NCBI RefSeq assembly: GCF_018861145.1
Contig: NZ_JAHKQT010000003.1
Coordinates: forward strand, 124,001-188,000
DNA from: Poseidonibacter lekithochrous
Lineage (GTDB): Bacteria > Campylobacterota > Campylobacteria > Campylobacterales > Arcobacteraceae
Length of the DNA: 64,000 bases
Direction of reading: 5' to 3'
Numbering within the stretch: position 1 is the first letter of the stretch; every line of letters begins with the position of its first letter. Of this stretch, positions 1-64,000 are shown piece after piece. The translations under genes were made by a program, and so were the position numbers. Below the pieces are notes generated by a model. That model saw only the letters and a program-made list of their open reading frames with translations. It was not told the DNA's origin and searched no databases.

Positions 1-41
1 TCATAAGCCTTTTTTTATGGAAGTATTTACTAAATTAAATA

Positions 42-1217
42 CTAATCCATAGTTCCAGCAGGTACATGAACATTTCCATCCATAATAATTCTAGCACTTC
101 TACTCATAGAAGCTTTTTCAACTATATATTTACCATCTTTTTGTGATAAAGCGGCTCCTACTTTAATAGCTCCACTTGGATGACCAAAAGTAACTGTATC
201 TTTATCTCCACCACCTGCAGCAATATTTACAAGTGTACCAGGAATACAAGCAGCAACACCAATAGCAACTGAAGCTGTACCCATCATTGCATGATGTAAT
301 TGTTGCATAGATAAAGCTCTAACGTGTAAATCCATTTCGTGAGCCTTAACTTCTTTTCCTGATGATGTTGTAAAGTCTTGTGCAGGACTTACGAATGCAA
401 TTTTAGGAGTATGTTGTTGAGTAAGTGCATCAGAAGCATCTTTCATAACACCCATTTTAAGTGCACCTGCAATTCTAATTTTTTCAAATCTTTCTAAGGC
501 TTGGGTGTCAGAATTGATATCACCTTGTAATTCAGTACCTTTGTATCCAATTTCATCAGCATTTACAAATACAGTTGGAATACCAGCAGTAATCATAGTA
601 GCTTTAAATGTACCAACTCCCTCAACTTCTAAATCATCTACTAAATTTCCAGTAGGAAATAATTCTTCACTTGGATCAACAGGTTCTACGAATTCTAATT
701 GAATTTCTTCAGCAGGGAAAGCAACACCATCGATTTCATAATCACCCATTTCTTTAACCATTCCATTTTCCATTGTTACGTAACAAAGAATAGTTTTTTT
801 GATATTTGCTTGCCAAATTCTTACACAACAAACACCATTATCAGGAACATTATCAACTAAACCTTCATGAATAGCAAATGGTCCAACAGCAGAACTTAAA
901 TTCCCACAGTTTCCACTCATATCTACAAAATCTTTATCAATTGCAACTTGACAGAAGTAGTAATCTACATCATGGTTAGCAACATCAGATTTTCCAACTA
1001 AAATAGCTTTAGAAGTAGAAGAACTAGCTCCACCCATTCCATCCATTTGTTTTTTATAAACATCAGGAGAACCTACGATTCTTTGTAAAAGTTTATCTCT
1101 TTTTTTAGAATCTTCTTGTGCTTCTTTTGGTAAGTCGGCAATATTAAAAAAAGTACCTTTTGAAGTACCACCTCTCATATATGTAGCTTTTACTTTAAAT
1201 TGTGGTTGGTATGACAT
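42..1217 (-). CDS. prpF: 2-methylaconitate cis-trans isomerase PrpF
   Basis: PrpF isomerises the 2-methylaconitate made by AcnD so that it can be hydrated to 2-methylisocitrate in the methylcitrate cycle (cytosol). The 391-residue product has the usual family length. It opens with the family's N-terminal MRGGTSKG segment and also contains the GGASSSTSKA and SGNCGNLSSAVGPFA stretches of the PrpF/diaminopimelate-epimerase-like fold. An AAGGAAAA ribosome site precedes the ATG. It is the last gene of the prpB-prpC-acnD-prpF run on the minus strand, and AcnD and PrpF normally occur together, which supports both calls. A 123-base gap holding two overlapping hairpins separates it from acnD. Confidence 0.95.
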   Translation of the reverse strand: MSYQPQFKVKATYMRGGTSKGTFFNIADLPKEAQEDSKKRDKLLQRIVGSPDVYKKQMDGMGGASSSTSKAILVGKSDVANHDVDYYFCQVAIDKDFVDMSGNCGNLSSAVGPFAIHEGLVDNVPDNGVCCVRIWQANIKKTILCYVTMENGMVKEMGDYEIDGVAFPAEEIQLEFVEPVDPSEELFPTGNLVDDLEVEGVGTFKATMITAGIPTVFVNADEIGYKGTELQGDINSDTQALERFEKIRIAGALKMGVMKDASDALTQQHTPKIAFVSPAQDFTTSSGKEVKAHEMDLHVRALSMQQLHHAMMGTASVAIGVAACIPGTLVNIAAGGGDKDTVTFGHPSGAIKVGAALSQKDGKYIVEKASMSRSARIIMDGNVHVPAGTMD

Positions 1218-1250
1218 TTTATTTTCCTTGAGTTTATTTTTTAAGTGTTT

Positions 1251-1319
1251 AAAAGTATTTAGAAGAAATTTTTAAATTTCTTCTAAATACTTTTAGGGCA
1301 ATGCCCTAAAAGTGTTTAG
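1251..1319 (-). repeat. Two overlapping inverted repeats between acnD and prpF
   Basis: Arms 1251-1271 and 1274-1294 are perfectly complementary (21 bp, 2-base loop). Arms 1283-1300 and 1302-1319 form a second 18-bp stem with one mismatch and a GGGCA/TGCCC core. Bases 1283-1294 belong to both stems, so only one can form at a time. In the minus-strand transcript the GC-containing stem is made first, just after the acnD stop, and the AT-rich one next. Neither is followed by a clean U-run. They could act as an RNA processing or stability element or as an attenuator ahead of prpF. Confidence 0.85.
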
Positions 1320-1340
1320 TATTCTTGATATTATTTCTAA

Positions 1341-3941
1341 TTATTTTTTAGAAGAAGCAATAACATCTTTAGCGAATTTTTGTAAAATACCACCATTTTT
1401 ATAAACATCAACTTCAGCTGAAGTATCTAATCTACAAAGAACAGTAAATTTAACAACTTCACCATTTGCTCTTGTCATTACAACTGTTAAATCAGTTCTT
1501 GGAGTAATTTCACCTTCGATATCAAAAGTTTCAGAACCATCAATTGCATAAGTATGTCTAGTATCACCAGCTTGGAATTGTAATGGTAAAACACCCATTC
1601 CAACTAAGTTAGTTCTATGAATTCTTTCAATTGATTCAGCAATTAAAACTTCAACACCTGCAAGTCTAACACCTTTTGCAGCCCAGTCTCTTGAAGACCC
1701 TTGACCATAGTTAGTACCAGCAATGATAATTAAAGGTTGTTTTCTATTTGTGTAAGTTTCAATAGCTTCCCACATTCTAGATTCAGTACCTTCAGGCATA
1801 ATTTTAGTTAAAGAACCTTGTTTAGTTTCACCATTTTCATCTTTAACCATTTCGTTAAATAATTTTGGATTTGCTAATGTAGCTCTTGAAGCTGTATGGT
1901 GATCACCTCTATGTGTTGCATAAGAGTTTAAATCTTCAACAGGAAGACCTTTTGATAAACAATACTCACCAGATGCAGATGTTGGTAAAATTGCATTTGA
2001 AGGAGATAAGTGATCTGTTGTAATATTATCAGGGAATACACCTAATGGTCTCATACCTTTAAGTTCAGGCATTTCCATATACTCAGCTTCCCAGTAAGGT
2101 GGCTTATTAATATATGTAGATTGAGTATTCCATTTATAAAATGGTGAAATTTCAGTTCCACTTAATTCACTTTTAGCAAACATTGGATCATAAATTGCAT
2201 CAAACATTTCAGGTCTTACAGATGCTTTTTCAACTGCGTTGATTTCTGCATCAGTTGGCCATAAATCTTTTAATGTAATAGGATTACCGTTTTTATCTGT
2301 ACCTAATGAATCTTTTTCAATATCAAATCTAATTGAACCTGCTAATGCATAAGCAACAACAAGTGCAGGAGATGCTAAGAAAGCTTCTTTTACGTAAGGG
2401 TGAATTCTACCATCAAAGTTTCTGTTTCCAGATAATACAGCAGTTGAATAAATATCATTATCAACAACTTCTTTTTGAATTTTTGGATCAAGTGCACCTG
2501 ACATACCATTACAAGTAGTACATGCAAATCCAACAATACCAAATCCTAATTTTTCTAATTCAGGAAGAAGTTTCGCATCATTTAAATATGTTTCAACTAC
2601 TTTTGATCCTGGTGCTAATGAAGATTTAACCCATGGTTTTCTTTTAAGACCTAATTCATTTGCTTTTTTAGCAAGTAAACCTGCTGCAATAACATTTCTA
2701 GGATTAGAAGTATTAGTACATGAAGTAATAGCTGCAATTAAAATTCCACCATCTGGGATTTTATTTTCATCTTCTTCTTTAAAGTCTTTAATTAAACCTT
2801 CTTTAACTAAAGTATTTGTAGGTACTAAATGGTGAGGTTTTGATGGACCTGCTAATGATCTTGAAACTTCTGATAAATCAAATGTAATTTCTCTTGCATA
2901 TGTTGCTTTACTTAAAGAAGTAGCCCATAAACCATTTGCTTTAGCATATGCTTCAACTAATTTAACTTGTTCTGATTCTCTACCTGTTAAAGTTAAGTAA
3001 TCTAAAGTTTGCTCATCAATACCAAACATAGCAGCACTTGCACCATATTCAGGAGTCATATTTGAAATAGTAGCTCTATCACCTAAGTTTAAGTATTTTA
3101 AACCTGGACCAAAGAATTCTAAGAATGCAGAGATTACATTGTTTTCTCTTAAGAATGATGTTAATGTTAATGCAATATCAGTTGCAGTAATTCCTTCAGC
3201 TCGAACACCAATAACTTTTACACCAATAACTTCAGGAACTCTCATAAATGAAGGGTTTCCAAGCATAACATTTTCTGCTTCTAATCCACCAACACCAAGT
3301 GCATAAACACCAAGAGCATCAACATGTGGAGTATGTGAATCAGTACCAACTAATGTATCAGGAGATGCAATACCATCAATATTATGAATTACAGGAGACA
3401 TTTTTTCTAAGTTAATTTGATGCATAATACCATTCCCTGGAGGAATAACATCTACATTATTAAATGCTTCTTTTGTCCAGTTAATAAAGTGGAATCTATC
3501 TGCATTTCTTCTATCTTCAATATCTCTATTTTTTTGGAATGCTTCTGCATCAAATCCACCACATTCAACTGCAAGTGAGTGATCAACGATTAATTGAGTA
3601 GGAACAACAGGATTAACTTGTCTAGGATCTCCTCCACCAGCTTCAACTGCTTCTCTTAAACCAGCTAAATCAACTAATGCAGTAAGTCCTAAAATATCAT
3701 GAGTTACAACTCTTGATGGGTACCAAGGGAAATCTTTATCAGTTCTTTTTTCAATTAATTGAATTAATGAATCTTTTAAATCTTCACTAGGACATTTTCT
3801 AAGTAAGTTCTCTGCCAATACTCTTGAAATGTAGTTTAGTTTTTCAAAAGAACCAGGAGTAATGTCTTCAACAGCAGCTTTTACATCATAAAAGCTTGTG
3901 TCAAAACCTTCTAATTTTTTTAGATATTTATCATTTGTCAT
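1341..3941 (-). CDS. acnD: Fe/S-dependent 2-methylcitrate dehydratase AcnD
   Basis: AcnD is an aconitase-family enzyme that dehydrates 2-methylcitrate to 2-methylaconitate; PrpF then supplies the right isomer. The 866-residue length matches the AcnD subfamily. The [4Fe-4S] cysteines appear as SCTNTSNP and, later, CTTCNGMSG; the aconitase swivel-domain motif GTNYGQGSSRDWAAKG lies near the C-terminus. It could be mistaken for housekeeping aconitase A, but its position between prpC and prpF and the ACTTCNGMSG variant favour AcnD. An AAAGGGA ribosome site precedes the ATG. A terminator-like hairpin lies just upstream, so it may be expressed by read-through from prpC or from its own start site. 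Confidence 0.94.
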   Translation of the reverse strand: MTNDKYLKKLEGFDTSFYDVKAAVEDITPGSFEKLNYISRVLAENLLRKCPSEDLKDSLIQLIEKRTDKDFPWYPSRVVTHDILGLTALVDLAGLREAVEAGGGDPRQVNPVVPTQLIVDHSLAVECGGFDAEAFQKNRDIEDRRNADRFHFINWTKEAFNNVDVIPPGNGIMHQINLEKMSPVIHNIDGIASPDTLVGTDSHTPHVDALGVYALGVGGLEAENVMLGNPSFMRVPEVIGVKVIGVRAEGITATDIALTLTSFLRENNVISAFLEFFGPGLKYLNLGDRATISNMTPEYGASAAMFGIDEQTLDYLTLTGRESEQVKLVEAYAKANGLWATSLSKATYAREITFDLSEVSRSLAGPSKPHHLVPTNTLVKEGLIKDFKEEDENKIPDGGILIAAITSCTNTSNPRNVIAAGLLAKKANELGLKRKPWVKSSLAPGSKVVETYLNDAKLLPELEKLGFGIVGFACTTCNGMSGALDPKIQKEVVDNDIYSTAVLSGNRNFDGRIHPYVKEAFLASPALVVAYALAGSIRFDIEKDSLGTDKNGNPITLKDLWPTDAEINAVEKASVRPEMFDAIYDPMFAKSELSGTEISPFYKWNTQSTYINKPPYWEAEYMEMPELKGMRPLGVFPDNITTDHLSPSNAILPTSASGEYCLSKGLPVEDLNSYATHRGDHHTASRATLANPKLFNEMVKDENGETKQGSLTKIMPEGTESRMWEAIETYTNRKQPLIIIAGTNYGQGSSRDWAAKGVRLAGVEVLIAESIERIHRTNLVGMGVLPLQFQAGDTRHTYAIDGSETFDIEGEITPRTDLTVVMTRANGEVVKFTVLCRLDTSAEVDVYKNGGILQKFAKDVIASSKK

Positions 3942-3964
3942 ATTTTATATCCCTTTATATAATT

Positions 3965-3998
3965 AAAAAAAAGGATGAGCATATAAACTCATCCTTTT
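3965..3998 (-). terminator. Intrinsic terminator in the prpC-acnD gap
   Basis: On the minus strand an 11-bp perfect stem (arms 3988-3998 and 3969-3979, loop 3980-3987) runs directly into eight U residues (3965-3972). This is a textbook intrinsic terminator after prpC. It ends only about 23 bases before the acnD start codon, so it should lower or gate expression of acnD and prpF relative to prpBC unless a promoter overlaps it. Confidence 0.85.
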
Positions 3999-4046
3999 AG
4001 TGTTTGTCATTTAGTTTTTACTATGTGACACTAGAATATTTAAGTA

Positions 4047-5195
4047 TTATGCTCTATCCGCTAAAGGAACGAATTTTAAACCTTCAGGTCCTGTATATGT
4101 AGCAGAAGGTCTAATGATTTTTCCATCTTCTCTTTGCTCAATTACGTGTGCACCCCATCCAGTAACTCTTGAGATAATGAAAATTGGAGTAAACATATCT
4201 GTTGGAATTCCCATTTGGTTATAAGAAACTGCTGAGAACCAATCTAAGTTAGGGAACATTTTCTTTTTATCCCACATAATAGATTCAATTCTTTCAGCAA
4301 CGTCATACATTAACATGTCGTTGTTTTCTTTAGATAAATCTTCAGCAACTTTTTTAATTACAACGTTTCTTGGATCACAAGTAGTATAAACTGGGTGTCC
4401 AAATCCGATAATAATTTCTTTTTTAGCCATTCTTTCTAAGATATCTTTTTCAGCTTCATCTGCTGAAGAGTATCTTTCTTGAATTCTAAATGCAACTTCA
4501 TTAGCTCCACCGTGTTTAGGACCTCTTAAAGCTCCAATTGAACCAGTAATACATGAGAACATATCAGAATTTGTTCCAGCAATTACTCTTGAAGTAAATG
4601 TTGAAGCATTAAATTCGTGTTCAGCATAAAGAATTAAAGATACGTGCATAGCTTTAACCCAAGATTCTCTTGGTTTTTCACCATGTAATAAATGTAAGAA
4701 GTGACCACCAACAGTATCATCATCTGTAACTACATCAATTCTTTTACCATTATAAGCATAGTGGTACCAGTATAAAAGAATAGAAGAAAATGATCCCATT
4801 AATCTATCAATGATATCTTGAGCTTCATTTTTAGGATGATCTTCTTTTTCTTGATCAAGAGCACCAAGTACTGAACAACCAGTTCTCATAACATCCATTG
4901 GATGACAAGTTTTTGGTAATTGTTCTAATGCAACTTTAACACCATTTGGAATATCTCTATAAGATCTAAGCTTTTGTTTATAAGCATCTAATTCTGCTTG
5001 ATTAGGTAATTTTTCATGTACAATTAAATATGCAATTTCTTCGAATTCTGCTTTATCAGCAAATTCTAAAATATCATATCCTCTATAATGTAAATCATTT
5101 CCACTTTTTCCAACTGAACAAAGAGCTGTATTTCCTGCTGAAGTTCCAGAAAGTGCAACTGATTTCTTTGGTTTAAATCCTGTAGGTGTACTCAT
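4047..5195 (-). CDS. prpC: 2-methylcitrate synthase PrpC
   Basis: PrpC condenses propionyl-CoA with oxaloacetate to give 2-methylcitrate, the committing step of the cycle. The 382-residue protein is a small type II citrate-synthase fold with the active-site histidine regions [19 protein letters not shown] and GFGHPVY and the catalytic aspartate region late in the chain. A second citrate synthase gene lies at the right end of the window next to nuoG, so this copy in the prp cluster is best read as the methylcitrate enzyme. It lies 59 bases downstream of prpB and is followed by a strong terminator-like hairpin. Confidence 0.95.
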
Positions 5196-5254
5196 AATCT
5201 TTTTCCTTTTTATAGTTATTAATTAATATGTTTTCTTTAATTTAATAAAGCGAA

Positions 5255-6139
5255 TTACTTCGCTTTACTTTGTGCAAATAATGCATCCATTTTTTGCTCA
5301 TATTCGTGGTAACCTAACATATCGTAAAGCTCCATTCTTGTTTGCATTAAGTCTAAAGTACCTTCTTGTGTACCTTTTTCTCTTAAGTCTTGGTATACAG
5401 TTAAAGCAGCTTTATTCATTGCTCTAAATGCTGATAATGGGTAAAGTACCATTTCAATACCAACTGAACCTAATTCTTCAGTAGTAAACATTGGAGTTGC
5501 ACCGAATTCAGTAATATTTGCTAATACTGGAACTGTCATTTGATCACAAAATTCTTTATATTCTTTTAATGTATGAACAGCTTCTGCAAAAATTGCATCT
5601 GCACCAGCTTCAACATAAGCTTTTGCACGAGCAACTGCTGAAGCTTGACCTTCAGATGCGTGTGCATCAGTTCTTGCAATAATATAGAAATCTGGGTCTA
5701 ATTGCATTTTTGCATCAACCGCAGCTCTAATTCTGTCACACATTTCTTCAGTAGTTACTAACTCTTTATTAGGTCTGTGTCCACATCTTTTAGCAGCAAC
5801 TTGATCTTCAATATGAAGTCCAGCAGCACCAGATCTGATAAATTCTTTAACAGTTCTTGCAACATTGAATGCATGTCCCCAACCTGTATCAGCATCAACA
5901 ATTACTGGTGTATCACATATAGAAGTAATTCTTCTAATATCAATACAAACATCTTCAATCATTGTCATACCTAAATCTGGTAAACCATATGATGCATTTG
6001 CAATTCCTCCACCTGAAAGGTAAATTGCTTTATAACCAACTTTTGTAGCTTGTAATGCTTGGTATGCATTAATTGTCCCTACGATTTGTAAAGGAGTCTC
6101 TTCACTTAAAGCTTTTCTAAATTTTTTTCCTGCGCTCAT
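5255..6139 (-). CDS. prpB: Methylisocitrate lyase PrpB
   Basis: PrpB splits 2-methylisocitrate into pyruvate and succinate, the last step of the methylcitrate cycle. The 294-residue product has the isocitrate-lyase/PEP-mutase fold: the metal-binding DADTGWG segment, the catalytic loop KRCGH and the [11 protein letters not shown] region. A good TCCTTC-complement ribosome site (GAAGGA) sits 6 bases before the ATG. It is the first gene of the cluster and is transcribed from a divergent intergenic region shared with an HTH regulator. Its succinate product could feed the Frd/Sdh complex encoded at 50-54 kb. Confidence 0.95.
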
Positions 6140-6168
6140 ATATATCCTTCAATATTTATTTGTGATTT

Positions 6169-6222
6169 ATTATACATCATTTCTACATAGTAGTAATGTA
6201 TTATTTCTGTATTGCAAAATAC
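6169..6222 (-). promoter_or_regulatory. prpB promoter and candidate operator
   Basis: On the minus strand a perfect TATAAT (6169-6174) places the start near 6162, about 22 bases before the prpB ATG. The -35 region is weak. Two inverted repeats lie upstream: TACAT-N7-ATGTA (6184-6200), over the -35 region, and GTATT-GCAA-AATAC (6209-6222), centred near -54. A weak -35 plus an upstream palindrome suits an activator. The obvious candidate binder is the HTH protein encoded divergently. The -10 is clear; the operator role is inference. Confidence 0.55.
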
Positions 6223-6257
6223 AACTTTTTCTACTATTGAGCTAATATGTACAATAT

Positions 6258-6285
6258 TTGTTTTTATGCTTTAAAATGGTACAAT
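6258..6285 (+). promoter_or_regulatory. Promoter of the divergent HTH regulator gene
   Basis: TTGTTT (6258-6263) and TACAAT (6280-6285), 16 bases apart, form a plausible sigma-70 promoter with a start near 6292. An AAAGG ribosome site (6302-6306) and the ATG at 6314 follow. A TGTACAAT motif (6248-6255) lies just upstream; the same octamer recurs in front of frdC. Confidence 0.5.
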
Positions 6286-6313
6286 CATCAATAAAGTTTA
6301 TAAAGGTATAAGA

Positions 6314-7291
6314 ATGAATTACAAAAGTTCAATTGATAAATTCATAGAAATATTTAAAAGATCAAACCTAAGTATTTCTAAATTTGCATCATTAATAAAT
6401 AAGGATAGAAGAACGGTTACCTCGTGGATTGACAATGTTACAGATATTGAGCCTAGTAATGAAATAAAAGATAAAATCTGTACGATTTTTAGATACCCAG
6501 ATTATATATGGGAAGAGGGTTGTAATAGTGATGAGTTCTTAAAATCAATAACACAAATCCCTCAAAAAGAAGTTAGAATTATTGATGAAGACTATTATGG
6601 GCGTTTAAAATACATAATGGAGCTAGAACAAAACAGAAGATTTGTTATTCAAGCACAGTTCCCTGGACCTATGTATAGAGATACGGCTGTACAAGAAGTG
6701 TACAGAACTAAGAGCAGTAAAGACATAGAAGAACTGAAATTAGCAAGAATTGACCAAATGCTTAGATATGACTATGATACTACAGAGTGGTACTCTATTA
6801 AATCAGTTTTATCTTTTTGTTTTGCAAGTATTGGTAACTTTTATTCTAAAGAAGAGAAGATTAAAATATTAGAACTTATATATGAGTTATTCAACAATAA
6901 CTATAATAAAAAACTTTTTCTTTTTGATTCCTTCTCAAGAAAAATATATGGAATGGAAACTACATATATTTCAATAAATGTAAAGCAAAAAATACTTTTC
7001 TTTAAATCCCCAATTGAATCTGTATTTATTGAAATAAGAAATAAAAATTTAGTTGAAAGAATGCATAAGTATTATAGTTCACCAATAGAAGCACCTTCTC
7101 ATGTTAACTTTTTAGAATCTGTAAAGATTATAAAAATATTACAAGATGCTTTAAAATATAATAATACTTTAGTTCAAGCTTATGAGATCATTAATAGAAC
7201 TACAGATTATGGTGAACTTTTCTATCATAACTTATCTATTGATTTACAAAAAGAAGTAAGTGCTCCAAAACCAGGTCAGCGAAGAAATTAA
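6314..7291 (+). CDS. HTH (XRE-like) transcriptional regulator, probable prp regulator
   Basis: This is a 325-residue protein with an N-terminal XRE-type helix-turn-helix at about residues 16-50 (ISKFASLINKDRRTVTSWID). The roughly 260-residue remainder is not recognised. It is rich in aromatic and basic residues and has no obvious enzyme motif. It is divergent from prpB with a shared regulatory gap, so it most likely controls propionate use, replacing the sigma-54-dependent PrpR or GntR-type regulators found elsewhere. The next gene, a LysE exporter, starts 2 bases after its stop, so the two are co-transcribed. The DNA-binding call is supported by sequence; the regulon is inference. Confidence 0.7.
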   Translation: MNYKSSIDKFIEIFKRSNLSISKFASLINKDRRTVTSWIDNVTDIEPSNEIKDKICTIFRYPDYIWEEGCNSDEFLKSITQIPQKEVRIIDEDYYGRLKYIMELEQNRRFVIQAQFPGPMYRDTAVQEVYRTKSSKDIEELKLARIDQMLRYDYDTTEWYSIKSVLSFCFASIGNFYSKEEKIKILELIYELFNNNYNKKLFLFDSFSRKIYGMETTYISINVKQKILFFKSPIESVFIEIRNKNLVERMHKYYSSPIEAPSHVNFLESVKIIKILQDALKYNNTLVQAYEIINRTTDYGELFYHNLSIDLQKEVSAPKPGQRRN

Positions 7292-7293
7292 TT

Positions 7294-7929
7294 ATGGATT
7301 ATTCAAGTTATATAAATGAATTTTCAATTATTGTTGCTGCTTTACTCTTAGCCCTATTATCTCCTGGACCAGATTTTGCAATGATTTTAAAGCAAAGTAT
7401 TACATATGGAAAGCGTGCATCAATTATCTCTAGTATTGGTATAGGTTTAGGAATTTCTGTGCATGTTATATATACTGTCTTGGGGATTGGTTTAATTATT
7501 TCAAAATCAATCATTTTATTTAATATAATCAAATATTTAGGTGCAGCTTATTTGATTTATCTTGGATATAACAGTTTAAAATCAAAGGGAATGAAACTTA
7601 ATGTTGAGGAGGGGTCTTTTACAAATGATATAAGTGATTTAAAATCTTTTTCTATTGGTTTTTTATGTAATGCTTTAAATCCAAAGGCAACTTTATTCTT
7701 TGTATCAATTTTTACAGTTGTTGTAAATATTGATACTCCTATGTATATTCAAGCAATTTATGGAATATTTTGTATTTTTGCAACGATGTTGTGGTTTATT
7801 GGTATATCTTTAATTTTAAGTAAAAAAAGTGTTAGAAAATTCTTTAATTCTTTTGGCATATGGTTTGATAGATCAGTTGGTGTTGTACTTATTGCTTTAG
7901 GTATAAAAGTTGCATTGAGTAAAGGATAA
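7294..7929 (+). CDS. LysE/RhtB family amino-acid exporter
   Basis: This is a 211-residue inner-membrane protein of the LysE/RhtB translocator family. It has about six hydrophobic segments and the family signature SPGPDFAMILKQS near residue 25. A second hallmark, LCNALNPKATLFF, lies mid-protein. Such proteins export amino acids or related metabolites by proton antiport; the substrate cannot be read from the sequence. It lies in a tight three-gene run (HTH regulator, exporter, TetR repressor) with gaps of 2 bases on either side, so it is probably controlled by one of the two regulators. Confidence 0.85.
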   Translation: MDYSSYINEFSIIVAALLLALLSPGPDFAMILKQSITYGKRASIISSIGIGLGISVHVIYTVLGIGLIISKSIILFNIIKYLGAAYLIYLGYNSLKSKGMKLNVEEGSFTNDISDLKSFSIGFLCNALNPKATLFFVSIFTVVVNIDTPMYIQAIYGIFCIFATMLWFIGISLILSKKSVRKFFNSFGIWFDRSVGVVLIALGIKVALSKG

Positions 7930-7931
7930 TT

Positions 7932-8507
7932 ATGAGTAGTTCACGAGATAAATTATTAGATATAGCACTTGAAGAGATTTATCAAAATGGTTATCATGGT
8001 ACATCAATAGATAAAATTCTTAAAAAAGCATCAATGAATAAAGGTTCTATTTATCATTTTTTCAAGTCAAAAAAAGAGCTTACTCTTGCAATTATAAATG
8101 AAAGAATAAGTATATATATAGAAGATAAATATACCGTTTTATTTAAATATGAAGAAAACATTATTGATGAGTTAATAAAACTTATTAAAAAAAGAGATAA
8201 TTTTAATTTTATTTCTGGTTGTAAACTTAATAACTTTGTTCAAGAATTATCCTCAAGTGATAATGATTTTAAGTTATCTCTTGAAAAAGTTTATTTTAGA
8301 TTTGAAGAGATTATCGAAGAAGTTTTAATAAAAGCTGTAAGTAAGAATGAAATAAAACATGATGATCTTAAAGCTTTATCTATCTATATAGTTGCTTCAA
8401 TTGAAGGCTGTTTAGGCACAGCTAAAAAATCACAAGATGAAAAAATATTTGAAACTTGTATCTCTCAACTAGAATTTTTTCTTAACAGTTTAAAAACTTC
8501 AAAATAA
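7932..8507 (+). CDS. TetR/AcrR family transcriptional repressor
   Basis: This 191-residue regulator has a canonical TetR N-terminal DNA-binding domain (residues about 5-50: ALEEIYQNGYHGTSIDKILKK, then NKGSIYHFFKSKKEL). A variable ligand-binding C-terminal domain with a lone cysteine (SGCKLNNF) follows. The layout resembles the short TetR regulators of the LmrA/YxaF or YcdC-like type. Two palindromes sharing an ACTAATTAGT core lie immediately downstream, at the promoter of an EamA exporter, and are the obvious operators. The TetR call is secure; the ligand is unknown. Confidence 0.9.
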   Translation: MSSSRDKLLDIALEEIYQNGYHGTSIDKILKKASMNKGSIYHFFKSKKELTLAIINERISIYIEDKYTVLFKYEENIIDELIKLIKKRDNFNFISGCKLNNFVQELSSSDNDFKLSLEKVYFRFEEIIEEVLIKAVSKNEIKHDDLKALSIYIVASIEGCLGTAKKSQDEKIFETCISQLEFFLNSLKTSK

Positions 8508-8517
8508 ATATCTTACG

Positions 8518-8541
8518 AATATTAACTAATTAGTTAATATT
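8518..8541. promoter_or_regulatory. TetR-type operator 1 (24-bp perfect palindrome)
   Basis: A perfect 24-base palindrome with core TTAACTAATTAGTTAA. It covers the -35 hexamer (TTAACT, 8522-8527) of the promoter whose -10 is TATACT (8546-8551, 18-base spacer). It lies just downstream of the TetR gene and shares its ACTAATTAGT core with operator 2. Centre-to-centre distance to operator 2 is 37 bp. Confidence 0.8.
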
Positions 8542-8551
8542 TTGATATACT
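8522..8551 (+). promoter_or_regulatory. Promoter of the EamA exporter/dehydrogenase pair
   Basis: TTAACT (8522-8527) and TATACT (8546-8551) are separated by 18 bases, predicting a start near 8558. The -35 lies in operator 1, and the start site and ribosome site lie in or beside operator 2, so repressor bound at either site would block RNA polymerase. Confidence 0.65.
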
Positions 8552-8552
8552 T

Positions 8553-8580
8553 CTTCACTTGACTAATTAGTCAAGTGAAG
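8553..8580. promoter_or_regulatory. TetR-type operator 2 (28-bp perfect palindrome)
   Basis: A perfect 28-base palindrome with core TTGACTAATTAGTCAA and outer arms CTTCACTTGA/TCAAGTGAAG. It spans the predicted transcription start (about 8558), and its right arm contributes the GAAGG ribosome site of the EamA gene (ATG at 8590). As RNA, the downstream arm would fold into a hairpin touching the ribosome site. Confidence 0.82.
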
Positions 8581-8589
8581 GAAAATTAA

Positions 8590-9474
8590 ATGTTTAACAT
8601 TAATATTAAAGATTTTTTATTACCAATAAGTTTTGTTTTTTTATATGGCAGTGGATTTATATTTACTCAATACGGATTGGTAAATACAAGTCCTATGGCA
8701 TTCCTAGCGATTAGATTTTTTATTGCGTTTTGTATTTTATTAATAATTACAAGCTTAGTAAAAGCTAAATGGCCAAAGACTATAAAAGAGTTTATTCATA
8801 TAAGTATTGCCGGGATGTTAACTGTTGGAACATTTTCAGTAGGAGTATATATGTCCATATCATATGGTATATCTGGTTCCTTGAATTCTTTGATTATCGC
8901 TTTACAACCAATACTTGTTTCTTTTTTAGCTTTTAAATTTTTGAATGAAACATCAGATGGAAAAATTTGGCTTGGTTTGTTTATAGGTTTTATTGGTGTT
9001 AATATTGTAGTAATCTCAAATATTGATACAAATATAGGAGCAATTACTGGAGTTACATGGTCCTTTATTGCACTTTTTGGGTTGAGTTTTGGTAATTTAT
9101 ATCAAAAAAAATACTGTAAAAAGATGAATTTATTTTCAGGAGGTGCAATTCAAACTCTTAGTTCAACAATTTTGGTATTACCTTTTTTATTATATGAAGA
9201 TATTAGAGTTTCTTGGAATTTAGAGTTTATTGTAGCTTTATTTTATATGGTAGTAGCAGTTAGTATTGGAGCCTTATCTCTTTTATATATAATGATTGAA
9301 AAAGGGGATGTTTCTAAGGTATCATCAATATTTTATTTGGTACCTGTTAGTGCCTCAATTGTTTCATATGTATTATTTGATGAGGCATTTAAATTAAGTA
9401 TTTTAATTGGTATAATCACTGTATTAATTGGAATGTTATTTATACATAAAAAAACAAAAAAAGGAAAAATATGA
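8590..9474 (+). CDS. EamA/DMT family transporter
   Basis: This is a 294-residue drug/metabolite transporter with ten predicted membrane helices in two EamA repeats, opening with FLYGSGFIFTQYGLVNTSPM. Members export amino acids, their catabolites or drugs. It follows two TetR-type operators and its end overlaps the D-2-hydroxyacid dehydrogenase gene by 4 bases (ATGA). Exporter and dehydrogenase are therefore co-expressed, and the substrate may be related to the dehydrogenase reaction; that link is inference. Confidence 0.88.
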   Translation: MFNINIKDFLLPISFVFLYGSGFIFTQYGLVNTSPMAFLAIRFFIAFCILLIITSLVKAKWPKTIKEFIHISIAGMLTVGTFSVGVYMSISYGISGSLNSLIIALQPILVSFLAFKFLNETSDGKIWLGLFIGFIGVNIVVISNIDTNIGAITGVTWSFIALFGLSFGNLYQKKYCKKMNLFSGGAIQTLSSTILVLPFLLYEDIRVSWNLEFIVALFYMVVAVSIGALSLLYIMIEKGDVSKVSSIFYLVPVSASIVSYVLFDEAFKLSILIGIITVLIGMLFIHKKTKKGKI

Positions 9475-10397
9475 AAATAGTAATTTTAGATAGAGCAACA
9501 TTAGGTTTTGATATGGATGTATCAATTTTTAATAGTTTAGGTGAAGTTACATCTTATGATATAACAAGTAAAGATGAAACTAAACAGAGAGTAAAAGATG
9601 CAGATATTGTAATTACAAATAAAGTTGTAATTTCTAAAGAGGATATGGATAACTCTTCAATAAAATTAGTTGCAATAACAGCAACAGGAACTAATAATGT
9701 AGATTTAGAATATGCTAAACAAAATAATATAGAAGTGAAAAATGTAGCTGGATATTCAAGCTCTTCTGTTTCTCAAGTTGCTTTTGGAATGATATTCCAT
9801 TTTGTACAAAAGTTAAATTATTATAAAGCTTATGTTGATGAGGGTAATTGGCAGAAATCAAAAATATTTACTCATATAGATAAACCATTCTTTGAACTTG
9901 ATGGGAAAAGAGTAGGTGTTATTGGTCTTGGTGATATTGGTTCATCATTTGCAAAAAGAGTAAAAGCATTTGATTGTGATATTGTATATTATTCTACAAG
10001 TGGAAGAAATAATAACAGTGAATTTAAAAGAGTTGAACTTGATGAGTTACTTAAAACAAGCGATATTATTTCAATTCATTGTCCTTTAAATAAACAAACA
10101 GAAAATTTGTTAAATTATGAAAATATGAAAACAATGAAAGACGGCGCAATTTTATTAAACCTTGGTCGTGGTGGAATTATAAATGAAGAAGATTTGAGTG
10201 TATTAATAGATGAAAAAGAAATTTATTGTGGAATAGATGTAGTAAATAAAGAACCAATTGAAAAATCAAATCCTTTGCTTAAAATAAAAAATAAAGATAG
10301 ATTACTTTTAACTCCTCATATTGGATGGGCAACTATAGAAGCTAGAACTAGACTTATAAAAATGGTAGCAGATAATATAAAAGAGTTTATTAAATAA
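9471..10397 (+). CDS. D-2-hydroxyacid dehydrogenase (NAD-dependent)
   Basis: This 308-residue enzyme reduces a 2-oxo acid to the D-2-hydroxy acid. The Rossmann motif GVIGLGDIGSSFAKRVKAF lies near residue 145. Catalytic residues of the family are visible: Arg in LLNLGRGG, Glu near the CGIDVVNKEP segment, and His in LLTPHIGWAT. The N-terminal part (ITATGTNNVDLEYA) resembles glycerate dehydrogenase/hydroxypyruvate reductase (HprA) more than lactate or phosphoglycerate dehydrogenase, and no ACT domain follows. Its start overlaps the EamA stop, so it belongs to the TetR-controlled unit. Confidence 0.85.
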   Translation: MKIVILDRATLGFDMDVSIFNSLGEVTSYDITSKDETKQRVKDADIVITNKVVISKEDMDNSSIKLVAITATGTNNVDLEYAKQNNIEVKNVAGYSSSSVSQVAFGMIFHFVQKLNYYKAYVDEGNWQKSKIFTHIDKPFFELDGKRVGVIGLGDIGSSFAKRVKAFDCDIVYYSTSGRNNNSEFKRVELDELLKTSDIISIHCPLNKQTENLLNYENMKTMKDGAILLNLGRGGIINEEDLSVLIDEKEIYCGIDVVNKEPIEKSNPLLKIKNKDRLLLTPHIGWATIEARTRLIKMVADNIKEFIK

Positions 10398-10418
10398 TTT
10401 AATAAAAATAGTTAATTA

Positions 10419-10451
10419 AACTAAGTTTAGTTAAAATAACTAATTATTAGT
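10419..10451. promoter_or_regulatory. Two short palindromes upstream of the response regulator
   Basis: AACTAA-GT-TTAGTT (10419-10432) and ACTAA-TTA-TTAGT (10439-10451) lie in the 75-base gap before the response-regulator gene. They resemble half-sites of the TetR-type operators 1.9 kb upstream (ACTAATTAGT), but their spacing differs, so binding by the same repressor is uncertain. AT-rich context makes chance a real possibility. A strong GGGAG ribosome site follows. Confidence 0.35.
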
Positions 10452-10472
10452 ATCTTTGTTTAGGGAGTAGAA

Positions 10473-11231
10473 ATGAAAGAATTATTATCTCAGATTAATT
10501 TATTATACGTTGAAGATGATGATGAGATACGTTTTGCTTTACAAAGAGTACTAGAACGAAAAGTTAAAAACTTATATGTAGGAGAGAATGGGCAAGAAGG
10601 ATATGAAAAGTTCTTAGAATTTTCTCCTGATATAATACTTACAGATATAAAAATGCCAATAATGGATGGTATTGAAATGTCGAGAAAAATTAAAGAGATT
10701 AATCCTAATATCCCTATAATCATGGCATCTGCACATAGTGAATCTGCACTTTTATTAGAATGTATAGATATTGGAATAGATGATTACTTGTTAAAACCTA
10801 TTCAAAGAGATAAACTTTTAGAGATGTTCTCATCAAATATGAAAATAATTTTATTTAATAAAGAAAAAGAGAGGCATCAAAAGTTACTACAAACGGTTAT
10901 AGACCTACAGGCTAGTATAATATTCTCATATGATGAATCAAAGAAAACTTTATTTGCAAATAAGCTTTTTTTAGATTTCTTTAATAAAGATAACATACTT
11001 GATGGTAAATTATTATACGAAGAATTAAGAAATAATAAAAATGTTACTTTAACTGATGTTAATGAAGAGATATCTTGGCTTGATTATATGTTTTTACACC
11101 CAGAACAAGATTTTCGTATTAAAATTAATAAAGACAATATTGATATAAACTTCATAGTTAAAACAAAAAAAATAGTTCAAGATGATGGAAAAAATATATT
11201 TGTTATTACATTAGTAGAGTTAAAAATTTAA
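10473..11231 (+). CDS. Response regulator, REC domain with degenerate PAS-like tail
   Basis: The 252-residue protein has an N-terminal receiver domain (residues about 5-125): acidic pair EDDDE, phospho-acceptor Asp58 in ILTDIKMP, Ser/Thr in MASAHSE and Lys in LLKPI. The remaining 120 residues look like a short linker helix and a PAS-like fold without a DNA-binding or enzymatic output domain. The whole is alignable with the first half of the REC-GGDEF protein two genes downstream. It may be a phosphate sink or adaptor for the kinase between them. The start is preceded by GGGAG. Confidence 0.85.
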   Translation: MKELLSQINLLYVEDDDEIRFALQRVLERKVKNLYVGENGQEGYEKFLEFSPDIILTDIKMPIMDGIEMSRKIKEINPNIPIIMASAHSESALLLECIDIGIDDYLLKPIQRDKLLEMFSSNMKIILFNKEKERHQKLLQTVIDLQASIIFSYDESKKTLFANKLFLDFFNKDNILDGKLLYEELRNNKNVTLTDVNEEISWLDYMFLHPEQDFRIKINKDNIDINFIVKTKKIVQDDGKNIFVITLVELKI

Positions 11232-11244
11232 AAAAGGTACTAAA

Positions 11245-13362
11245 ATGAATAATAAAAAAGCAATCTTATCTCCTTTAATATTAACTACATTCCTTTTAGG
11301 TTTAATATTTTCTATTTTTGTTTATATGTATATTGTAGATATGGAAACTAAATCAAGTAAAATAAAGTTTGATAATTTAGTTGAACGAGAACTTCTATCA
11401 ATTGAAAAAGAACTCGAATTAAATGTAAATGTATTGTATGCATTAAAAAGTTATCATAAAACAGTAGGTAAGTTAACAAGAGAAGAATACAATCTTTTTA
11501 CATCAAGGTTAATAAAAGAGAAAAGGAGTATTCAAGGTGTATCTTGGATTCCACGTGTAGTAGATAAGGATAGAAAAGAGTTTGAATCAAATAGAACTAA
11601 AGAATTAGGCTTAGATATTTTTATAAAAGAAAAAACTGATGATGGAAAGATAGTAAGAGTAAAAAGAAAGAAAGAGTATTTTCCTGTTGATTTCGTAGAA
11701 CCTTTAGCTGGAAATAAAATTGCATATGGCTTTGATATATCTTCTAATAAAACAAGACTTGATGCATTAACTTTAGCTAGAGAAACAAATACAATGTTAG
11801 CAACAGGAAGAATACAACTAGTGCAAGATATAGAAAATAAATTTGCTTTTTTAGTTCTTTTACCAGTTTTTGAAAAAAACACTTCATCTTTAGAAGGCTT
11901 TTATACAGGAGTATTTAGAATCAAACCTTTGGTAGAAAATGCTATAAAATTTAGGAAAAATGATTCTTTAATGTTAAATATACGATTAGTTGATACAACA
12001 AATGGTATTTCAAAGCTTTTATATACAAATAGTGATAAGGATTTTGTTTCTAAAAAAGCTATTGATCTTAATATATTAGGTAGAACATGGACTTTATACT
12101 CGCAACCAAGCGAAAAACTTCTAAGCACAAATAATTTTTATTTATCAAATATCTTATTGGCACTTTGTTTATTTATTACATTTTTAGTTACTTATATTTT
12201 AATTATAAAAAATAAAGATAGTCAACTTTCAAGAAAAAAGCTTGAAGAATTGCTTTTTATGTTTGATAAAAAGGTTATAGCTTCACATACTGATAAAGAA
12301 GGTATTATTACTTATGCTACTAAAGCATTTTGTGAGATAAGTGGATATTCAAAAGAAGAACTATTAGGACAAGATCAAAGAATTGTGATACATGAAGATA
12401 TGTTTGATGGTACATATGAAAAAGTATTAGAAACTATTTCAAAAGGTGAAATATATACAGGCGAGATTAAAAATAAAAGAAAAGATGGAACTTTTTATTA
12501 TGTTAATAGTACTATTTTCCCAGAAAAAAATGATGAATCAGAAATAACTGGTTATTTTGCAATAAGAGAAGATATAAGTGCTAAAAAAGAAGTAGAATTA
12601 TTTAATGACACTCTTTCTTTAAAAGTAGAACAAGAAGTAGAAAAAAATTTAAAAAAAGATAAGCTTTTATTACAACAATCAAAATTAGCAGCAATGGGTG
12701 AAATGATCGGAGCAATAGCTCATCAATGGAGACAGCCTTTAAATACTTTAGCTATTAAATTACAATTTGTTGTTGATGATTATGAAGATGGACTAGTAGA
12801 TAAAAAATATTTAGATAATCATTCTAGGGAGGGTATGAATCTAGTTAATTTTATGTCAAAAACTATTGATGACTTTAGAAATTTTTTCAATATTGAGAAA
12901 GCTAAAACTACATTTGATATTAAAACAAAGGTTTTAGAAACAACAAATATTTTATCTTCACAGCTATCAAAATATGATATAAAAGTTGAAGTTTTAGGAA
13001 ATACTTTTGATTTTTATGGTCATGCAAGTGAATTCCAACAAGTGATATTGAATATTGTAAATAATGCAAAAGATGCATTAGTTGAAGAAGAAATTGTAAA
13101 TGGAGTTATTAAAGTTGATATAAAATCAGATAAAGAGTATGGATATATTATTATCTCTGATAATGCAGGTGGAATTGAATCATCTGTTTATGAGCGTATT
13201 TTTGAACCATATTTTACAACTAAAGAACAAGGTAAAGGGACAGGACTTGGTTTATATATGTCTAAAATGATTATTGAAGACAATATGCAAGGTGAGCTTA
13301 GTGCTAAGAATAATAAAGACGGGGCAGAATTTATGATTAAATTCAGAATTAAAAATGGATAG
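11245..13362 (+). CDS. CHASE-PAS hybrid sensor histidine kinase
   Basis: This 705-residue membrane kinase has an N-terminal helix (about 7-30) and an extracytoplasmic CHASE domain (about 40-285; IQGVSWIPRV segment). A second helix (about 298-318), a PAS domain (about 335-450) and a HisKA-like helix with phospho-acceptor His493 in the HQWRQPLN box follow. An HATPase domain carries the N box (NIVNNAKDAL), G1 (DNAGGI) and G2 (GKGTGLGLYMSK). CHASE domains sense small molecules. Its stop overlaps the REC-GGDEF gene by 8 bases, and a response regulator precedes it, so the three form one signalling operon. Confidence 0.93.
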   Translation: MNNKKAILSPLILTTFLLGLIFSIFVYMYIVDMETKSSKIKFDNLVERELLSIEKELELNVNVLYALKSYHKTVGKLTREEYNLFTSRLIKEKRSIQGVSWIPRVVDKDRKEFESNRTKELGLDIFIKEKTDDGKIVRVKRKKEYFPVDFVEPLAGNKIAYGFDISSNKTRLDALTLARETNTMLATGRIQLVQDIENKFAFLVLLPVFEKNTSSLEGFYTGVFRIKPLVENAIKFRKNDSLMLNIRLVDTTNGISKLLYTNSDKDFVSKKAIDLNILGRTWTLYSQPSEKLLSTNNFYLSNILLALCLFITFLVTYILIIKNKDSQLSRKKLEELLFMFDKKVIASHTDKEGIITYATKAFCEISGYSKEELLGQDQRIVIHEDMFDGTYEKVLETISKGEIYTGEIKNKRKDGTFYYVNSTIFPEKNDESEITGYFAIREDISAKKEVELFNDTLSLKVEQEVEKNLKKDKLLLQQSKLAAMGEMIGAIAHQWRQPLNTLAIKLQFVVDDYEDGLVDKKYLDNHSREGMNLVNFMSKTIDDFRNFFNIEKAKTTFDIKTKVLETTNILSSQLSKYDIKVEVLGNTFDFYGHASEFQQVILNIVNNAKDALVEEEIVNGVIKVDIKSDKEYGYIIISDNAGGIESSVYERIFEPYFTTKEQGKGTGLGLYMSKMIIEDNMQGELSAKNNKDGAEFMIKFRIKNG

Positions 13363-14680
13363 TAAATATATAAAGAAAATAAATCTTTTATATGTTGAGG
13401 ATGAAGAGTCTGTTAGAGAAATATTGTCTAAAAAGTTAGAAAGATTTGTTAAAGAATTATATGTTGCAAAAGATGGAGAAGATGGATATTCAAAATATTT
13501 AGAACTTAAACCTGATATTATTTTAACTGATATTACTATGCCAAAATTAAATGGTATAGAAATGTCAAAAAAAATTAGAGAAGATAATAAAACTATACCT
13601 ATTATTATCATCTCAGCCCATTCTGATTCTAACTTTTTAATAGATGCAATTGATTGTGGAATAACAAGCTATTTACTTAAACCAATAAATAAAAATAAAC
13701 TTTTAGATTTATTAGAAGTAAATGCAAAAAATGTTTACTTAGATAAAATAAATATTTTGCAGCAAAAAAAGATTGAAGAACAACAAAGTATTCTTCAAAA
13801 TATTATAAATGTTGAACAAAATATATCTTTTGTAACTGATTTTAAAAGCTTATCCTTTGTAAATAATGCATTCTTAAACTTTTTTGATATTGAAAGTAAG
13901 GAAAAGTTTGGAGAAAAGTTTGAAAATATTGAAGATATATTTATTGAAAATATTGATTATGTTCATAAAAAGCTAATTAATAACTATTCAGAAATAGACA
14001 ATCAATCTTTTGGAAAAGACTTTTTTGAAGTTATAAATAATCTAAATGCTGAAAAAAGAGTTGTTTTACTTTTTGATAAAAATAATGATAAAAAGTCATT
14101 TTATTTGACAATATCAATAATTGATAATGATAAAGAGTTGTATTTAATAAACCTAACGGATATTACAAGTATAAAAAATGAACGATATTCAATTGAACAA
14201 AAAGCGTATCATGATGGATTAACAAATCTATATAACAGACATAAATTTAATGAATTATTTGAAATAGAATTAGCAAGAGTAAAAAGATATAAACATCCTT
14301 TATCAATGGCAGTATTAGATATTGACAATTTTAAGATATTCAATGATACATATGGCCATTTAAAAGGTGATGAAATTTTAATTAAGATAGGAAATAGTTT
14401 AAATCCACAGTTAAGAATAACAGATATTTTTGCAAGATGGGGTGGAGAAGAGTTTGTTATCTTATTTATAGAAACAAAATTAGAAAATGCTATACAGTGT
14501 TCAAATAATATTAGAAAAAATATAGAAAATTTAGAAAATGATTTAGATACTAAAGTAACTGTTAGTTTTGGTGTCTCTGAATATAAAGATAATGATACTC
14601 TTGAAAGTTTGTTTGCAAGATGTGATAAAGCTCTATATAGTGCAAAAGAAAAAGGTAGAAATAGAGTAGAATTTTCTTAA
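13355..14680 (+). CDS. REC-PAS-GGDEF diguanylate cyclase response regulator
   Basis: This 441-residue protein has a receiver domain (phospho-acceptor Asp59 in ILTDITMP, LLKPI lysine), a PAS-like middle (about 140-275) and a C-terminal GGDEF domain with intact GGEEF (residues 363-367). The RITD inhibitory-site motif lies five residues before GGEEF, so product inhibition by c-di-GMP is expected. The start overlaps the kinase gene, giving a simple route from the CHASE signal to c-di-GMP. The GGDEF call is secure; the partner assignment is from gene order. Confidence 0.94.
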   Translation: MDSKYIKKINLLYVEDEESVREILSKKLERFVKELYVAKDGEDGYSKYLELKPDIILTDITMPKLNGIEMSKKIREDNKTIPIIIISAHSDSNFLIDAIDCGITSYLLKPINKNKLLDLLEVNAKNVYLDKINILQQKKIEEQQSILQNIINVEQNISFVTDFKSLSFVNNAFLNFFDIESKEKFGEKFENIEDIFIENIDYVHKKLINNYSEIDNQSFGKDFFEVINNLNAEKRVVLLFDKNNDKKSFYLTISIIDNDKELYLINLTDITSIKNERYSIEQKAYHDGLTNLYNRHKFNELFEIELARVKRYKHPLSMAVLDIDNFKIFNDTYGHLKGDEILIKIGNSLNPQLRITDIFARWGGEEFVILFIETKLENAIQCSNNIRKNIENLENDLDTKVTVSFGVSEYKDNDTLESLFARCDKALYSAKEKGRNRVEFS

Positions 14681-14698
14681 TTAAACTTAAAATTCTAC
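14666..14698. terminator. Hairpin between convergent genes
   Basis: GTAGAATTTT (14666-14675) and AAAATTCTAC (14689-14698) form a perfect 10-bp stem with a 13-base loop. It spans the ends of the diguanylate cyclase gene and the convergent GMC oxidoreductase gene. There is no long U-run on either side, so any bidirectional terminator activity would be modest. Confidence 0.45.
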
Positions 14699-16356
14699 AC
14701 TAAATTTTCATAATTTTCTTTGATATAAGATGCCACTCTAAAAGAGTTGGCATAAATTGTAAAGGTAAAAGGAACAGAACCTCCACTTGGCATAAAACTT
14801 CCATCTGTTACAAAAAGATTTTTAACTTCATGTGCTTGGCAATATTTATTTAAAACTGAAGTTTTAGGGTCATCTCCAAATCTACAACCACCTGCTTGTA
14901 AGTTTGAAGAAGGAAGTGCATTTATATTACTTTGGATATTTTTTGCACCCATTTGTTTTAAAATACTAACTGCTTTTTTTGCTAAAAAGTTTGATACTTC
15001 TAAATCATGTTTTAAAGTTCCTATTCTTATATTTGCAACTGGTGTTCCGTATTTATCTTTGTACTTTTCATCTACACTTACAAAAGAATTATCATTTGGA
15101 GTCCAATCTGCAAATATTTCCATGTTTAAAGTTTTTGTTTTTGTAAAAGAAGTATAAAGTTTGTCTTGTAACTCTTTGCCAATTAAAAGTTTATTTAAAT
15201 CCTTTTCATCCCATTTAAAAAAGTTTGCTCGTCTTATTGGATTTGCATGTTCAAAAACCATTTCAACCATTCCACCTTTAAAATCCTTTGTAAAATAAAA
15301 ATCTTTTATTGCTCTATTTACAAAAAGTCCCGGAGTCATTAACTCTTTTAAAGGTATAGCGCTTTGATCAAATGTTCCTGTAACTATTCCTCCACTTGAA
15401 GAGAGTAGATTTTTTCCTACATTTAAAGAATTGTTAGCAACTCCATTTGGGAAGTTTTCATCTTTTGAATTTAACAATAATCTTGAAGACTCAACAGCTT
15501 GAGCTGCTAGAATAAAAAGCTTTGCTTTTAACTCTTTTTTATTTCCATCTTTTGTTAAGTATGTAGCTTGGGTAATTTTTTTATCTGTATTTGTATGTAG
15601 TTTAATCACATTTGCATTTGTAATAATTGTAAGATTATTCGTTTTTATAGCAGGAAGTATTAAAGCTTCTCTTGAACTTCCTTTTGCTCCACTAGAACAT
15701 CCGTAAGAACCACAATAATTTGAATAATAACAAGCACTTCTATGCTTGAAATCTTCACTTATAATTGCTCGTGGTGTTTTTACAATACTAAAGTTTAATT
15801 CTTTTGATGCTTTATCTATTAGTTTTGTAATTGGATGTTCATCTAAAGCTTTAAAAGGAAAAGCTTTTGAGCTTCTAGGCTCTTGATGTACATAAGTTGA
15901 AACTTCACCAGATACTCCAATAAGTTTTTCAACTTTATCATAATATATTTCCATATCATCATACGTTATTGGCCAATCAGTGATATTTGAATCTTTTATT
16001 TTTCCATATTTAGAAGCTAATTTGAAATCATCAGGTTTTAATCTATAGAAAAATCCACTCATAAAATTTGAAGAACCACCTACTAAGTTTCCATTATTAA
16101 AATCCCAACCCGTATCATATGTAGGAAATTTAGTCCATTTATTATCAACAAACTCTTCAATAGTATGGTATTCATCTTTTAATTTTGGATTATAAACACT
16201 TCTTCTATTAACAGCTAATTCATCTTTTGAAAAATCATCTCTTTTATAGAAGTCACCTTTTTCTAAAACACAAACCTTATGTCCTTGTTTTGATAACTCA
16301 TAAATAATAGGACCAGCTCCTGCTCCACTTCCTATTACACAAATATCATACATCAT
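14695..16356 (-). CDS. GMC family oxidoreductase (gluconate/sugar dehydrogenase-like large subunit)
   Basis: This 553-residue flavoprotein opens with the FAD-binding motif GSGAGAGPIIYELSKQG. It shows the GMC features GGSSNFMSG, GCSSGAKGSS and a C-terminal FVTDGSFMPSGGSVPFTFTI segment with the catalytic region. Its upstream neighbour is a Tat-exported gluconate 2-dehydrogenase subunit-3-like protein that starts one overlap earlier. The pair resembles the two-subunit periplasmic gluconate dehydrogenase of Campylobacter jejuni (Cj0414/Cj0415). The large subunit has no signal of its own and presumably rides with the Tat partner. The substrate could be another sugar acid or alcohol; no cytochrome subunit is adjacent. 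Confidence 0.85.
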   Translation of the reverse strand: MMYDICVIGSGAGAGPIIYELSKQGHKVCVLEKGDFYKRDDFSKDELAVNRRSVYNPKLKDEYHTIEEFVDNKWTKFPTYDTGWDFNNGNLVGGSSNFMSGFFYRLKPDDFKLASKYGKIKDSNITDWPITYDDMEIYYDKVEKLIGVSGEVSTYVHQEPRSSKAFPFKALDEHPITKLIDKASKELNFSIVKTPRAIISEDFKHRSACYYSNYCGSYGCSSGAKGSSREALILPAIKTNNLTIITNANVIKLHTNTDKKITQATYLTKDGNKKELKAKLFILAAQAVESSRLLLNSKDENFPNGVANNSLNVGKNLLSSSGGIVTGTFDQSAIPLKELMTPGLFVNRAIKDFYFTKDFKGGMVEMVFEHANPIRRANFFKWDEKDLNKLLIGKELQDKLYTSFTKTKTLNMEIFADWTPNDNSFVSVDEKYKDKYGTPVANIRIGTLKHDLEVSNFLAKKAVSILKQMGAKNIQSNINALPSSNLQAGGCRFGDDPKTSVLNKYCQAHEVKNLFVTDGSFMPSGGSVPFTFTIYANSFRVASYIKENYENLV

Positions 16357-16847
16357 AATTTTTTTCCATATCTTCTTTTAGGTTTTGGGTAGCCTATTTT
16401 ATGATTTATGCTTTTCCATCCAATTTGATTTGTATTTCCATTGTAAATAGGGTCTGATAGCATTGCTTCAATTCCAAAATATACTAGTTTTGAAAGCCAA
16501 GTATTAGCATAATCATTGTCATTTACAATTGAGTAAATTAATTCTTTTTTTTCTTCATTAGTTAAATTCAAAAACTTTGGAAAGCTTCTTATAAAACTAG
16601 TTGTGCCATTAATGATTAAATCTTTATCATAATCTAAAAAAGTTTTATGGTTTATTGTAGAAAATAAAAATCCTAATGCATTAAACTCTTTTGAACTTGG
16701 CATATTTAAAGTCTTTGGAAATAGTATTTCATAAACTTCTTCTAAAACTAAGGCATTGTTTTTTGATATAGTTTTAGCAATAAGTGTCTCTTTTTGAAAT
16801 AATACAAGTCCAAGAATAGAAAACTTTATAAAGTTTCTTCTTTTCAT
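16353..16847 (-). CDS. Tat-exported gluconate 2-dehydrogenase subunit 3 family protein
   Basis: This 164-residue protein begins with a twin-arginine signal (MKRRNFIKFSILGL) and continues with the short helical domain typical of the gluconate 2-dehydrogenase subunit 3 family (EVYEILFP and YGIEAMLSDPIYNGN, then GWKSI). It is the escort subunit that takes the folded flavoprotein through the Tat pathway. ATGA overlaps join it to the GMC gene downstream and to a 38-codon ORF upstream. Confidence 0.82.
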   Translation of the reverse strand: MKRRNFIKFSILGLVLFQKETLIAKTISKNNALVLEEVYEILFPKTLNMPSSKEFNALGFLFSTINHKTFLDYDKDLIINGTTSFIRSFPKFLNLTNEEKKELIYSIVNDNDYANTWLSKLVYFGIEAMLSDPIYNGNTNQIGWKSINHKIGYPKPKRRYGKKL

Positions 16848-16960
16848 AAACCTATCTTATTTAATATTTTTTGAAAAAATGTTTTCTTCTCTTTCTTTTT
16901 AGCCCTTATTTTATTTGATAATTCTTTTAATCTTTTAGGTTCAAATAACTGCTCTTTCAT
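16844..16960 (-). CDS. Small ORF of 38 residues, lysine-rich, translationally coupled
   Basis: This short reading frame starts with an ATG that overlaps the stop of the OmpA-domain gene (ATGA), and its TGA overlaps the ATG of the Tat-signal gene. It fills the gap between those genes exactly. The peptide begins MKEQLFEPKRLKEL and is about one third Lys plus Arg, with a likely amphipathic helix and no signal peptide. No family is recognised. The double 4-base coupling and the absence of internal stops favour a real gene; its short length keeps the confidence moderate. It could equally serve only to hand ribosomes on to the next gene. Confidence 0.6.
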   Translation of the reverse strand: MKEQLFEPKRLKELSNKIRAKKKEKKTFFQKILNKIGL

Positions 16961-18216
16961 TTTTTGTTGCCTAAAAAGTTTTGAAGTTCTTTTATTGCAG
17001 TTTCATTTTTAATTCTAAATTTTATTTCAATTCTTCTTGAATTATCTTTATCTTCTACACCATTTTTATAAATAATATCAGAGTAAGACCTACCACTTGC
17101 ATTTACATACTTCTCTAAAAGTGCCTTATCTACAATTTGTGAAGTATATAAAAACTGCATAACTTCTAAGGCTCTTTGTTGAGAAAGAGCAAGGTTATCT
17201 AAGTAAGATCCATCAGAGTTTGTATGTCCTTCAATTGTAATACTATGAATATATTTTCTTATACTTTCATCATCAAGTAAGGCTTGTAAGTATTTTTTTA
17301 AAACTAAACTAAGTTCTTTTTTTGATTCTTCTTTTAATGTATATTCACCCTGATCAAAAAGAATATTTGAAGAAAATGTAATAGCACCACTTTTTTCATC
17401 TATATTTATTGATTTCCCTAGCTTATCTTTTAGTTTTGATATTACTGTAATTTTAATACCTGTTAGATGTTTGATTTTTACTTTTGTTATATCAAACTCT
17501 TCTACAAGTTTTTGATGAAGTTTACTTTGAATTAGTATTTTATTTTCAAGCATTAAAAGTTCTTCATCTTTTAATGAAATCATATTTTTTTGATTTTCAA
17601 ATTTTGTTGAAAGTTCTGTATTTGTATCTTTTTGTTCTTTAACTTGAAGTTCATAATCAAATAATAAAGCTTTTAATTTATCTATTTCTTCATTATTTAA
17701 ATGTATTTGTGATGTTTTTTCTAAAAGTATATTTCTTTCATCTTCAAGATTTTTATTTAGAAGTTTTATATTGTTTTCTTTATCTTCTAAAATGGCAGTT
17801 ATCTTTTCAATTTGTTCAGTTGATATTGCTAAGTTCTTATTTTTTGTTTCTAACTCTTGATTTAACTTATTAGCTAATATCTTTTCTTCTTCTAATTGTA
17901 GTTTTGTTTCATTAAACATATTTTTAGATTTAGCTAATTCAAATGATAAATGAATCTTCTCTTCTTGAATTTTTTGAAGTTGTGTATTTACAATATTAAG
18001 TTTTTTCTTTTTATTTAAAAGTTCTTCTTCACTTAAATTTAAAGCATCTTTTTGTTCTTGTAAATTAGTTTTAATTACTTTTAAATCTGTTTGAGCATAA
18101 AGATATTTTATAATAATTGCACCAATTACTAAAATAAATACAAAAAGTAATCCCGCCATTAAATCAGCATAAGATATCCAAAAATTTTCTTCATTGCTTT
18201 GTTTTTTATCATACAT
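16957..18216 (-). CDS. ZorB/MotB-like motor protein: one helix, long coiled coil, OmpA-type peptidoglycan-binding domain
   Basis: The 419-residue protein has a short cytoplasmic start and a single membrane helix preceded by an Asp in FWISYADLMAGLLF (the plug/proton-site region of MotB and ZorB proteins). A predicted coiled coil of about 200 residues (about 38-250) and a C-terminal OmpA-like domain (about 275-410; IEGHTNSDGSYLDNLALSQQ and RRIEIKF) follow. It lies 5 bases downstream of a MotA/TolQ/ExbB-type gene, so the two should form a proton-driven 5:2-type motor anchored to the cell wall. The FWISYADLMAGLL start is ZorB-like. The coiled coil is much longer than in known ZorB. Confidence 0.85.
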   Translation of the reverse strand: MYDKKQSNEENFWISYADLMAGLLFVFILVIGAIIIKYLYAQTDLKVIKTNLQEQKDALNLSEEELLNKKKKLNIVNTQLQKIQEEKIHLSFELAKSKNMFNETKLQLEEEKILANKLNQELETKNKNLAISTEQIEKITAILEDKENNIKLLNKNLEDERNILLEKTSQIHLNNEEIDKLKALLFDYELQVKEQKDTNTELSTKFENQKNMISLKDEELLMLENKILIQSKLHQKLVEEFDITKVKIKHLTGIKITVISKLKDKLGKSINIDEKSGAITFSSNILFDQGEYTLKEESKKELSLVLKKYLQALLDDESIRKYIHSITIEGHTNSDGSYLDNLALSQQRALEVMQFLYTSQIVDKALLEKYVNASGRSYSDIIYKNGVEDKDNSRRIEIKFRIKNETAIKELQNFLGNKK

Positions 18217-18221
18217 AGTGA

Positions 18222-19442
18222 CTACTTTTGCATCTCTTTAAATTCTTTTAAATCTTCTATTATTTTAGCTGTTTCTTCATCTATTGATTCTAAAGAATTT
18301 TCAAGTTTTTGGGAGAATTTAGTATCATATTCATCTAATTCTTTATTAAATCGCCAACCAATTCTATCCATTTCATTTTTCATAGTTTCAATACTTTTTA
18401 CGATATTTGTGTAAATAAGTTCTAGATTTTTTGTACTTATATTTTCTAAGGCTTGATTTAATTCTTTTACATTATTATTTAAAAGTTTTGTGTATTCAGT
18501 ATGAATTTCTTTTTCTTCTCGAAAGTTTTCTATTTTTGTATGTATGTTTGTATTTAGTGTGTCAATCATAGAAGCTAGTTTTTCACTGTTTGCAATATTA
18601 TCACTAACTTTTGAAGATAAAGTTAACTCTTTTTCTAAAATATTTTCAAGTAAATCTACTCTTTTTTCTATTGAAGTATTAATATTATCTAAGATATCTT
18701 TTGATGTAAGTTGCTCAAAAATATGAGTCATTTTTGCGAAGTTTTCTATATTACTTTTTATATTAATTGATTCAATATCTATTTTTGTCCAAAAGAAAGA
18801 TTTAGTATTTTCAGTAATTACAAAGCAGTCATGCTCAAATCTACTCATTCCAAACTTTTCAAAAAAAGTCCACCAAATTGATAAAAATATTCCATAAATT
18901 GATACATAAAAGGCAGTTCCAACTCCACCTAAAAGTAAAGTAATCTCTTCTTCTAAAGCACTAGAAGTTCCAGATGAAAAATCAGGCATAGAAAAAGCAA
19001 TAGATATAAAAGTTCCTAAAATACCAAGAGTTGGAAATATCCCTGATGCAATTGATGAAAAGTTTGTATTTCTAATATTGCTTGTAAAATCTTTTAAAAA
19101 ATCATCTGCACTACCATTCGCTTTTGTAGTATCTCCAATTGTTAAAAGGTTGTTATTTATATATTCTTTTAAATAGAAAACTAATTCTTCATAAGAAGTT
19201 CTAAATTTACAAGAAACATAATAAGCGTTATGTCTAATAAAAAATAAATAAATAAAGTAAATAAAGCCTATTAAAATTACACTATGTATTTCAACTTTTA
19301 ATGGAAAATGTCCCAAATATCCTAATATTATAATAGCGAATAATATAGTTGGTACTGTAAGTAGAGTGAAAATTCTAGCTATTGCTTTGCATGATGTGTT
19401 GACTTTTGTATTTAAGTCAATAAAGTCTTCGTTTGTTAACAT
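18222..19442 (-). CDS. ZorA/MotA-like (MotA/TolQ/ExbB family) proton channel protein
   Basis: The 406-residue protein has four membrane helices (about 22-43, 51-70, 128-150 and 168-190). The last two match the MotA/TolQ/ExbB proton channel core (GIFPTLGILGTFISIAF and GGVGTAFYVSIYGIF). A helical cytoplasmic tail of about 190 residues follows. ZorA proteins have this layout with longer tails. An upstream in-frame ATG at 19490 would add 16 residues but lacks a ribosome site and overlaps a likely -10 box. The ATG at 19442 has AAGGGA seven bases ahead and is preferred. No ZorC, ZorD or ZorE gene follows, so this is not a complete Zorya system. Confidence 0.83.
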   Translation of the reverse strand: MLTNEDFIDLNTKVNTSCKAIARIFTLLTVPTILFAIIILGYLGHFPLKVEIHSVILIGFIYFIYLFFIRHNAYYVSCKFRTSYEELVFYLKEYINNNLLTIGDTTKANGSADDFLKDFTSNIRNTNFSSIASGIFPTLGILGTFISIAFSMPDFSSGTSSALEEEITLLLGGVGTAFYVSIYGIFLSIWWTFFEKFGMSRFEHDCFVITENTKSFFWTKIDIESINIKSNIENFAKMTHIFEQLTSKDILDNINTSIEKRVDLLENILEKELTLSSKVSDNIANSEKLASMIDTLNTNIHTKIENFREEKEIHTEYTKLLNNNVKELNQALENISTKNLELIYTNIVKSIETMKNEMDRIGWRFNKELDEYDTKFSQKLENSLESIDEETAKIIEDLKEFKEMQK

Positions 19443-19480
19443 AAAAGTGTCCCTTATGGTAGTTAGCTTTTTTAGATAAT

Positions 19481-19486
19481 ATTTTA
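19481..19486 (-). promoter_or_regulatory. Extended -10 promoter of the ZorA-like operon
   Basis: On the minus strand the string TATGCTAAAAT supplies a -10 box TAAAAT (19481-19486) with a TG extension and predicts a start near 19474. The ribosome site AAGGGA and the ATG at 19442 follow. The same undecamer stands in front of recQ. Confidence 0.5.
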
Positions 19487-19649
19487 GCATAGTTATGTAA
19501 ATGGTAAATGAAATATAATGATAAATGATGATATATTTTGTAAAACAAAGCCGTATAAAGAAATATAAAAAGATTTCTAGATGATTTTATGTTTTAACTT
19601 TCTAAAGATAAATTTGAATATTGGAAATCACAAATTGTGACTCCCATAA

Positions 19650-20447
19650 TTATATTGATGAATCAATATGTATAAAATTATTTGCTCTAAATTCAGTTAA
19701 GCTACGAAATGTATATTTATCAACTATTTTCATCATTTCTTTCCATCCAGATTTGCCATAATAATAGAATTTAAATTTTGATTGAATGATATCATTTGAT
19801 CTTTGATTAATATAGTCTTCAAAATATGAACTGTCTGTTATTCCAATTGAGTGACCAAAAATTATAATCTCATTTTTTTTATTAAATTCTTTTTTTATAT
19901 TATGTTTTCCATAGTTCTTATTATAAGCTTTTTTTAAAAAAATATGTTCTTCATCACCTAATCTCGCCTTATCTTCTACACCAAAAATAATATCTTTATC
20001 TTCTATTGACCCATGAACATAGTAATGTTTATTTTCTATATTTTGAATATTTAAAATCTCTGCAACTTTAAATACTGAATTTGTATAGTTAAAGTTAAAA
20101 ATAGTATCTACCTTATCAATTTCTTCTTTTAATATTTCAAATGCTTTTGAATCTTGATTTATATCTTTTTCTTGTGCTTCTTTTAAATAATTCATTAAAG
20201 ATAATCTTATTTCATTAAAATTATCTTCTATATCTAAGTTTTTATTTTTAACTTTTATTGAATAGTTATTTAATTCATTTTCAATATCAACCCAATTATT
20301 TAATTCATTTTTTTCATTAAAATATTCAGCCATATTATTTCTCTTTGCAACTAAATCTTTAAAATGTTCACTTTGAATAAAATCTTTGTAACTTGTCTTA
20401 AGACCTAAATTCAAATCAAATCCATTACCTATAATTAATATTTTCAT
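19650..20447 (-). CDS. AbiH family protein (phage abortive-infection family)
   Basis: The 265-residue protein carries the AbiH family start (ILIIGNGFDLNLGLKTSYKDF), the W.DIE segment (NWVDIENEL), the central FNFNYT motif, the YVHGSIED loop and the IIIFGHSIGITD motif. AbiH of Lactococcus gives abortive infection against phage; the biochemical activity is not established. The first in-frame start (upstream, near 20486) lacks a ribosome site; the ATG at 20447 follows AGGA at good spacing, and TATAAT (20476-20481) lies upstream. It is read in the same direction as the ZorA-like gene 200 bases downstream and is divergent from recQ. Confidence 0.82.
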   Translation of the reverse strand: MKILIIGNGFDLNLGLKTSYKDFIQSEHFKDLVAKRNNMAEYFNEKNELNNWVDIENELNNYSIKVKNKNLDIEDNFNEIRLSLMNYLKEAQEKDINQDSKAFEILKEEIDKVDTIFNFNYTNSVFKVAEILNIQNIENKHYYVHGSIEDKDIIFGVEDKARLGDEEHIFLKKAYNKNYGKHNIKKEFNKKNEIIIFGHSIGITDSSYFEDYINQRSNDIIQSKFKFYYYGKSGWKEMMKIVDKYTFRSLTEFRANNFIHIDSSI

Positions 20448-20475
20448 TTTCATCCTAATATTTAAGTGATAGAAT

Positions 20476-20481
20476 ATTATA
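20476..20481 (-). promoter_or_regulatory. -10 box of the AbiH gene
   Basis: A perfect TATAAT on the minus strand, predicting a start near 20469 and a leader of about 22 bases before the ATG at 20447. No clear -35 is visible. Confidence 0.45.
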
Positions 20482-20549
20482 TACAAATTTAAAATAAAAT
20501 AGTTAATAAAATACTAAATTAATAAATACACACCTAACCCACGATATGC

Positions 20550-20555
20550 TAAAAT
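20550..20555 (+). promoter_or_regulatory. recQ extended -10, possibly giving a leaderless mRNA
   Basis: TATGCTAAAAT contains the -10 box TAAAAT (20550-20555). The expected start point, 6-7 bases on, falls on the ATG at 20561, and no ribosome site precedes that ATG. Either the mRNA is leaderless or the ATG at 20546, inside this promoter, is used with an upstream start. Confidence 0.45.
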
Positions 20556-20560
20556 CAAAA

Positions 20561-22669
20561 ATGAATAAAAAACAACAAATCCTAAAAGACATATTTGGAC
20601 ATGACAACTTTCGTTCTTTCCAAGAAGAAGTAGTAGATAGTATATTAAATGGCCAAGATGTGCTTACAATTCTTCCAACAGGTGGTGGAAAATCACTTTG
20701 TTACCAATTACCTGCATTACTTATGGATGGAGTTACTGTTGTGATTTCTCCTCTTATTGCGCTTATGCAAGATCAAGTAAAAGCTTTAAAAGACTTAGAT
20801 ATAAAGGCATCTATGATTAGTTCATCTCAGACTAATGATGAGAATACATTTACAATGAAAGCTTTGTTAAAAGGTGAGTTAAAATTTGTATATGTTGCAC
20901 CTGAAAGATTTACATCAAATGAGTTTGTTGGAGTACTTCAAAGAATAAATATCAACTATTTTGTAATAGATGAAGCGCATTGTGTATCTGGATGGGGACA
21001 TGAATTTAGAGCTGAGTATAGAAATCTAAATAGGTTAAAACAGTTTTTCTCTGAAGTTAGCATTGCTGCATTTACTGCAACTGCTACAAAAAGAGTTGAA
21101 GCAGATATTGCATCTTCACTTAATCTTGTAAATGCAAAACATTACAGAGCAAAAACACAAAGAGATAATCTTGAAATAAAAGTAGAACCACGTATTTCAA
21201 ATGGAAAATCACAAATATTAAACTTTTTAAAATCACATAAGGGGTTATGTGGAATTATATATACCTTTACAAGAAAAGAAGCAGAATCAACAGCTAAGTT
21301 TTTATGTGATAATGGCTATAAATCAAAAGCCTATCATGCAGGATTAAATGCTAGTACTAAAGATGAGGTATTTAATGACTTTGTATATGAAAATGTAGAT
21401 ATTGTGGTTGCAACTATTGCTTTTGGTATGGGGATTGATAAATCAAATATTAGATTTGTTATACATACAAGTTTACCAAAAACACTAGAGAATTATTATC
21501 AAGAAATAGGTCGAGCGGGAAGAGATGGTCTTATGTCTTATGTATATTTACTTTATTCAAAAGGTGATGAGGTAAAAAGAAAGATACAAATAGAAGACTC
21601 TATAGATGATTCATATAAACAAACTGGACTTGATAAATTAGAATTTATGTATAGGTATTGCGTTTCAAATAACTGTAGACATCAAATCATAGCTTCGTAT
21701 TTTGAAGATGAGATAGATGAATGTAATACTTTATGTGATAACTGTACTAAAGGTGAGGTGAACCAAGTTGATGTAAGTATTGATGCTCAAAAGTTCTTAT
21801 CCGCTGTATACAGAAGTGAACAGAGATTTGGAACTAATCATATTATAGATATTTTAAGAGGTTCAAAAAATCAAAAGCTTTTAGAGTTTGGTCATGATAA
21901 GCTAAAAGTATATGGATTAGGACATGATAAGAGTAAGAATGAATGGGTAGCAATAGCAGATAAACTAATAGATATACAAGCACTTAACTTAGGTGAATTT
22001 AGAGTTCTTAAAATAAACAATCTTGGAATGAGGATATTAAAAGGTGATGAAAAACTTTTAATAGATTCAGATAAATTAGGAATAGCTGTAAAACAAGAGG
22101 CATCAGAAGAAGTACTTTCTTTTGATGAAGAATTATATGAGAAGTTTAGAACCTTACGAAGAGAAATGGCATCTACACATGAAGTACCAGCATATGTAAT
22201 TTTTGGAGATAAAAGTTTAAAAGAGTTTAGCTCAAAACTACCAACTACAAAAGAAGAAATGTTAGAAGTAAATGGTGTAGGACTTGTAAAGTTTGAAAAG
22301 TATGGTGAAGAGTTTATTAATTTATGTAAAGACATAAAAGAAGAGTTTAAAGAAAAAATAGAAACTAGGGCTCCTTTAAAGAAACTAACTAAAACATATA
22401 CTGATACATATGAACTAGTTCTAGAAGGACTTCCTTTAGAAGATATCGCACAAAAAAGAGACTTAGGAATAAGCTCAGTTTTAAGTCATATCTCACTTTT
22501 ATTTGAACATGGTAAAATATCAAAAGAAAAAAAAGAAGAGCTCCTAAAATCACTTCAAGTTCCAGAAGAAATAAAACAATGGATTGAATCAGGTTTAAAG
22601 TTAGAGAGTTTAAAAGAATTAAGACAATACTTGTATTTATATGATTACATGAAGAAGGAAAGCAATTGA
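20561..22669 (+). CDS. recQ: ATP-dependent DNA helicase RecQ
   Basis: RecQ unwinds duplex DNA 3' to 5' in recombination repair. The helicase core has Walker [15 protein letters not shown], the DEAH box in [16 protein letters not shown], and motif VI in [12 protein letters not shown]. The zinc-binding cysteines appear in the RQC part ([10 protein letters not shown] through LCDNC). An HRDC domain lies late ([17 protein letters not shown] and [15 protein letters not shown]). At about 702 residues it is somewhat longer than E. coli RecQ (about 610), with an extra C-terminal helical region. An in-frame ATG at 20546 would add five residues, but the sequence there reads as a promoter. Its stop overlaps the thyA start. 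Confidence 0.95.
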
Positions 22670-23529
22670 AACAATATTTAGATTTATTAAACCACATCTT
22701 AACAAAAGGTGTTAAAAAAGAGGATAGAACAGGTACTGGTACAACTTCAGTATTTGGATATCAAATGAGGTTTGATTTAAATGAGGGCTTTCCTTTAGTA
22801 ACTACAAAGAAAACTCATTTAAAAGCTATTATTTCTGAACTGTTATGGTTTATTGAAGGTAGTACAGATGAGAGAAGACTTGCTGAAATTAACTTTGGTG
22901 ATAAAAGAGAAAACCTAATAGGTAAAAAAACAGTATGGACTGCAAATGCTGATGCTCAAGGAAAAGACTTAGGTTATGTTAATACTGATACTATAAAAGA
23001 ACTTGGACCTGTTTATGGAGCTCAATGGAGATCATGGAAAGGTACTGATGGTAAATCAGTTGACCAATTAGCAGAACTAATTAATCAAATCAAAACAAAC
23101 CCAGATTCAAGACGTTTAATATTATCAGCTTGGAATGTAGGTGAATTAGAAAAAATGGCATTACCACCTTGTCATACATTCTTTCAATTTTATGTGGCTG
23201 AGGGAAAACTTTCTTGTCAGTTATACCAAAGAAGTGCAGATACATTTTTAGGAGTGCCATTTAATATTGCTTCATATGCGTTACTTACTATGATGATTGC
23301 ACAAGTTTGTGATTTAGAAGTGGGAGATTTTGTACATACATTTGGTGATGCACATATATACTCAAACCATTATGAGCAAGTAAACCTACAACTTTCTAGA
23401 GAACCTTTTTCTAAACCTACTATGAAAATAAATCCAGATGTTAAAAACATTGAAGATTTTAAAATGAGTGATTTTGAATTAGTTGGATATGAATCACATG
23501 AATCTATTAAAGCTGTAATGGCAGTATAA
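22666..23529 (+). CDS. thyA: Thymidylate synthase ThyA
   Basis: ThyA methylates dUMP to dTMP using methylene-tetrahydrofolate. The nucleophile Cys169 sits in [10 protein letters not shown]. The dUMP-binding arginine segment [10 protein letters not shown] precedes it, and [18 protein letters not shown] follows. At 287 residues it is longer than E. coli ThyA (264) because of an insertion around residues 75-100. The start is a TTG overlapping the recQ stop (TTGA) and is backed by GAAGGA seven bases upstream. folA follows after 9 bases, the classic thyA-folA pairing, since ThyA makes the dihydrofolate that FolA reduces. Confidence 0.96.
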
Positions 23530-23538
23530 GGATAAGAT

Positions 23539-24042
23539 ATGAAAATTTCAATGATAGTAGCATATGGTAATAATTGGGAAATTGGTTTAAACAATGAAAT
23601 GTTATGGCATATAAGTGAAGATTTTAAAAACTTTAAAAATATTACAAGTGGTCATCATATTTTAATGGGAAGAAAAACATTTGAAAGTATAGGAAAACCA
23701 CTTCCAAATAGAACATCTTTAGTATTGTCAAACTCTGGATTTGAACATGAAGGTGTACATACTTTTTCTGATGTTCACGAGGCATTTAATTTTGCAAGAG
23801 AGTCCGCTGAAGAAGAGTTATTTATAATAGGTGGTGCTAATATATATGAAACACTATTTCCATTTGTTGATAAAATGTATTTATCAGAAGTGGATTTTGA
23901 AGGTGTTGCTGATGCCTTTTTAAAACCTATTGATTTTTCAACTTGGGATTTAGAAAAAGAGAAATCATATGATGAGATAATTGAACATGGAAAAGTAAAA
24001 TCTCCAGCTTGGAAATTTAAAGTTTGGGTTAAAAAAGATTAG
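23539..24042 (+). CDS. folA: Dihydrofolate reductase FolA
   Basis: FolA reduces dihydrofolate to tetrahydrofolate with NADPH. The 167-residue protein has the standard motifs: MIVAYGNNWEIGLNNEMLWHI at the start (folate site), GRKTFESIGKPLPNR (cofactor site), FIIGGANIYETLFP in the second half. It follows thyA by 9 bases and is followed at 2 bases by a methyltransferase gene, so all three are in the recQ-led operon. Confidence 0.95.
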   Translation: MKISMIVAYGNNWEIGLNNEMLWHISEDFKNFKNITSGHHILMGRKTFESIGKPLPNRTSLVLSNSGFEHEGVHTFSDVHEAFNFARESAEEELFIIGGANIYETLFPFVDKMYLSEVDFEGVADAFLKPIDFSTWDLEKEKSYDEIIEHGKVKSPAWKFKVWVKKD

Positions 24043-24044
24043 TT

Positions 24045-24842
24045 ATGAAATATGAAGATATAGATTTCAATAAACTTTATGTAGAACAAAAAAAACTTAC
24101 TTCTTTTAAAGCAAAAGGAAAAGATGCGTGGGATGAAAAAGCACCTTTTATGAATAAAAAAGTTCATAAGTCAATTTATAATGAGCAGTTTTTGAGTCTT
24201 TTAGACTTAAGTAATATAAATAGCGTTTTAGATGTTGGTTGTGGAGTTGGAAATTTATCACTTAGACTTGCAAAAAGTGTAAAGGAAGTAAATAGTTTAG
24301 ATTACTCGTCCGTAATGTTAGAAATACTTCAAGAAAATGCAAAACAAAAAAATATAACAAATATCAATATTATAAATAAATCTTGGTACGATTCATGGGA
24401 TGAGGTAGCTAATTGTGATTTAGTAATAGCATCTCGTTCTATGGAAGTAAAAGATATGAAAGAAGCCTTATTAAAACTAAATAATAAAGCTAATAAAAAA
24501 GTAGCTATAACATATAAAAAAGGTGGCTCTTTTGTAAGTGAAGAAATTTTAGAAGTCTTACAAAGAGAGATTATTAGAAAACCTGATTATATTTATCTTG
24601 TAAATATTTTATATTCTCTTGGAATAAATGCAAGTGTTAATTTTATACAAAGTGAAGGTAGAAGCACTATTTATACATCAAAAGAAAAATTTATTCAAAG
24701 TGTTTCTTGGAGTATAGATGGTTTAAGTCCTGATGAGATTAATCGATTAGAAAAATATTATGAGTCTTTAGATAAAACGAAGAAAGAAGAAAAAGATTTT
24801 GCTTATTGGGCTGTGATTTCTTGGGATAAGAAAACTTTTTAA
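24045..24842 (+). CDS. Class I SAM-dependent methyltransferase
   Basis: A 265-residue protein with the SAM-binding motif I VLDVGCGVGNLSLRLA at about residues 63-78 and an acidic motif II (VNSLDYSSVML). The N-terminal 50 residues (KKLTSFKAKGKDAWDEKAP) are typical of small Campylobacterota methyltransferases of unknown substrate. Its gene follows folA by 2 bases. Its last 4 bases overlap the end of the convergent HPP gene, so there is no room for a terminator between them. The fold is clear; the substrate is not. Confidence 0.82.
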   Translation: MKYEDIDFNKLYVEQKKLTSFKAKGKDAWDEKAPFMNKKVHKSIYNEQFLSLLDLSNINSVLDVGCGVGNLSLRLAKSVKEVNSLDYSSVMLEILQENAKQKNITNINIINKSWYDSWDEVANCDLVIASRSMEVKDMKEALLKLNNKANKKVAITYKKGGSFVSEEILEVLQREIIRKPDYIYLVNILYSLGINASVNFIQSEGRSTIYTSKEKFIQSVSWSIDGLSPDEINRLEKYYESLDKTKKEEKDFAYWAVISWDKKTF

Positions 24843-25402
24843 TCATCACTTAAATATTTTTCTCTAAATTCTTTTAAGGATAATGGATATGATCTATGTT
24901 TAGGTATATTATTTACAAGTAGTGCAATTAATAATAATATCAAGGATCCAGAAGCAACGGGAACTAATACATATAAAAAACCTAAATCATGAATTTGGTC
25001 ACTTCCAATTACAGCTATTAATGCAGTTGCACCTCCTGGAGGATGTAAAGTAAGAGTTAATTGCATAACTAAAATAGCAGTTGCAACTGCAAAAGCTGAG
25101 CAAAATAATATATTACCATCAAATATTCTAAACGAAGCCACGCCAATAATTGCAGATAAAATATGTCCTCCTACTAAGTTTCTGGGTTGTGCAAGTGGTG
25201 AGTTAACTGCTCCATAAATTAAAACAGCACTAGCACCAAACGATGCAATTACTAAAGTTAAATCTTTATCATTTAATACGTCTTGATGGAAGTAAGAAAC
25301 AGCTAATATTCCTAAAAAAGAGGCAATCCATGTCCACGTGATATTGGCTTTTTCTATAGGTTCTGAATTTATTTTTTTAAATTGTTTAAAGAATGTTTTC
25401 AT
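24839..25402 (-). CDS. HPP family integral membrane protein
   Basis: A 187-residue protein with four or five membrane helices and the name-giving HPP motif in LTLHPPGGATALIAV. HPP proteins of cyanobacteria and chloroplasts take part in nitrite transport; the role in other bacteria is less clear. A degenerate FNR-like palindrome is centred at -41.5 from its -10 box, and a 75-residue exported protein under a perfect FNR-like site lies upstream on the same strand. A nitrogen-oxide or anaerobic role would fit, but is inference. Confidence 0.83.
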   Translation of the reverse strand: MKTFFKQFKKINSEPIEKANITWTWIASFLGILAVSYFHQDVLNDKDLTLVIASFGASAVLIYGAVNSPLAQPRNLVGGHILSAIIGVASFRIFDGNILFCSAFAVATAILVMQLTLTLHPPGGATALIAVIGSDQIHDLGFLYVLVPVASGSLILLLIALLVNNIPKHRSYPLSLKEFREKYLSDD

Positions 25403-25428
25403 AAATTACTTTCTTTTGGGATTAGAAA

Positions 25429-25470
25429 ATAGTATCGAAAAATTTAAATTGAAATTATGATTTAGGTCAA
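25429..25470 (-). promoter_or_regulatory. HPP promoter with degenerate FNR/CRP-like site
   Basis: On the minus strand TTGAC-CTAA-ATCAT (25457-25470) matches eight of the ten defined bases of the FNR consensus. TACTAT (25429-25434) is a plausible -10 box. The predicted start near 25422 places the centre of the site at -41.5, the class II activator position. Two mismatches make this the weakest of the three such sites in the window. Confidence 0.45.
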
Positions 25471-25481
25471 GTCATAGTAAA

Positions 25482-25513
25482 TACAGTAGGAAGGGAGAAC
25501 TTAACCTACTGTA
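25482..25513. terminator. Hairpin downstream of the 75-residue exported-protein gene
   Basis: TACAGTAGG (25482-25490) and CCTACTGTA (25505-25513) form a perfect 9-bp stem with a 14-base loop, 9 bases after the stop of the minus-strand gene. No U-run follows, so termination would be inefficient; it could also protect the 3' end. Confidence 0.4.
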
Positions 25514-25522
25514 ATATATTAA

Positions 25523-25750
25523 TTATTTTAAATTATTTTTTGCGTGTTGTCTTACTTGTTTATTACTGTCGTGTGATAAGATTTTTAAAACTTTTAATGA
25601 AGTTTTAGAATCTTTAGCAATAACCGTTCTTACATTTAATGAAGCATTATTAGTTAGATAGTCTTCTGTTAAATTGGCAAACTTGTCTCCAGCTTGTGCT
25701 GAAGTTAATATTAATAACATAAACAAAATAGATTTGAAAGTTCTTTTCAT
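25523..25750 (-). CDS. Small exported protein (75 residues)
   Basis: The product has a clear Sec signal peptide (MKRTFKSILFMLLILTSAQA, cleavage after AQA) and a mature part of about 55 residues. The mature part contains a TSLKVLKILSHDSNKQVR-like helical segment that faintly resembles one HEAT-type repeat. No cysteines or metal ligands stand out. It is preceded by AAGGATG, a -10 box and a perfect FNR-like palindrome, so it is a regulated gene and not a stray ORF. Function unknown. Confidence 0.75.
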   Translation of the reverse strand: MKRTFKSILFMLLILTSAQAGDKFANLTEDYLTNNASLNVRTVIAKDSKTSLKVLKILSHDSNKQVRQHAKNNLK

Positions 25751-25779
25751 TTTTCATCCTTTTTTTAATTTGTATTGGA

Positions 25780-25821
25780 AGTATAATTAAATAGGATAAA
25801 AAGTGTCTTGATTTAAATCAA
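25780..25821 (-). promoter_or_regulatory. Class II FNR/CRP-like promoter of the small exported protein
   Basis: TTGAT-TTAA-ATCAA (25808-25821) is a perfect match to the FNR consensus. The -10 TATACT (25780-25785, minus strand) predicts a start near 25773, placing the palindrome centre at -41.5, as in class II FNR- or NssR-type activation. The ATG at 25750 lies about 23 bases downstream with AAGGA in between. Confidence 0.7.
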
Positions 25822-25870
25822 TACAAGATAGAAATTGTCCTATTTAAAGAAAAACACTAAAATAGGATAG

Positions 25871-25896
25871 TTATAAGAGGAAAAATCCTCTTATAA
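25871..25896. terminator. Hairpin at the end of the glycosyltransferase gene
   Basis: TTATAAGAGG (25871-25880) and CCTCTTATAA (25887-25896) form a perfect 10-bp stem with a 6-base loop that includes the stop codon of the minus-strand glycosyltransferase gene. The following bases are only moderately U-rich (CUAUCCUAUUUU). Confidence 0.5.
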
Positions 25897-27000
25897 AATA
25901 TTTAATTGATGTGCTAAATCATCAGCTATTCGTTTATAGTTTCTAACTGCAAGAAGTCTAGCTTGTCCTTCAAGACCAACTTGTGCAACTTCATCTTTTG
26001 TTAATCCTAAGATATAATCAAGTTTTTCTTTAATAGCCTCTTTTGAGAAATTACACATCCATGCACTTGTATCTTTTTGGAAAATTGATTCATTATTTTC
26101 ATTTTTTGTCATGATACAAGGAACAGCTGAAGAATAATAATCTAGAACTTTCATAGGTGTTGAAGAATTAAATAACTCAATATCTGGCAATAAAGCAAGA
26201 CCAATATCCGCTTTTGCAATCAAATCTAAAAGTTCATCTTTTGTTTTAGCATTATATATTTCTATATGTTCTTCAATATTTGAATACTTTTCAACTAAAC
26301 TTTTAGTATATTCAGGGTCTTTTGATGAAATCATAATTTTATATGTCCCATCTGATAATTCACTAAAGGCATCTAATATAGTTTCAAATTCTCTTAGTTT
26401 ATCTAATGTTCCTGCATAGAAAAATCTTTTTTCAACACCTTCATGTTGAATGTTTTTTGTTATAACTTCAGGATCAATTCCCGATGGAATAACAAAAGTT
26501 CTTGTTTTAACTTTTTTTAGATAATCATCTCTCATTTTTCTAGATGTTGGCAAGAAGATATCACAATCATTTATAAGGCTTGTTTCCCCATATAATTTTA
26601 TTTTGTTGTTAATAACATCTAAGAAACTTTTTTTGTTATTTGCTTCATCTTTTTGAAGTTTTGCAATTCTTTTTGGATAAGACAATCTAAATGCAACTTT
26701 ATAGTTAAATATTGCTCTTTTTTGTATAACTTCTTTTAGAATATCAGTATCATTTCTTACTGCTACAAAATCATAATCTCCAAGATTTACATTATTTTCT
26801 TCTAATATTGCTAGAGTATTTGTTTTTTTGTCATGAGGAATAATAAACTTATTGTCATAACTCTCAAAATTGGTTTTAGTTTTAGAAAAATAGATAATAT
26901 TTATTTCATAATGTGCAGTTAGATATTTTTCAAAAAGTGGGCCAATAAAACTATGTTCTTTATGCTCAATCTGGTCTGTAATATATAGAAATTTACTCAT
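25891..27000 (-). CDS. Glycosyltransferase, GT4-like (GT-B fold)
   Basis: A 369-residue protein with the C-terminal donor-binding half of GT-B glycosyltransferases: FFYAGTLDKLREFETILDAF opens the domain, DLIAKADIGLALLPD and FNSSTPMKVLDYYSSAVPC match the nucleotide-sugar site. The N-terminal half (FLYITDQIEHKEHSFIGPL) is divergent. No polysaccharide or LPS genes flank it; its neighbours are an EamA transporter and a small exported protein. It is preceded by AGGAG. The acceptor is unknown. Confidence 0.82.
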   Translation of the reverse strand: MSKFLYITDQIEHKEHSFIGPLFEKYLTAHYEINIIYFSKTKTNFESYDNKFIIPHDKKTNTLAILEENNVNLGDYDFVAVRNDTDILKEVIQKRAIFNYKVAFRLSYPKRIAKLQKDEANNKKSFLDVINNKIKLYGETSLINDCDIFLPTSRKMRDDYLKKVKTRTFVIPSGIDPEVITKNIQHEGVEKRFFYAGTLDKLREFETILDAFSELSDGTYKIMISSKDPEYTKSLVEKYSNIEEHIEIYNAKTKDELLDLIAKADIGLALLPDIELFNSSTPMKVLDYYSSAVPCIMTKNENNESIFQKDTSAWMCNFSKEAIKEKLDYILGLTKDEVAQVGLEGQARLLAVRNYKRIADDLAHQLNIL

Positions 27001-27069
27001 TTAATGCTCCTAAATAAAATATATAGTAATGTTATCTATAAAAAGTAGCATTAAAAAAGCAAGTTTTAA

Positions 27070-27948
27070 CTATGTTTTTTTCTTAAATTGTAACTCTGCT
27101 ATTAAAGTAGCAAAAATAATTAAAAGAGCTCCTATAATTTGAATACTTGTAAGTACCTCTCCTCCAGCTGCATATCCATATATTGCAGCACTAACAGGTT
27201 CCATTGTAAATATAACGGCAGTTTTAGTTGCTGTTGTGAATTGTTGCATATATGTTTGTATTAAAAAAGCATAGACAGTCGCAAATACTGCTGTTACGAT
27301 TACTGCTTTAAAAAAAGTATAATCATAATTTAAATCAAAAGTTGTGCTATCAAGACTTAATGAAAAAACAAGAGATAAAATTGTTACTGTAGTTAATTGA
27401 AACAAAACTAATAAATATACATTAACCTCTTTTGAATATTTACCCGTAAATATTATATGTAATGCAAAAAGAAAAGCACAAATAAGTGTTAAAAACTCCC
27501 CATAACCTAAAGTAAGCTCGCCAGACATAGTAAGTAAATATAAACCAACTACAGCGACAAGCGAAGCAATAAATACATTTCTTCGTACATGATCTTTAAA
27601 TATAAAATAGGCTAAAAAAGGTACACAGATTACATTAAGTCCAGTGATAAAAGCAACAATAGAACTTTTTGTATAACTTAAGCCAAAGGTTTGTGTAGCA
27701 AAAGCTGAAAACAAAAAAGTACCTAATAATATTCCCACTAGAATAGTTTTTTTATTAATTTCTTTTAGATATTTATAAGCTATAAAAAACATTAAAATAC
27801 TAGCAAGACCAAATCTAAAAAATAAAAATGAGTAAACAGGTGTTGAATCAATAGCTTCTTGTACCATTAAAAAAGTAACACCCCATGCAATTGCTACAGT
27901 CAATAGTAAAATATCTGCTCTATATTCAAAAATTTTGTATTTGTTCAT
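27070..27948 (-). CDS. EamA/DMT family transporter
   Basis: A 292-residue ten-helix transporter with two EamA repeats. It opens with ILLLTVAIAWGVTFLMVQEA, and the second repeat ends in FTMEPVSAAIYGYAAGGEVL, a strong family signature. It differs from the EamA protein at 8.6-9.5 kb and is not a recent duplicate. It is divergent from the amino-acid ABC importer across a 143-base gap and is preceded by GGAG. Substrate unknown. Confidence 0.88.
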   Translation of the reverse strand: MNKYKIFEYRADILLLTVAIAWGVTFLMVQEAIDSTPVYSFLFFRFGLASILMFFIAYKYLKEINKKTILVGILLGTFLFSAFATQTFGLSYTKSSIVAFITGLNVICVPFLAYFIFKDHVRRNVFIASLVAVVGLYLLTMSGELTLGYGEFLTLICAFLFALHIIFTGKYSKEVNVYLLVLFQLTTVTILSLVFSLSLDSTTFDLNYDYTFFKAVIVTAVFATVYAFLIQTYMQQFTTATKTAVIFTMEPVSAAIYGYAAGGEVLTSIQIIGALLIIFATLIAELQFKKKT

Positions 27949-28050
27949 TTTATCTCCATTTTAGCTTGGAATTGTACCAAAAATTTGATAAACTATTAAT
28001 TGTATATTTATTATAGAGAAATAACATATTAATGGTATATTAAATAAATC

Positions 28051-28056
28051 TATAAT
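28051..28056 (+). promoter_or_regulatory. -10 box of the amino-acid ABC transporter operon
   Basis: TATAAT in the divergent gap before the ABC ATPase gene gives a start near 28063 and a leader of about 29 bases with an AAAGAG ribosome site. The -35 region is AT-rich without a clear match. A second TATAAT reading toward the EamA gene lies nearby on the other strand. Confidence 0.4.
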
Positions 28057-28091
28057 AAGATGATAATTTAAAAACTAAATAAAGAGACTTA

Positions 28092-28832
28092 ATGAGTGAA
28101 AATATAATTTCTATGAGTAAGATTGATAAGTATTATGATGACTTTCATGTACTTAAAAATATTGACTTTAGTGTAAAAAAAGGTGAGATTGTTGTTGTCT
28201 GTGGGCCATCAGGTTCAGGTAAATCTACATTGATTAGATGTATTAATGGACTTGAAGATATTGATAGTGGAACTATATTAGTTGACAATATGGATATTCA
28301 TGCTAGCAAAAAGAATTTAAAAGAAATTAGAAGTGAAGTTGGAATGGTTTTTCAACACTTCAATCTTTTCCCTCATTTAACAATTCTAGAAAATATTACT
28401 CTTGCTCAAAATCTAGTGAAGAAAAGATCAAAAGCTGAAGCTATTGAAATTGGAAGAGAATTACTTGAAAAAGTTAAACTTTCAGATAAAGCAGATTCTT
28501 ATCCTGCAGATTTATCAGGGGGGCAAAAACAAAGAGTTGCAATAGCAAGATCTTTAGCTATGAAACCAAAGGTTATTCTTTTTGATGAGCCAACATCTGC
28601 TCTTGATCCTGAAACTATTGGTGATGTATTATCTGTAATGAAAGATTTAGCTCAAGAGAACTTTACTATTGTTTGTGTTACTCATGAGATGGGTTTTGCA
28701 AAAGAAGTAGGTGATAGAATAGTATTTATGGATCATGGTGTAATTGTTGAAGAAAATACTCCCGAAGAGTTTTTCAATAACCCAAAAAGCGAAAGAGCTC
28801 AAAAGTTCTTAAAAGAAATTTTAACACACTAA
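28092..28832 (+). CDS. Polar amino-acid ABC transporter ATP-binding protein (GlnQ-like)
   Basis: A 246-residue ATPase of the polar amino-acid uptake type. Walker [19 protein letters not shown], the signature [16 protein letters not shown], Walker [15 protein letters not shown] and the H-loop VTHEMGF are all intact. It heads an operon with a periplasmic binding protein and a permease, separated by 24 and 3 bases. It powers uptake of a polar amino acid such as glutamine, glutamate, aspartate or cystine. Confidence 0.95.
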
Positions 28833-28856
28833 TCAATCTTAAAAAAAAGGAAACAC

Positions 28857-29693
28857 ATGAAAAATTTAGTTAAAAAGTTTTTAGTAGCAGTTTTTGCTAT
28901 TAGTACATTATTTACTGCAAACTCATTTGCAGATGATATTGAGTTGTGGAAGAAATCTACATTAAATCAAATCTTACAAAGAGGTGAATTAAGAGTTGGT
29001 ATGGAACCAGGTTATATGCCTTTTGAAATGAAAGATAAAAAAGGTCGAATCATAGGTTATGATGTAGATATGGCTAAGAAAATGGCAAAAGAAATGGGTG
29101 TTAAATTAAAACTTATTCCTACTTCATGGGATGGAATTATTGCTGGTTTACTTACAAATAAGTACGATATTATTATGTCAGGTATGACTATTACTCAACA
29201 AAGAAACTTAAAAATTAACTTTGCAGATCCATATGTAGTTGTTGGTCAAACAATTATGATTAGAAAAGAATTAGCTGGAAAAATTAAATCTGCTGCTGAT
29301 TTAGATAAACCAGAATATACAGTTGTTACAAAACTTGGTGTAACAGGTGAAATTGCAACTAAAAAATTCTTCAAAAAAGCAAAAATTATTACTTTTGAAA
29401 CAGAAGCTGATGCAGCATCTGAAGTATTAAATGGTAAAGCTGATGGTATGGTTTATGACCAACCTTATAATATCTTATTTATGAGTGATAAAGGTAAAGA
29501 TAAATTAGTTCACTTAGATGCACCTTTAACTTATGAACCTTTAGGTTGGGCTGTTAGAAAAGGTGATCCTGATTTTATTAACTGGTTAAATAACTTCTTA
29601 AGACAAATCAAGGGTGATAAAGTTGTTGACTTCCATGAAAAATTAAATGAAAAATGGTTAAGAGATACTTCTTGGTTAAAAAGAGTTCAGTAA
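28857..29693 (+). CDS. Periplasmic amino-acid-binding protein of the ABC importer
   Basis: A 278-residue protein with a Sec signal peptide (about residues 1-25, cleavage after NSFA) and the SBP family 3 fold. Recognisable pieces are RVGMEPGYMPFEMKDKKG, WDGIIAGLLTNKYDIIMSGM and DGMVYDQPYN. It captures the substrate in the periplasm. No lipobox is present, so it is soluble. It lies between the ATPase and permease genes. Confidence 0.93.
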   Translation: MKNLVKKFLVAVFAISTLFTANSFADDIELWKKSTLNQILQRGELRVGMEPGYMPFEMKDKKGRIIGYDVDMAKKMAKEMGVKLKLIPTSWDGIIAGLLTNKYDIIMSGMTITQQRNLKINFADPYVVVGQTIMIRKELAGKIKSAADLDKPEYTVVTKLGVTGEIATKKFFKKAKIITFETEADAASEVLNGKADGMVYDQPYNILFMSDKGKDKLVHLDAPLTYEPLGWAVRKGDPDFINWLNNFLRQIKGDKVVDFHEKLNEKWLRDTSWLKRVQ

Positions 29694-29696
29694 CAT

Positions 29697-30662
29697 ATGG
29701 CGAAGAGACAATCATTAGCAGAAAATAAAACATTAGGGCATTTTATTGCCGTAATGTTTTTCGTAGCCGTAGGTTACTTCTTTTATGCAGCAGCTGCAAA
29801 TATGAATTATGTTTGGAAATGGAATAGTGTTCCAAAGTATTTTGCATATGAAGAAACAACTTCTTTAGAATCTCCAATAGATGGAAAACTAGTATTCGAA
29901 GATAACAAGTACTTTATTGAAGGTGATGAGAAAGTAGAAGTTAAGAATTTAGATAGTAGTTTTCTATTTGATTATACAATTGGTGAAGATGTTTATGAAG
30001 GTGATGTAATCGCTTCTAAAGATGAGATGAAAGCAGGTCCTGTTTTATCTGGCCTTTGGGTTACTCTGAAAATCTCATTTTTTGCAATGATTTTAACTTT
30101 AATCATTGGGATTATTGTCGCACTTATGAAGTTATCTTCTATGATTTTTTTACGTGATATTGCAACTGTTTATATTACAATTGTAAGAGGAACTCCTCTT
30201 CTTGTACAAATATTTTTATTTTATTTTATAGTTGCAAATATATTTGAACTTGAAAGATTTGTTGCTGGTATTTTATCACTTGGTATTTTCTTTGGTGCTT
30301 ATATGGCAGAGATTTTAAGAGGTGCAATTCAGTCAATTGATAAAGGTCAGTTAGAAGCTGCCAAATCACTTGGTATTTCTAACTTCCAAGCTATGCGATA
30401 TATTATCTTACCTCAAGCTTTTAAAAGAGCTTTACCAACACTTGTAGGTGAAACTATTGCACTTGTAAAAGATTCATCTTTAGTATCTGTTATTTCAATT
30501 ACGGATTTAACAAAAGTTGGTAAAGAGATTGTTGCAAATACATTCTCTCCTTTTGAAACATGGATTGTAATTGCATTATTGTATTTATGTATCACGTCAA
30601 TATTAAGTTATATTGGACATAGAATAGAGAAAAGAATGGCAGCCAAAGGTGGAATGTCCTAA
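29697..30662 (+). CDS. Amino-acid ABC transporter permease with an inserted soluble domain
   Basis: The C-terminal 200 residues are a standard HisM/GlnP-type permease: SGLWVTLKISFFAMILTLII at its start, RGTPLLVQIFLFYF and the EAA loop EAAKSLGISNFQAMRYIILP. The first 118 residues are unusual. A lone helix (about 12-32) is followed by about 80 soluble residues, including SPIDGKLVFEDNKYFIEG and EDVYEGDVIAS, which look like a small beta-barrel or lipoyl-like domain. This segment is not part of the normal family and would face the periplasm. The next gene starts directly at the stop codon. Confidence 0.9.
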   Translation: MAKRQSLAENKTLGHFIAVMFFVAVGYFFYAAAANMNYVWKWNSVPKYFAYEETTSLESPIDGKLVFEDNKYFIEGDEKVEVKNLDSSFLFDYTIGEDVYEGDVIASKDEMKAGPVLSGLWVTLKISFFAMILTLIIGIIVALMKLSSMIFLRDIATVYITIVRGTPLLVQIFLFYFIVANIFELERFVAGILSLGIFFGAYMAEILRGAIQSIDKGQLEAAKSLGISNFQAMRYIILPQAFKRALPTLVGETIALVKDSSLVSVISITDLTKVGKEIVANTFSPFETWIVIALLYLCITSILSYIGHRIEKRMAAKGGMS

Positions 30663-31301
30663 GTGGAAAATTTCTTTTCTGCCTTCTTGCAACAAGGGAT
30701 TACCTTCTTTGCAATTATGGATCCAATTGGAGTTAGTGCAATTGCACTATCTTTACTTAGTACAAATATCACAAAGGACCAAATAAATAAGGTTGCAAAA
30801 AAATCAACACTTACTATTATAATTGCCTTTTTTGTTGTACTTATTACTGGTGATTTTATTCTAAAACTTTTTGGAATTGGAGAACATTCTCTTAAAGTTA
30901 TGGGTGGAATCATTTTACTTTTAATGGCTATATCAATGGTTAATGGAAGTTCAAGTGATAAGAAACCTACAAAAGAAGAAGATGAAGATTTACAAAATAA
31001 TGAAGATTTATCTGTAATTCCTATTGGTATTCCAATTGCATTTGGAACTGGGCTTTTTACTACTATTGTAATTTTTAAACACCAAGTAGAAGTATATACT
31101 GATATCTTATCAATTACTTTAGCTTTTTTAGTTAATGCGGCAATTTTCTATTTTGTTTTAAAAAACTCAATTTATATAAAAAAGTTTTTAGGGATTACTG
31201 GACAAAATATAATTACAAAGTTAATGGGACTAATTGTTGGAGCAATATCTATTCAATTTATTGTTTCAGGAATAATTAACTTAAGTAAATTGTATTTATA
31301 A
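30663..31301 (+). CDS. MarC family integral membrane protein
   Basis: A 212-residue six-helix protein of the MarC/UPF0056 family, with the AIMDPIGVSAIALSL start and GGIILLLMAISMV and PIGIPIAFGTGLF segments. The start codon is GTG, immediately after the permease TAA. Members have no agreed transport substrate; early links to multiple-antibiotic resistance were not upheld. Its placement between an amino-acid importer and an ArgO-like exporter hints at amino-acid traffic, as inference. Confidence 0.87.
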   Translation: MENFFSAFLQQGITFFAIMDPIGVSAIALSLLSTNITKDQINKVAKKSTLTIIIAFFVVLITGDFILKLFGIGEHSLKVMGGIILLLMAISMVNGSSSDKKPTKEEDEDLQNNEDLSVIPIGIPIAFGTGLFTTIVIFKHQVEVYTDILSITLAFLVNAAIFYFVLKNSIYIKKFLGITGQNIITKLMGLIVGAISIQFIVSGIINLSKLYL

Positions 31302-31315
31302 GTGATATATTACAA

Positions 31316-31933
31316 ATGGTAAGTGAAATATTACTAAAAGGTTTCATTGTAACTTTTTCTTTGATTGTTGCAATTGGAGCTCAAAATGCTTATATATTAA
31401 AACTTGGACTTTTAAAACAATACGTCTTTACCTCAGTTATTTTGTGTATTTTATTTGATACTTTACTAATCTCTGCAGGTGTTTTTGGTCTTGGATTTTT
31501 TATTCAAGGAAATCAGTTATTAATTAATATTATTGCTGTAATTGGAATTTTATTCTTAAGTTTTTATGCTTTTATGTCTTTTAAATCTGCATTTAAAAAT
31601 GAAAGTTTAGAAATTGATGGAAAAAATAAAACAAATCCTTTAAAGCAAGTTGTTGGAATGCTTTTAGTTTTCACATTTTTAAATCCACATACTTATTTAG
31701 ATACAATTTTATTAATAGGTGGAATTGGTGCAAATATTCAAGATGATTTAAAAATATTCTTTTTATTAGGTGCTATTAGTGCTTCTACTGTATGGTTTGT
31801 TCTTTTAGGTTTTGGAGCTAGACTTTTAATACCTTTATTTAAAAAACCAATAACTTGGAAAATTCTAGATATTTCTATAGGTATTATTATGCTTATAATT
31901 GCATATTCTTTGATAGATTTAATTGTATATTAG
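31316..31933 (+). CDS. LysE/ArgO family basic amino-acid exporter
   Basis: A 205-residue membrane protein of the LysE/ArgO branch. It contains VAIGAQNAYILKLGL near the start, LFDTLLISAGVFGLG in helix 2 and the hallmark FLNPHTYLDTILLIGG mid-protein. ArgO/LysE proteins export arginine or lysine to relieve internal excess. It follows MarC by 14 bases and so belongs to the importer operon; an importer and an exporter in one unit is notable. Confidence 0.88.
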   Translation: MVSEILLKGFIVTFSLIVAIGAQNAYILKLGLLKQYVFTSVILCILFDTLLISAGVFGLGFFIQGNQLLINIIAVIGILFLSFYAFMSFKSAFKNESLEIDGKNKTNPLKQVVGMLLVFTFLNPHTYLDTILLIGGIGANIQDDLKIFFLLGAISASTVWFVLLGFGARLLIPLFKKPITWKILDISIGIIMLIIAYSLIDLIVY

Positions 31934-31969
31934 ATAGTATTTACAATTATTAAGCGTAAAGGTAGATAA

Positions 31970-32746
31970 ATGAATAATACAAGTATCGAAGAAATAGGGT
32001 GTTTTAAAACTATTTTAGACCCCTATAATGGAATTACAATAGAACAATCTTCTCTTCCAAATTCTAAAGAAGAGTTTGAGCTAAACTTGGACTATCTTAT
32101 TGAAAATACAAAAGATAGAAGAAATGTTATTTGGATATATATTGATATAAAACGCTCAGATTTTATTCCTATTGCTACAAAAAAAGGCTTTTTCTTTCAT
32201 TCTTGTGATGAAGAATATATCTTAATTGTAAAAAGATTAATAGAAAATGCAATAATTCCAACAGCAGCAAATCATACTTTAGGTGTAGGTGCAGTTGTAA
32301 TAAATGAAAAAAATGAATTATTAGTAATAAAAGAGCGAATATCAAACATAGGTTTTAAACTTCCAGGTGGACACATAGATAATGGTGAAATGATTTCTAC
32401 TGCAGTTGTACGAGAAGTAAAAGAAGAAACTGGAATAGATGTAGAGTTTGATTCAGTTATTAGCTTGGGACATTTTTATCCACATCAATTTCATAAATCA
32501 AATTTATATATATTATGTATTGCAAATGCAAAGTCAAGTGAAATAAATATTGAAGATACAAAAGAAATTTTAGAAGCAAAGTGGATGGATATAAATGAAT
32601 ACATAGAAGATGAAGACGTTCTTGCTTATTCAAAAGCTGTTGTTATTTCTGCTATAGAATACAAAGGCTTTAAACTTGCAAATCAAGAAACACTTTGTCA
32701 TATAAAAAAAGATTTTGAATTATTTTTTCCTGTAGAGAATAAATAG
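31970..32746 (+). CDS. Nudix hydrolase with N-terminal pre-Nudix domain (NUDT6-like)
   Basis: The 258-residue protein has an intact Nudix box GGHIDNGEMISTAVVREVKE followed by ETGID (residues about 140-165). The preceding 100 residues fit the pre-Nudix domain of human NUDT6 and plant NUDX-type enzymes: NVIWIYIDIKRSDFIPIATK, then GFFFHS and TLGVGAVVINE. Such enzymes cleave ADP-ribose or NADH, and the domain architecture is uncommon in bacteria. The C-terminal part has the usual Nudix strand EAKWMDINEY. A 36-base gap separates it from the exporter gene. Confidence 0.85.
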   Translation: MNNTSIEEIGCFKTILDPYNGITIEQSSLPNSKEEFELNLDYLIENTKDRRNVIWIYIDIKRSDFIPIATKKGFFFHSCDEEYILIVKRLIENAIIPTAANHTLGVGAVVINEKNELLVIKERISNIGFKLPGGHIDNGEMISTAVVREVKEETGIDVEFDSVISLGHFYPHQFHKSNLYILCIANAKSSEINIEDTKEILEAKWMDINEYIEDEDVLAYSKAVVISAIEYKGFKLANQETLCHIKKDFELFFPVENK

Positions 32747-32768
32747 TTTAAATTTTATAAAAATTAAA

Positions 32769-32774
32769 TATAAT
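32769..32774 (+). promoter_or_regulatory. -10 box of ridA
   Basis: TATAAT in the 53-base gap before the RidA gene predicts a start near 32781, about 19 bases before the ATG at 32800, with AAAGGAA as the ribosome site. No -35 is evident. Confidence 0.4.
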
Positions 32775-32799
32775 ACATTTTAAAAAATAAAGGAATAAA

Positions 32800-33183
32800 A
32801 TGAAAGAAATTATATCAACTAATAAAGCTCCAGGTGCAATTGGACCTTATAATCAAGCTACAGCACTAGCAAATTTAATATTTACATCAGGACAAATACC
32901 TCTAATTCCTGAAACTATGGAAATAGTAGAAGGCGGAATTAAAGAACAATCAAAAGTTGTTATGGATAATTTAAAAGCAGTATTAGAAGAAGCTGGAAGT
33001 TCTTATGAGAATGTTTTAAAAACAACTTGTTATTTATCAGATATGGATAACTTTGCAAGCTTCAATGAAGTATATGCCCAATATTTCGAAGCTGAAACAG
33101 CACCATCTCGTGCAACAGTTGCAGTAAAAACTTTACCTAAAAATGTTTTAGTTGAAGTAGATGCAATCGCTTTTAAAAACTAG
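32800..33183 (+). CDS. ridA: RidA family 2-iminobutanoate/2-iminopropanoate deaminase
   Basis: A 127-residue YjgF/YER057c/UK114 protein that hydrolyses the reactive enamine/imine products of PLP enzymes such as threonine dehydratase. The family motif around the catalytic Arg is intact (APSRATVAVKTLPKNVLVEV), as are GAIGPYNQAT and FTSGQIPL. The stop codon lies inside the following terminator stem. Confidence 0.95.
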   Translation: MKEIISTNKAPGAIGPYNQATALANLIFTSGQIPLIPETMEIVEGGIKEQSKVVMDNLKAVLEEAGSSYENVLKTTCYLSDMDNFASFNEVYAQYFEAETAPSRATVAVKTLPKNVLVEVDAIAFKN

Positions 33184-33203
33184 AGAATATTTTCTCTAGT
33201 TTT
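33177..33203 (+). terminator. Terminator after ridA (bidirectional)
   Basis: AAACTAGAGAA (33177-33187) and TTCTCTAGTTT (33192-33202) form a perfect 11-bp stem with a 4-base loop; the ridA stop codon lies in the left arm. The stem ends in U residues in both directions, which suits termination of ridA and of the convergent CopD-like genes. Confidence 0.75.
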
Positions 33204-33223
33204 ACTATAATTTAATTACTTCT

Positions 33224-33658
33224 TTAAACTACAAACATCACTTTTGCTAGAATAATTATAATAATACCAACAAGCAATACAAACTTATGAAAATGTTTCA
33301 TTATAGGATTTGGAGTTTTCTTTAAAAACTTACAAGATAAAGAATAAACAATTCCAGAGGCAATAATCATTGCAAGAATAAGTTTGATTAACAAAAGAAT
33401 TTGAAGTGAGCTATTAAATATACCAAGTTCAGAATTTATGTATTTTGAAAACATATATCCACCTGTCAGAATTAAAATCAAAACAGTTATTGGAAATATC
33501 TTTCTTGCTCTATTTGAAATTACAGTCATAACATTCTGATGTTCTTTGTCTGTTAAAACTTTTTTCATTGCTGGTAAAACTATAACATCTGCAAAAACAA
33601 AACCTAAAAAAATTATTGCACTGAATAAGTGTAAAATTACTACTAAAGTATATGACAT
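33224..33658 (-). CDS. CopD-like four-helix membrane protein (paralogue 2)
   Basis: A 144-residue protein with four membrane helices. Conserved features shared with the gene upstream are ILHLFSAIIFLGFVFADVIV near the start, LTGGYMF before helix 3, and His residues in HFHK before the last helix. The layout matches small CopD/HemJ-superfamily proteins, in which such histidines may bind haem or copper. It is co-transcribed with its neighbour (25-base gap). Function is not certain. Confidence 0.7.
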   Translation of the reverse strand: MSYTLVVILHLFSAIIFLGFVFADVIVLPAMKKVLTDKEHQNVMTVISNRARKIFPITVLILILTGGYMFSKYINSELGIFNSSLQILLLIKLILAMIIASGIVYSLSCKFLKKTPNPIMKHFHKFVLLVGIIIIILAKVMFVV

Positions 33659-33683
33659 TTTATATCCTTCTAATATTTTAAAT

Positions 33684-34118
33684 TTAAACTACAAACATTA
33701 ATTTTGCAATAACAACAATAGCTATTCCTAAAACTAAAGCATAAGTATGAAAATAATTCATAAAAGCAACGGGTTCTTTTTTAGTAAGCTTACAATACAT
33801 AGTATAAACTACTCCAAGAACAATAAGAAGTACGAAAAACACTTTAATCATAAGTAATATTTGCATATTACTTGAAAAGTATCCTAACTCACTATTTGAA
33901 TACTTTGTAAACATATATCCACCCGTAGCCATTAATAATACAACTATCGTTGGATAGATTTTTAGACCACGACCAACAATAGCTTCAATCATATTTTTAT
34001 GAAACTCAACTCCAAGCTTATTTTTCACTGCTGGAAAAACTATAACATCTGCGAAGATGAAACCTATAAAGATTATTGCTGAAAGTAAGTGGATGATTAG
34101 AATTAATGTATATTCCAT
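33684..34118 (-). CDS. CopD-like four-helix membrane protein (paralogue 1)
   Basis: This 144-residue protein is equal in length to, and colinear with, the gene just downstream, with the same four helices and an intact IIHLLSAIIFIGFIFADVIV start, ATGGYMFTKY segment and a His before the last helix (YFHTY). A tandem duplication is the simplest origin. A perfect FNR-like palindrome is centred at -41.5 from a TATAAT box upstream, so the pair may be induced at low oxygen. No copper genes lie nearby; a haem or respiratory role is possible. Confidence 0.7.
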   Translation of the reverse strand: MEYTLILIIHLLSAIIFIGFIFADVIVFPAVKNKLGVEFHKNMIEAIVGRGLKIYPTIVVLLMATGGYMFTKYSNSELGYFSSNMQILLMIKVFFVLLIVLGVVYTMYCKLTKKEPVAFMNYFHTYALVLGIAIVVIAKLMFVV

Positions 34119-34145
34119 GTATTGACCTTTGATTTATTTATGATA

Positions 34146-34187
34146 ATTATAATCAATATTATAGAATATTTAATTGATTAAAATCAA
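34146..34187 (-). promoter_or_regulatory. Class II FNR/CRP-like promoter of the CopD-like pair
   Basis: TTGAT-TAAA-ATCAA (34174-34187) matches the FNR consensus at all ten defined bases and extends to 8-bp arms (34172-34189). TATAAT (34146-34151, minus strand) predicts a start near 34139, putting the palindrome centre at -41.5. The site overlaps the ribB stop codon (34184-34186). This is the same geometry as at 25.8 kb. Confidence 0.72.
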
Positions 34188-34825
34188 TTGAATACAATAT
34201 TATCTTTTTTGTAGCTAATAATATCTTGAACACTTAAAATAGGCATGGAGTGTTTTTTAGCAAAAACTTCTATATCTTCACCTTTTGCCATTGTTCCATC
34301 TTCGTTTGTTATTTCACATAAAACAGCATAAGGTTCTAGTTTTGATAATTTCATTAAATCAATACTTGATTCAGTATGTCCTGCTCGTCCTAATACACCA
34401 TTTTCATTTGCTCTTAGTGGGAATATATGTCCAGGCGAAACAATCTTTGATATACCATCTTTTGAAATTGCAGATTTTATTGTAGTAACTCTATCTTGTG
34501 CTGATACACCTGTAGTAACATTATCTTTTGATTCTATTGAAATAGTAAATGGTGTTTGAAACTTTGAGTTATTGTTTTGTACCATCATTGGAAGTTTAAG
34601 TTCATCGACTTTTTGTTTAGTTAAACATAAACAAACTATACCGCTACCTTCTCTTATCAAAAGTGCCATTTGTTCTGTTGTTAAGTTTTGTGCAGAAAAA
34701 ATCATATCTGCTTCATTTTCTCTATCGTAATCATCTACAACAATTACACCTTTACCTTCTTGTAAAGTTTTAATTGCACGATCAATTTTCAATTGAAAAT
34801 CGTCATTTTTCATTTTTTGATTCAT
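34184..34825 (-). CDS. ribB: 3,4-dihydroxy-2-butanone 4-phosphate synthase RibB
   Basis: RibB converts ribulose 5-phosphate to the four-carbon precursor of riboflavin. The 213-residue single-domain protein has the motifs VVDDYDRENEADM (metal/acid site), TGVSAQDR, SPGHIFPLRA and GRAGHTESSIDLM. No GTP cyclohydrolase II domain is fused, unlike many RibBA proteins. An FMN riboswitch lies in its 340-base leader, which confirms the pathway. A ribA gene was not seen in the window. Confidence 0.96.
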   Translation of the reverse strand: MNQKMKNDDFQLKIDRAIKTLQEGKGVIVVDDYDRENEADMIFSAQNLTTEQMALLIREGSGIVCLCLTKQKVDELKLPMMVQNNNSKFQTPFTISIESKDNVTTGVSAQDRVTTIKSAISKDGISKIVSPGHIFPLRANENGVLGRAGHTESSIDLMKLSKLEPYAVLCEITNEDGTMAKGEDIEVFAKKHSMPILSVQDIISYKKDNIVFN

Positions 34826-34922
34826 TTTAGTAATACCTTTATTTTTAAGTAAAACTTATTGAATCAGGGCTAATGCTTAAAGCAATATTATCCTAATATT
34901 TAACATTTATAAGACATATTAT
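34826..34922 (-). promoter_or_regulatory. Expression platform between the FMN aptamer and ribB
   Basis: This leader segment holds GCCCTGA (34864-34870 on the minus strand), which is a perfect 7-base complement of TCAGGGC at the 5' edge of the aptamer (35050-35056). It also holds a GCTTTAAGC palindrome. The pairing resembles the anti-sequestor arrangement of proteobacterial ribB leaders; an uninterrupted intrinsic terminator was not seen, so control may be at translation or by Rho. Confidence 0.65.
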
Positions 34923-35060
34923 TTTCTCTTCCATCCAGACTTTAACTGTTGGTTTTGGATTTACACCAAATCTGCTGACCTTTATAAAAAATAAAGCGCT
35001 CGTGGACTTCTATATCACTATAGTTACCACCAGTAAGGAATTACACCTTGCCCTGAGAAA
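34923..35060 (-). ncRNA. FMN riboswitch (RFN element)
   Basis: The minus strand contains the conserved RFN blocks in order: CAGGGCAAGGTGTAATTCC, ACTGGTGGTAA, GTCCACGAGCG, GGTCAGCAGATTTGGTG, AATCCAAAACCAACAGT and AAAGTCTGGATGGAAGAGA. They match the FMN aptamer closely enough that the call needs no alignment. It lies about 100 bases upstream of ribB, so FMN should repress riboflavin synthesis. Confidence 0.97.
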
Positions 35061-35168
35061 TAAATTTGAGTGATTTTATCTAAATTATTATTATTTGAAG
35101 ATTAGAAAGGTAACGATTGACTTAAGAAGGGATAGTAATCCTTTTCTAGGATTTATTATATATATAAT

Positions 35169-35486
35169 TTAAAATTCGTAGTCTCTTTCAACTTTTGCTA
35201 TTCTAACTTTATATTGTTTGTACCAAAGTTCTTTTCCTGTCTTTTGTGCTGATTGATGTTCTAAATTAGCTTTCCAATTTATAATTGATTTTTCATCTTT
35301 CCAATATGATACTGTAATACCTAAGTCTTCTCTTGCTGATTCAACTCCCAAAAATCCATCTTGTTGAGATGCTAATTCGACCATTCTATCTGCCATTTTA
35401 CTATAACCTTTATCTTCATCAATTTTTTTTGATGTAAATATTACTGCATAATATGGTGGTTTTGGTGTATCAATTATTTGTGACAT
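35169..35486 (-). CDS. Antibiotic biosynthesis monooxygenase (ABM) fold protein
   Basis: A 105-residue protein of the dimeric ferredoxin-like ABM fold, with YYAVIFTSKKIDEDKGY at the start, QDGFLGVESAREDLGITVSY in the middle and SIINWKANLEHQ after it. Relatives are YgiN quinol monooxygenase and small stress proteins; the substrate cannot be read off. It lies upstream of the riboswitch on the same strand and appears to be a single-gene unit. Confidence 0.82.
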   Translation of the reverse strand: MSQIIDTPKPPYYAVIFTSKKIDEDKGYSKMADRMVELASQQDGFLGVESAREDLGITVSYWKDEKSIINWKANLEHQSAQKTGKELWYKQYKVRIAKVERDYEF

Positions 35487-35598
35487 ATTTAGTTTCCTTT
35501 TGTATATATCGATTGAAGATTGCCAATGAATAGCTAGTAAAGGTTAAAAAATCTGCTGAGTAACTTGTTCTCTTTCGGTGTTTTGTTATATTTAATAT

Positions 35599-35973
35599 TT
35601 AATTACATTCCACATCTAAACTATAAATATTTTTACTATTTGTATCAGTAAAAGTTGGTTGATATTTTCCATATGAAGTTGTTGTTGAACTTGTTATCTT
35701 ATTATTCATATCTGTATTTGTTATATTATATTTATCAAAACCTTTTTCCTTACATAAATCTTTAGCTCTTTTATAAGCAAATTCCATAACTTTTTGTGGT
35801 TCATCTGATACGCTACCAGTATAACTAACTTTGTATTTATTTTTTCCTATTTCAAAATCACTATAACCAACTTTATGAGCTACACCTTCTCCATACTTTT
35901 TGTATGCCATAGCACAACCATTAAACCCAATAGCTACTAACAAAATACTACTTCCAAGTAAAATCTTTTTCAT
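35599..35973 (-). CDS. Predicted lipoprotein, CC0125/CC1285-like
   Basis: The 124-residue protein has an N-terminal lipoprotein-type signal (MKKILLGSSILLVAIGFNGC), although the lipobox FNGC is weak. The middle, YSDFEIGKNKYKVSYTGSVS then YKRAKDLCKEKGF, resembles the CC0125/CC1285 family lipoproteins. An in-frame TTG 12 bases upstream is possible, but GGAG spaced to the ATG at 35973 is better. Function unknown, presumably outer-membrane or periplasmic. Confidence 0.7.
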   Translation of the reverse strand: MKKILLGSSILLVAIGFNGCAMAYKKYGEGVAHKVGYSDFEIGKNKYKVSYTGSVSDEPQKVMEFAYKRAKDLCKEKGFDKYNITNTDMNNKITSSTTTSYGKYQPTFTDTNSKNIYSLDVECN

Positions 35974-36290
35974 TATAATCTCCAAAACTAAATTTGCAAT
36001 TTATTTTCATAAATAGGCATATTTAAAATTGTATTTTATGGTCAATCTTAGATATAACTACTTATTAGTAACCAATTATAGTCCAATATGACTTAAAAAA
36101 ATTATTTAATAACATTTCAATTCTATTCAATAAAAGAATATAGAAAAACCTATACTATAGACTTTTTAGAATATAAATATTAGAAATTGATGTATTTTAA
36201 AACTTCATAAATATCTTAAATATTATTAAATATGTCCTACTAAGATCAGTTTTTAGGCAGAATCGGTCGTTTCCCTACTTTTATCAAATC
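35974..36290. other. Intergenic stretch without a recognised gene
   Basis: About 317 bases, strongly AT-rich. A slightly more GC-rich patch (about 36230-36285) next to the tex stop has only weak, mismatched self-complementarity. No RNA gene, ORF, clear promoter or terminator could be supported. Confidence 0.6.
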
Positions 36291-38414
36291 TTACTTTAAA
36301 CTCAATCCAACTCTTTGTTTTTCTAAATCAACGCTTACGACTTTTATATTTTCTAAATTTTGATTGATACTTAGTACTTCACTAGGATGAGATATTCTTT
36401 TTGCTGATATTTGTGATATATGAAGTAGGGCGTCATTTTTAAGACCAATATCTACAAAGGCTCCAAAATCTGTAATATTTCTTACAATTCCGCTTAAAAT
36501 ATAGCCCTCTTTTAGGTCTTCTAGTTTTGTGATATCTGAAGAAAATTTTACTTGATTAAACTCATTTCTTACATCATATCCTGGTTTTTTTAGCTCTTCT
36601 ATAATATCTGTTAGTTTTAGAGGTGTTGTGTTTAGCTCTTTTGCTATTTGTTCTATTTGATTATTTTGAATATCTTCTATCTTATATTTTTTTTGTAAGC
36701 TTTTTGTTACTTCATAATCTTCTGGATGAATTGCTGTATTATCTAAGATAGATTTTCCATCTTTGATTCTTAAAAAACCTACTGCTTGTTCGTATGCTTT
36801 TGCTCCTAAGCCTTTTACTTTAAGCAACTCATTTTTACTATTGAATTTTTTTATATTATCTCTATGTTCTATAATATTTATTGCTAATTTTTCTGAGATT
36901 CCTGAGATAAAAGACAATAGTTTATACGATGCTGAGTTTAAATCAACTCCTACTTTATTTACCAAATCCACAGTTGTATTTTCTAGTTTTGAAGATAACT
37001 CTTTTTGATTTACATCGTGTTGATATTGACCAATTCCTAAGGATTTTGGGTCAATTTTTACAAGTGTTGCCATTGGGTCTCTTAATCGTCCTGCGATTGA
37101 GATAGCTCCTCTTATTGTTACATCTAGGTTTGGGTATTCCTGTGCAGCTATTTTTGATGCTGAGTAGACGCTCGCACCTATTTCACTAACAATTGCATAG
37201 TTTAAATCTAGATTGTTTTCATTTATTAGATTTGTGATAAATTGGGCTGTTTCTCTCGATGCTGTTCCATTTCCAATTGCTATTGAAGTGATATTGTATT
37301 TTTTGATTAAGTTTAGTACTACTTTACTTGAAGTTTTTATATCTTCTTTTGGTTTTGTACAATAGATTACATTTGAGTCTAAATAGATACCATTTTCATC
37401 AATAACTGCTAATTTACATCCTGATACAAATCCTGGATCCATTCCTAAAATTACTTGATTTACTAAAGGTGCTGTTTGAAGTAGTTCTTTTAAATTTTTT
37501 CCAAAAAGTTCAATAGCCTCTGCACTTGCTTTTTCTTTTAAAGTATTAATAGCTTCACGTTTTAAAGTTGGCAAAAGAAGTCTTTTTAAACCATCTTTAT
37601 ATGCATCAAAAACTATATCTTTTGAAGAACTAGCCCATGATGGGATTTTATACTTTTTAATATTTTCTAAAAGATGTTTTTCATCAATATCTATTTTTAT
37701 TGATAATTCTTTTTCATTTACAGCTCGTAAAATTGCAAGTGTTCGATGTGATTTTATATATTTTATTTTCTCAGTCTTGTTGGCAAAGTTTGAATAAACA
37801 CCATTTTTATCAAACTCTTTTCCTTCTTTTATTTGTATTTCTCCCCAATTTGCGATTAGGTTTCTTACAATTTCTTTTGATTTAAAATCATCGGCATATC
37901 TCTGGGCGATTATGTCTTTAGCCCCTTGTATTGCTTCCTCTGTAGATTTAATATTTTTATTTAAAAACTGTTTTGCTTTTTGATTTATTTCTTCATTTGT
38001 ATATTTTAATGCTTGAATAATATTTGCAAAAGGTTCAAGACCATTTTCAATTGCACTTGAAGTTCTTGATGATTTTTTATCTTTAAAAGGTGCATATATA
38101 TCTTCTAAAGCTTGTAATGTATTTACTTCTTGAATACTTTGTTTAATCTTTTCATTTAAAAAGTTTTTTTCTTCAAGTAAATTTAAAATATCTTCTTTTC
38201 TTTTTAAAAGTTTTTGAGAATAATTATAAACTTCCTCAAAAGCTCGAAGGTCTTCATCTGTAGCATTTCCAGTTTGATCTTTTCTATATCTTGCAATAAA
38301 AGGAATTGTACAACCTTCGTCTAATAAAGTGATTATATTTTCGATTGATTTATTTGATAATTTTGTTTTCTCTTTTAATAGGACAATTAAGTCTTTAGGT
38401 AAATCATTAGTCAA
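36291..38414 (-). CDS. tex: Tex family RNA-binding transcription accessory protein
   Basis: The 707-residue Tex protein binds nucleic acid and affects transcription fidelity. Domains in order are the helical Tex N-terminal region (FIARYRKDQTGNATDEDLR), the YqgF-like core (GMDPGFVSGCKLAVID), the helix-hairpin-helix part (LLSFISGISEKLA) and a C-terminal S1 domain (GYILSGIVRNITDFGAFVDI). Length is normal for the family (about 700-780). The start is a TTG backed by AGGA eight bases upstream. It overlaps the PhyH gene end by 8 bases. Confidence 0.93.
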   Translation of the reverse strand: MTNDLPKDLIVLLKEKTKLSNKSIENIITLLDEGCTIPFIARYRKDQTGNATDEDLRAFEEVYNYSQKLLKRKEDILNLLEEKNFLNEKIKQSIQEVNTLQALEDIYAPFKDKKSSRTSSAIENGLEPFANIIQALKYTNEEINQKAKQFLNKNIKSTEEAIQGAKDIIAQRYADDFKSKEIVRNLIANWGEIQIKEGKEFDKNGVYSNFANKTEKIKYIKSHRTLAILRAVNEKELSIKIDIDEKHLLENIKKYKIPSWASSSKDIVFDAYKDGLKRLLLPTLKREAINTLKEKASAEAIELFGKNLKELLQTAPLVNQVILGMDPGFVSGCKLAVIDENGIYLDSNVIYCTKPKEDIKTSSKVVLNLIKKYNITSIAIGNGTASRETAQFITNLINENNLDLNYAIVSEIGASVYSASKIAAQEYPNLDVTIRGAISIAGRLRDPMATLVKIDPKSLGIGQYQHDVNQKELSSKLENTTVDLVNKVGVDLNSASYKLLSFISGISEKLAINIIEHRDNIKKFNSKNELLKVKGLGAKAYEQAVGFLRIKDGKSILDNTAIHPEDYEVTKSLQKKYKIEDIQNNQIEQIAKELNTTPLKLTDIIEELKKPGYDVRNEFNQVKFSSDITKLEDLKEGYILSGIVRNITDFGAFVDIGLKNDALLHISQISAKRISHPSEVLSINQNLENIKVVSVDLEKQRVGLSLK

Positions 38415-39141
38415 GTATTATTTCCTTTGAATCACTTCTTGTGTTTTCTATTGGTGTATTTGATTTTGCGCGAACTGTATAAACAAATGAAATTTTTGCA
38501 TCGTCACTTTGGTTTTTACTTGCATGATGTAAAGTTTTACAATGAAATAAAACTACATCACCTTTTTTAAGATTTTGAGATGTTCTAGTTTTTATTAATT
38601 CTTGGTTTTCTTTATTTTCATCTAAGAAGTTTGAATTATCATCAAATCTATCTTTTGAGAATTGAATTTTATGAGATGCAGGAATAAACTCTAAAAGCCC
38701 ATTATCTAAATACTCATCCCCTAAAGCAAGCCACACAGATACCAAGTCATCATTTTTAAAATGCCAATATCTTCTATCTTGATGCCAATACGTTCTTGTA
38801 CTTTCATGTGGTAATTTAGTCATAATTGAATTATGATGAGCTAAAGTAAGTACGGGTGTATCATCTAATATTTGTTTTAAAATTGGTCTGATTTCTTTAT
38901 TTGTCATCCAATCTTGAAAGACTTGTTCTCTATCATAAACTTGTCTTAATCTTCTAACTGTAATCTTTTCTTCATCCACATTCATATATTCTTGTTCACT
39001 CTCTATTGGAGCTTCTTTTCTTTTTAAGTGTTCTTTAGCTTTTTCTAGAATGGCATCACATAAGTCTTTATCTGCAAAGTTTTTTAGTATTAGAAAACCA
39101 TTTGAGTTGAATTCTTCTAATTGTTTATTTGATAGTGTCAT
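38407..39141 (-). CDS. Phytanoyl-CoA dioxygenase (PhyH) family protein
   Basis: An Fe(II)/2-oxoglutarate oxygenase with the metal-binding HxD of YWHQDRRYWHF and distal His in LFHCKTLHHAS, plus a likely 2-oxoglutarate-binding Arg in YTVRAKS. The start at 39141 (MTLSNKQLEEF) follows AAGAGAAA. An upstream ATG (39171) would add 10 residues but overlaps a TATAAT box and has no ribosome site. Its substrate is unknown; it is co-transcribed with tex. Confidence 0.83.
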   Translation of the reverse strand: MTLSNKQLEEFNSNGFLILKNFADKDLCDAILEKAKEHLKRKEAPIESEQEYMNVDEEKITVRRLRQVYDREQVFQDWMTNKEIRPILKQILDDTPVLTLAHHNSIMTKLPHESTRTYWHQDRRYWHFKNDDLVSVWLALGDEYLDNGLLEFIPASHKIQFSKDRFDDNSNFLDENKENQELIKTRTSQNLKKGDVVLFHCKTLHHASKNQSDDAKISFVYTVRAKSNTPIENTRSDSKEIILD

Positions 39142-39169
39142 ATTTTCTCTTAGTGTATTAGTTTGTGAC

Positions 39170-39175
39170 ATTATA
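39170..39175 (-). promoter_or_regulatory. -10 box of the PhyH-tex operon
   Basis: TATAAT on the minus strand gives a start near 39163 and a leader of about 22 bases to the ATG at 39141. This supports the shorter PhyH reading frame. Confidence 0.45.
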
Positions 39176-39310
39176 GTAGAAGTTCTATTTTTCTTTGATT
39201 ATCTGGATTATTTTTCCTGATAATATTAATTATTATCTAAGCTTCTAATCTTTATAATATATAAGTTTTACGTAAATAAAAGTAGGACATTTTATAAAAG
39301 GAATTATTAT

Positions 39311-39736
39311 ATGAAAAAGATTTTTGCAATGACACTAGCAGTAGTGTTATTTATACCAAATTTATTAAGTGCAGATTCTGCAAAAGGTTTAAATGTTATT
39401 CTAACATCGAAAGATTCACAAACTCAGATGATGGCTATGGTTTTATCAATGGCTACATTAAAACAAAATAAAAAAGTTAACATGACTCTTTGTTCAAGTG
39501 CAGGTGATTTAGCTGTAAAAGGAATGGAAAGTGAAGTTCTAAAACCTATGAATAAATCTCCTAAAATGATGCTTCAAGCTATTATAAAAAAAGGTGGAAA
39601 TGTTATGATTTGTCCTATTTATTTACCAAATGTGAATAAAGATAAATCAGTATTATTGGAAGGAATTACATTTGCAACTCCAGCTGGTGGAGCGAAAGAA
39701 CTTTTAGATTTAGACTTTCAAAATTTAACTTACTAA
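39311..39736 (+). CDS. DsrE-like exported protein (paralogue 1)
   Basis: A 141-residue protein with a Sec signal peptide (about 1-21, MKKIFAMTLAVVLFIPNLLS) and a DsrE/DsrF-type fold. Two conserved cysteines are at TLCSSAGDLAVKG and MICPIYLPN. It is about 60-70 percent identical by eye to the next gene, with the same length. DsrE proteins carry sulfur; a periplasmic sulfur-carrier or sensor role next to a sulfite/nitrite reductase is an inference. Confidence 0.75.
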   Translation: MKKIFAMTLAVVLFIPNLLSADSAKGLNVILTSKDSQTQMMAMVLSMATLKQNKKVNMTLCSSAGDLAVKGMESEVLKPMNKSPKMMLQAIIKKGGNVMICPIYLPNVNKDKSVLLEGITFATPAGGAKELLDLDFQNLTY

Positions 39737-39895
39737 TATAATAGATAGAAGGAATTTATTTCTTTCTTTTAATATTTAATATAATAAGTTTTACTTATGT
39801 ATTAAATATTAGAATTAATTATAATGTAAGTATACAAATAATATAATCCTTTACTTTAGTTAATGACTAAAATATATATTAAAAGGAAGAATTAT

Positions 39896-40321
39896 ATGAA
39901 AAAAATATTCGCAATCTCATTAGCAGCTATGCTATTCATCCCAAATTTACTAAGTGCAAACTCTGCAAAAGGTCTTAATGTTGTAGTTACATCTGCTGAC
40001 GCACAAACACAACTAATGGCAATGGTTTTATCAATGATGACATTAAAACAGAAGAAGGAAGTTAATATGACTCTTTGTTCAAATGCAGGAGATTTAGCTG
40101 TAAAGGGTATGAAAAGTACTGTTTTAAAACCACAAGATAAAAGTCCAAAAATGATGTTACAAGCTATTATGAAGCAAGGTGCAAAAGTTACTGTTTGTCC
40201 TTTATACTTACCAAATGCAGGAAAAGATGCATCTGTTTTATTAGATGGAATTACTGTTGCGAAACCTATGGATGTTGCAAATAGTTTATTAAATACTGAA
40301 TATCAAAACTTAAGTTACTAA
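39896..40321 (+). CDS. DsrE-like exported protein (paralogue 2)
   Basis: A second 141-residue DsrE-like protein, the start set by AAGGAAG before the ATG at 39896 (an in-frame upstream start at 39863 has no signal peptide in phase). The signal peptide matches that of its neighbour (MKKIFAISLAAMLFIPNLLS). The cysteines are kept (TLCSNAGDLAVKG and TVCPLYLPN). A strong terminator follows, so it is not co-transcribed with the reductase. Two copies in tandem indicate a recent duplication. Confidence 0.75.
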   Translation: MKKIFAISLAAMLFIPNLLSANSAKGLNVVVTSADAQTQLMAMVLSMMTLKQKKEVNMTLCSNAGDLAVKGMKSTVLKPQDKSPKMMLQAIMKQGAKVTVCPLYLPNAGKDASVLLDGITVAKPMDVANSLLNTEYQNLSY

Positions 40322-40342
40322 AAACTAATATATTAATTTAAG

Positions 40343-40377
40343 AAGTAAGAGAAAATCATTTCTCTTACTTTTTTTTA
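40343..40377 (+). terminator. Intrinsic terminator after the DsrE-like pair
   Basis: A 12-bp perfect stem (40343-40354 and 40359-40370, 4-base loop ATCA) is followed by TTTTTT. This is a strong plus-strand terminator, separating the DsrE-like pair from the reductase gene. Confidence 0.92.
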
Positions 40378-40442
40378 CTTCAATACTTATACCTATGTAA
40401 AATAATCAAGATTAAATTAATAGTATATTTAAATTTATATGA

Positions 40443-40448
40443 TATAAT
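40443..40448 (+). promoter_or_regulatory. -10 box of the nitrite/sulfite reductase gene
   Basis: TATAAT with an AT-rich upstream region predicts a start near 40455 and a leader of about 37 bases, ending in AGGAGT before the ATG at 40492. No clear -35. Confidence 0.4.
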
Positions 40449-40491
40449 TTTAGAAATTAATTTAAAAAGATATAAATATTAGGAGTCCTTT

Positions 40492-42066
40492 ATGGCAGAA
40501 AAAGAATTATCAGCTGTTGAACAGCTAAAAGCTTCTAGAAATCCTTTACATGTTGTTGAAGATATGTTCAAAGAAGCGCAAGAGGGAATACCTCTAAGTG
40601 ATGAATATATTGGCTTATTAAAATGGTATGGTATGTATCCACATATTAATGCAGATGAAACTGAAGATAAAAAATATTTTATGAAAAGAATCAAATTAGT
40701 TGACACTAAGATGAATCAAAAACAATTAGCAGTAATGGCAAAAATTGGACTGGAATATGCTCAAGGTTTAGTTGATATTACAGATAGACAAAATATACAA
40801 TTTCACTTTATTCAAATAAAAGATATTCCAGCAATTTTTAAACTTTTAGATTCTGTTGGTTTAACGTCAAGAATGGCATCAGGTGATGGTCCTAGACCTA
40901 TCATGACTTCACCTGTTGGTGGAATTGATGCTGATGAAATTATTGATGCTAGTATTCTTGCACGTGAAGTTGATACATATTTTGATGAAAATGAAGACAG
41001 ATTTTGTAATTTCCCAAGAAAATACAAAATAGGAATTTCAGGATGTTCAAGACATGCAGCGGCTCATGAAATCCAAGATGTAGCATTTACAGCATTTAAA
41101 GATGAAAAAGGTGAAGTTTTATTTGATTTAACACTTGCTGGTGGACTTTCAAAATCAAAGCAAATTGCATTAAGAGCTAATAAATATGTTAAGCCTGAGC
41201 AAGTAAAAGATGTAGCAGTTGCATGTGCTGAAATCTTTAGAGATTATGGAAATAGAGCAAATAGAAATAAAGCAAGAGTTAGACACTTAGTAAATGAGTG
41301 GGGATTAGAAAAATTTGTAGATGAAATTGAAAAAGTTATTGGCTATGAATTACAAGATGGTTTAGAAGAACCAGAAATTACTCCTTTAGAAAATAGAAAT
41401 CATTTTGGTATTCATAAAGCAAAACAAGAGGGTGAATCATTTATAGGATTTGCTACAAATTCAGGAAGAGTTGATGGTGAAGACTTTAAAACAATAAGTG
41501 ATATTTGTAATAAATATAACGCAGGTGGAATGGCTTTAACTTCTACTCAAAACTTTATTATTTATGGTGTAAAAACTGAAGATGCACAAGCACTTGCAGA
41601 TGAAATTGATGCATTAGGATATCCTTATTCTCCAACTCCTTTTAGAGCTAGATTACAGTCATGTACAGGTAGAGAATTTTGTAAGTTTGGTATAACTGAA
41701 ACAAAAGAATATGCTAAAAAAGTAGTAATAGAATTAGAAGAAAAAAATCCTGATTTTACTGAAACGGTAATGATTGCAATTTCAGGTTGTGGAAATGGAT
41801 GTTCACACCCACAAATCTCTGACATTGGTTTTGTTGGAACTAAAGTAAGAGATGAAGATGGGAAAAGAGTTGAAGGTTATGATGTTTTATTAGGTGGACA
41901 ACTTCAAGGTGAAAAGGGAAGTAGAATTGCTCATAAAACTGGTGTAAAAGTTGAAGCTTCTAAACTTGTGGATTTTGTAGGAGATTTAATATCTTCTTAT
42001 AAAGCAGATAATTTAGGTCAAGATTCTTTCAGAGACTATTTAAACATAGTTGAATTAGAAAAGTAA
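40492..42066 (+). CDS. Sirohaem ferredoxin-dependent nitrite/sulfite reductase
   Basis: A 524-residue assimilatory reductase. The [4Fe-4S]-sirohaem cysteines are intact in the two motifs SCTGREFCKFGITETK and SGCGNGCSHP (C-x5-C and C-x3-C). Two ferredoxin-like and two sirohaem-binding repeats are visible by length and by the RQNIQFHFIQ segment. NirA-type and Sir-type enzymes differ by few residues, so nitrite versus sulfite cannot be settled here. The FCKFGITETK sequence leans toward nitrite reductase. An AGGAG ribosome site precedes the start. Confidence 0.9.
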   Translation: MAEKELSAVEQLKASRNPLHVVEDMFKEAQEGIPLSDEYIGLLKWYGMYPHINADETEDKKYFMKRIKLVDTKMNQKQLAVMAKIGLEYAQGLVDITDRQNIQFHFIQIKDIPAIFKLLDSVGLTSRMASGDGPRPIMTSPVGGIDADEIIDASILAREVDTYFDENEDRFCNFPRKYKIGISGCSRHAAAHEIQDVAFTAFKDEKGEVLFDLTLAGGLSKSKQIALRANKYVKPEQVKDVAVACAEIFRDYGNRANRNKARVRHLVNEWGLEKFVDEIEKVIGYELQDGLEEPEITPLENRNHFGIHKAKQEGESFIGFATNSGRVDGEDFKTISDICNKYNAGGMALTSTQNFIIYGVKTEDAQALADEIDALGYPYSPTPFRARLQSCTGREFCKFGITETKEYAKKVVIELEEKNPDFTETVMIAISGCGNGCSHPQISDIGFVGTKVRDEDGKRVEGYDVLLGGQLQGEKGSRIAHKTGVKVEASKLVDFVGDLISSYKADNLGQDSFRDYLNIVELEK

Positions 42067-42078
42067 AACTAAAAGTCT

Positions 42079-42112
42079 AAAAAATATGGAAAGTTAATAT
42101 AACTTTCCATAT
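42079..42112 (-). terminator. Terminator of the minus-strand sensor operon
   Basis: A perfect 12-bp stem (ATATGGAAAGTT 42084-42095 with AACTTTCCATAT 42101-42112, loop AATAT) is followed by six U residues on the minus strand (42079-42084). The stop codon of the YgjP-type gene lies inside the stem. In the plus direction it may also end the reductase mRNA. Confidence 0.85.
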
Positions 42113-42591
42113 AAATCTAAGTGAATTAAATAAACTCTTAAATCAAACTCTACTTGATGATAATCTTCTTGAATAAATGTACATAAATTATAAAAAGCTT
42201 TATTATGCTCTTTTTCTTTAAAATGAGATAATTCATGAACTATAATCATTTCTAAAAATTTTTCTGGTGCATTTTTAAACATAGAGGCAACTCTTATTTC
42301 ATTTTTAGATTTTAGTTTATTTCCTTGAACTCTTGAAATAATTGTATGCATTCCAAGAGCGTTGCTGATTACGTTTATTTTTCCATCATACATAACTTTT
42401 GAAACTTGAGATTTTTTAAAATATTCATTTTTAAGATTCATTACATATGAGTATAAAGCTTTATCAGTTTTAATCTCATGTTTCTTTGGGTATTTATTTC
42501 TTAAATAATCACCTAGCTTTTCTTTGTCTATTAAGGCTTGTATTTGGTTTTGTATTTCTTGTGGATAGTGTTGTATGTACTTTAATTTCAC
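42094..42591 (-). CDS. YgjP/WLM-type zinc metallopeptidase (M48-like)
   Basis: A 165-residue protein with the zinc-binding HExxH motif in IVHELSHFKEKEHNKAFY, including the downstream HNKAFY third ligand region. The N-terminal half has the domain of DUF45/YgjP-like metallopeptidases (DKEKLGDYLRNKYPKKHE). Its substrate is unknown. Its start overlaps the end of the histidine kinase gene by 4 bases, so it is translated as part of the sensor operon. Confidence 0.8.
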   Translation of the reverse strand: MKLKYIQHYPQEIQNQIQALIDKEKLGDYLRNKYPKKHEIKTDKALYSYVMNLKNEYFKKSQVSKVMYDGKINVISNALGMHTIISRVQGNKLKSKNEIRVASMFKNAPEKFLEMIIVHELSHFKEKEHNKAFYNLCTFIQEDYHQVEFDLRVYLIHLDLYGKLY

Positions 42592-44096
42592 TTTAAATTA
42601 ATCCTATCATTTTGTATCTTATTAAAAGTGTAAGTAAAAATATTTTGATTGTCTTTATATGTTGCTTTATATGAAATATCATATTTATCACATATATTTT
42701 TTACAATATTTAAACCTAAGCCTAAACCTCTTTTTGATTCTTCTTCTCTATAGTTTTTTTCAAATATTTTATTTTTGTCTTTTATTTCTTTTGCAAAACT
42801 TTTAAATTCTAAAATGATTTTATCACTATGTCTTGATTTAAATAAATTAATATAAATAGGCTTTTCTATTTGTGCATATTTAATAGCATTTGCTATATTA
42901 TTATCAATTATTCTTTCACATTCTACAATATTTATATAAGCATAAATATTTGTATCAATATTTGCTTCTACTTCTTTTAAATTCATTTTACAAACAGTTT
43001 GAAAAAACTCAATTCTTTTTTCTAGCATTTCACTTAAAGATAAAAGATTAGGATTATATTTGATAGAATCATAAGAAGTTATATATGATAAATCTTCATA
43101 TGAATTTGATAACATGTTTATAGAGGCATCAATTGAGTCTATATAAGATGTTAAGGAATCATCTTTTTGCAAGTGCCTTATCATTTCTGCATTCATAAGA
43201 ATACTAGATAAAGGAGTTCTTATTTGATGTATAGTATCTGCAATAAAACGTTTAATATCATTTTTTGCTATATCTAATTCTTCATGATTCTTTTCTAACT
43301 TTGAAATAAAAGTGTTAATAGAATTTACAATTAATCCTAGTTCATCTGAGGAAATAGAAGATAATCTTTTGTGGAAGTTTGCTTTTCCTTGCGAAATACT
43401 TTCAGCCTCTTCAACAATTTGTTTTATTCTTGAACTCATATCTTTGTAAATATAATAAAGACCTAAGGATGATAATAATAGCCATAAAATAAAAGCATAA
43501 CTACTCTCAAATAAAACTCTACTTGATGTTGATGAGATTGATGAAATATCATTTTTGATATCATTTTTAATTATTTCTCTTGTACTTTGAAAAAGTTCTA
43601 AAATTTTATTGTATTTACTTACAACTAAAAGCGTTTTGATATGTATATAGTCATAATTATTATTATCTTCAATCAAATCATCAGATAAATCACTAGCTTC
43701 AATATAATATTCATTAAATGCTTTTTCTATTTCTATTATTCTATTTTTAAAAGTAGTATGTTTAAGGTTTTGCAAACTTCTTTGAATTTCTTTTGCATAT
43801 GGATTCGTTTTTTTTACCCAATCTAATTCTTTCGCAACAACAGCACTATGAAGTTCAAAAGAAATCTTTTGTAATAAAAACTCATTATTATAAATAGTTT
43901 CATAAATTGGAATAGATTCTTTGTTGATTTGATAAATCGTTTTTTTCATATATGTTGTATTGGATAAAATATATATATAAAAAAGTAGAAAAAACATAAA
44001 ACCAGTCATTGAAGGTATTAGAAATTTTTTAAGTATGGATAAAGAATTATAATACTTAGCAAATTTTTTCAAGAAGCTCATAGTTTTATTTTTCAT
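42588..44096 (-). CDS. Sensor histidine kinase with periplasmic helical sensor
   Basis: This 502-residue kinase has two membrane helices (about 22-46 and 195-218), a periplasmic helical region between them, a HAMP linker, a HisKA domain with His290 in TIHQIRTPLSS and an HATPase domain (NNIANAIKYA and GLGLGLNIVKNICDKYD). No response regulator is adjacent. It is joined to a periplasmic binding protein by an 11-base overlap and to a porin farther upstream, so ligand delivery from the outside is plausible. The partner regulator is unknown. Confidence 0.9.
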   Translation of the reverse strand: MKNKTMSFLKKFAKYYNSLSILKKFLIPSMTGFMFFLLFYIYILSNTTYMKKTIYQINKESIPIYETIYNNEFLLQKISFELHSAVVAKELDWVKKTNPYAKEIQRSLQNLKHTTFKNRIIEIEKAFNEYYIEASDLSDDLIEDNNNYDYIHIKTLLVVSKYNKILELFQSTREIIKNDIKNDISSISSTSSRVLFESSYAFILWLLLSSLGLYYIYKDMSSRIKQIVEEAESISQGKANFHKRLSSISSDELGLIVNSINTFISKLEKNHEELDIAKNDIKRFIADTIHQIRTPLSSILMNAEMIRHLQKDDSLTSYIDSIDASINMLSNSYEDLSYITSYDSIKYNPNLLSLSEMLEKRIEFFQTVCKMNLKEVEANIDTNIYAYINIVECERIIDNNIANAIKYAQIEKPIYINLFKSRHSDKIILEFKSFAKEIKDKNKIFEKNYREEESKRGLGLGLNIVKNICDKYDISYKATYKDNQNIFTYTFNKIQNDRINLK

Positions 44097-44478
44097 ATAT
44101 TATTTTCCAATTTTTATTAATATTTTTTTTGTCAATATAAATTATTGTATTTTTTTCATTAAGTTTTTGTTTTATTTCTTCACTACTTAATCTTCTAGGT
44201 ATTGGTTCTCTTCCTGTAAAAACTAGTCTAGCCCAATAACTACTATATTGAAGAATATCTTTATCAATAATATTATTAATAAATCTTTTATGTAACTCTT
44301 TATTTTTTGATAGTAAAGGTTTAATTTTAATGTTATTGATTTTATTTACTTTTGCTAAATATAAATACTTGATGGATTCTTTAGATAAACTACTAATATC
44401 TGAATTTTTATTTGTTACTATTACAATTTTTGCTTGTATTATTGATGTAAAAATAAATAAAAATAGTATTAATTTCAT
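44086..44478 (-). CDS. Short periplasmic phosphate-binding-like protein
   Basis: A 130-residue exported protein (signal peptide about 1-17, ending IIQA). The core, IVIVTNKNSDISSLSKESIK and a YWARLVFTGREPIPRRL segment, matches the short PstS-like binding proteins that lack most of the second lobe. These are often encoded beside an outer-membrane protein and a sensor. Its ligand is probably an oxyanion, but this is inference. It overlaps the kinase gene by 11 bases. Confidence 0.72.
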   Translation of the reverse strand: MKLILFLFIFTSIIQAKIVIVTNKNSDISSLSKESIKYLYLAKVNKINNIKIKPLLSKNKELHKRFINNIIDKDILQYSSYWARLVFTGREPIPRRLSSEEIKQKLNEKNTIIYIDKKNINKNWKIIYEK

Positions 44479-44488
44479 AATTAAATTC

Positions 44489-45670
44489 TTAAAAAATAAA
44501 ATCTATTGCAAATGAGTAGATATTAGAGTTTGAATTTTCATAATCACCAGTAGCATTTAGATTAAAACCTCCATTTGTACCTTTAGGTCTAATTCTTTGA
44601 TACTCAAATTTAAAATCAATATTTTGATTTATATGATATTTAAATCCTAAAGTTTTTGTATCTTGCGCAACATTTTGAATTTCTATCAAATAATTTAATC
44701 TATGATCTTCAGTATTTATAGTTGTATTCTCATCCATTTTGATTTTTGCATATGTAAAATATGGTATTAAAGCTCCAAATCTATATCCTAATGTTGTATA
44801 AAAGCCTGAAGTACCTAAATAAAAGGAATCAACTTTTCTTTTTCCATATTCACTAGAGAAAATGAAATTATGATAATCTATAAATAATCCTAATCCAAAA
44901 TATTCAGCATTTTTATCTTTCATTTCATATTTATTTGCTAGTGTAATTAGATTTTTTTTACCTTTTAATGAGGAAAAGATATTATCAATAAATTTGTTTT
45001 TTGTTGATATCTTTCCATGTAAATATGAGGCTCTAGCTTCAATTATATCATTTCCAAAAGTGAAGTTTATTGCTTTTAAGTCTTTTATTTTATTCTTAAA
45101 CTCTTGATTTAGAGTTTGTATTGGAATATTAAAATCTTCTTGACCATAACTTCCTTGCAGAGTATAGAAATATTTATTAATTAAATTAGAATAAATAAAT
45201 TCTACACCATTATATATATTAAATGGCATTTGTCCATATACTTCAATTGCTTCTCTAATCATTAGTTTAGAATAGCCAATATTATTATTATTAGAATTTT
45301 TATAATAGGGTAGTTTAATTCGACCTATTTTAAAGATAAAATTTTCATTAGAATCATATTTTAAATAACTCCAATCTATAGAGGGTTTAATATCTCCAAA
45401 ATCATCTTTTCTTATTATCCCTTGAGTTATTAAAGATAAATTATCATTAAATTTATAACTTAGTTGAGATCCAAGTATACTATCTACATAAGCATTTATT
45501 TTTTTTGAGGAACCATCTTTACTATGAGGACCTTTTGTAAATTTATACTTATTATTATCATTATAAACTGCACCTAAAGTTCCAAAAAACTTTAGATCAA
45601 GTTTTGATTCTTGAGCCTTTAAGCTTAAGCTTAAGCTTAAAAATATCGATAAAAAAAGAAGATACCTCAA
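44489..45670 (-). CDS. Outer-membrane beta-barrel porin-like protein
   Basis: A 393-residue protein with a Sec signal peptide (about 1-19, with repeated LS) and many alternating amphipathic strands. It ends in Phe (AIDFIF), the signal for BAM insertion. The N-terminal mature part (DLKFFGTLGAVYNDNNKYKF) and the YLKYDSNENFIFKIGRIKLP strand resemble the single-gene porins paired with PstS-like proteins and sensors. A TTAAGC hexamer repeat lies in its signal-peptide region. It starts 3 bases after the dynamin gene stop. Confidence 0.8.
   Translation of the reverse strand: MRYLLFLSIFLSLSLSLKAQESKLDLKFFGTLGAVYNDNNKYKFTKGPHSKDGSSKKINAYVDSILGSQLSYKFNDNLSLITQGIIRKDDFGDIKPSIDWSYLKYDSNENFIFKIGRIKLPYYKNSNNNNIGYSKLMIREAIEVYGQMPFNIYNGVEFIYSNLINKYFYTLQGSYGQEDFNIPIQTLNQEFKNKIKDLKAINFTFGNDIIEARASYLHGKISTKNKFIDNIFSSLKGKKNLITLANKYEMKDKNAEYFGLGLFIDYHNFIFSSEYGKRKVDSFYLGTSGFYTTLGYRFGALIPYFTYAKIKMDENTTINTEDHRLNYLIEIQNVAQDTKTLGFKYHINQNIDFKFEYQRIRPKGTNGGFNLNATGDYENSNSNIYSFAIDFIF
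45619..45640. repeat. TTAAGC hexanucleotide repeat in the porin signal peptide
   Basis: Nearly four copies of TTAAGC (45619-45640). Read on the minus strand they encode the LSLSLSL run of the porin signal peptide. Because the unit is 6 bases, copy-number change would alter signal length and not the frame. Confidence 0.85.
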
Positions 45671-45673
45671 ATT

Positions 45674-47707
45674 TTAAACTTCTTCTTTTATTTTTTCTAG
45701 GTCTTTTATTTTTTGAATATATTCTGCTTCTTTTGACTTAACAAAACTGATTCTATCTTCATTTATATCTAAATATTGATCTTTTGAGTATTTTGCAATT
45801 TTAAATAAATAATTTCTTCTTGAAGTTAAAAAATCCTCAATTTTATCAAACCCAAAATTTGCTTTTAATTTTGCAAGTATTTCATCTTCTCTTGGGTGTT
45901 GAATTGCAAATCTTGTTGGTTCTTTTTTGTATAACTCTTCAGATTCTTTAATTTGTTCTTCAAAGTAAGCAATAGTTGCTTGTGTTGTTTGAATATATGA
46001 ATAAGATAATGCTCCATTAAAATAAGCAAACTTTTTTCTTAAAGCTGAAATATTTTCTAAAATTGCTCTATGATAGGATCTTAGTACATTTTCATATACT
46101 TTTGCTGCGAAGTGTCTTGTGTTTGAAAACTCAGCATCAGAGGCAATTTCTCTATTTTTTTTAATAAGTTCATAAGGCTCTTGCCATTTTCTCACTTCTG
46201 TTTTTATATGTCGGTAAACTTCTCTAAAAGCTTCATCTGTGTTTAACTCTACATTTTTAAGTAGTTTGATTGATCTTTTAAACATTTTATCAATAGTTTG
46301 ATCATCATAAAATAAGTTTTTATAAATATTATCTGCATTTATCCAGTATGTTTCAAATTTAATTTTTTGAATTTTTTCAGATTTTAAAAAACCTCCTGAT
46401 GACTCTTCAAATCTAAATGCAGGTCTTCTTTGTATATTTTTATAAGTCTCATTTGCAACTTTTTCCATAATACTTTCAAGGGAATTATAAATAGTAAATA
46501 ACTCTTTAGAGTGTTTACTATGGATTTCATCAAATTGTTTAAGTACTTTCTCTTCACAAGATTTTAAAACATTAGCTAAAGCATCATATACTCCAATAAT
46601 TGTTTTATATTCTTTTATTAAAATATCACAGATACCTTTTAAATCTTTTTTAATTGCATACTCTTTTGATTCTGCAGCTTTTGGTCTCATTTCATTTTCA
46701 ATAAAATCTAGTACTTCTTGAATATTTGATTCTTCTAATAATTTTAAATTTGAAGAGGTATCTGAATTGTGTATTTCTTTTAATTTATTTTGGAAATTAT
46801 CATATTTTTCTTCAAAGAAATTTAAAGTATTTGCATTTAAATTTGTATTTAAATCTTTTTTGAAATCTTTTAAAATTGCATCAACTGAATCTTCAATAAG
46901 TACGTTTTTTTGTAAAGCTCTTGCATCAAGCGCCATTTTTGCTGATATTGGAGTTACTTGTGCAAAATATTTACCAAATTTATCTGAAACATATTTTGTA
47001 GTTGTTTCTACTTGTTCTTGAGAAAACTTATCTTTTTGATTTAAAACACATAAAGATTTATCTTTAAAAAGTTGCATATATTCTTCAAGAACTTTTGCTT
47101 CTGACTGCTTTCCTGCATTATCAATAAGTGTTAGCCAAATAATTCCACCAACATCTCTTAAAACACTTCTAGTAGTATCTGTATCACTTTGTGATTGTGA
47201 GTTAAGTCCTGGAGTATCTACAAAAGATATTTCTTTTAAAATATCCATAGGCGCATATAGAGTTAGATATTTAATATCTTTCATATCTTCTTGTCTTTGA
47301 TCGGTGAAGTCTGATATTGCTTCTATTGGAGCATATTCTTGAGCCCCTGAATAGTAAGTAATTTTAAGTTTATACTCTTCTCCATAGCTAATAAAGTTTA
47401 CTTTAGAAGTAACTGGTGTAATTCCAGTTGGAAGAATATTTTTTGAAAGTAGGGCATTTAAAAATGTTGATTTACCTGCTGAAAATTGTCCTGTAATTGC
47501 AACTTCCATTGGAAATCTTGCACGTCTAATTTGCTTTTGTAAAATACTTTCTAATTGTTTAGATGGAAAGAATTTTTGTGATAAAAGTTGATCTTGAATT
47601 TTCTTTATATCTCCTATTAATCCCTCATCATAAATTATTTCAATTTCTTTATAAGTATCTTTAAACTCATTAATAAAACTATCTAATATTTTTAAATTTG
47701 CACTCAT
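45674..47707 (-). CDS. Dynamin-like GTPase (second of a pair)
   Basis: A 677-residue bacterial dynamin-like protein. The GTPase motifs are G1 GQFSAGKST (residues 73-81), G3 VDTPGLNSQ and G4 LNQKDKF. A long helical middle and stalk region fills most of the rest, with the DTDTTRSVLRD insert. It overlaps the partner gene by 1 base (TAATG). The pair corresponds in size and order to Cj0411/Cj0412 of Campylobacter jejuni, which form a hetero-oligomer that tethers membranes. It should act on the inner membrane. Confidence 0.92.
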   Translation of the reverse strand: MSANLKILDSFINEFKDTYKEIEIIYDEGLIGDIKKIQDQLLSQKFFPSKQLESILQKQIRRARFPMEVAITGQFSAGKSTFLNALLSKNILPTGITPVTSKVNFISYGEEYKLKITYYSGAQEYAPIEAISDFTDQRQEDMKDIKYLTLYAPMDILKEISFVDTPGLNSQSQSDTDTTRSVLRDVGGIIWLTLIDNAGKQSEAKVLEEYMQLFKDKSLCVLNQKDKFSQEQVETTTKYVSDKFGKYFAQVTPISAKMALDARALQKNVLIEDSVDAILKDFKKDLNTNLNANTLNFFEEKYDNFQNKLKEIHNSDTSSNLKLLEESNIQEVLDFIENEMRPKAAESKEYAIKKDLKGICDILIKEYKTIIGVYDALANVLKSCEEKVLKQFDEIHSKHSKELFTIYNSLESIMEKVANETYKNIQRRPAFRFEESSGGFLKSEKIQKIKFETYWINADNIYKNLFYDDQTIDKMFKRSIKLLKNVELNTDEAFREVYRHIKTEVRKWQEPYELIKKNREIASDAEFSNTRHFAAKVYENVLRSYHRAILENISALRKKFAYFNGALSYSYIQTTQATIAYFEEQIKESEELYKKEPTRFAIQHPREDEILAKLKANFGFDKIEDFLTSRRNYLFKIAKYSKDQYLDINEDRISFVKSKEAEYIQKIKDLEKIKEEV

Positions 47708-50055
47708 TATTTTAGTCCTTTAATATTAGAAGAAATTTGATCTAAATTCTTTATTTTTTTATGTATTTCTATAGATAAATTTGCTCTATTTTTATCATTA
47801 TCTTCAAAGGATTTTATTTGATTTTGTAAAATATTTTCTTCATCTTGAAGTTTTTGTTTAACTCTATTTAATGGAGCATTTAATGTTTCAAAAAATGTTT
47901 CAACTAAATAGTTTGAGATTTTATTTGCTTTTGTTTTTATATTTTCTTCTATTGCTTCAAATTGACCTTTTATAAAATTCTCTATTTCTCTATCTAGTTC
48001 ATTTAATTTAGAAGCTTTTGATTTAGAGACAGCTCCTGTAATTTGAGAAATTAGAATTTCATTATTAGAAGTTAAAAATCCTGATTTAAAATCATCTTGA
48101 AAAAATCCTCTTGCATCAAAATTGTCATTTTTATGACCTAATACAAAACCAAAATCTTGATATTTTTGCTCACATTGCTCACCAATACTTTGAGATTTTA
48201 CAATAAATTTATATCTATAATCTCTTATAACATCAATAATTCCATCTTTGATTGCAGTTTCAACAATTACTTTAATTCTTGAACTTTCAGGTTTTTTCTT
48301 TGTTTTTTCAAAACTATATCTTACATCTGAAATTACTCTTTGTTTTATAACAGTTTGAAGATCAACCAATTCACTTTCCAAAAATGTTTCTAGTGAGTCT
48401 ATATAGTTTTTTGCATCTTTTTTATAATAAACAATATCTTCATTCATAGCATCAAAGATTCTTTTATTTACTACTTTCTTTTTTTCAAACTCTGTTAACT
48501 CTGTTTCTAACTCTTCTTTTGATTTAGATAAAAGTTTTAATTCATAGTTTAAAGATAAGTTCTTTTTTTCTAATGTTTTTAAAAGTTGAGTTTTTGCAGA
48601 TTGGATGATTATTTCACCCTTTTGTGAGCTAGAACCAAAAAGTGTTTCATTTAAATAGTTTTCAATCTCTAAAATACCAGTGTCTTCTAACGTGAATCCT
48701 GCATCTAAAGCTTCTTGTTCTTTTCCTGTTCTATGTAATAAAGCCATTTTCCCCGAGATTGGTATAAACTTTATTGTTTTTAAAATATAATCAAGTTGTG
48801 AATCTTTATTTTGAGCTTTTAGTTGTTTTTCAATTGATGATTTTGTATAAGATATTACTTCTTCTAACTGCTCTTTTGATACAGTATCTGCTCTTGTAAT
48901 TACCACTAAAAGTTTAGAAATATTTTGATAAAGTAGGGCATCAATTATAAACTCAACATCTTTTAATGTAGCACTTTGAGATACATTCATTAGATGAAGC
49001 ATCATATCACATTGAGAAATATATTCTTTAGTGATTTCTTCTCTTTGAATAACTGGATCATCTAGACCTGGTGTATCAACTATTTCAATACCATCTGATA
49101 AAAAGTCTAGATTTGAACCTAATTCCACATATTTCACAAGATTACATCTTTTACCCTCAGCTTCTGCAGATGTATATAATGAAAGGTCATTTATATCAAC
49201 TTCATCAAATCTTGATTCTTTTTGAATATATGAGTTTAGTTCATCGCCAAATATCTCAATCGTTTCATTTACATAATCTCTCATTGATTCAAGCTCTAAA
49301 GCAGCAGTTTCAATTTTTCCCCATTCTTGAGTATTCCAATAAAATACTTTTGCTTTTTCTTGAGTATTATGTTTTACAACTGTTAAGTTTGCAGTTTCTG
49401 GAACTACAGCACTTCCTAAAATCTCTTTTCCCATTAAAGCATTAAGCATAGTAGATTTTCCAGCATTCATAACACCAGTAATTCCAATAGAGAACTTTTG
49501 GTTATTTAGATAATCTTTTGTTTCACATAATTCATTTAGTGTCATTTCATTTTTTGTTAAAGATTTAATCTCTTCGACAATATCTTCTAATATTGGTTTT
49601 AATTCTTTAAATGATAATTTTTTATTATCCATATTTTTTACATCTAAATCTAAATCTTCATTATTTATATCTAGTTCTTTATGATCAAATAGTGAAGATA
49701 GTTTTTGGAAATCATCACTATTTACTATCTCTGATTTCTTAAGATAATTAAAAGATTCATGTAAAGTATCAATATAGTCTTTTGATTTAGTTTTTGCAAT
49801 ATTTTCAACAATATTATGTTGTAAGTGATTTAATTCACTAATATTAGAAGGTGTTTTTACATTTAATTGTTGGCAATATGTTTTAAATGATGTCAATGGT
49901 AAGTATTTATCACAATTTTTTCTAGTTGTACTTAATATTAAAGCATAAATAGAATATAAATCATTTGTTATGTTTGTATCAATTTCTTCAACATCTAAGT
50001 TTTGTTCAAATGTGATTCCATGATAAAGTAAAAAGTAGTCATTAGCTAAGCTCAT
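47707..50055 (-). CDS. Dynamin-like GTPase (first of a pair)
   Basis: A 782-residue dynamin-like protein with an N-terminal helical extension (about 180 residues) ahead of the GTPase domain: G1 GVMNAGKST (about 194-202), G3 DTPGLDDP and G4 ITRADTVS. The C-terminal part is strongly helical. As the longer of the two, it resembles Cj-DLP1. It begins about 105 bases after frdB, beyond two hairpins. The pair likely tethers or remodels membranes as a hetero-oligomer. Confidence 0.92.
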   Translation of the reverse strand: MSLANDYFLLYHGITFEQNLDVEEIDTNITNDLYSIYALILSTTRKNCDKYLPLTSFKTYCQQLNVKTPSNISELNHLQHNIVENIAKTKSKDYIDTLHESFNYLKKSEIVNSDDFQKLSSLFDHKELDINNEDLDLDVKNMDNKKLSFKELKPILEDIVEEIKSLTKNEMTLNELCETKDYLNNQKFSIGITGVMNAGKSTMLNALMGKEILGSAVVPETANLTVVKHNTQEKAKVFYWNTQEWGKIETAALELESMRDYVNETIEIFGDELNSYIQKESRFDEVDINDLSLYTSAEAEGKRCNLVKYVELGSNLDFLSDGIEIVDTPGLDDPVIQREEITKEYISQCDMMLHLMNVSQSATLKDVEFIIDALLYQNISKLLVVITRADTVSKEQLEEVISYTKSSIEKQLKAQNKDSQLDYILKTIKFIPISGKMALLHRTGKEQEALDAGFTLEDTGILEIENYLNETLFGSSSQKGEIIIQSAKTQLLKTLEKKNLSLNYELKLLSKSKEELETELTEFEKKKVVNKRIFDAMNEDIVYYKKDAKNYIDSLETFLESELVDLQTVIKQRVISDVRYSFEKTKKKPESSRIKVIVETAIKDGIIDVIRDYRYKFIVKSQSIGEQCEQKYQDFGFVLGHKNDNFDARGFFQDDFKSGFLTSNNEILISQITGAVSKSKASKLNELDREIENFIKGQFEAIEENIKTKANKISNYLVETFFETLNAPLNRVKQKLQDEENILQNQIKSFEDNDKNRANLSIEIHKKIKNLDQISSNIKGLK

Positions 50056-50073
50056 TATATCTCCCTAAAATAC

Positions 50074-50112
50074 AAAAAGTTAAATATCAAAACTATTGAT
50101 ACTTAACTTTTT
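50074..50112 (-). terminator. Terminator between frdB and the dynamin genes
   Basis: A long stem (17 bp per arm, 50096-50112 with 50074-50090, 5-base loop) has one A-C mismatch on the plus strand, which becomes a G-U pair in the minus-strand RNA. Its 3' arm ends in UUUUU. It should end the frd message. Confidence 0.78.
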
Positions 50113-50132
50113 ATACATTTTATTAATGAAAG

Positions 50133-50158
50133 TACGAAGAGGGAAATCCTCTTTCGTA
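50133..50158 (-). terminator. Hairpin immediately after frdB
   Basis: TACGAAGAGG and CCTC-T-TTCGTA form a stem of about 10 bp with a single bulged base, one base beyond the frdB stop. Without a U-run it is more likely a 3' stabilising structure in front of the terminator at 50074-50112. Confidence 0.5.
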
Positions 50159-50159
50159 A

Positions 50160-50894
50160 TTATCTTAATGCTACTAATTTTCTTCGTAAGTAAGCAATTT
50201 TATTTTGTAATGGTAAGTGTTTTGGACAATGGTCTTCACAAGCTAATAAAGACATACAACCAAAGATTCCATCATCATCACCAATTAATTCATAGAAATC
50301 TTCAGCAGTTCTTTTATCATGAGGATCTACCTCAAATCTTGCAACTCTGTTAAGTCCAACAGGTCCAACAAAATCTGGTCTCATAAGTTTTGTACCACAA
50401 GAAGCAACACAAATACCACATTCGATACATCTATCAAGTTCAAAAGTTGCATCAGCTACATCTGGATCAACTTTCTCTTCAAGTTTAGTAATATCATTCT
50501 CTTCACCATTATCAACAATCCAAGATTCAACCCTTTTAGACATTGCATCCATCCATTTACCAGTATTAACTGATAAATCTTTGATAAGCTCAAATGCAGG
50601 CATTGGCATTAATTGTAAATTTCCTGTAGGATAATTTGCGATTAATGTTCTACATGCAAGTGCTGGTTTACCATTTACTACCATTCCACAAGAACCACAA
50701 ATCCCTGCACGACAAACGAAGTCAAATGATAAATCTGGATCATACTCTTCTCTAATTTTCATTAATGCAATAAAAAGAGTCATCCCTGGAGTCTCTTCTA
50801 ATTTATAATCAACGAAGTGAGGTTTAGAAACCTTAGATCGTGGATTAAATTTAAGAACAGATATTGTTATTTCTCTACCTTTTTCAATACTCAT
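50160..50894 (-). CDS. frdB: Fumarate reductase/succinate dehydrogenase iron-sulfur subunit
   Basis: This 244-residue subunit carries the three clusters of the complex. The [2Fe-2S] cysteines are in [11 protein letters not shown], the [4Fe-4S] in [16 protein letters not shown] and the [3Fe-4S] in [17 protein letters not shown]. It moves electrons between the FAD subunit and the haem subunit. The stop/start overlaps (TAATG) with frdA imply coupled translation. The order frdC-frdA-frdB is that of Wolinella and Campylobacter. Confidence 0.96.
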
Positions 50895-52879
50895 TATAAG
50901 TCTCCTACTCTTTCATTTTTTTCTCTATAGTTCATTGGTAAATCAAATGGCATTAACGCATCTTGGATTTCATGTCTATCTTTACCCTCAGCTTGCATTT
51001 TTTCAGTTACTTCGTCAACTACAGCTTGTCTTTTTTCTGATAATTCATTTTCAATAATCATACCCTTAGCCCCATAACCTCTAAATGCTGGTGGCATTTC
51101 CATAGTCATAATATCTAATTCTTCATATGTTATTGTAGGAAGTGTATCACTTGGATTTGGCCAAGAAGTTAATGTTCTGTTTAACCAGTTTGCATCATCT
51201 CTTTTTAAGTAATCTTCTCTATAGTGAGCACCTCTAGATTCCGTTCTCTCTCTTGCACCTTTGGCTACACAAAGTGCAATTTTAAGCATTCTTGGAACTC
51301 TATAAGCTTCTTCAAGTTCAGGATTTCCAACTCTTTCTTTAGATTTAACATTAATATGTTTAGTTTTCTTTAATAGTTCTTCAAGTTCATTAACCGCTTC
51401 TGCTAATCTTTTACCATCTCTAAAAATTCCAACTTTTTCATCCATTAGGTTCTGCATTCTATTTTTAATTCTAAAAATATCTTCAGGTCCTTCATAAGCT
51501 AAAATTTGGTCAATATACTTATCTTGTTCGTCCATGAATTTTTGAACAGTTTTTGTTCCAATTACTACATCATTTTCAATACAATAGTCTGCGAAATAGT
51601 TTCCAACAATCATACCAGCAACTACTGTTTCTGATACTGAGTTTCCACCAAGTCTATTAAATCCATGCATATCCCAACAAGATGCTTCACCACAAACAAA
51701 TAAACCATTTAATTTTTGTGATTCACCTGTAGGTTTAGTTCTAATTCCACCCATAGAGTAATGTTGCATAGGAAGAACTGGCGCCCAACCTTTTTTACCT
51801 TCATCTGCTGGATCAATTCCATTAAAAATTTGACAAATCTCTTGAACATCTCTTAAGTTCTTTTCAATATGTTCTCTACCTAAAATAGAAATATCTAACC
51901 AAATGTGATCACCATATGGAGAAGGCACACCTTTACCATTTCTAATATGTTCAATCATTCTTCTAGAAACAACATCTCTAGATGCTAATTCTTTCTTTTC
52001 TGGTTCGTAATCTGGCATAAATCTATGACCATCAACATCTCTTAAGATTCCACCATCACCACGACATCCTTCAGTTAATAAAATACCTGATGGTACAATT
52101 GGAGTTGGGTGAAATTGAACAGCTTCCATATTACCTAAAGTAGCAATTCCTGTTTCAAGTGCAATAGCTGCACCAATACCTTCACAAATTACAGCATTTG
52201 TAGTTTGTTTAAATACTCTACCATATCCACCAGTTGCAATACATGTTCCCTTAGCAACATATGCTTCTAATTCACCAGTAATTAAATCTCTTACAATTGC
52301 TCCATAACATCTTTCATTTTCATGAATTAATGATAATGCTTCTTTTCTATCTCTAATATCAACATCATGTTTTAACGCTTCATTAGCAACACCAAATAAC
52401 ATAGTATGTCCCGTTGCATCAGCAGTGTAACATGTTCTCCATTTTTTAGTACCACCAAAGTCTCTAGACATAATTAAACCATGTCTATCAGCATCTTCAG
52501 TAATTGTTGTTTTTTTAGCATTAATAACAGCTTCTCTTGAACCTTCTCTAACTCTAGTCCAAGGAACACCCCAACCAGCTAATTCTCTAATTGCTTTTGG
52601 TGCAGTGTGTACAAACATTCTTGCAACTTCTTGATCACATCCCCAATCTGAACCTTTTACAGTATCAGCAAAGTGCATATCTTCATTATCACCATCAGAC
52701 ATCTTAGAGTTTCCTAAAGATGCTTGCATTCCACCTTGAGCAGCTGCAGAGTGAGATCTTTTAACTGGTACAAGTGATAATACTACTGTATTTAAACCTT
52801 TTTTTTGTGCAGCAACTGCAGCTCTTAAACCTGCAAGTCCTCCACCAATTACTAGTGCATCACAGTAATTAATTTTCAT
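50894..52879 (-). CDS. frdA: Fumarate reductase/succinate dehydrogenase flavoprotein subunit
   Basis: A 661-residue flavoprotein with covalently bound FAD: the nucleotide-binding [17 protein letters not shown], the FAD-linking His in [11 protein letters not shown], and the substrate site HYSMGGIRT and [13 protein letters not shown] with the catalytic Arg in [12 protein letters not shown]. It interconverts succinate and fumarate on the cytoplasmic side in the Wolinella arrangement. A strong GAGGAA site inside the frdC end precedes its ATG. Confidence 0.96.
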
Positions 52880-53679
52880 TATGCGATTCCTCCAATAGTT
52901 TTATTTGTTATTTTATATTCCATAACTTTTGCTGTTGGCACAAATCTTTCACCAACTTTTCCTGCTTTTGCATGATCATAACCTATTTTCATATAAGCTG
53001 CTAATGATAAGAAACCTAATGTTAAGAAGAATATAGTTAATGCCCATTTAACTTTTTTAAGTGCAATTCTAGTAGCTTTTGGATTTTCACCATCAAACCA
53101 TCCCCATTTAACACATAATCTGTAAAGACCAATAGTTCCATGTAATTCAACTGCAATTAATAAAAGAATATATAAAGGCCACATCCATTCAGACCAGATT
53201 CTATCTGCTGATGCATAAGGACCAATTGCATCTGAATTTGTCATGATAATATATAAATGCACTGAACCTAAGAAGAACATAGTAAAACCAGTTCCTGCTT
53301 GAGTAAACCAAAGTTTAGTATCATCATGATCCATATTTTTAGAGTGTGCTCTCATTACTTGGAACTGCTTAAAGTTACCAGGTAATTTTCTCATACCTAA
53401 TCCCGCATGCGCAATAAAGATTACAAAGATTACAAAAGCTGTAATACTTACTAAAATAGGACTCCCCCCATCAATAATAAAGCTAGCTTCTAATAGCTTT
53501 GTAATTGTATACATGAATTCTTCAGATATTAATATCGAAGATACTAGTAACATATGTGCCCACATGAATAATGCTAAAAATCCACCTGTAACACTTTGTA
53601 AATAGTCAAGTTTAGCAGGTAGTCTACTTTTCTTCCCCTCAACTGTTTTACCTAAATAGCCTTCTATAAGGTTACTCAT
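52879..53679 (-). CDS. frdC: Fumarate reductase dihaem cytochrome b subunit
   Basis: A 266-residue integral subunit with five membrane helices. Haem-ligand histidines appear in [31 protein letters not shown] and [11 protein letters not shown], the dihaem pattern of the Wolinella succinogenes QFR (type B). The start is the ATG at 53679, with AAAGGA upstream. It handles menaquinol and is the first gene of the frd operon. Confidence 0.94.
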
Positions 53680-53765
53680 ATTCAATCCTTTCCAGTGACA
53701 AAATTTATTTTATAATAGCGTAATAATAGCGAAAAGGTACTTCAGTTTTGTTTATTTTTCTATGT

Positions 53766-53787
53766 ATTATAAATGTACAATTGTATA
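53766..53787 (-). promoter_or_regulatory. frdC promoter with TGTACAAT palindrome
   Basis: TATAAT (53766-53771, minus strand) predicts a start near 53759 and an 80-base leader. A near-palindrome, TGTACAATTGTATA (53774-53787, one mismatch), fills the spacer just upstream, at about -21. A repressor bound there would block RNA polymerase. The palindrome is also close to the inverted TGTACAAT pair at 53839-53859. Confidence 0.5.
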
Positions 53788-53811
53788 ATTAATTATCATA
53801 AGGATAGTAAT

Positions 53812-53834
53812 AAAGGCCCATTATATGGGCTTTT
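53812..53834 (-). terminator. Terminator after nuoN
   Basis: GCCCAT (53816-53821) and ATGGGC (53825-53830) with a 3-base loop, extended by A-T and one G-U pair to about 10 bp. The minus-strand RNA ends in CCUUUAUUA, a weak U-run. This is the best candidate for the end of the nuo message. Confidence 0.6.
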
Positions 53835-53838
53835 ATAA

Positions 53839-53859
53839 TGTACAATTTTTGATTGTACA
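53839..53859. repeat. Inverted TGTACAAT pair upstream of frdC
   Basis: TGTACAAT (53839-53846) and ATTGTACA (53852-53859), 5 bases apart. Together with the palindrome at 53774-53787 this gives four TGTACAAT-type half-sites in one gap. The same octamer is at 6248-6255 in the prp control region. Confidence 0.7.
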
Positions 53860-53901
53860 GTTGAAGTGTTTAGAAAGTATTGTGTTACTAATTAACACAT
53901 T

Positions 53902-55422
53902 CTATTTTATAAATAAAGATTGAACAGCTGTTTGACTTAAAGCAATCAATGTATCTATATTTAATATTGGAATAAAGAATACAATTGCAGATCCAACTCC
54001 ACCTAATATTGTTAAAATTGCAACAAATGCAATTGCATAAGTTGAAACTCTTTTATCATTAAATCCTTCTATACTGCAAGTAAGTGGTGCAGGGTAGAAA
54101 TACATAACAGCAATTAATTTAAAATAGTAATAAACTGAAACAATTGTTGCAATAATTGCTAAAACAGCAAGTGATATGTATCCTGCATTTATAGCTTCTG
54201 TAAATACGTAAAATTTACCAATAAAACCAATTGTTGATGGAATTCCTGCAAGAGAGAAAAGGAATATTGTCATCATTGCAGCCAAGAAAGGTCTTTCATG
54301 TGCTAAACCTTTAAAATCATCATATGTAACTCTAACATTTGTTTCTGAAATAACATGAGAAGCTAATCCAAAAGCTCCAAGTGCTGATAGTAAATATGCA
54401 ATTAAATAGAACATTGTTGCATATGCAGAATCTATATTTAAGATTTGACCATCTTTATATGAAAGGGCGATAAATGCTAGTAAAAGATATCCTGTATGGA
54501 CTATTGAAGAAGCTGCTAACATTCTTTTTACAATATTTTGACTTACTGCTAACCATGTACCAAATACAAGAGTCAAGACAATAATTACTGATATAATCGT
54601 ATCCCAAAAGTCAATAATAGGTGCTAAGTCTTGTAAAAATGCTCTCATGAAAAATGAGAAAATCGCAATTTTAAAAGTTGAGGCCATATAGGCTGTAATA
54701 ACCATAGGCGCTCCTCTATAAACATCAAGAACCCACGATTGAAATGGAAATGCTGCAATTTTAAATAGGAAGGTAAATAGAATTAATGTCAAACCTATAT
54801 AAACTAATATCATATCATCACCAGAGTGAGTTGATATGTATACACCTAATTCACTTAAGTTTGTAGTCGCAGCTGCTCCATAAACTAGTACCACACCAAG
54901 TAAATAAAAGGCTCCAATAAATGAACCTAATACTAAGTACTTGAATATTGCTTCAACTCTTTTAGAATCTTCAGTATTAACACCCACCATAATATAAACA
55001 GAAAAAGATGCAATTTCAAGTGCTATATATGCAGTAATCAATTCATTTGTATGGGATAATAACATCATTCCAAATAGTGCAAATAGCAAAATTGAGAAAA
55101 ACTCACCTTTAAAATATGATCTATGTTGGAAATAATGCTCACCAATTAGAAGTGTTAATATAGTTCCAAGAATTAGTAATATATTAAAAAAGTTTGAAAA
55201 TGTATCAAATATTAATACATTATTTACTAAATCATTATATGGTTGAACTGAATATAAATCAGTAAAGTGTAATGATGAAAAACCAAGTGCAATAAAAAGA
55301 AAAATACATGAAACTGTAATAAAATTTTTAACGCTATATCTTTCATACATACTCATAAACATCAGAGTTAAAGCTCCAACTAATATAGTAATTGCAGGAA
55401 TTAAATATATAAATTCACTCAT
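53902..55422 (-). CDS. nuoN: NADH-quinone oxidoreductase subunit N
   Basis: A 506-residue antiporter-like subunit of complex I with about 14 helices. The family core is visible as [20 protein letters not shown] and [15 protein letters not shown], with the key lysines in those helices. NuoN is the last of the nuo genes; its start overlaps nuoM by 4 bases. It ends 88 bases before the hairpin at 53.8 kb. Confidence 0.94.
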
Positions 55423-56906
55423 TTTGAAGCTCCAATATGTAAAATGTCATTTAAATAATGAGTAACTGTTGGCTCAAATTTATCTATAAATATTTCAGGA
55501 TAAATACCCATTAAGAATACTAAAAATACCCAAGGAGCAAGCCCAATAATCTCTTTTATTTTTAAATCTCTCATAATTAGTGTCGGTGAACCTTCTGGTC
55601 TATCTTGTAGTATAGCTCTTTGAAACATCCACAACATATATGAAGCACCTACTACAACTGTAATTGCAGAGATATATCCTAAAGTATGATTAAATTCATA
55701 AATACCAAAAATAATTAGTAACTCAGATACAAAACCATTTGTTCCAGGAAGACCAACATTCGCAAATAACATAATTGCAAATATAAAAGTTAAAATAGGA
55801 GCTTGTTTTGCTATTCCTCCTAAATCTTTGATACTTTTAAACCCTGTTTCTTCATGTATTAATCCAACTAATAAAAACAGTGCTCCAGTTGCAATTGCAT
55901 GTGCTATGATTAAATATAGAGCACCATTTATTCCATATTCATTTAGTGAGAAAATACCAGCTGCTATAAAACTTAAATGTGAGGCTGATGAATATGCAAA
56001 CATTCTTTTAATATCATCTTGCATAAGTGCAGCAATTCCAAAATAAATAAGACCAAATAACCCAATAGCTACAAAGTACATTGAGAATTCAATGTATACT
56101 TCTGGAAAAATTGGAATCATAAATCTGACAATTGCGTAAACACCAAGTTTTGCCATTATCGATGATAAAAGAAAAACAGCGCCCGTTGGAGCGTTTTTAT
56201 ATGTTTCCATAATCCAAGTATGCAATGGAAAAATAGGAATTTTAATAGCAAAGGCTGCTAGAAATCCTAAAAATAACCATACTTTAGTTGAGTATTCAAT
56301 TGTAGTAATTCTCATTAATTCATTATAAGCAAATGACCATACTCCAAACTCATTATGATATGCAACACCTAAATACAAAATTGCTACGAACATAAGCAGC
56401 GAACCTACCATTGTATAAACAGTTACTTTGATAGTTGTAAAAACTTTTTTCCCAAATCCATATGAACCAATCATAAGAAATACAGGTAAAAGCATAACTT
56501 CCCAGAAAAAATAGAATAATACAATATCTAAAGACAGTAAAGTTCCTGTAACTCCTGTTTGAACCAATAGCATATTTAACCAATATCCTTTAGTTCGACC
56601 TTCCCATAATAAAAGGTAAGAAGTTGGAATTAAAATTGCAATCATCATTAAAATTGTTAAAGAAAAACCATCTAATCCTACATAATAATTAATTCCATAT
56701 GTTTCAATCCAAGGTACATTTGTAACAAACTGCATACCATCACTTGGAATAAACTCAATATAGATTTTCAGAACAAGTGCTAATATAACAGTTGTTGTTA
56801 AAAAAGCGATATTTCTAATAGTATTTACATCTTTAGTTGTAATCATTAAAGCAAAAGCAACAAGAGCAGGTAAAAATATTATAAATGAAAGTATATCTGG
56901 GCTCAT
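55419..56906 (-). CDS. nuoM: NADH-quinone oxidoreductase subunit M
   Basis: A 495-residue antiporter-like proton-pumping subunit. Typical segments are [19 protein letters not shown] (key Glu), [31 protein letters not shown] and [14 protein letters not shown]. It lies between nuoL (1-base gap) and nuoN (4-base overlap). Confidence 0.95.
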
Positions 56907-56907
56907 A

Positions 56908-58794
56908 CTATAATCCTAACTTAATATATAAATAAATAAATATGCATGTCATTCCAACAAGCATAAAGGCTGCATAAAATCTAACATTTGCATTTTGAGT
57001 TAAAGAAACTTTTTTACCAATGTTTACAAAACTATTTGAAGAATTCATAATAAAGCCATCAATAATTTTTTCATCTATTACTTTATCAATAAAAGTTGAT
57101 ACTTTTTTTGTAGACTGTACAAATAAATAATCATACAATTCATCAATATAAAATCTTTTACCAATTAGACCAGTTTCTTCTTCTGGATGATAGATATCAA
57201 ACTTAGCATATTTCTTGTAAGCTACAAAAATACCAGAAGCAGCAACTGCAACTGAAAGAATCATTAAAATCCATTCTGTTAAGTGACTCATATGTATTGA
57301 AGTTGATTTTAATTGAACTAACCATGTATCAACTAAATGCTCCCCACCTAAAACAGCTGGTAAATTTAAATATCCAGCGGCAACTGCCCCTATTGCTAAT
57401 AACAATAAAGGGAAAGTAATAGTTCTAGATGTATATTCATATTTTACATCATGTTTTGTAGGAGCTACAAAAACAATAAAATATAATCTAAACATATAAA
57501 ATGCAGTTAAAAATGCTGTGAATAGTGCAATCCCCCAAATTAAGTATTCACCCTCTTGGAAAGCGGCTGCTAATATTGCATCTTTTGAGAAGAAACCAGA
57601 AAAGAATGGAACTCCTGAAATTGCAATCACACCAATTAAGAATGTAAATTTTATAATAGGCGTATGTGCTCTATGTTTAGCAATATCAAAGATATTTTGT
57701 CTATGATGAACGGCTAAGATAACTCCACCAGCTCCCATAAATAACATTGCTTTAAAGAAAGCATGTGTAAATACATGGAAAAGTCCAGTTGAATAAAACC
57801 CAAGACCAACAGCTATAAACATATAACCTAATTGACTCATTGTTGAGTATGCAAGTATTTTTTTAATATCAGTTTGTCTTGTTGCGATAATTGCAGCAAG
57901 TAGGGCAGAAAATGCACCAATATATGCTATTAATAAACCAATTTCTTCTATTCCCGAATAAAGGAAATGAAATCTTGCAACCATATAAACACCTGCTGTT
58001 ACCATAGTAGCTGCGTGAATAAGTGCAGAAATTGGTGTAGGACCTGCCATTGCATCTGGAAGCCATACATATAATGGAATTTGAGCTGATTTACCCATAG
58101 CACCAATAAATAGTAAAACTCCCGATAATACTAATAACTCACTATTAGCATTTGCTATATTTGCTTCCAATGAAGAAAATGATAAATCAACTTCACCAAG
58201 TGCAAAGAATAAAGTTACAACTCCTAAAATAAATCCAAAATCTCCAACTCTATTTACAATAAAGGCTTTATTTGCAGCAATTACATTTTCAGCTTTTCCA
58301 TAGTAGAACTTAATTAGTAAATAAGAACAAACACCAACACCTTCCCATCCAATGAAAAGAATAATTGGATTATCTGCTAGTACTAAAATTAGCATTGAAG
58401 CTAAGAATAAATTAAAGTAAGCAAAGAACTTACCAAATCCATTATCACCTCTCATATATCCAATTGCATAAATATGAATTAACCAACCTACAAAAGTTAC
58501 AAACATTGACATAAATATTGATAAATTATCTCCTAATAAAGACATTCCAATATGTAATTTATCAATATCTAACCAAGTAAATAAATCTTGTTTAAACGTA
58601 ATACTTTCATCATTCATTCTTAAAAATAGACTAAGAGTAATTAAAAAAGATATTAAAGGAGTTCCCGTTCCTATTAATGCAAATGTTAAATCAGAAACTT
58701 TTTCTTTCTTTATATGATAGAAATAAAATCCTGCATTTAATATAGCACCAATTAAAGGAGCTAATATAATCCAAACTAACAAGTTTGTATTCAT
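56908..58794 (-). CDS. nuoL: NADH-quinone oxidoreductase subunit L
   Basis: A 628-residue subunit, the largest antiporter-like one. It has FIGWEGVGVCSYLLIKFYY, AQIPLYVWLPDAMAGPTPIS, ALIHAATMVTAGVYMV and the long C-terminal lateral helix. It pumps protons at the distal end of the membrane arm. It overlaps nuoK by 4 bases. Confidence 0.96.
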   Translation of the reverse strand: MNTNLLVWIILAPLIGAILNAGFYFYHIKKEKVSDLTFALIGTGTPLISFLITLSLFLRMNDESITFKQDLFTWLDIDKLHIGMSLLGDNLSIFMSMFVTFVGWLIHIYAIGYMRGDNGFGKFFAYFNLFLASMLILVLADNPIILFIGWEGVGVCSYLLIKFYYGKAENVIAANKAFIVNRVGDFGFILGVVTLFFALGEVDLSFSSLEANIANANSELLVLSGVLLFIGAMGKSAQIPLYVWLPDAMAGPTPISALIHAATMVTAGVYMVARFHFLYSGIEEIGLLIAYIGAFSALLAAIIATRQTDIKKILAYSTMSQLGYMFIAVGLGFYSTGLFHVFTHAFFKAMLFMGAGGVILAVHHRQNIFDIAKHRAHTPIIKFTFLIGVIAISGVPFFSGFFSKDAILAAAFQEGEYLIWGIALFTAFLTAFYMFRLYFIVFVAPTKHDVKYEYTSRTITFPLLLLAIGAVAAGYLNLPAVLGGEHLVDTWLVQLKSTSIHMSHLTEWILMILSVAVAASGIFVAYKKYAKFDIYHPEEETGLIGKRFYIDELYDYLFVQSTKKVSTFIDKVIDEKIIDGFIMNSSNSFVNIGKKVSLTQNANVRFYAAFMLVGMTCIFIYLYIKLGL

Positions 58795-59105
58795 GATTTT
58801 TCTCCTTGTTTTAATGTATTAAAGATATCAGTATCAAGTGATTTTCTTGATCGGTATAAAAGAATAATTACTGAAAGAAAAATTGCAGCTTCCGCTGCAG
58901 CTATTGCTATAACCATTACAGTGATTACTTGTGGGTCCATATTAAAATGATATCTTGCAAAAGTAACTAGAAATAAGTTTATTCCATTTAACATCATTTC
59001 AATTGACATGTAAATAACAAATATATTTCTTCTTGCTATTACCCCTATTGCTCCAATAGAAAAAAGCATCATTGCTACAAATGCATAAGATGTTAATGAA
59101 ATCAT
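58791..59105 (-). CDS. nuoK: NADH-quinone oxidoreductase subunit K
   Basis: A 104-residue three-helix subunit with the conserved membrane glutamates in YMSIEMMLNGINLFLV and AIAAAEAAIFLSVIILLYR. It overlaps nuoL and nuoJ by 4 bases on each side, typical of a tightly coupled operon. Confidence 0.96.
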   Translation of the reverse strand: MISLTSYAFVAMMLFSIGAIGVIARRNIFVIYMSIEMMLNGINLFLVTFARYHFNMDPQVITVMVIAIAAAEAAIFLSVIILLYRSRKSLDTDIFNTLKQGEKS

Positions 59106-59632
59106 GATTCTTCTCCTACATTTTTAATTTTAGAGGTTCTTTTTTTTGCAAGCACAACTGCACCAATAAGAGCTACTAAAAGTAAAATTGATATTAACTC
59201 AAAAGCTAATAGCCAGTTGTTATATAGTTGCATACCGATTGGTTTTATATCTCCAAAATTTGTTTGGGAAATAGAAAAATCTTTTGCTGGTAATTTTGCT
59301 ACTGCTTTTAAAATTAAAATATTTAAAGGAATCATAATAACTGCACCCAGAGCAATTAACTGAAATTTTCTAGGCTCTTTTGGTAAATCCTCTTCTTTTA
59401 TATTTAAGAACATCAAAATAAAAAGTATAAGTGTCATAATTGCACCTGCGTAAACTATTATTTGAACTAAGAATAAAAATGTTGCATTTAGAAGTGCGAA
59501 CATACCTGCTACGCTAAGCATTGAAATTAAAACTCCAAGTGCACTATACATAGGATTTGCATACACAATCATTGCAATTGCACCAGAAATTGCTAAAAAT
59601 GCAAGTGCCATAAAAATAATATCAGCCATCAT
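59102..59632 (-). CDS. nuoJ: NADH-quinone oxidoreductase subunit J
   Basis: A 176-residue five-helix subunit with the conserved QIIVYAGAIMTLILFILMFLN helix (pi-bulge region of TM3). It overlaps nuoI by 11 bases; two adjacent ATGs (MMADII) leave the exact start open by one residue. Confidence 0.94.
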   Translation of the reverse strand: MMADIIFMALAFLAISGAIAMIVYANPMYSALGVLISMLSVAGMFALLNATFLFLVQIIVYAGAIMTLILFILMFLNIKEEDLPKEPRKFQLIALGAVIMIPLNILILKAVAKLPAKDFSISQTNFGDIKPIGMQLYNNWLLAFELISILLLVALIGAVVLAKKRTSKIKNVGEES

Positions 59633-60128
59633 TTAAATCCTTTGATCTTTCATTTGCCATTAGAGCTTTTTTATCTAATACAAATTCTTCTCGTGTTCCA
59701 CCTGTAAAAGAAAAAATTCCTGTATCCATTCTAATTGCATCACAAGGACAAGCTTCAACACAATATCCACAAAAAACACATTCAAGTAGATCTATTTTAA
59801 ACTCTTTTGGTCTTTTTTCATCATGCTCATCAAATCGTTCTTCTGCTTCAATGAAAATACAATCAGCAGGACATGCAGTTGCACACATATAACATGCAAC
59901 ACATTTTTCTGTTTCATCTTCCCATTTTGTAAGTCTATGAACCCCTCTGTACCTTTCATTTAAATCTGTTGGTTGAACTTCTGGATATTGCATAGTTTTT
60001 AATTGATCTACATCTTTTAAATTCTTTGTAAAATGGCTAAGAGTTGTTTTCATTCCACCTATTATCGCTGGAAGATATAATTTGTCTTTAAATGATTTAC
60101 CGTATCTTGGTACTACTTTAATTCCCAT
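59622..60128 (-). CDS. nuoI: NADH-quinone oxidoreductase subunit I (two [4Fe-4S] clusters)
   Basis: A 168-residue ferredoxin-type subunit. The two cluster motifs are CVACYMCATACPADC and CVFCGYCVEACPCDAI (N6a and N6b). An N-terminal extension of about 70 residues (KVVPRYGKSFKDKLYLPAI) precedes them. It passes electrons to NuoB. It begins 1 base after nuoH. Confidence 0.95.
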   Translation of the reverse strand: MGIKVVPRYGKSFKDKLYLPAIIGGMKTTLSHFTKNLKDVDQLKTMQYPEVQPTDLNERYRGVHRLTKWEDETEKCVACYMCATACPADCIFIEAEERFDEHDEKRPKEFKIDLLECVFCGYCVEACPCDAIRMDTGIFSFTGGTREEFVLDKKALMANERSKDLNDG

Positions 60129-60129
60129 C

Positions 60130-61410
60130 TTAACTCCCTTGAACTACAATAAATGTAGCTGTTACAACAATGTTTAATAATGCTAATGGTAATAATACTT
60201 TCCACCCTAGCATTTGTAATTGATCATATCTAAATCTTAATACTGTCCATCTAATCCAAATAAACACAAATGCCATTAAAAAGAATTTAACTAAGAATGT
60301 ACCAATTTGTAATACTGCAGTTGCAATATTTACACCATTTGTTCCTAATCCAACACTTAAGAAAATTGCTAATAATGTAATAACAATTAATGAAATTGAC
60401 CAGAATACAATTGTAAGAATTTTCGTTTCTAAATCTCTTGATTTATCTTTACTATTTTTTGATCGATTATTCTTTTTCATCCATCTTGTTAAGAAAAATA
60501 CCTTAATAGGCAAAAGAATAATAACTGCCATCATAATATAATTTATATTGTTTTGAACAGTTGGAGTATCTATCCAAGGAATTTGATAACCACCAAATAT
60601 AAGTGTTACAATAATTGCCGCACTTGCACTCATTGCCGCATATTCACCTACTTGGAAAAGTCCAAATCTCATAGCTGAATACTCAGTATGATAACCTGCT
60701 ACAATTTCAGATTCACCTTCTGCTATATCAAATGGAGCTCTATTTGTTTCAGCAAAAGCACATACTATAAATATAATTGATGCAATTGGTTGTATAAAAA
60801 TACCCCACATTGGAATAACACCTAGGTATGTTCCTGCTTGCGCATTTACAATATCCGTTAAGTGTATAGAACCATAAGATAAAAGCATAGAAATAATTGC
60901 TAATGCCATAGCTGCTTCATATGAAATAACTTGGGCTGCTGCTCTAATTGAACCTAATAAACCATATTTACTATTTGATGAATAACCACCTAAAATAATT
61001 CCATAAATTGAAAGTCCAGCAAAAGCTAAAAACCACATAATTCCAAGTTCATTTGGAATTGCTGACATAATAAATTCTTTTCCATCAATTACTAAATTAT
61101 CTGCAAAAGGAATAGTTGCAAAAGTTAAAAAAGAACAGAAAAATACAATTACAGGAGCAATTGTAAAAAAGAATTTATATTTAATATGTGAAGGAGTAAA
61201 ATCTTCTTTAAATACAAGTTTTAACATATCTGCAAAACTTTGAATTAATCCACCTAATCTAATTGGACCTATCCCACATCTATTAGGTCCACTTCTATCT
61301 TGCATAAATCCAGATACACGTCTTTCCCACCATACAAAAACAGGAGTAAGACCAACTGCTAAAAATGCAGCAAGAGCTATATTTACAGCTATTACAATTG
61401 CACTACTCAT
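60130..61410 (-). CDS. nuoH: NADH-quinone oxidoreductase subunit H, with extra segment
   Basis: A 426-residue quinone-site subunit. The usual segments are WWERRVSGFMQDRSGPNRCG, AETNRAPFDIAEGESEIVAG and HTEYSAMRFGLF. It is about 100 residues longer than E. coli NuoH (325). The extra part lies after WMKKNNRSKNSKDKSRD, with a basic linker and an added hydrophobic helix (ILTIVFWSISLIVITLLAIF), before the last helix. A frameshift is unlikely since the C-terminus is normal. Confidence 0.94.
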   Translation of the reverse strand: MSSAIVIAVNIALAAFLAVGLTPVFVWWERRVSGFMQDRSGPNRCGIGPIRLGGLIQSFADMLKLVFKEDFTPSHIKYKFFFTIAPVIVFFCSFLTFATIPFADNLVIDGKEFIMSAIPNELGIMWFLAFAGLSIYGIILGGYSSNSKYGLLGSIRAAAQVISYEAAMALAIISMLLSYGSIHLTDIVNAQAGTYLGVIPMWGIFIQPIASIIFIVCAFAETNRAPFDIAEGESEIVAGYHTEYSAMRFGLFQVGEYAAMSASAAIIVTLIFGGYQIPWIDTPTVQNNINYIMMAVIILLPIKVFFLTRWMKKNNRSKNSKDKSRDLETKILTIVFWSISLIVITLLAIFLSVGLGTNGVNIATAVLQIGTFLVKFFLMAFVFIWIRWTVLRFRYDQLQMLGWKVLLPLALLNIVVTATFIVVQGS

Positions 61411-62843
61411 AGCATTCCTTTTTCAATCATTGATTTTAAATGTTCAATAATAGTTGTTATTGATTCCATTGGATTATTTTTATTAATCTTTGAAATCACT
61501 TTTTGTTTTGTCCCAGTTATATTTATATATGTTCCTGATTTTTCATAAAATGATGAAATGGGGATAGCTATATCTGAATTTTCTATTGTTTTACAATTAT
61601 GACTGAAAAGTGAAATTACTTTTTTGTCTTTCAATAATTCTAGTTTTTCATCAAAGTATTTATTATCTATAATAATTATTAAACTTGAAGTATTTAAATT
61701 ATCTTTAAAATATTTTTCTTCTTCATTTATATCTAATTCTTTAAATGCAGCTCTATTTGCTGTTCTATCATTTGTTTTTAAATAATCATCTTTAAAATCT
61801 TCATCAAATGTATCAGGTGAATACCCAGAAACCTTTGCTTCTAATTTTTTTGCTAGATTATTTACATTTTGCATTTCTTCTATAGAAAGATTTGGACTTA
61901 ATACAAATAAAATATCTTTTTGAGTTGTTAACTCTTTAAACATATTTGTAATTGTGTTACTTATTTCTGTTTGAGCATTATTTAATAAAGGAGTTGTAAA
62001 TCTATTATTAGCTTCATTTTCATATGATAGTCTTCCTTCATCACACATAAAAAAACCATTTACAGCATCATTTCTTCTTGGTCTAAATCTAAATATTTGG
62101 TCATCTTTATATTTCTCTTTCCTATGATCAACATAAATATTACATCCTTTTGAACAACCATTACAAATGGCATCAAAAGTTTCTAAAAACCAAACTCTTT
62201 GTTTAAATCTGAAGTTTTTACTAGTTAGTGCACCTACAGGACAAATATCCACAACATTCATTGCATATGGATTAGCTAAAGGTTTCCCTGGAAATGTCCC
62301 AATAACTGAATGATTTGCTCTATTAATTACACCTAATTCATTAGTTTTAGTAATATCTGAACAAAATCTTACACATCTTGTACAAAGTACACATCTTTCT
62401 TGGTCAAGCATTACATTAGAGCCTAAATCAACTCTTTTCCTTGCATTGACTTTTGTATCTGTATTTACTCTTGAGTCATAAAAACCAGATTCCATATAAT
62501 AATCTTGTAATTTACACTCTCCAGCTTGGTCACATGTAGGACAATCAATTGGATGATTTATTAGTTCAAGTTCTAAAATATCTCGTCTTACTTTTTCGAT
62601 ATTTTCACCCTTAGTTCTTATAATCATACCATCTTTAATTGGTGTATCACAGGCAATCTGAGGCCTTTTTTGACCTTCAATTTCAACCATACACATTCTA
62701 CAGTTTCCATCTTTTCCAAGTGCTTGATGGTAACAAAAATGAGGAATATGAATATTTTCATCTAATAATTTATCAATTAGAAGACTTCCTTTAGAAGCCT
62801 CCATTTGTGCGCCATTGACTGTTATTTCTACCATTTCACTCAT
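61407..62843 (-). CDS. nuoG: NADH-quinone oxidoreductase subunit G, short form
   Basis: A 478-residue subunit. The N-terminal [2Fe-2S] motif (CYHQALGKDGNCRMC, then C), the His-ligated cluster (HPIDCPTCDQAGEC), the [4Fe-4S] pair (CVLCTRCVRFC and DICPVGALT) and an N7-type cluster site (CNGCSKGC, then a Cys about 32 residues on) are present. The rest of the molybdopterin-like domain is reduced; E. coli NuoG is about 908 residues. AAGGGG precedes the ATG. gltA lies directly upstream on the same strand, and nuoA-F are not in the window. Confidence 0.92.
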   Translation of the reverse strand: MSEMVEITVNGAQMEASKGSLLIDKLLDENIHIPHFCYHQALGKDGNCRMCMVEIEGQKRPQIACDTPIKDGMIIRTKGENIEKVRRDILELELINHPIDCPTCDQAGECKLQDYYMESGFYDSRVNTDTKVNARKRVDLGSNVMLDQERCVLCTRCVRFCSDITKTNELGVINRANHSVIGTFPGKPLANPYAMNVVDICPVGALTSKNFRFKQRVWFLETFDAICNGCSKGCNIYVDHRKEKYKDDQIFRFRPRRNDAVNGFFMCDEGRLSYENEANNRFTTPLLNNAQTEISNTITNMFKELTTQKDILFVLSPNLSIEEMQNVNNLAKKLEAKVSGYSPDTFDEDFKDDYLKTNDRTANRAAFKELDINEEEKYFKDNLNTSSLIIIIDNKYFDEKLELLKDKKVISLFSHNCKTIENSDIAIPISSFYEKSGTYINITGTKQKVISKINKNNPMESITTIIEHLKSMIEKGML

Positions 62844-62877
62844 CTATTTTACCCCTTACACTTGTTTGTTTTTATTC

Positions 62878-64000
62878 TTAGTTACCTGTATATAATTGTC
62901 TAGGTCTTGCAATTTTATGTTTAGGATCTTGTTTTAATTCAGACCATTGTGCAATCCAACCTGGAGTTCTACCGATTACGAAAATTGGTGTAAACATTTC
63001 AACTGGAATTTTAAGTGCTGTTAAGATAACACCCGAATAGAAATCAATATTTGGATATAAACCTCTTTCTTTAAAGTAATCATCATTTAAAGCTGCTTGT
63101 TCAACTGCTGCTGCAATATCTAGTAATTTTGAATCTAGATTTAATTCTTCTCTTAATTTATCTTGTAATCCTTTTAAACATTCAGCTCTTGGATCTCTAT
63201 TTTTATATACTCTATGTCCAAATCCCATAAGTCTAAATGGATCATTTCTATCTTTTGCTTTTGCAATAAATGAAGGTACATTTTTAATATCACCAATCAT
63301 TCTTAATTGATCCATTACTTTTTCATTTGCACCACCATGAGCTGATCCCCATAAAGCTGCGATACCTGAAGAAATTGCAACATAAGGGTGAGCTTCTGTA
63401 GAACCTACATTTCTTACTGTTGTTGTAGAGGCATTTTGTTCATGATCTGCATGTAAAGTAAAGATTGCATCTAGTGCATCTACTTCAATTTGTTTAATTT
63501 CTTCATTTGTTCCATCTTTTAGTCTTTTCATAGAACCACCTGGATAGGCTCTTAACATATATAAGAAGTTTTCTGTAAAATATCTATTTACATCTGGATA
63601 AATTAATGGAGTACCAATTGAATTTCTATATGCCATTGCTGCAATTGTTGGCATTTTAGCAACAATTCTTCTTCTCATTATTTTAAATTCTTTATCATCT
63701 TCTAAGTTTAAGTGATCTTTATAAAATGCTGCAAGTGCCATTGTTGCAGCACCCATAGTTGCCATTGGATGTGCTCCATCTGGTAATGCATCAAAAATTC
63801 TAATTAAACCTTCATTTAAAAATGATCTATGTCTAATTTCTAAATCGAAATTTTTTGAAGCTTCTTCTGTTGGTAAAGAACCTCTCATAAGTAAATAACA
63901 AACATCTAAGAAAGAGTGCTTTCCTGCTAAGTCAGCAATATCATAACCTCTATATCTTAATTCAGAATTTTCTCCATCAATAAAAGTGATTTTTGAATCA
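62878..64000 (-). CDS. gltA: Citrate synthase GltA (5' end beyond the window)
   Basis: The window edge cuts the N-terminus; the reading frame runs open to the right end, with DSKITFIDGENSELRYRGYD near the edge. The body has the type II hexameric citrate-synthase pieces: LHADHEQNASTTTVR, AALWGSAHGGANEK, RLMGFGHRVYKNRDPRA (catalytic His) and VEMFTPIFVIGRTPGW. It condenses acetyl-CoA and oxaloacetate. The 34-base gap to nuoG makes a shared transcript likely. Confidence 0.93.
   Translation of the reverse strand, partial: DSKITFIDGENSELRYRGYDIADLAGKHSFLDVCYLLMRGSLPTEEASKNFDLEIRHRSFLNEGLIRIFDALPDGAHPMATMGAATMALAAFYKDHLNLEDDKEFKIMRRRIVAKMPTIAAMAYRNSIGTPLIYPDVNRYFTENFLYMLRAYPGGSMKRLKDGTNEEIKQIEVDALDAIFTLHADHEQNASTTTVRNVGSTEAHPYVAISSGIAALWGSAHGGANEKVMDQLRMIGDIKNVPSFIAKAKDRNDPFRLMGFGHRVYKNRDPRAECLKGLQDKLREELNLDSKLLDIAAAVEQAALNDDYFKERGLYPNIDFYSGVILTALKIPVEMFTPIFVIGRTPGWIAQWSELKQDPKHKIARPRQLYTGN

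Follow-up and report, generated by a model that had tools for sequence, protein, structure and literature searches.

The locus analyzed here lies within a 64,000-nt stretch of Poseidonibacter lekithochrous DNA (GCF_018861145.1, NZ_JAHKQT010000003.1), hereafter the window, whose coordinates are used throughout. The original prediction of a five-gene chain was borne out, as five minus-strand ORFs were found. The ZorA-like motor subunit (18222..19442) is a 406 amino acid protein with four TM-like segments (24-42, 51-69, 128-146, and 169-187) followed by a helical cytoplasmic tail of ~215 aa. An in-frame ATG at 19490 would extend it to 422 aa; the 406 aa call is better, since AAGGGA is found just ahead of 19442 and the homologues align from 19442. 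After a gap of 5 bp comes the ZorB-like subunit (16957..18216), a 419 amino acid protein with one TM helix (18-36), the motif NFWISYADLM and D18, a helical stalk (~40-250) and an OmpA-like peptidoglycan-binding domain (~270-402). It is followed by a basic, 38 amino acid microprotein with a net charge of +9 (16844..16960), a 164 amino acid Tat-signal 'hitchhiker' escort subunit of the Gluconate_2-dh3 family carrying the KRRNFIK sequence (16353..16847), and a 553 amino acid GMC-family FAD dehydrogenase with the 3Fe-4S cysteines C209, C215, and C220 (14695..16356). The last four genes are linked by 4-bp overlaps at their three junctions, as had been claimed. The motor is further neighbored by RecQ and AbiH genes, the latter 160 bp upstream, and the next gene beyond the GMC gene encodes a convergent GGDEF response regulator.

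Domains and predicted structure of the motor subunits

Pfam assigns MotA_ExbB to the ZorA-like protein (4.3e-6), a match that covers the shared channel core only, and OmpA to the ZorB-like protein (1.4e-11). The PADLOC models for ZorA (2.3e-13) and ZorB (1.2e-54, 183 bits) match the two subunits, and the nearest solved relatives of both are ZorA and ZorB, with Zorya chains on top in PDB sequence searches, though the curated NCBIfam cut-offs are missed by far (35 vs 250 bits and 76 vs 400 bits). The best five Foldseek matches of the ZorB-like model are all ZorB. The residues expected of a 5:2 ion motor, a TM Asp on the B subunit and polar Thr/Ser on the A subunit, are present: D18 of the ZorB-like protein is kept in 47/49 homologues, while T144 and S181 of the ZorA-like protein, which align with the ZorA 'GTF' and 'AF..S' positions, are kept in 49/49 and 47/49, respectively. 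Experiments on ZorA/ZorB have demonstrated a 5:2 assembly, ion flow and binding to peptidoglycan (PMC11890865). By homology, five A subunits would surround a B dimer, and the passage of ions by B-D18 and A-T144/S181 would rotate A relative to B. The ZorA-like fold, with the cytoplasmic tail that A is predicted to bear, is taken from homology, as its predicted model has a pLDDT of 40 (five-row alignment).

The ZorB-like protein was suggested to carry an extra coiled coil of about 200 residues reaching across the periplasm, and a long helical stalk is supported by our model. AlphaFold2 predicts a single helix at 8-211, then a helix at 219-269 and then the OmpA-like fold, with a pLDDT of ~90 at 100-190 and <50 around 42-57. 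The whole protein contains no proline, and no glycine is found from residue 32 to 253. The ~200 helical residues correspond to a predicted length of ~30 nm. In our proposed arrangement B would grip the peptidoglycan via the OmpA-like domain at the tip of this ~25-30 nm stalk. Homologues of B range from 316 to 469 aa, with variable stalk length and a constant OmpA-like domain. A trade-off in length between the tail of A and the stalk of B was considered and set aside, since the correlation is weak and negative (rho -0.34, p 0.016) and ignores relatedness.

The microprotein and the escort-GMC pair

A profile built from eight copies of the 38-aa ORF matches 14 ZorB-adjacent ORFs and none of ~5,100 other ORFs, and its matches cluster at the ZorB 3' end well above chance. 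The ORF was found at 30/48 scorable loci, dN is below dS in 6/6 pairs compared, and its presence on the tree needs 4 changes vs 14.7 in shuffles. Judged by its specificity and conservation, it is a genuine gene and completes the motor module as its conserved third member, in line with its listing in the predicted gene chain. The microprotein is not universally needed, since Campylobacter-like genomes lack it and keep the motor pair. Its likely binding partner is the A tail or the inner side of the membrane. A conserved microprotein of this size would escape short-ORF filters.

The two remaining genes give Pfam matches to Gluconate_2-dh3 (6.8e-5, escort) and the GMC C-domain (1.9e-18, GMC protein). 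The features of a direct-electron-transfer (DET)-type enzyme, i.e., a GMC fold with 3Fe-4S cysteines together with a Tat hitchhiker, are all found here. Based on these sequences, the pair is a two-gene DET-type FAD dehydrogenase unit with its hitchhiker subunit, separate from the motor and probably without functional connection to it; the pair would act as a Tat-exported dehydrogenase of sugars or alcohols. The pair adjoins the motor in three closely related species only, the five-gene order being kept also in G005 and G006. It is found without the motor at the same chromosomal position in G003, and elsewhere in G009, G011, G017, and G022. Conversely, the motor occurs without an adjoining pair in four congeners (G001, G002, G004, and G007) and in other genera (G024, G018, and G031), and no GMC homologue was found in these seven genomes. 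Since the pair occurs without the motor and adjoins it only in three related species, we conclude that it is independent of the motor.

Distribution and possible function of the motor family

In a sample of 249 genomes of the order, profiled for this ZorB and for ZorC (PF15611), this ZorB was present in 93. ZorC scored above the cut-off in one genome, which lacks this ZorB, so that the two do not overlap; PF15611 is absent genome-wide from the window genome (G000) and from all 93 ZorB-carrying genomes, ZorC being the one effector profiled at that scale. In the window's own taxonomic family the motor is patchy and missing from most genera sampled, a pattern more in keeping with an accessory than with an essential envelope function. 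Among Campylobacteraceae-like loci, the order nth-peb4-fba-A-B is fixed in 9/9 examined. Judged by this synteny, Campylobacter Cj0598/Cj0599 appears to be the same pair; the papers found on it contain only incidental mentions and assign it no function. One text names 'Cj0599' as the major outer membrane protein, apparently by mislabeling.

The window's motor proteins have no match in the phage and plasmid records searched, and viral contigs gave one partial match at 37% identity, so a mobile or prophage origin was rejected. A plasmid search with a Campylobacter-like ZorB query returned only distant OmpA/MotB/ZorB proteins, all at <35% identity. Taken together, the sequences describe the motor pair as a separate, mostly chromosomal family that is spread through Campylobacter relatives, usually with the tiny protein next to it, and as far as tested the family is found in Campylobacterota. 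L,D-transpeptidase genes lie beside the motor pair in 9/9 g10 genomes and 3/6 g67 genomes; this association, picked post hoc among 118 Pfam families, is suggestive of an envelope role.

One question is whether the pair belongs to Zorya. It had been noted that no ZorC/ZorD or ZorE follows the motor, and indeed no ZorC, ZorD, ZorE, ZorF or ZorG gene is adjacent to it, so that none of the effector sets (ZorC+ZorD in type I, ZorE in type II, ZorF+ZorG in type III) is present at the locus. The ZorA tree unites the 49 homologues in one group (86/88), places type II Zorya and its relatives in a group of their own (98/93) and sets MotA/ExbB/TolQ apart from the motor family (99/94). The sole type I reference attaches to these homologues with 85/52 support, its branch being 6.2 changes per site long. 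In the ZorB tree, types I and II both branch off from within the motor family, on branches that are very long and have poor support. With no effectors at the locus, no ZorC co-occurrence and a ZorA group apart from type II, the motor is most probably not Zorya.

A related option is a minimal or diverged Zorya-type defense, in which the motor senses a phage envelope breach and either works by itself or relies on an effector gene located elsewhere. Among known families, ZorA and ZorB come closest in searches of PADLOC, NCBIfam, PDB sequences and folds, and AbiH lies directly upstream both here and in G001. Yet AbiH is present in only 2/10 congeners, where its copies are 95% identical vs 75% for the motor, indicating recent cargo. 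A PADLOC scan of 131 motor neighbors gave few, scattered and non-recurrent matches, some of them to general families (cyclase domains, DEDDh exonuclease), and a defense island was rejected. Together with the NCBIfam shortfall, the housekeeping synteny, the lack of any ZorC overlap and the absence from the phage and plasmid records searched, this makes such a defense system improbable, and a phage-defense role for the motor is unlikely. The original prediction had held that homologues found as housekeeping pairs unlinked to defense, with no phage phenotype, would refute it, and of this the housekeeping synteny and the missing defense link were found. Of the two arrangements it offered, the stand-alone machine is supported, as an ion-driven one, whereas a new effector arrangement with the GMC flavoenzyme as effector is not.

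Such a single five-gene system, with the motor driving or regulating the exported flavoenzyme, would fit the 4-bp overlaps and the order shared with G005 and G006, but the presence and absence pattern of the GMC pair speaks against it and leaves it highly improbable. An auxiliary flagellar stator or gliding machine is suggested by the MotB-like N-terminal motif, the OmpA-like domain and the kinship with MotAB; against this, the genome has a separate 251-aa MotA-like gene (L004), the A subunit matches the shared channel core only and falls outside the MotA clade, and the motor is missing from many genomes of the order, so we give this role a low probability. The motor might also couple force or energy to a process at the outer membrane, in the manner of TolQR/TolA, ExbBD/TonB or SiiAB, with the stalk moving an outer-membrane partner; this reading draws on the predicted reach of the stalk and on its varying length beside a constant OmpA-like domain. 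However, neither an outer-membrane partner nor a secretion gene recurs among the neighbors, the genome encodes its own ExbB/TolQ-like genes, and the peptidoglycan-binding fold at the end of B suggests an anchor and not a mover; we regard the coupler as unlikely.

The mechanism that we favor, and hold to be reasonably probable, is that the locus joins two unrelated modules, a stand-alone ion-driven 5:2 motor (ZorA-like, ZorB-like and microprotein) and the GMC unit, on a common transcript in a few related species. The motor probably acts at the cell envelope, where envelope or peptidoglycan upkeep, and not phage defense, would be its likely job. A bolder and more tentative proposal is a so far undescribed rotary machine of the Campylobacterota envelope, made of three components. 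Its ZorAB-type motor would have arisen or remained outside defense, its stalk would span the periplasm, and its dedicated microprotein may gate or tether the cytoplasmic tail. Such a machine would serve peptidoglycan or envelope remodeling and would have been kept, minus the microprotein, throughout Campylobacter-like bacteria.

Comparison with known systems

To our knowledge, ZorAB motors have been described in phage defense only. An effector-less, widely conserved chromosomal relative would offer a non-defense comparison for how such motors work and may help to place the origin of Zorya; it also calls for caution, as defense-gene profiles can mislabel this pair as Zorya.

The GMC unit resembles the Burkholderia cepacia FAD glucose dehydrogenase gamma-alpha complex (PDB 6A2U; PMC6719666) in its GMC catalytic subunit (4e-38), three 3Fe-4S cysteines and Tat hitchhiker, and differs in having Tyr at the inter-subunit disulphide cysteine (Cys213) and no multihaem cytochrome c subunit in the operon. 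The motor shares with Zorya type I ZorA5B2 (PDB 8QYD, 8VVN) a four-TM A subunit with a cytoplasmic tail, a B subunit with the FWISYADLM motif, critical Asp and OmpA-like domain, and the order A then B. In contrast to type I, it lacks ZorC/ZorD and has a microprotein after B, a separate ZorA-tree group (the type I join being weak), an A subunit of 406 aa vs 729 aa in 8QYD chain A, hence with a shorter tail, and an added ~200-residue stalk on B, where ZorB1 models are ~240 aa. The type II ZorAB of Sulfuricurvum kujiense (PDB 8VVI) has the same motor core and is also of Campylobacterota origin, but its A subunit begins right at the channel core, it belongs to the distinct type II clade and ZorE is expected there; NCBIfam ZorA2 gives ~30-45 bits for the motor family vs 383 bits for a genuine type II protein from the same order. 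MotAB and the generic ion transporters (GIT) ExbBD/TolQR share the 5:2 ion-motor superfamily and the A-B gene pair, whereas the motor family falls outside their groups in the ZorA tree. GIT B subunits are described as lacking an OmpA-related domain (PMC12505986), unlike the ZorB-like protein, which carries an OmpA-like one. The ZorB-like protein also matches PRK09039-type peptidoglycan-binding proteins (NF006542-6545) weakly, at 2e-14 and far under the curated cut-offs. These proteins combine a TM helix, a long helix and an OmpA domain, and we know of no microprotein linked to them.

Gene order and subunits of the motor

All five genes of the original prediction are found at the predicted positions on the reverse strand: a ZorA-like protein A (406 aa, 18222-19442), a ZorB-like protein B (419 aa, 16957-18216), a 38 aa microprotein (16844-16960), a Tat-signal escort (16353-16847) and a GMC-type FAD dehydrogenase (14695-16356). 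Here A and B are separated by 5 bp, followed by 4-bp overlaps at the B/microprotein, microprotein/escort and escort/GMC junctions. A Shine-Dalgarno-like AAGGGA lies directly 5' of 19442, the start of the 406 aa A, and the alignment of A homologues begins at residue 1 of this version. The window, C23:124001-188000, belongs to a 3.0 Mb genome. Among named species, its closest relative is Poseidonibacter ostreae, with 94% in A, followed by Arcobacter vandammei with 60%.

A contains a MotA_ExbB core and a helical tail, with four TM-like segments, and is matched by the PADLOC ZorA model (2.3e-13); the genome holds six further MotA/ExbB/TolQ-family matches, one a 251 aa MotA-like protein. B opens with a MotB-like NFWISYADLM start, followed by a single TM segment, a stretch of about 200 residues that contains neither proline nor glycine, and an OmpA-like domain. 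Its AlphaFold2 model (five-row alignment, pLDDT 71) gives a helix at 8-211 and an OmpA-like C-terminal fold; all five best Foldseek matches in the PDB are ZorB, and in PDB sequence searches Zorya chains rank first. At ~30 nm, the predicted helix fits the proposal that the stalk could span the periplasm, provided that it stands upright. The ion-path residues are conserved among the homologues, as is the peptidoglycan anchor of B (R348 in 49/49, R394 in 47/49). At two loci of genus g49 in the Campylobacteraceae-like family f10 (L096 and L118) both D18 and R394 are lost: G replaces the ion-binding D18 and F replaces R394, with pair and synteny retained. The sequences suggest decay or a misaligned divergent copy, and the function of these motors may possibly be lost.

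Two other gene sets flank the five genes. An AbiH abortive-infection gene (PF14253, 2.2e-26; 19650-20486, reverse strand) lies 160 bp upstream on the same strand side and, among the 10 genomes of the genus, is found elsewhere only in G001, at the same site. Since the AbiH copies are 95% identical against 75% for the flanking motor, and the gene is rare in the genus, it is recently transferred defence cargo. On the forward strand (11245-14680) a CHASE-PAS histidine kinase is followed, with an 8-bp overlap, by a GGDEF response regulator; GGDEF genes likewise adjoin the diverged motor pair of the congeners G008 and G009.

Distribution and neighbours

Homologues of B (E<=1e-20) occur in 93/249 genomes and 26/74 genera of the order, and in 98/200 genomes of a phylum sample, all from the same order among the matches listed. 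Plasmid and phage records, queried with the window proteins, gave no homologue; one viral-collection contig (IMGVR_UViG_3300042516_006151; L152, 5001-5342) shows a partial 37% match to the C-terminal domain of B. In f10 the order nth, PpiC-type isomerase (peb4), fba, A, B is kept in 9/9 loci examined, which we take to be the Cj0595c-Cj0599 region of C. jejuni. There, cj0596 (peb4) is located between cj0595 and cj0597 (PMC2782263) and Cj0598 is listed as of unknown function (PMC5841378). The motor family is real, conserved and little noticed.

The 131 neighbours within two genes of the motor include seven fba and seven PPIase genes, which reflect the f10 synteny, and six L,D-transpeptidases. 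The transpeptidases near the motor are of two kinds; one is beside A and divergently transcribed in 9/9 g10 genomes checked (loci such as L034, L086, L087 and L117), one is downstream of B in 3/6 g67 genomes, and in G138 (g47) one lies ~3 kb upstream. Such a neighbourhood fits a peptidoglycan-anchored motor, as a lead and not as proof, because 2-14 copies per genome predict some chance neighbours and the family was singled out from 118.

The microprotein and the dehydrogenase

Within the genus, A, B and the microprotein are found together in the window genome and in G001, G002, G004, G005, G006 and G007; in G008 and G009 the pair is diverged (~35% identity in A) and lacks the small gene, and in G003 the motor pair was not found. 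A profile seeded with eight Arcobacteraceae-like copies recovered, in round one (E<0.01), 14 ZorB-adjacent ORFs against 0 among ~5,100 other short ORFs. This round is the fair test, since later rounds fed only adjacent hits into the seed; iteration gave 24 adjacent ORFs and three more whose called start is further upstream. Counting weaker ones by eye, the microprotein is present in 30/48 loci, and is missing there from f10, g36, L036, the basal group L038-L040/L088, L105 and L109. Mapped onto the A tree, its presence changes four times, compared with 14.7 times on average in shuffles, and dN is below dS in 6/6 pairs compared, over few sites. The microprotein is real. The copies share an 'FxPKxL'-like start, a positive net charge and, at the C-terminus, an amphipathic helix (e.g. 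SFFQKLFRFIFRR), from which we infer that it may bind the membrane or the tail of A.

A reading of the five genes as one system is not supported for the last two. In the genus, escort and GMC stand 3' of the trio only in the window genome, G005 and G006; the GMC search gave no match in G001, G002, G004, G007, G018 and G024. Both genes are present in the motor-less G003, at the same chromosomal place, and GMC occurs at other sites in G009, G011, G017 and G022, always with its escort. Each module occurs without the other, and the two are therefore independent. FAD dehydrogenases for glucose and fructose match the GMC protein (4e-38), and the three 3Fe-4S cysteines of the B. cepacia glucose dehydrogenase are kept as C209, C215 and C220; the escort is a hitchhiker subunit, the Tat partner of GMC. 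By sequence, the two form an ordinary periplasmic dehydrogenase that is incidental to the motor.

Relation to Zorya

The genome-wide effector search covered ZorC (PF15611) and found it above the cut-off in 1/249 genomes, G046, which has no match to the window B. At its locus L146 (5184-12436, reverse strand) a type I-like Zorya set is seen, with ZorA (645 aa), ZorB (239 aa), ZorC (451 aa) and a ZorD-sized protein (1073 aa) in order; coming from the same order as the window genome, it is a good reference for comparison. Other arrangements were also observed. At L150 (5363-9351, G062) a ZorA2-like/ZorB pair is followed by two genes of apparent TerD type (191 and 428 aa), and a ZorE-like gene was not seen adjacent to the pair, both judged by eye; it is possibly a different effector arrangement. 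At L149 (5546-9060, G152, family f13) a 920 aa ZorA-like protein and a 250 aa ZorB come directly after an ExbB/ExbD-like pair, and similar large copies are found in G142, G054, G036, G068 and G131.

The ZorB tree places the references inside the family with weak support and branch lengths of 4-6 changes per site, and for this reason was not relied on for the Zorya relationship. The ZorA tree unites the 49 homologues in one group (86/88); MotA/ExbB/TolQ fall outside them (99/94), type II and its relatives form another group (98/93), and the type I reference weakly joins the family (85/52) on a very long branch. The NCBIfam ZorA2 model scores a real type II copy (G179) at 383 bits and the window motor family, which can be misread as Zorya, at ~30-45 bits.
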